Source: Chloroflexota bacterium (GTDB taxonomy: Bacteria; Chloroflexota; Limnocylindria; Limnocylindrales; CSP1-4). From it: 14,028 nt of DNA. The position numbers and the translations under genes were made by a program. The stretch lies in the NCBI GenBank assembly GCA_021785115.1, contig JAJYGO010000285.1, forward strand, positions 1 to 14,028, read 5' to 3'. The notes beneath the pieces are model-generated. The model saw only the letters and a program-made list of their open reading frames with translations, ran no database searches and had not been told where the DNA came from. This document shows positions 1 through 14,028 of the stretch, in pieces (within the stretch, counting starts at the first letter, position 1; every line of letters starts with the position of its first letter).

Positions 1-933
1 CCGACCATCCAGATGTTCCTGTACTCGGTTTCGACGGGCAGCGTCGACTTCGGCTACCGGCTCACCTGGTCCTTCGACGCGTTCACGATCATCCCGAAGC
101 AGTTCTCGCGCCAGTTCGCCAACTCGCTGATCTACGGCACGCTCGCGACCATCATCACGTTCCTGATCTCCTACCCGCTCGCCTACTTCATCGCGTTCCG
201 GGGCGGCCGCTACAAGAACCTGGTCCTCTTCCTGGTCATCGCGCCGTTCTTCACCAGCTTCCTGATCCGGACGATCTCCTGGCAGATCATCCTGGGCAAC
301 AACGGCCCCGTGATCGGCCTCATGCACGCCGTCGACATCTTCCGGGCGGTGCCCGAGAACTTCACCTTCATGGGCGAGCCCGTGGCGGTGGTCTCGGGGC
401 TCGTCTACAACTTCCTCCCCTTCATGACCCTGCCGCTCTACGTGGCGCTCGAGCGGATCGACATCCGCCTGATCGAGGCGGCCCAGGATCTCTACGCGGG
501 GCCCTGGCGACCGCGCGGGTGGCTCTACGGCGCCGTCGGCGGGGCGATCCTGGGCGGGTTCATCGGCTTCGGGATCGACTGGGACATCCCGATCTTCGCC
601 CTCGTCGGCGCGGTCCTCGGCACGATCATCCTGGGGGTCTTCGTCTCGGAGTCATTCCTCCGGGTGACCTTCCCCCTCTCGCTGCCGGGCGTGTTCGCGG
701 GATCCCTCCTCACCTTCATCCCCGCCCTCGGCGACTACGTGAACGCCACGCTGCTGGGCAGCCCCAAGACGCAGATGATCGGCAACGTGATCCAGGCCCG
801 ATTCCTGGAATCAAACGACTACCCGATCGCGTCGGCGCTCTCGATCGTGCTGATGGTGGGGATCATCGTGGCGGTCATGCTCTACGCGCGGATGCTGGGC
901 ACCGAGGACCTCAGCGGAGGGGCAATGCTGTGA
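1..933 (+). CDS. ABC transporter permease, PotB-like (5' partial, insertion in EAA loop)
   Basis: Inner-membrane subunit of a binding-protein-dependent importer of the spermidine/putrescine PotB type. The frame is open to the window edge (the first Met codon is at 13), and the usual first membrane helix is missing, so the true start lies upstream. Counting from that Met, helices fall near residues 37-60, 70-95, 121-145, 222-245 and 270-291. The family motif is visible: EAAQDLYA at 155-162, and RVTFPLSLPG at 217-226. In relatives, and in the next gene, these two parts are almost adjacent; here about 47 residues (166-212) lie between them, forming two glycine-rich hydrophobic stretches (169-188 and 192-212). 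The stop overlaps the next start by 4 bases (930-933). Substrate is inferred from family resemblance and the downstream aminotransferase; other amines or organic acids are possible. Confidence 0.88.
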   Translation, partial: PTIQMFLYSVSTGSVDFGYRLTWSFDAFTIIPKQFSRQFANSLIYGTLATIITFLISYPLAYFIAFRGGRYKNLVLFLVIAPFFTSFLIRTISWQIILGNNGPVIGLMHAVDIFRAVPENFTFMGEPVAVVSGLVYNFLPFMTLPLYVALERIDIRLIEAAQDLYAGPWRPRGWLYGAVGGAILGGFIGFGIDWDIPIFALVGAVLGTIILGVFVSESFLRVTFPLSLPGVFAGSLLTFIPALGDYVNATLLGSPKTQMIGNVIQARFLESNDYPIASALSIVLMVGIIVAVMLYARMLGTEDLSGGAML

Positions 934-1811
934 CCGCCATCGCCCGGGACCTGGCCCCTGCCCGCCCCCGGCCGGGGGCCCGCCAGCGGCTCGCCGCGTG
1001 GGTGGACCGCTGGGGGCTCGCCGTCTACACGGTGGCCGCCGTCGCGTACCTGCTGATGCCGATCGCGGTGATGATCGCCTTCAGCTTCAACGAGCAGGTG
1101 GGCAAGTTCAACTACCAGTGGCACGCCTTCTCGCTGGCGGCCTGGCTGAACCCCTTCGGCCGCCCGGGCATGGAGTCGGCGATCATCACCAGCCTGCAGA
1201 TCGCCTTCATCTCGACGCTGGTGGCGACCGCGCTGGGCACGCTGATCGCGGTCTCACTCACGCGCTACCAGTTCCCCGGTCGCTCCGCCACGAACCTCTT
1301 CATCTTCCTGCCGATGGCGACCCCCGAGATCGTGATGGGGGCGAGCCTCCTGACACTCTTCGTCAACACCGCGCAGGCGCCCTTCGACGCGATCATCCCG
1401 AAGGGGCTCCTCTTCCCGCTCGGCTTCAACACGATCCTGATCGCCCACATCATGTTCAACATCAGCTACGTCGTGGTCACCGTGAAGGCGCGCATGGCGG
1501 GGTTCGACCGGCGCCTGGAAGAGGCCGCCATGGACCTGGGGGCGAACGAGTGGACGACCTTCTGGCGCGTCACGTTCCCCCTGATCTTCCCGGGGATCCT
1601 GGCGGCGGCGCTGCTGGCCTTCTCGCTCTCCATCGACGACTTCGTGGTCACCAACTTCACGTCCGGCCTCACCAACACGTTCCCGATCTGGGTGTGGGGA
1701 TCGATCCGGAACTCGCTCCCCGTCCAGATCAACGTCGTCGGCACCATGATCTTCGGCGCCGCGGTGCTGCTGGTGCTCGGATCCACGCTGCTGCAGCGAC
1801 GGGGCCACTAG
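930..1811 (+). CDS. ABC transporter permease, PotC-like
   Basis: Second membrane subunit of the same importer, 293 residues, a usual length for PotC-type permeases. It starts at GTG 930, overlapping the previous stop as GTGA, with GGAGGGG at 916-922 seven bases ahead, so the start is well supported. A basic, proline-rich N-terminus precedes the first helix (WGLAVYTVAAVAYLLMPIAV). The EAA loop is intact and ungapped: EEAAMDLGANEW runs straight into TTFWRVTFPLIFPG, the segment that docks on the ATPase. This provides an internal standard for the anomalous first permease. The substrate-binding protein and the ATPase are not in the window; an upstream location is likely, since the operon is cut at base 1. 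Polyamine import is the family-based inference. Confidence 0.9.
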   Translation: MTAIARDLAPARPRPGARQRLAAWVDRWGLAVYTVAAVAYLLMPIAVMIAFSFNEQVGKFNYQWHAFSLAAWLNPFGRPGMESAIITSLQIAFISTLVATALGTLIAVSLTRYQFPGRSATNLFIFLPMATPEIVMGASLLTLFVNTAQAPFDAIIPKGLLFPLGFNTILIAHIMFNISYVVVTVKARMAGFDRRLEEAAMDLGANEWTTFWRVTFPLIFPGILAAALLAFSLSIDDFVVTNFTSGLTNTFPIWVWGSIRNSLPVQINVVGTMIFGAAVLLVLGSTLLQRRGH

Positions 1812-1821
1812 GGATCGCGCC

Positions 1822-2658
1822 GTGGCCCGTTCCGACGCGAATCCCTCCCGGCAGGCCACGGGCGGCTACCTGCGCATCGCCGAGGCGGCGGCCATGGTCG
1901 GCGCCAGTCCGTCGCGCCTCCGCCAGTGGGAACGCGAGGGCCTGATCCGTCCATCCCGCGGACCCGGCGGCCAGCGGCGCTACGCGCCGCGCGACGTCGA
2001 TCTTGCCCGCGAGGTGGCCCGGCTCCGCGCCGAGCGCCTGAACGCCCCGGCGATCCGTCGGCTGCTGACCGCGGCCGACGGCCCGGCATGGGACGGGCAT
2101 GCGCATCACCCACCGACCGAGCGCATGGGCGCACGGCTCCGGGAGATCCGCCTCGGGCGGGGCCTCACCCTGCACGACGCCGCCGCCAGGACGGGCCTCT
2201 CGGCGAGCTTCATCTCGTCGTTCGAGCGCGGCCTCTCCGGCGCCTCGCTGGCCGCCCTCCAGCGGCTGACCGCCGCCTGCGGCACCACGGTGTCCGAGCT
2301 GACCCGCGAGGACCCCCCGACCGCCGGCCGCGTGGTGCGGGCCGGGGAGCGGCGCGTGGTGGAGCTGGGCGGGCCCGCCATCCGCATGGAGGACCTGTCG
2401 AACGCGCCGACCGCCCTGGAGGGGCAGCTCTTCGTGCTGGCCGCCGGAGCCCGCAGCAACGGCTGGTACGCCCACCCCGGGGAGGAACTGATGTTCGTGC
2501 TGGCCGGGCGCCTGGGCGTCTGGCTGGGCGACCAGGAGTACTACGAGCTCGCGGAGGGGGACTCGCTCACCTTCCCCTCGACGCTGTCGCACCGCTTCCG
2601 GGCGCTCGCCGCATCCGAGACCAGGCTCATCTGGGTCAACACGCCACCGACCTTCTGA
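1822..2658 (+). CDS. Transcriptional regulator with MerR-like, XRE and cupin domains
   Basis: A 278-residue regulator with three modules in order. Residues 15-82 resemble a MerR winged helix (YLRIAEAAAMVG, then LRQWEREGLIRPSR and GQRRYAPRDVD). Residues 102-160 are an XRE/HTH_3 domain (MGARLREIRLGRGLTLHDAA, then GLSASFISSFERGLSGASL). Residues 195-270 are a cupin barrel (HPGEELMFVLAGRLGVWLG, then LAEGDSLTFPSTLSHRF). XRE-cupin regulators such as PuuR sense small molecules and control amine or amino-acid catabolism; the extra MerR-like reader is unusual. The GTG start lies 10 bases after the permease stop with only a weak AGGG ahead, so translation is probably coupled. Its position inside the operon suggests that it controls the operon, probably including itself. 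The ligand is unknown. Confidence 0.88.
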   Translation: MARSDANPSRQATGGYLRIAEAAAMVGASPSRLRQWEREGLIRPSRGPGGQRRYAPRDVDLAREVARLRAERLNAPAIRRLLTAADGPAWDGHAHHPPTERMGARLREIRLGRGLTLHDAAARTGLSASFISSFERGLSGASLAALQRLTAACGTTVSELTREDPPTAGRVVRAGERRVVELGGPAIRMEDLSNAPTALEGQLFVLAAGARSNGWYAHPGEELMFVLAGRLGVWLGDQEYYELAEGDSLTFPSTLSHRFRALAASETRLIWVNTPPTF

Positions 2659-2668
2659 GGAGGCAATC

Positions 2669-3982
2669 GTGACCGAGGCAAAAAGGATCGCCGCCACGCC
2701 GCTCGATCGCTCGGTGATCCCCGCCGTCTGGTCCCGCTACACCGACCTGGTCGTGGACCGGGGCGAGGGGTCCTGGCTGATCACCACCGACGGCGAGCGG
2801 TACCTCGACTACAGCTCGGGGATCGGGGTCACCAACACCGGGCACGCCCATCCCCGCGTGGTGGCGGCCATCCAGGCCCAGGCCGCCAAGCTGCTCCACG
2901 GCCAGCAGAACATCGTCTACCACGAGCCGGGGCTGCGGCTGCACGAGCGGTTGCGCCACGTGCTGCCGGGCGACGACTGGCAGGCCTTCCTGGCCAACTC
3001 CGGGGCGGAGGCGGTGGAGGCGGCGGTGAAGCTGGCACGGGCCGCCACCGGCCGGCCGGCGATCGTCGCGTTCCGCGGCGGCTTCCACGGGCGGACCGCC
3101 CAGGCGATGGCGCTCACCACCTCCCGGGTCACGGTGCGCGGCGACTTCGAGCCGCTGCCCGGTTCCGTGTACCACGCGCCCTACCCCTACTGCTACCGCG
3201 CCACCGGCGGCCCGCACGACCCGGCGGCGTGCACCTGCGACTGGGAGGCGCAGCTCGAGACGCTCTTCGCCCAGGTGGTGGCACCGTCCAGGGTCGCCGC
3301 CTTCGTCGTGGAGCCGGTCCTGGGCGAGGGGGGCTACGTGGTGCCGCCGCGTGGCTTCCTGCCGCGGCTGCGCGAGATCGCCACGCGCCATGGGATCCTG
3401 CTGGTCGTGGACGAGGTCCAGACCGGCTTTGGACGGACCGGCCAGCTCTTCGCCGTGCGGCACGTGGACGTGGCGCCGGACATCATGATCGTGGCCAAGG
3501 GGATCGCCTCCGGGCTGCCGCTGGGCGGGATCGTGGCACGCCGCGACCTGATCGCCCGCTGGGCGCCGGGGGCCCACGGCGGCACCTACGGCGGGAACGC
3601 GGTCGCCTGCGCCGCCGCCAACGCCACGCTCGACGTGATCGAGAGCCAGGGGCTGGTCGAGAATGCCCGCGAGCGCGGCGGCCAGCTGCTCGACGGGCTC
3701 GCGGCGGTCCGCCCGCGGTTCCCCCGGCTGGGCGACCTGCGCGGGCTGGGCCTCATGGTGGGACTCGAGTTCGTGCGCGCCGACGGCGACGATCCGCGCG
3801 CACCCGATCCGGACCTGGCCAGGCGCGTCATCGCGGCGGCGCTCGAGCGCCACCTCATCGTGCTGTCGGCGGGGAGCTGGGGCCAGGTGGTGCGGCTCAT
3901 CCCGCCACTGGTGACCACGTCCCGGGAGGTCGACCACGCGGTCGCGGTGCTCACCGAATCGATGGAGGTCGCGGGGGCGTAG
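2669..3982 (+). CDS. Class III PLP-dependent aminotransferase (GabT-like)
   Basis: A 437-residue fold-type I aminotransferase of the 4-aminobutyrate/omega-amino-acid group, which moves a terminal amino group to a keto acid. Visible signatures are SGAEAVEAA (111-119, phosphate-binding region), FRGGFHGRT (135-142), VVDEVQTGFGRTGQ (D248 contacts the PLP ring nitrogen), and VAKGIASGLPLGG, where K277 is the expected Schiff-base lysine. GGTYGGNAVACAAA (304-317) matches the conserved region in GabT. The GTG start at 2669 is set by GGAGG at 2659-2663, which begins right after the regulator's stop codon. Together with the permeases it suggests catabolism of an imported amine such as putrescine or GABA. 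Acetylornithine or other omega-amine substrates cannot be excluded from sequence alone. Confidence 0.92.
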   Translation: MTEAKRIAATPLDRSVIPAVWSRYTDLVVDRGEGSWLITTDGERYLDYSSGIGVTNTGHAHPRVVAAIQAQAAKLLHGQQNIVYHEPGLRLHERLRHVLPGDDWQAFLANSGAEAVEAAVKLARAATGRPAIVAFRGGFHGRTAQAMALTTSRVTVRGDFEPLPGSVYHAPYPYCYRATGGPHDPAACTCDWEAQLETLFAQVVAPSRVAAFVVEPVLGEGGYVVPPRGFLPRLREIATRHGILLVVDEVQTGFGRTGQLFAVRHVDVAPDIMIVAKGIASGLPLGGIVARRDLIARWAPGAHGGTYGGNAVACAAANATLDVIESQGLVENARERGGQLLDGLAAVRPRFPRLGDLRGLGLMVGLEFVRADGDDPRAPDPDLARRVIAAALERHLIVLSAGSWGQVVRLIPPLVTTSREVDHAVAVLTESMEVAGA

Positions 3983-3996
3983 GCCCCGCGACCTCC
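3964..3996 (+). terminator. 13-bp perfect hairpin spanning the aminotransferase stop codon
   Basis: GGAGGTCGCGGGG (3964-3976) is perfectly complementary to CCCCGCGACCTCC (3984-3996) with a 7-base loop, GCGTAGG. The TAG stop codon lies inside the loop. No T-run follows, so as an intrinsic terminator it would be of the U-tract-less kind; mRNA 3' end protection is an alternative. Confidence 0.55.
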
Positions 3997-4001
3997 GGGT
4001 T

Positions 4002-4027
4002 CGGCGGGTGGGATCGCCCACCCGCCG
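4002..4027. terminator. Second perfect hairpin, probable bidirectional terminator
   Basis: CGGCGGGTGGG (4002-4012) pairs perfectly with CCCACCCGCCG (4017-4027) around the tetraloop ATCG. It lies between two convergent genes (aminotransferase stop at 3982, aldolase stop at 4050) and could end transcripts from both sides. There is no T-tract on either strand, which is common in very GC-rich genomes. Confidence 0.6.
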
Positions 4028-4049
4028 CTGGTGTCTGCCGGAGCCCCGT

Positions 4050-5462
4050 TCAGGCGGTGACCGCCTGGCGGAGCGCGTCGGGGAGCGGGCGATGCCGCTC
4101 CGGGGCGTGGATGTGGCGCCCCAGCAGGTCATGCGTGCCGTCGACGCGGAGCTCCTTGTAGAGCAGCTCGAGCTTGGCGGCCTGCGTGGCCAGGATCTCG
4201 TCCTTGGTCTCCAGGTCCCACAGCTGCCGCTTGAGCGGGCCGAGCGCCTTCTTGCGCGTCTTGTAGACGAACTGCTGCTCGGTCTCGCCGGGCGTGCGCT
4301 CCGCCTCGCAGTTGGCGTACACCCACACCTCGACCTCGTCGTGCAGCGCGCGCGGCGTGGCGGGGTGGTCGTACAGCGTGTTCTGGAAGCCCGTGGCCAG
4401 GTGGATCTCCGCCGTGTCCACCTCCGGGAAGTGGTGGAAGAGCTCGTCCGGCAGGGTGGAGGCGCCGTGCTGGACCGCGCCCGCGAGCCCGTAGTCGCGG
4501 CAGATCGCGGAGAGCCGGCGGATGGTGTCGAAGTCGACCTTCACCTGGGCGACGCCGCCCCCGGGCAGCGGCACGCCGCCGTGGCTCGTCCCGGTCTGGA
4601 TGCTCACTTTCGACAGCCCGGGCACCCCGCTTCCTGCGCGGCGGTCGAGCTCGCGCCGGAAGCCGTCCAGGAACGCGCGGAGCTCGGGCTCCGTGGAATT
4701 CTGCTTGCCGACCTCGCCGATCTCACCGCCGATGCTGACGGTCAGCCCGGCGGGCTCGATCTCGCGGATCAGCGCCGCCAGCTCGCCGGCACGCTCGTAG
4801 TTGGTGCGCTGCTGCTCGTCGACGGTGGATCGCGACAGGTCCACCAGGGTGGAGCTGTCGATGTCGATGTTGCCGTAGCCCACCGCGATCGCGTCGCGGG
4901 TGGCCTTCCGCAGCGATTCGGTCACGCCCTCCGCGTCGGCGGCGTACTTCTTCGCGTTGAACTGGTAGTGGTCACCCTGGACAAAGACGGGATCCGCCCA
5001 CCCGGCGGCGATCGCACCGGCCAGGCAGCTGGTGATGTACTCGCCGGGCCGCTGGAACGTGTACTCCTGCTCGCTGCGGGCGAGCTCCAGGATCAGGGGC
5101 CCCACCCCGTGGCGGCCCGCCGTCTCGTACACGGTGCGCGCCATGTCGAAGACCTGCGTGCGCAGGTTCATGGCCGGGACGGTGAACCCGCCGACCTCCC
5201 CGCGCCCGCGGGCCATGTACAGCTCGTGGATGCTCGCCGAGCGGATCCCCAGCTCCTGCGCGGCTTCCCACACGATCCAGCGGGCGGCCTCCACGGTCGC
5301 CGGATCCTCGCTGAACGTCGCGGTCCAGGCGAGGTCCCGGATCCCCCGGTCGCGAAACGCGCGCTCGTCGTCGATGACGAGCCGCTCGCCGTCCACGTGG
5401 GCGGTGCCGCGGAGCAGGTCGAGCAGTGCCGCCGGCGAGCCGGCGACGGTGGGCTGAGGCAT
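4050..5462 (-). CDS. Class II (metal-dependent) aldolase family protein, long form
   Basis: A 470-residue protein related to zinc-dependent class II fructose-bisphosphate/ketose-bisphosphate aldolases, which split or join sugar phosphates. The expected barrel motifs appear in order: VFVQGDHYQF (159-168; D164 and H165 match the catalytic Asp and a metal His), NIDIDSSTL (198-206), IGGEIGEVG (244-252), SIQTGTSHGG (287-296; H294 a likely metal ligand), and AVQHGASTLPDE (329-340; H332 likewise). Typical class II enzymes have about 280-360 residues; this one has an N-terminal extension of about 90 and roughly 110 residues after the barrel, containing a Cys (C385) and a charged helical tail. The ATG start has GGAGGT at 5468-5473, five bases ahead. 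Fructose-bisphosphate, tagatose-bisphosphate or another ketose substrate cannot be decided here. It faces the aminotransferase convergently and stands alone. Confidence 0.83.
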   Translation of the reverse strand: MPQPTVAGSPAALLDLLRGTAHVDGERLVIDDERAFRDRGIRDLAWTATFSEDPATVEAARWIVWEAAQELGIRSASIHELYMARGRGEVGGFTVPAMNLRTQVFDMARTVYETAGRHGVGPLILELARSEQEYTFQRPGEYITSCLAGAIAAGWADPVFVQGDHYQFNAKKYAADAEGVTESLRKATRDAIAVGYGNIDIDSSTLVDLSRSTVDEQQRTNYERAGELAALIREIEPAGLTVSIGGEIGEVGKQNSTEPELRAFLDGFRRELDRRAGSGVPGLSKVSIQTGTSHGGVPLPGGGVAQVKVDFDTIRRLSAICRDYGLAGAVQHGASTLPDELFHHFPEVDTAEIHLATGFQNTLYDHPATPRALHDEVEVWVYANCEAERTPGETEQQFVYKTRKKALGPLKRQLWDLETKDEILATQAAKLELLYKELRVDGTHDLLGRHIHAPERHRPLPDALRQAVTA

Positions 5463-5593
5463 TGGTGACCTCCGTTGGCGGGACGCCCGGGTTGGCGACG
5501 CGTGTCGCGTTCGTTGTCGGGGCGAATCCTACCGCGGCCCCGGCCGCCGACGGGGGTGCCGAATTTCGTTCCCGAGGCACTGGCGGCCGGCCC

Positions 5594-6163
5594 ATGTCAC
5601 GCCTACGGTCGACACCGATGATCCGTCACGGCCTCGCATCGCTGGTCCTGATCGCGGGCCTCGCCGCGTGCGGCGGCGCGGCGCCCACCGCACCCGCCAC
5701 GGCCTCCCCCGCGCCGCCGGAGTCAGCGGCGTCTCCGTCGGCGCTCGTCCACGAGCCGATCCTCCTCTTCTTCTCGCACGGCGCGACGAGCGACGTCTGC
5801 GTGGCCGACCACCCGGTGGTGCGATGGGTTCCCGAGCGTTCGATCGAGATCATCGTGGCCCAGCTCGTCCGCGGTCCCACGGAGGCCGAGCGCGCGGCCG
5901 GCTACTCGAGCTGGTTCTCGCCCGCCACCTCGGCCGCGGTGGAGGGCGCGGTCCTCTCCGACGGGATCGCGCGGGTCGACTTCCGGGACCTCGATCTGTT
6001 GATCCCGAACGCGTCCAGCTCGTGCGGCTCCAGCGTGCTGCTGAGCTCCCTCGACGCCACCCTGCGGCAGCTGCCGGCCGTGCGCGAGACCCGGTATTCG
6101 ATCGGGGGCAGCGAGGAGCGCTTCTACCTGTGGCTGCAGATGTCGCCCCCCGGCTCGACGTGA
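5594..6163 (+). CDS. GerMN-domain lipoprotein
   Basis: A 189-residue predicted lipoprotein. A short basic start and a hydrophobic stretch (LASLVLIAGLAAC) end in a lipobox with Cys26, so the mature protein should be lipid-anchored outside the cytoplasmic membrane. A Pro/Ala/Ser linker (27-54) leads to a GerMN domain (about 55-185): ILLFFSHG, then VPERSIEIIVAQLVRGPTEAERAAGY, DGIARVDF, and SLDATLRQLPAVRETRYSIGG. GerMN domains occur in GerM and in many lipoproteins of non-sporulating bacteria, and probably bind wall or protein partners. Cys69 and Cys144 might form a disulfide. ATG 5594 and in-frame ATG 5618 both leave a working signal; neither has a strong ribosome site. The gap to the divergent aldolase gene (5463-5593) shows no convincing promoter. 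Specific role unknown. Confidence 0.82.
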   Translation: MSRLRSTPMIRHGLASLVLIAGLAACGGAAPTAPATASPAPPESAASPSALVHEPILLFFSHGATSDVCVADHPVVRWVPERSIEIIVAQLVRGPTEAERAAGYSSWFSPATSAAVEGAVLSDGIARVDFRDLDLLIPNASSSCGSSVLLSSLDATLRQLPAVRETRYSIGGSEERFYLWLQMSPPGST

Positions 6164-6164
6164 C

Positions 6165-6182
6165 GGCCGGCTCGTGCCGGCC
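6165..6182. terminator. 7-bp perfect hairpin after the lipoprotein gene
   Basis: GGCCGGC and GCCGGCC flank the loop TCGT, starting two bases after the stop at 6161-6163 and lying between two convergent genes. No T-run follows. It is a plausible terminator for the lipoprotein gene and perhaps for the operon arriving from the other side; GC-rich chance pairing is possible. Confidence 0.5.
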
Positions 6183-6238
6183 CGCGGTCCGCACGGTGGC
6201 GTGGCCCTGCGCCGACGGGCCTGCCAGGCGGTGGGCGC

Positions 6239-8308
6239 CTAGGCCACGCGGCGCGTCCGCCGTTCCAGGTAGTCCACCAGCACGAACTCCTCCAGGCGCT
6301 CGGGGCTCGCGTAGAAGGCGCGCCCGCGGTTCATGCGGCTGATGCGGTCCACGAACTCGCCGAGGGCACGCGATCGCTCGAGCATGAACGTGTTGATGGT
6401 GATCCCCTCGCGGGTGCATCGCGCCACCTCGCGCAGGGTCTCCTCGATGGTGCGCCGGGTGGGCGGGTAGCTGAACTCCACGCGCCCGTCCTCGATGTGC
6501 GCGGTCGGCTCGCCGTCCGTCACCACGATGATCGAGCGGTTGGCCGTCGGCGCCGTCGCCAGCAGCCGCCGCGCGAGCAGCAGGGCATGCTGCAGGTTGG
6601 TGCCGTAGCCGCGGCCCTGCCAGGAGAGAGAGACCAGGGTCCGCGGCGCGATCTCCTGTGCGACATAGGCGAAGCCCACGACGCGCAGCGTGTCCCGCGG
6701 GTACCGGGTCCGGATGAGGGTGTCCAGCGCGATCGCCACCTTCCTGGCGGCGACGTAGCAGCCGCGCAGCAGCATGGAGCGGCTCATGTCGAGCAGGAGC
6801 ACGGTCGAGGCCGAGGTGGACTCCTCCGCGTCGTGGACCTGGAAGTCGGACGGGTCGAGGCGGAGCGGCGGACGCACCGGGCCGGCCGCCAGGGCCCGGC
6901 GGGCCACCGCGCGGTCCAGCGTCGCCCGCAGGTCCAGGTCGAACGGGCGGCCGAACTCGTAGGGTGACGACGTCCCGCTTCGCTCCCCGGTCCCGCCGCT
7001 CCCCTGGATGCGGTGACCGCCGAACGCGTCGCGGCCCAGCCGCCCGAAGACCTCGTCGAGTACCTTCTGGCCGATGCGGCGCCGTCCGCGTGGCGTCAGC
7101 TCCAGCCGGTCGCCCTCGCGGGTCGCGTACCCCGCGTCCTCCAGCGCCCGGGCCGCCTGCTGCAGCGCCGCCAGGTCGTCCGCCGACTCCGCGTCCAGCA
7201 GCCGCGCCACCTCGGCCGGGTCCACGGCGGCCAGCGCCGGCGGGTCGTCGGCGGCGGCCAGCTGCTCGCCGAGCCGGTCGAGCCGCTGGAGCGTGCCGAT
7301 CTCGTCGAGGGCCTCCTCGAGCCCGAGCTCCTGGTCGCCGGCGAACGGGAACGCCTCTCCCAGGCCCTGCGGCAGGAGCCGGTCCAGCATCGCCCCGAGG
7401 CGCGCCAGGTCCCAGCGCAGCCGGTCGTCCCGCAGCAGCGCATCCATCAGCGAGCCCAGCTCGGCGCGCTGATCGGGCGTGAGGGACCGGAGGAGCGACT
7501 GCATGGCGGCCATCTGCTCGGCGAGCTGGGCGATCACGTCGTCCAGGTCCCGCGCGCCCGGGAACTGGTGACCGTACCGGGCCAGGAAATCCCCGGCATC
7601 CGGGTTGCTGCCCTCCAGCCGCTCCTGCAGCAGCCGCTCGAGGTCCCGCACCATCTCGCGCGTGGCGCGCAGGTCCTCGGGCGTGGCCGAGCGCAGCCGG
7701 TCGGCCAGTCCCTTGAAGGTCGAGTCCAGCACGCGGCCCCGGAGCCGGTCCACCAGGTGCTGGAAGTCGTCGCGGGCGGCGGGCTCGAGGAACTCGTACG
7801 CCTCGAGGGCGCGGATCTGCTCCCCCACGTCGGCAGGCAGGGCGTCGAGCGCCGCCCGGTGCCGACGCGCCATCTCGCGCAGCATCTCCCGCGTCGAGGC
7901 GTCGATGGTCGCGTCGCCGGTGCCGCCGTCACGTGCCTGCCCGGCCTCGCCGCCGGGCGGCTCACCGGAGGCCATCCGCCGATCGATCCCGGCACGTTCG
8001 GTGTCCACGATCTCCTGCAGCTGTCGCCGCAGGTCGCCCAGCACGTCGTCCAGCCCGTGGCGCCGCAGCAGCTCGCGACGCCGCTCGGCCAGGCGCCGCT
8101 GCAGCTCCCGCAGCCCGGCCCGGCCGCCCAATGGCGAGCCGCCCTCGTCGATCGCCCGCCGGAGCGCCTCGTCCAGGTCGCCGTCGGCCAGCACGTCCTC
8201 GGAGAGCGCGTCGAGCAGCTCGCCGGCGTCGAGATCGTCGAGCCGCTGGCTGCCGTCCCACCGCGCGTACCGCGCCCGCCCGCGATCCGCCCCCCAGGAC
8301 GTGCTCAT
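6239..8308 (-). CDS. VWA-domain protein, partner of a MoxR/ChlI-like ATPase
   Basis: A 689-residue soluble protein with no signal peptide or membrane helix. Its C-terminal third is a von Willebrand A domain (about 500-670) with a full metal-ion-dependent adhesion site: D507-x-S509-x-S511 in TVLLLDMSRSM, T570 in GYGTNLQHAL, and D598 in VVTDGEPT. The first 400 residues are Leu/Arg/Asp/Glu-rich and predicted helical, for example RELQRRLAERRRELLRRHG and the LERLLQERLEG segment, suggesting an elongated or coiled-coil scaffold. A Gly/Ser-rich hinge near 440-455 precedes the VWA part. The start overlaps the ATPase stop as ATGA (8305-8308), so the two proteins are translationally coupled. Such AAA+/VWA pairs (MoxR-VWA, ChlI-ChlD, CoxD-CoxE) remodel or insert metal into client proteins. 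The client here is unknown. Confidence 0.88.
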   Translation of the reverse strand: MSTSWGADRGRARYARWDGSQRLDDLDAGELLDALSEDVLADGDLDEALRRAIDEGGSPLGGRAGLRELQRRLAERRRELLRRHGLDDVLGDLRRQLQEIVDTERAGIDRRMASGEPPGGEAGQARDGGTGDATIDASTREMLREMARRHRAALDALPADVGEQIRALEAYEFLEPAARDDFQHLVDRLRGRVLDSTFKGLADRLRSATPEDLRATREMVRDLERLLQERLEGSNPDAGDFLARYGHQFPGARDLDDVIAQLAEQMAAMQSLLRSLTPDQRAELGSLMDALLRDDRLRWDLARLGAMLDRLLPQGLGEAFPFAGDQELGLEEALDEIGTLQRLDRLGEQLAAADDPPALAAVDPAEVARLLDAESADDLAALQQAARALEDAGYATREGDRLELTPRGRRRIGQKVLDEVFGRLGRDAFGGHRIQGSGGTGERSGTSSPYEFGRPFDLDLRATLDRAVARRALAAGPVRPPLRLDPSDFQVHDAEESTSASTVLLLDMSRSMLLRGCYVAARKVAIALDTLIRTRYPRDTLRVVGFAYVAQEIAPRTLVSLSWQGRGYGTNLQHALLLARRLLATAPTANRSIIVVTDGEPTAHIEDGRVEFSYPPTRRTIEETLREVARCTREGITINTFMLERSRALGEFVDRISRMNRGRAFYASPERLEEFVLVDYLERRTRRVA

Positions 8309-9912
8309 CGCCGGTACGTGCCGCCCCCGCCGACGGCCGCGTGGCGTTCCTTGTTGAGGCGCCGCTGGAGGTGCAGCCCCTCCAGCACGAACTCCACGCC
8401 GGACGCGATCGCGGCGGGCGAGTCCCCGGCGCCCAGCCTGGCCACGGCCGCGCCGAGCCCCGGCACCTCGCGGGCGAGGTGCACGTACTCCCGGGACGGG
8501 ACCATCTCGCCCGTCTCCACCTGGAGCCCGGCGTCGAACGCCGCGACCACCTCGTCGGTCGGGTCGCCGGAGAGCAGGCGCCCGAAGACGGCCAGCACCG
8601 AGCGGTTGACCAGTCGCTCCACGATCCGCTCCTCGGGGATGATGTCCCCGACGGTCTCCAGCTCGATCTTCCCGACCGTCGAGGGCAGCAGCGCCACCAG
8701 GTCGCTCACGCGCGGCGCGGCGCTCGGCTCGCCCAGGCGGACCGCCCGCCGGTACGCGTTGGCCAGGAGCGTCTCCAGGTTCGACGTGCTCACGCGCACG
8801 CTCACGCCGGACCGCTGGCTCACCTCGGGGGCGCGCCGCGCCAGGTGGGAGATCTCGGCCACCACCTCCAGCATGTGGTGCGGCTCCTCCAGGCGCGGTC
8901 CCCCCGGCACGTCCTCGAACCGCATCCGCTCCTGGCGCATGATCGAGATCTCGTCGTCCAGTGTGCGCGGGTAGTGGGTCCGGATCTGGGAGCCCAGCCG
9001 GTCCTTCAGCGGCGTGATGATCCGGCCCCGGCTCGTGTAGTCCTCCGGGTTGGCGCTGGCGACCACGAACAGGTCGAGCGGCAGGCGCACCGTGTAGCCC
9101 CGCACCTGGACGTCCCGCTCCTCGAGGATGTTGAGGAGCCCGACCTGGATCCGCTCGGCCAGGTCCGGCAGCTCGTTGATCGCGAAGATGCCCCGGTTGG
9201 TCCGGGGGATCAGCCCGAAGTGGATGGTGGTCTCGTCGGAGAGGTAGCGGCCCTCCGCCACCTTGATGGGATCCACCTCGCCGATCAGGTCCGCGATGGT
9301 GATGTCCGGCGTGGCGAGCTTCTCCCCGTAGCGGCGGTCCCGGGGCAGCCAGTCCACCGGTGTCCCGTCGCCGCGCGCCGCGACGAGCTCCCGGCCGGCG
9401 GCGCTCAGGGGGGCGAAGGGGTCGTCGTGCAGCTCGCTCCCGGCGACCACGGGGATCGCCTCGTCGAGCAGCTCCACCAGCAGGCGCGCCATGCGGGTCT
9501 TGGCCTGGCCGCGCTCGCCCAGGAAGACGAGGTCCTGGCCGGCGAGGATGGCGTTCTCGACCGCCGGCACGACGGTCTCCTCGTAGCCGACGATGCCGGG
9601 GAAGAGGCGCTCCCCGGCCGCAAGCCTCGCGACCAGGTTCGCACGCATCTCCTGCTTGACGGTGCGCGGGCGGTACCCCGCCGCGCGGAGTTCCCCGAGC
9701 GTGGCCGGTCGGCGGGCAGCGGCGGACGTCCGGGCACCTGCCCGGCTTCGGGCGGGTGCCTCCTTCCGGCCGCGCGCCGTGCCGCGCGCCGTGGCGCGCG
9801 CCGCCGGACCGCCGGCGCGGGCGGGTTCTCGGGCCGTCGCCGGATCGCGGGCGCCAGCCGGGTCGCGGGCGCCGTCTGCCTGCGGCTGGTCGTCTCCCCG
9901 GGCCCGCGTCAC
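8305..9912 (-). CDS. MoxR/ChlI-like AAA+ ATPase
   Basis: A 535-residue AAA+ ATPase of the Mg-chelatase/MoxR group, probably acting as a hexameric remodeller with the VWA protein. Walker A is GERGQAKT (132-139). The Walker B position reads GIFAINELPD (241-250), with Asn in place of the usual Asp before the catalytic Glu247. Sensor 1 lies in VVASANPEDY (N288), followed by SRGRIITPLKDRLGSQIRTHYP, a conserved arginine-bearing segment. Conserved sequence begins at TLGELRAAGYRPR (71 on). Residues 14-70 are low-complexity Ala/Arg/Pro. The GTG start at 9910-9912 is chosen because it overlaps the upstream stop as GTGA and has GGGAGG at 9919-9924 six bases ahead; a longer reading frame reaching about 10200 runs antiframe through the upstream gene and is not used. 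The client protein is unknown. Confidence 0.87.
   Translation of the reverse strand: MTRARGDDQPQADGARDPAGARDPATAREPARAGGPAARATARGTARGRKEAPARSRAGARTSAAARRPATLGELRAAGYRPRTVKQEMRANLVARLAAGERLFPGIVGYEETVVPAVENAILAGQDLVFLGERGQAKTRMARLLVELLDEAIPVVAGSELHDDPFAPLSAAGRELVAARGDGTPVDWLPRDRRYGEKLATPDITIADLIGEVDPIKVAEGRYLSDETTIHFGLIPRTNRGIFAINELPDLAERIQVGLLNILEERDVQVRGYTVRLPLDLFVVASANPEDYTSRGRIITPLKDRLGSQIRTHYPRTLDDEISIMRQERMRFEDVPGGPRLEEPHHMLEVVAEISHLARRAPEVSQRSGVSVRVSTSNLETLLANAYRRAVRLGEPSAAPRVSDLVALLPSTVGKIELETVGDIIPEERIVERLVNRSVLAVFGRLLSGDPTDEVVAAFDAGLQVETGEMVPSREYVHLAREVPGLGAAVARLGAGDSPAAIASGVEFVLEGLHLQRRLNKERHAAVGGGGTYRR
9802..9873 (-). repeat. Short tandem repeat encoding a hexapeptide (GARDPA-type)
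   Basis: Four consecutive 18-base units at 9856-9873, 9838-9855, 9820-9837 and 9802-9819 encode GARDPA, GARDPA, TAREPA and RAGGPA in the N-terminal tail of the ATPase. The first two units differ at only two bases. The repeat explains part of the Ala/Arg-rich tail; it is probably a flexible linker and likely variable in length among relatives. Confidence 0.7.
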
Positions 9913-10826
9913 GCGTCGCCTCCCGCCCGCGGCCCCGAGCGACGCGCGCGCAGCGTCTCGAGCGCCTCGCGCGACGTGCGCCCGGACGCGACCAGCGCCG
10001 CGATGAGCCGCGACCGCTGCAGGTGCTCGTGCTCGAACTCGTCTCGGGCGAGGCCCACGCGCATGGCCAGCTCCGCGGTCACGCCCCACTCGAAGTGCTC
10101 GAGGGCGTCCCGGGCCGGGTCGAGCGTGGCCAGGATGGCCGGGGGACGCCGCTGCAGGTGGCCCGCCGCGTCCCGCTCGAGCGGTCGCACGTAGTGGCAC
10201 GCCATCACCCGCCAGCGGGCGATCTCCGGCTCACCCGCGACGCTCGGGGCGAGCCGGCGCATCACCAGCACCATGCCCAGCCGGCGCAGCTCGTCCGGCT
10301 CCAGGGATGCGGGCGGCGCGCCCAGGCGCGCCAGGACCTGCTGGAGCGAATCGGCACGGATCGTCGCGGCGAGGCCGTAGCCTCGCTGCAGGGCCCGCAC
10401 CAGGGTGCGAACCGCGATGCCGGACAGCCCGCCGGCGTCGTCCGCCGCGAGTTCTCCCGCCACGAGGTACGTCGTCTCCGGGGGAGCCGGCCTGGCCGGC
10501 GGGAGGGCGAGTGCGGGCTCCGGGACCTCCCAGCCGAGGGCCGCCGCGTCCCCCAGCCAGTCGAAGGTCTCCCCGGCGCCGCGCAGGTCCAGTCGCCGGG
10601 TCACCGGCGGAAGCAGGTCCAGGAACGCCGCGAGCAGCGTCCGCGGTCCCTCGCCGGGATCGGGGGCCACCGCCATCAGGGGGACGTTGGCCTCCACCGT
10701 GATCCAGAGCAGCGCGGCCAGTTCGGCGTCCAGCACGTGCCGGGCGACGAGCTCGGGAACGGTGACGGCGGGCGATGGCTCGCGCTCGGGAGGCCACCGA
10801 CCCGCATCCTGCGGGGGACGATCCAC
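9909..10826 (-). CDS. CpaF/VirB11-like secretion ATPase homologue with decayed P-loop
   Basis: A 305-residue protein I do not recognise by name, but whose layout follows the C-terminal half of CpaF/TadA-type secretion ATPases. VTVPELVARHVLDAELAALL (21-40) matches the helix before the P-loop. WITVEANVPLMAVAP leads to PDPGEGPRTLL, aligned with the GGTGSGKTTLL Walker A of relatives, so the Lys and the next Thr are replaced by Pro and Arg. LVAGELAADDA (121-131) stands where IIVGEVRG would be, and GLAATIRADSLQQVLARL (151-168) resembles the TVHANS region, its His also changed to Arg. It is therefore probably unable to hydrolyse ATP and may be structural. First gene of the operon: GTG start, GGAGG at 10831-10835, promoter at 10865-10893. 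The homology is a by-eye inference. Confidence 0.68.
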   Translation of the reverse strand: MDRPPQDAGRWPPEREPSPAVTVPELVARHVLDAELAALLWITVEANVPLMAVAPDPGEGPRTLLAAFLDLLPPVTRRLDLRGAGETFDWLGDAAALGWEVPEPALALPPARPAPPETTYLVAGELAADDAGGLSGIAVRTLVRALQRGYGLAATIRADSLQQVLARLGAPPASLEPDELRRLGMVLVMRRLAPSVAGEPEIARWRVMACHYVRPLERDAAGHLQRRPPAILATLDPARDALEHFEWGVTAELAMRVGLARDEFEHEHLQRSRLIAALVASGRTSREALETLRARRSGPRAGGDA

Positions 10827-10864
10827 GGCGCCTCCAGGACGACAGGCAGGAGATCAGGGCCGGG

Positions 10865-10893
10865 ACTCTACGCGCCATCCCGAGGGTCGTCAA
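10865..10893 (-). promoter_or_regulatory. Sigma70-type promoter for the three-gene ATPase/VWA operon
   Basis: On the minus strand, TTGACG (10888-10893, 5 of 6 matches to the -35 consensus) is followed by a 17-base spacer and TAGAGT (10865-10870, 4 of 6 matches to -10). Transcription would start near 10858, giving a leader of about 30 bases that contains the GGAGG ahead of GTG 10826. Confidence 0.6.
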
Positions 10894-10922
10894 ACGCTCG
10901 ACCCCTCGGCCCCACCCGGCCC

Positions 10923-10936
10923 GGGATCCGGATCCC
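10923..10936. repeat. 14-bp perfect palindrome after the MBL hydrolase gene
   Basis: GGGATCCGGATCCC is self-complementary and directly abuts the stop codon of the hydrolase (10937-10939, minus strand). It could fold as a 5-bp hairpin with a CCGG loop and, with the hairpin at 10943-10960, help end transcription. No T-tract follows. Confidence 0.5.
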
Positions 10937-11575
10937 TCAGGCCGGGAGGCGCCCCTCCCGTGCCACGAGTTCGAGGAGCGGCCGTTCACGGCGGATCGTC
11001 GTGGCGGCCCCGTGGCCCGGCAGGACGCGGAGCGGGTCGTCGAGCCCGGCAAGTCGGGAGAGCGACTCCACCATCGCCTCGGAGGACCCGCCCGGGAGGT
11101 CCACCCGGCCCCAGCCACCGGCGAAGAGCGTGTCGCCGCTGAACAGGACCCCGTCGTCCGGCGCCAGCAGGCAGACCGAACCCTCCGTGTGGCCCGGCGT
11201 GTGGAGCACCAGCAGGCGGATCGCCCCGAAGCGGATCACACCGGCCTCGGCCAGCTCGACCGCCGGCACCGAGGGCGGGATCGGGAAGGGGGCAAAGAGC
11301 GGCTGCGGATCCTCGAGCCCGTGGCGGTCGAGCGGATGGCAGGCGATGGGCGCCCCGGTCGCCGCCTGCACCGCCGCGTTGTCGCCCACGTGGTCCCAGT
11401 GGCGGTGCGTGCTCACGATGAGCCGCAGCGTCCAGTCGCGGGCGGCCAGCTGCTCGCCGATCCACGCCGCCGAGGGGATGGCGGTGTCGATCGCGATCGC
11501 CTCGCGGGTTTCGGGATCCCCGAGCAGGTAGACGTTCGTCGCGAGCGGGCCGGTCGCCCGCTGGATCAGCTCCAC
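10937..11575 (-). CDS. Metallo-beta-lactamase-fold hydrolase (glyoxalase II-like)
   Basis: A 212-residue single-domain MBL-fold hydrolase of the glyoxalase II-like group, probably cytoplasmic and binding two metals. The motif series is complete: THRHWDHVGD (56-65, ligands H57, H59, D61, H62), HTPGHTEGS (125-133, ligand H129), SGDTLF (146-151, bridging D148), and PGHG (186-189, ligand H188). It lacks the C-terminal substrate domain of true glyoxalase II, so thioester, lactone or other ester substrates are all possible. The start is GTG 11575 with no clear ribosome site. It lies 81 bases downstream of the MetE-like pair on the same strand, with a weak hairpin between them, so cotranscription is possible but unproven. 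Confidence 0.87.
   Translation of the reverse strand: MELIQRATGPLATNVYLLGDPETREAIAIDTAIPSAAWIGEQLAARDWTLRLIVSTHRHWDHVGDNAAVQAATGAPIACHPLDRHGLEDPQPLFAPFPIPPSVPAVELAEAGVIRFGAIRLLVLHTPGHTEGSVCLLAPDDGVLFSGDTLFAGGWGRVDLPGGSSEAMVESLSRLAGLDDPLRVLPGHGAATTIRRERPLLELVAREGRLPA
10943..10960 (-). terminator. 7-bp hairpin in the 3' end of the hydrolase gene
   Basis: CGGGAGG and CCTCCCG flank the loop CGCC within the last codons of the hydrolase. It sits directly before the 14-bp palindrome, giving a two-hairpin arrangement similar to that at 3964-4027. A terminator or 3' stabiliser is possible; the coding constraint makes chance a real alternative. Confidence 0.35.
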
Positions 11576-11613
11576 GCGGCGCTCACGGAAGCCGGACGGG
11601 CGACGACCACGAG

Positions 11614-11631
11614 CCGGGCGCTTCGCGCCGG
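11614..11631 (-). terminator. Weak hairpin between MetE-like gene and MBL gene
   Basis: On the minus strand, CCGGCGC and GCGCC-C-GG pair around a GAA loop with one bulged base, in the 81-base gap after the MetE-like stop. It may weaken readthrough into the hydrolase gene. There is no T-tract, and GC richness makes such stems frequent. Confidence 0.3.
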
Positions 11632-11656
11632 GTCGCCGTCGCCGGGTCGGCGGACC

Positions 11657-12697
11657 TCATGCGCCGGCCGGGCGCGGAGCTCCCAGCGTGCGGCCCGGGG
11701 TGGGCCCGGCCGCCGGCAGCTCGTCGCCGATCCCCCGCTCGGCGCGGACCCGTCGGGCGGCCTCCACCACCACGCGCATCTTCTCCCTCGCCTCCTCGAC
11801 CGTGCGCGTCTTCAGCCCGCAGTCGGGATCGACGAAGATGCGCTCCGGCGGCAGGACCTCGAGCGCCCGCCGGATCCCGTCGGCGGCCTCCTCGACCGAT
11901 TCGATCCGGTGGCTGTGCACGTCCACCACGCCGAGGCCGATCGCCTTGGTGAAGGGGACGTCGCGGAACCGCTCCAGCAGGTCGTAGCCCGAGTTCGCCA
12001 TCTCCAGGTCCACCTGGTCGACGGGGATGTCCAGCATGGTCGGGTAGGCGCGCATGAAGTCGCCGTAGCAGATGTGCGTGATGGCGTGCGCCGCCAGCCC
12101 GTCGGTGACGATCGCCATCGCCTCGGCCACCAGCGGCAGCTCGTCCATCCGCGCGGACGCCGCGGGCTCGTCGATCTGCACGAAGCGCGCCCCGGCGGCG
12201 GCGAGGTCCATCGCCTCCTCGTGGATCGCCCTGGCCAGGTCGAGGACGAACTCCCGGCGCGAGCCGTAGTGCTCGTCGAAGCTCCAGTCGGCGATGGTGT
12301 AGGGCCCCGTCAGCATCCCCTTGACCGGGCGCTCGGTGAGCGACTGGGCGTATTGCCACGCCTCGACCGTGATCGGGTGCGTGCGGCGCACGGGACCCAC
12401 GGCGATGGGCTTGTGGTAGTAGCGGTTGCCGTAGCTGCGGACCAGGCCGCCGATCTCGAAGCCGGCCATCTCCTCGGCGAAGTAGGTGGCCATGTCCCCG
12501 CGGTACATCTCGCCGTCGACCAGGATGTCGACGCCGAGCTCCTCCTGGAAGCGGATCCAGTCCTCCGTGGCGCGCCGCTCGAGCGCGTGCAGCTCCTCGT
12601 CACCCAGGCGCCCGGCGGCGTGCTCGGCGCGGGCCTTCACGAGCTCCGGCGGCTTGGGGAACGATCCGACCGAGGTGGTCCAGAGTCCGTTGCTCAT
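11657..12697 (-). CDS. Core MetE-type methyltransferase (single catalytic barrel)
   Basis: A 346-residue protein equal to the C-terminal catalytic barrel of cobalamin-independent methionine synthase (full MetE is about 750 residues). All zinc ligands can be placed: H198 and C200 in ITHICYGDF, E222 in LEMANSG, and C283 in VDPDCGLKTR. FVQIDEPA (162-169) holds the substrate Asp166. Core-MetE proteins of archaea and of Dehalococcoides make methionine from homocysteine using a corrinoid methyl donor rather than folate; the same donor is possible here, but no corrinoid protein gene is visible. A thiol methyltransferase with another substrate is the alternative. The start is well set by GGAGGAGGAG at 12704-12713 and overlaps the upstream stop as ATGA. 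The last 20 residues are Pro/Gly-rich and probably disordered. Confidence 0.88.
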   Translation of the reverse strand: MSNGLWTTSVGSFPKPPELVKARAEHAAGRLGDEELHALERRATEDWIRFQEELGVDILVDGEMYRGDMATYFAEEMAGFEIGGLVRSYGNRYYHKPIAVGPVRRTHPITVEAWQYAQSLTERPVKGMLTGPYTIADWSFDEHYGSRREFVLDLARAIHEEAMDLAAAGARFVQIDEPAASARMDELPLVAEAMAIVTDGLAAHAITHICYGDFMRAYPTMLDIPVDQVDLEMANSGYDLLERFRDVPFTKAIGLGVVDVHSHRIESVEEAADGIRRALEVLPPERIFVDPDCGLKTRTVEEAREKMRVVVEAARRVRAERGIGDELPAAGPTPGRTLGAPRPAGA

Positions 12698-13836
12698 GGC
12701 CGGCTCCTCCTCCGTGCGGCAGCCCCCGGTCGCTCGGAGGGCGGCTGGTAGAACCCGAGGGCGGCGCTCCGCGCGTCGACCGCGCGTGGGTCGATCACCT
12801 TCGCGAGCTCCTCCGGGTCCGTGATGGCCGCCTTGCGGGCGGCCTCGCCGAGCGCCCGGACCTTCGCCCTGGCACGGTCGCGGGGCAGGTACTCCAGGCT
12901 CGTGGAGGGAGCGAGCGCGACCCGCTCCAGCCCGCGCGACCCGGTGGAGGCCGCGTAGTGGGCCGCCCAGATCATCACCGGCTCGTCGTCCGGGCGCGTG
13001 TTGCGGGCGTCCGCGACGCCGCACACGATGCCGCGCTCGCGCGGCGCCTGGGCGATCAGCTCCCAGTTGCCCGGCCCGGCTATCAGGTCGAACAGGTAGC
13101 TTCGGAACGGCAGATCGAAGAGCAGTGCCGGGCCGGCCGCCACGGCGTCGCCCATCGTCACCGACAGGCACAGGTGGGCGTCGTCCAGTCCCGCGGTCGC
13201 GCGGCGGAGTGCCTCGGCCGCCAGGGCGCGTTCGGCGTCGTCCTCGGCCCCGATGAGCGTCAGCGCGTTCTCGTCGAGCTGGATCACCGGGGTGCCGGCG
13301 GCATGCAGCGCGCGCAGCTCGGCGTTCACGGCCTCGGCGAGGGCCAGCGTCAGCCGCTCGCGCCCCACGGTCCCCGCGTCCGAGAGACGCCCCAGGGTGT
13401 AGGGCCCGACCAGGCACTGCTTGACCGGCGGAGCGGCCGTCCCGCGCTCCGCGGCGAGCAGCGCCGCCGTCTCCTGCGCGAAGCGCCAGTCGTCGACCGT
13501 GACGGGGCGTTCCCAGCGGGGCTCCTCCGCGGCACGCGGCTGGCGGAAGTAGGTGTTGGTGTCGAAGTAGCGCAGGAGCCCCGTGATCTCGAACCCGGCG
13601 AGCCCCCGAGCGACCGCCGTCTGCTGGTCCTCCCAGCGGACCTGGCCGTCGGTGAGGAGCTCCAGGCCGGCGTCCATCTGCTCCGCCATCACCTCGCGGA
13701 CCAGCTCGTCCTGCGTCTCGCGGAACGCGGCGTCGTCGATCTCGCCGCGCTCCAGCCGGGCGTGGGCGGCACGCAGCCGGAAGGGCTCTCCTGGAAGCGG
13801 GGTGCGCGGGTAGGCACCGACGAGCGTGGCGAACAT
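12694..13836 (-). CDS. MetE-like barrel paralogue with altered zinc site
   Basis: A 380-residue homologue of the next gene, sharing its landmarks: TLVGAYPRTP (4-13), LELLTDGQVRWED (58-70), GFEITGLLRYFDTNTYF (81-97), VKQCLVGPYTLGRLS (138-152), and VIQLDENALTL (184-194). The zinc pair HLC is kept (H221, C223 in HLCLSVTMGD), but the Glu position appears to be Asp250, and the final Cys motif (PDCGLKTR in the neighbour) reads PSTSLEYLP, so that ligand is lost. It may use a different metal set, a different methyl donor, or act as a partner subunit to the intact barrel. The ATG start has AGGAG at 13842-13846, five bases ahead, and the stop overlaps the next start, so both proteins are made together. 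Functional class beyond the MetE superfamily is uncertain. Confidence 0.8.
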   Translation of the reverse strand: MFATLVGAYPRTPLPGEPFRLRAAHARLERGEIDDAAFRETQDELVREVMAEQMDAGLELLTDGQVRWEDQQTAVARGLAGFEITGLLRYFDTNTYFRQPRAAEEPRWERPVTVDDWRFAQETAALLAAERGTAAPPVKQCLVGPYTLGRLSDAGTVGRERLTLALAEAVNAELRALHAAGTPVIQLDENALTLIGAEDDAERALAAEALRRATAGLDDAHLCLSVTMGDAVAAGPALLFDLPFRSYLFDLIAGPGNWELIAQAPRERGIVCGVADARNTRPDDEPVMIWAAHYAASTGSRGLERVALAPSTSLEYLPRDRARAKVRALGEAARKAAITDPEELAKVIDPRAVDARSAALGFYQPPSERPGAAARRRSRP

Positions 13837-13869
13837 GCGGACTCCTGGGCGACGGCGGACGACCGGGCG

Positions 13870-13875
13870 ATTGTA
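13870..13875 (-). promoter_or_regulatory. Possible -10 element for the MetE-like operon
   Basis: TACAAT on the minus strand matches 5 of 6 consensus -10 bases in an otherwise GC-rich gap and would place the transcript start about 27 bases before the ATG at 13836. No recognisable -35 lies 16-18 bases upstream; the palindrome at 13887-13899 occupies that position. Confidence 0.4.
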
Positions 13876-13886
13876 CGGGAACGTCT

Positions 13887-13899
13887 CCGGGAGTCCCGG
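13887..13899. repeat. 13-bp palindrome in the -35 region of the MetE-like operon
   Basis: CCGGGA, a central G, then TCCCGG: perfect 6-bp arms. It lies just upstream of the putative TACAAT box, a position suited to a repressor or activator site, but the base composition makes chance plausible. Confidence 0.35.
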
Positions 13900-13916
13900 C
13901 GCTGCCCACGGCGCCC

Positions 13917-13946
13917 ATGCGGCGGATGTCCGACAATCCGCCGCAT
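13917..13946. repeat. Perfect 11-bp inverted repeat in divergent intergenic region
   Basis: ATGCGGCGGAT (13917-13927) and ATCCGCCGCAT (13936-13946) flank GTCCGACA. The repeat lies between the divergent MetE-like operon and the partial gene starting at 13945, whose ATG it overlaps. A dimeric regulator binding here could control both directions. Confidence 0.5.
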
Positions 13947-14028
13947 GACCATGCCTTCCGCCGACGCTTCCCCTCGCCAGCCACTCGTCCAGCCGGTCGC
14001 CGTCCGGGGTCTCCGCGGGGCGGTCGTG
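13945..14028 (+). CDS. aroH: Probable AroH-type chorismate mutase (3' partial)
   Basis: The reading frame from ATG 13945 stays open to the window edge for 28 codons. After a Pro/Ser/Gln-rich lead it reads VRGLRGAVV, close to the start of AroH-class chorismate mutases (VRGIRGATTV), which convert chorismate to prephenate in tyrosine/phenylalanine synthesis. In-frame ATG 13951 is an alternative start. No ribosome site is visible; GACAAT at 13932-13937 is a weak -10-like match that would give a nearly leaderless message. The call rests on about nine residues, so it is tentative. Confidence 0.5.
   Translation, partial: MTMPSADASPRQPLVQPVAVRGLRGAVV

Follow-up and report, generated by a model that had tools for sequence, protein, structure and literature searches.

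A two-helix hairpin in the EAA coupling loop of a Chloroflexota PotB-like permease is probably an accessory beside an otherwise normal importer core

The EAA loop is the contact that turns ATP use into transport in type I ABC importers, and it is usually viewed as one short fixed unit with the classical pattern EAA---G---------I-LP. In the window analysed here, a 14,028-nucleotide stretch of DNA from a Chloroflexota bacterium, a PotB-like permease has this loop split by additional residues. A reading made from the sequence alone had proposed that an in-frame insert of about 47 residues would either reshape the coupling interface or return to the membrane as a hairpin beside the core, and that it may mark a distinct transporter subclass. 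The question is what such an insertion does to a permease whose coupling depends on this loop.

Sequence and alignments bore out the insertion itself. Frame +1 ahead of it reads RLIEAAQDLYAGPW, in which E159 begins at position 475 and W169 finishes at 507; EAAQDLYAGPW is followed by the 49-residue segment RPRGWLYGAVGGAILGGFIGFGIDWDIPIFALVGAVLGTIILGVFVSES, and the loop resumes from position 655 with FLRVTFPLSLPG. The spacing from 'EAAxDL' to the Phe is 7 residues in insert-free relatives and 54 in the window PotB, and the net insertion is therefore 47 residues, i.e., 141 bases, equal to the length of 508-648. The loop of the neighbouring PotC runs without a break (EAAMDLGANEWTTFWRVTFP), as had been noted. 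The insert was also sought in the other permeases of the genome, where all 11 pattern-readable distinct EAA loops (from 21 PF00528 loci, window PotC included) were of normal length, i.e., 20 residues from E/D to P.

Table 1. Features of the window around the interrupted EAA loop (residue numbers refer to the complete protein of 341 residues).
Feature	Position	Strand	Basis and remarks
PotB-like permease gene	1..933	+	ORF; truncated at the 5' end by the window edge, first 31 codons absent
EAA coupling helix, residues 186-195 of 341	463..492	+	AlphaFold2 model
49-residue segment, against 2 residues in insert-free relatives (net +47)	508..654	+	sequence, alignments
First hairpin helix, residues 203-222	514..573	+	AlphaFold2 model, block pLDDT 81-90
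Second hairpin helix, residues 227-245	586..642	+	AlphaFold2 model, block pLDDT 82-90
Second EAA-loop helix, residues 248-257, ahead of the next membrane helix	649..678	+	AlphaFold2 model
Leu251 codon	658..660	+	Arg at this position in all insert-free rows of the compared clade
PotC-like partner permease, uninterrupted EAA loop	930..1811	+	ORF, profile matches, loop pattern
MerR / Xre / cupin regulator	1822..2658	+	PuuR match in the second part at 57.8 bits, under the 211 cut-off
Class III aminotransferase adjoining the importer	2669..3982	+	profile matches

The complete potB gene has 341 codons and lies at L002:11837-12862, on contig C255 of assembly G000; in this locus and in relatives the gene order is potA-potD-potB-potC, which places the permease in one operon with PotA, PotC and the binding protein. 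The protein has the type I ABC importer permease fold with an EAA coupling helix, its match in the PDB is E. coli PotB, and its best-scoring family is the NCBIfam PotB profile PRK09497.1, at 166 bits against an equivalog cut-off of 348. Listed homologues, where a name is given, are called 'spermidine/putrescine transport system permease' or 'ABC transporter permease', or names of that kind. A polyamine substrate is suggested by the family match together with the adjoining regulator and aminotransferase. With the Pfam profile PF00528 (BPD_transp_1), the window fragment (310 of 341 residues) scored 22.9 bits, below the gathering score of 26.4, and the PotB-like gene was absent from the matches of a whole-genome scan with this profile. 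PF00528 is a precomputed domain in 104 of the 120 listed homologues (our own count), and we therefore ascribe the miss on the window fragment to the insert and the cut end.

Several other features of the surroundings were observed. The binding protein beside potB (L002:10408-11763) starts SRRNLLKRGG, followed by LAAC, and has the look of a Tat-exported lipoprotein; the Pfam TAT signal match is sub-threshold (E 0.031). Window positions 1818-1944 are present twice in G000, where they close contig C255 and open C184; the window joins the two contigs across this 127-base overlap. Mismatches between G000 and the window number 1 in the 1944 bases and 8 in the 3000 bases compared. On the minus strand, 6242-10200 encodes a VWA-domain protein adjoining an AAA ATPase by domain matches, a pair of the MoxR/VWA or chelatase kind, and 11660-13836 encodes two adjoining members of the cobalamin-independent methionine synthase superfamily, of which one matches Meth_synt_2 strongly (284 bits) and the other is divergent.

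The structure of the interrupted loop was read from the AlphaFold2 model for a homologue at 96% identity, with window coordinates assigned through a 31-residue offset. The insert forms two hydrophobic, Gly-rich helices joined by a short turn, the arrangement anticipated from the sequence, and the EAA coupling helix is kept; model confidence drops to about 75 at residues 191-200. Against E. coli PotB, 270 of 273 residues aligned at 31% identity, with the helices at 203-222 and 227-245 as extra elements.

Relatives carry the insertion widely. In a homologue search that scored 8000 candidates, the 120 homologues listed all have the insert at the same site (a pattern recovered it in 116, visual inspection in the other 4). 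A scan of named genomes gave at least 593 stretches, at least 369 of them confirmed, and 80 loci were kept; among these listed matches, 29 have the insert and 51 do not. The insert-bearing loci come under Chloroflexi, Chloroflexota or Limnocylindrales titles, including CSP1-4, with the one exception of 'Anaerolinea sp.', and the insert-free loci listed include Actinomycetota, Mesorhizobium, a Gemmatimonadales MAG and two Chloroflexi. Presence is patchy even within the window's own family (f1): in its 33 listed genomes, from a 400-genome sample of the phylum, 12 have the insert, 13 a close insert-free orthologue, 3 weak matches only and 5 none. Thus the earlier concern that no relative might carry the insertion falls away, and the two findings named in advance as support, i.e., the insert in relatives from many genomes and an intact modelled coupling helix, were both obtained. 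Two individual loci stand apart. One insert-bearing homologue, P0088, is named as a Candidatus Sulfomarinibacteraceae MAG, outside Chloroflexota, which may reflect misbinning or transfer. At L037:5120-7690 (the same gene as L014, G203:C153), a single open frame continues from an insert-bearing PotB into the C-terminal portion of PotC and takes in PotC's own EAA loop, either as a real deletion fusion or as an assembly collapse.

The composition of the insert was compared over the 29 insert-bearing rows of the tree described below. The segment is 49 or 58-60 residues long and always in frame, with length variation mostly at the hairpin tip; one or two Arg fall within its first four residues in 29/29 rows, no Lys or Arg lies between its ends in 24/29, and Gly makes up 12-29%. 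In 15 close pairs, the dN/dS of the insert was 0.12-0.94 (median about 0.39) and that of the core 0.04-0.29 (median 0.12); the insert was below 1 and above the core in every pair. Identity is likewise 0.43 for the insert vs 0.67 for the core, and helix lengths, hydrophobicity and the entry motif YAGPWR..G are preserved. The dN/dS pattern indicates a protein segment under selection, looser than that on the core.

To find what changes along with the insert, 29 insert-bearing and 15 insert-free rows were compared, together with five sister contrasts. PotB residue 251 is Arg in 15/15 insert-free rows, whereas 29/29 insert-bearing rows have A, I, L, M, T or V there; this switch holds in 5/5 contrasts. 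The residue is never Arg in the 119 of 120 listed homologues read by pattern, and the remaining one has Ile by eye. More distant insert-free relatives have mostly Leu here, with some Arg or Gln, and Arg is therefore no general requirement of an uninterrupted loop. In a sign-flip control, the 15 alternatives gave no column at the strict threshold; at the lax threshold, 1 PotB column was observed where the alternatives averaged 0.07 and never exceeded 1, and PotC had 0 observed with a maximum of 1. Tyr89/Phe and Ser258/Ala of PotB each differ in 3 of the 5 contrasts, and two PotC and three PotD columns showed differences of 0.7-0.79, none across all five. In PotA, 0/352 columns tracked the insert at a difference of at least 0.7 (best 0.55), and 0/287 separated the two states in all five contrasts. 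This absence of signal, while not proof, argues that the PotA side is unchanged.

The history of the insert was followed on two trees. The B tree, built from 85 rows (29 with the insert, 56 without) with the insert columns dropped, needs 7 changes of state, 5 of them forced by starred branches; left out of it were L133 (a copy of L038), L034 and L074 (fragments), L037 (the fused gene) and 12 distant rows, and L067 and L072 were placed in the window's family by tree position rather than by family code. A 'quick' tree without bootstrap, from PotA, PotD and PotC with PotB omitted (55 rows), needs 5 changes, all forced; taken alone, it fits, by our count, either about 5 gains or a single gain followed by 5-6 losses. 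Operon order is identical in insert-bearing and insert-free orthologues as far as the contigs reach. Since the two states interleave within one operon family, the insert does not define the distinct transporter subclass that the sequence-only reading had proposed. The trees are compatible both with a single old gain followed by several losses and with an exchange of the segment among operons. The lower the core identity of a pair, the lower its insert identity (correlation 0.79 across all pairs and 0.51 for pairs between groups, where insert identity is 0.34-0.47), and this favours one old origin. In all 15 insert-free rows, by comparison, Arg251 and the exact loop length occur together, and 85 sliding windows were used to compare insert-free orphans with other insert-free rows vs their insert-bearing sisters. 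The 8 highest windows, in which the orphans are nearer to other insert-free rows, all span the junction; the best mean difference is +0.03 against a median window of -0.08, and single rows in the top 8 range from -0.05 to +0.09. The uniform Arg251 and loop length and these junction windows favour local exchange or convergence. Five or so losses, each restoring both the exact loop length and Arg251, sit awkwardly with simple deletion.

These results bear unequally on the possible explanations. An exact, patchy insertion at one site of a conserved loop resembles a mobile spliced element, and a segment absent from the mature protein, whether an assembly chimera, an intron or intein-like, would account for it; we rejected this, and consider it highly implausible, because the insert recurs in many independent assemblies (all the listed homologues and the 29 named-genome loci), is in frame in every case read, shows a protein-like substitution pattern and, with the whole window, has no Rfam match at gathering scores. 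At its length the insert is also far too short to be an intein. Nor does the hairpin look like a near-neutral passenger, tolerated and drifting with no role. Its relaxed selection, low identity and patchy presence would fit such a passenger, yet dN/dS stays below 1 throughout, the helices and entry motif are kept and the hairpin persists in every listed homologue, so that we regard this as improbable.

A hairpin that alters how the EAA helix meets PotA, producing a mechanistically different subclass of transporter, has in its favour that the insert lies in the coupling loop adjoining the coupling helix, that model confidence is lower near the junction, and that PotB residue 251, and partly 89 and 258, change with it. 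We nevertheless judge it unlikely: the model shows an intact coupling helix and covers E. coli PotB almost fully, no PotA column separates the states, and the states interleave inside one operon family. The better fit, of the two alternatives originally offered, is the hairpin beside the core: the model leaves almost nothing of E. coli PotB unmatched, and none of the PotA columns goes along with the insert. A minority possibility is an exchangeable cassette. Local recombination between related operons would then swap versions of the coupling loop with and without the hairpin, residue 251 moving along with the version it suits, and the hairpin's role would be to tune ATPase coupling or to make the importer responsive to the membrane or to a partner.

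We consider it probable that the insert adds an accessory hairpin in the membrane, at the side of a permease that is otherwise normal and keeps its coupling helix intact, and that this hairpin has been repeatedly lost or exchanged. The protein would be a PotB-type permease of a spermidine/putrescine-family ABC importer, with the Gly-rich hairpin right behind a coupling helix that, judging from the model and the unchanged PotA, docks on PotA as in relatives. With an even number of helices added and both hairpin feet presumably cytoplasmic, the remaining topology would be unaltered; membrane placement is likewise predicted, and the path from coupling helix to membrane is short, so the hairpin may be only partly embedded. 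The second loop helix would begin at the hairpin foot, its first exposed residue (251) being aliphatic or Thr, not Arg, a change that packing against the hairpin or lipid may explain. As a dispensable accessory, the hairpin may stabilise or anchor the permease beside the core; it may have arisen in one Chloroflexota group, with several later losses or exchanges for the insert-free loop. The partial differences at PotB positions 89 and 258 count against the accessory reading. Our verdict is a hairpin that is real and conserved but dispensable, in an importer permease that is otherwise ordinary.

About 47 residues have thus been put into and taken out of the EAA loop, and the partner proteins stayed alike. 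Insert-bearing and insert-free operons form natural matched pairs in which to test which parts of the loop are needed for coupling, and the case explains how the Pfam permease profile can overlook such permeases. A search by titles and abstracts, with subscription journals thinly covered, found no description of a membrane hairpin in an EAA loop; passages in PMC8603345 and PMC1810536 deal with ordinary coupling helices and an analogous loop.

Among known systems, the Gly-zipper hairpins of Pfam (PF05433, PF13488) resemble the insert in their Gly-spaced hydrophobic pattern. Two of three inserts tried gave weak matches (best E 2.6e-4, all below gathering) and the long-tip insert gave none to either family, a likeness that is probably one of shared composition only. 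E. coli PotB, from the PotD-PotABC spermidine importer (8y5f; PMC11414716), shares the fold, the EAA coupling helix and the partners PotA, PotC and PotD, but has no hairpin, its loop running EAARDLGASKLQTFIRI unbroken. The insert-free Chloroflexota PotB orthologues (L114-L126, L067, L072) have the same operon order, the same EAAxDLYA start and the same FxRVTxPL loop end, and differ in having two residues in place of the 49 and, in 15/15, Arg251.
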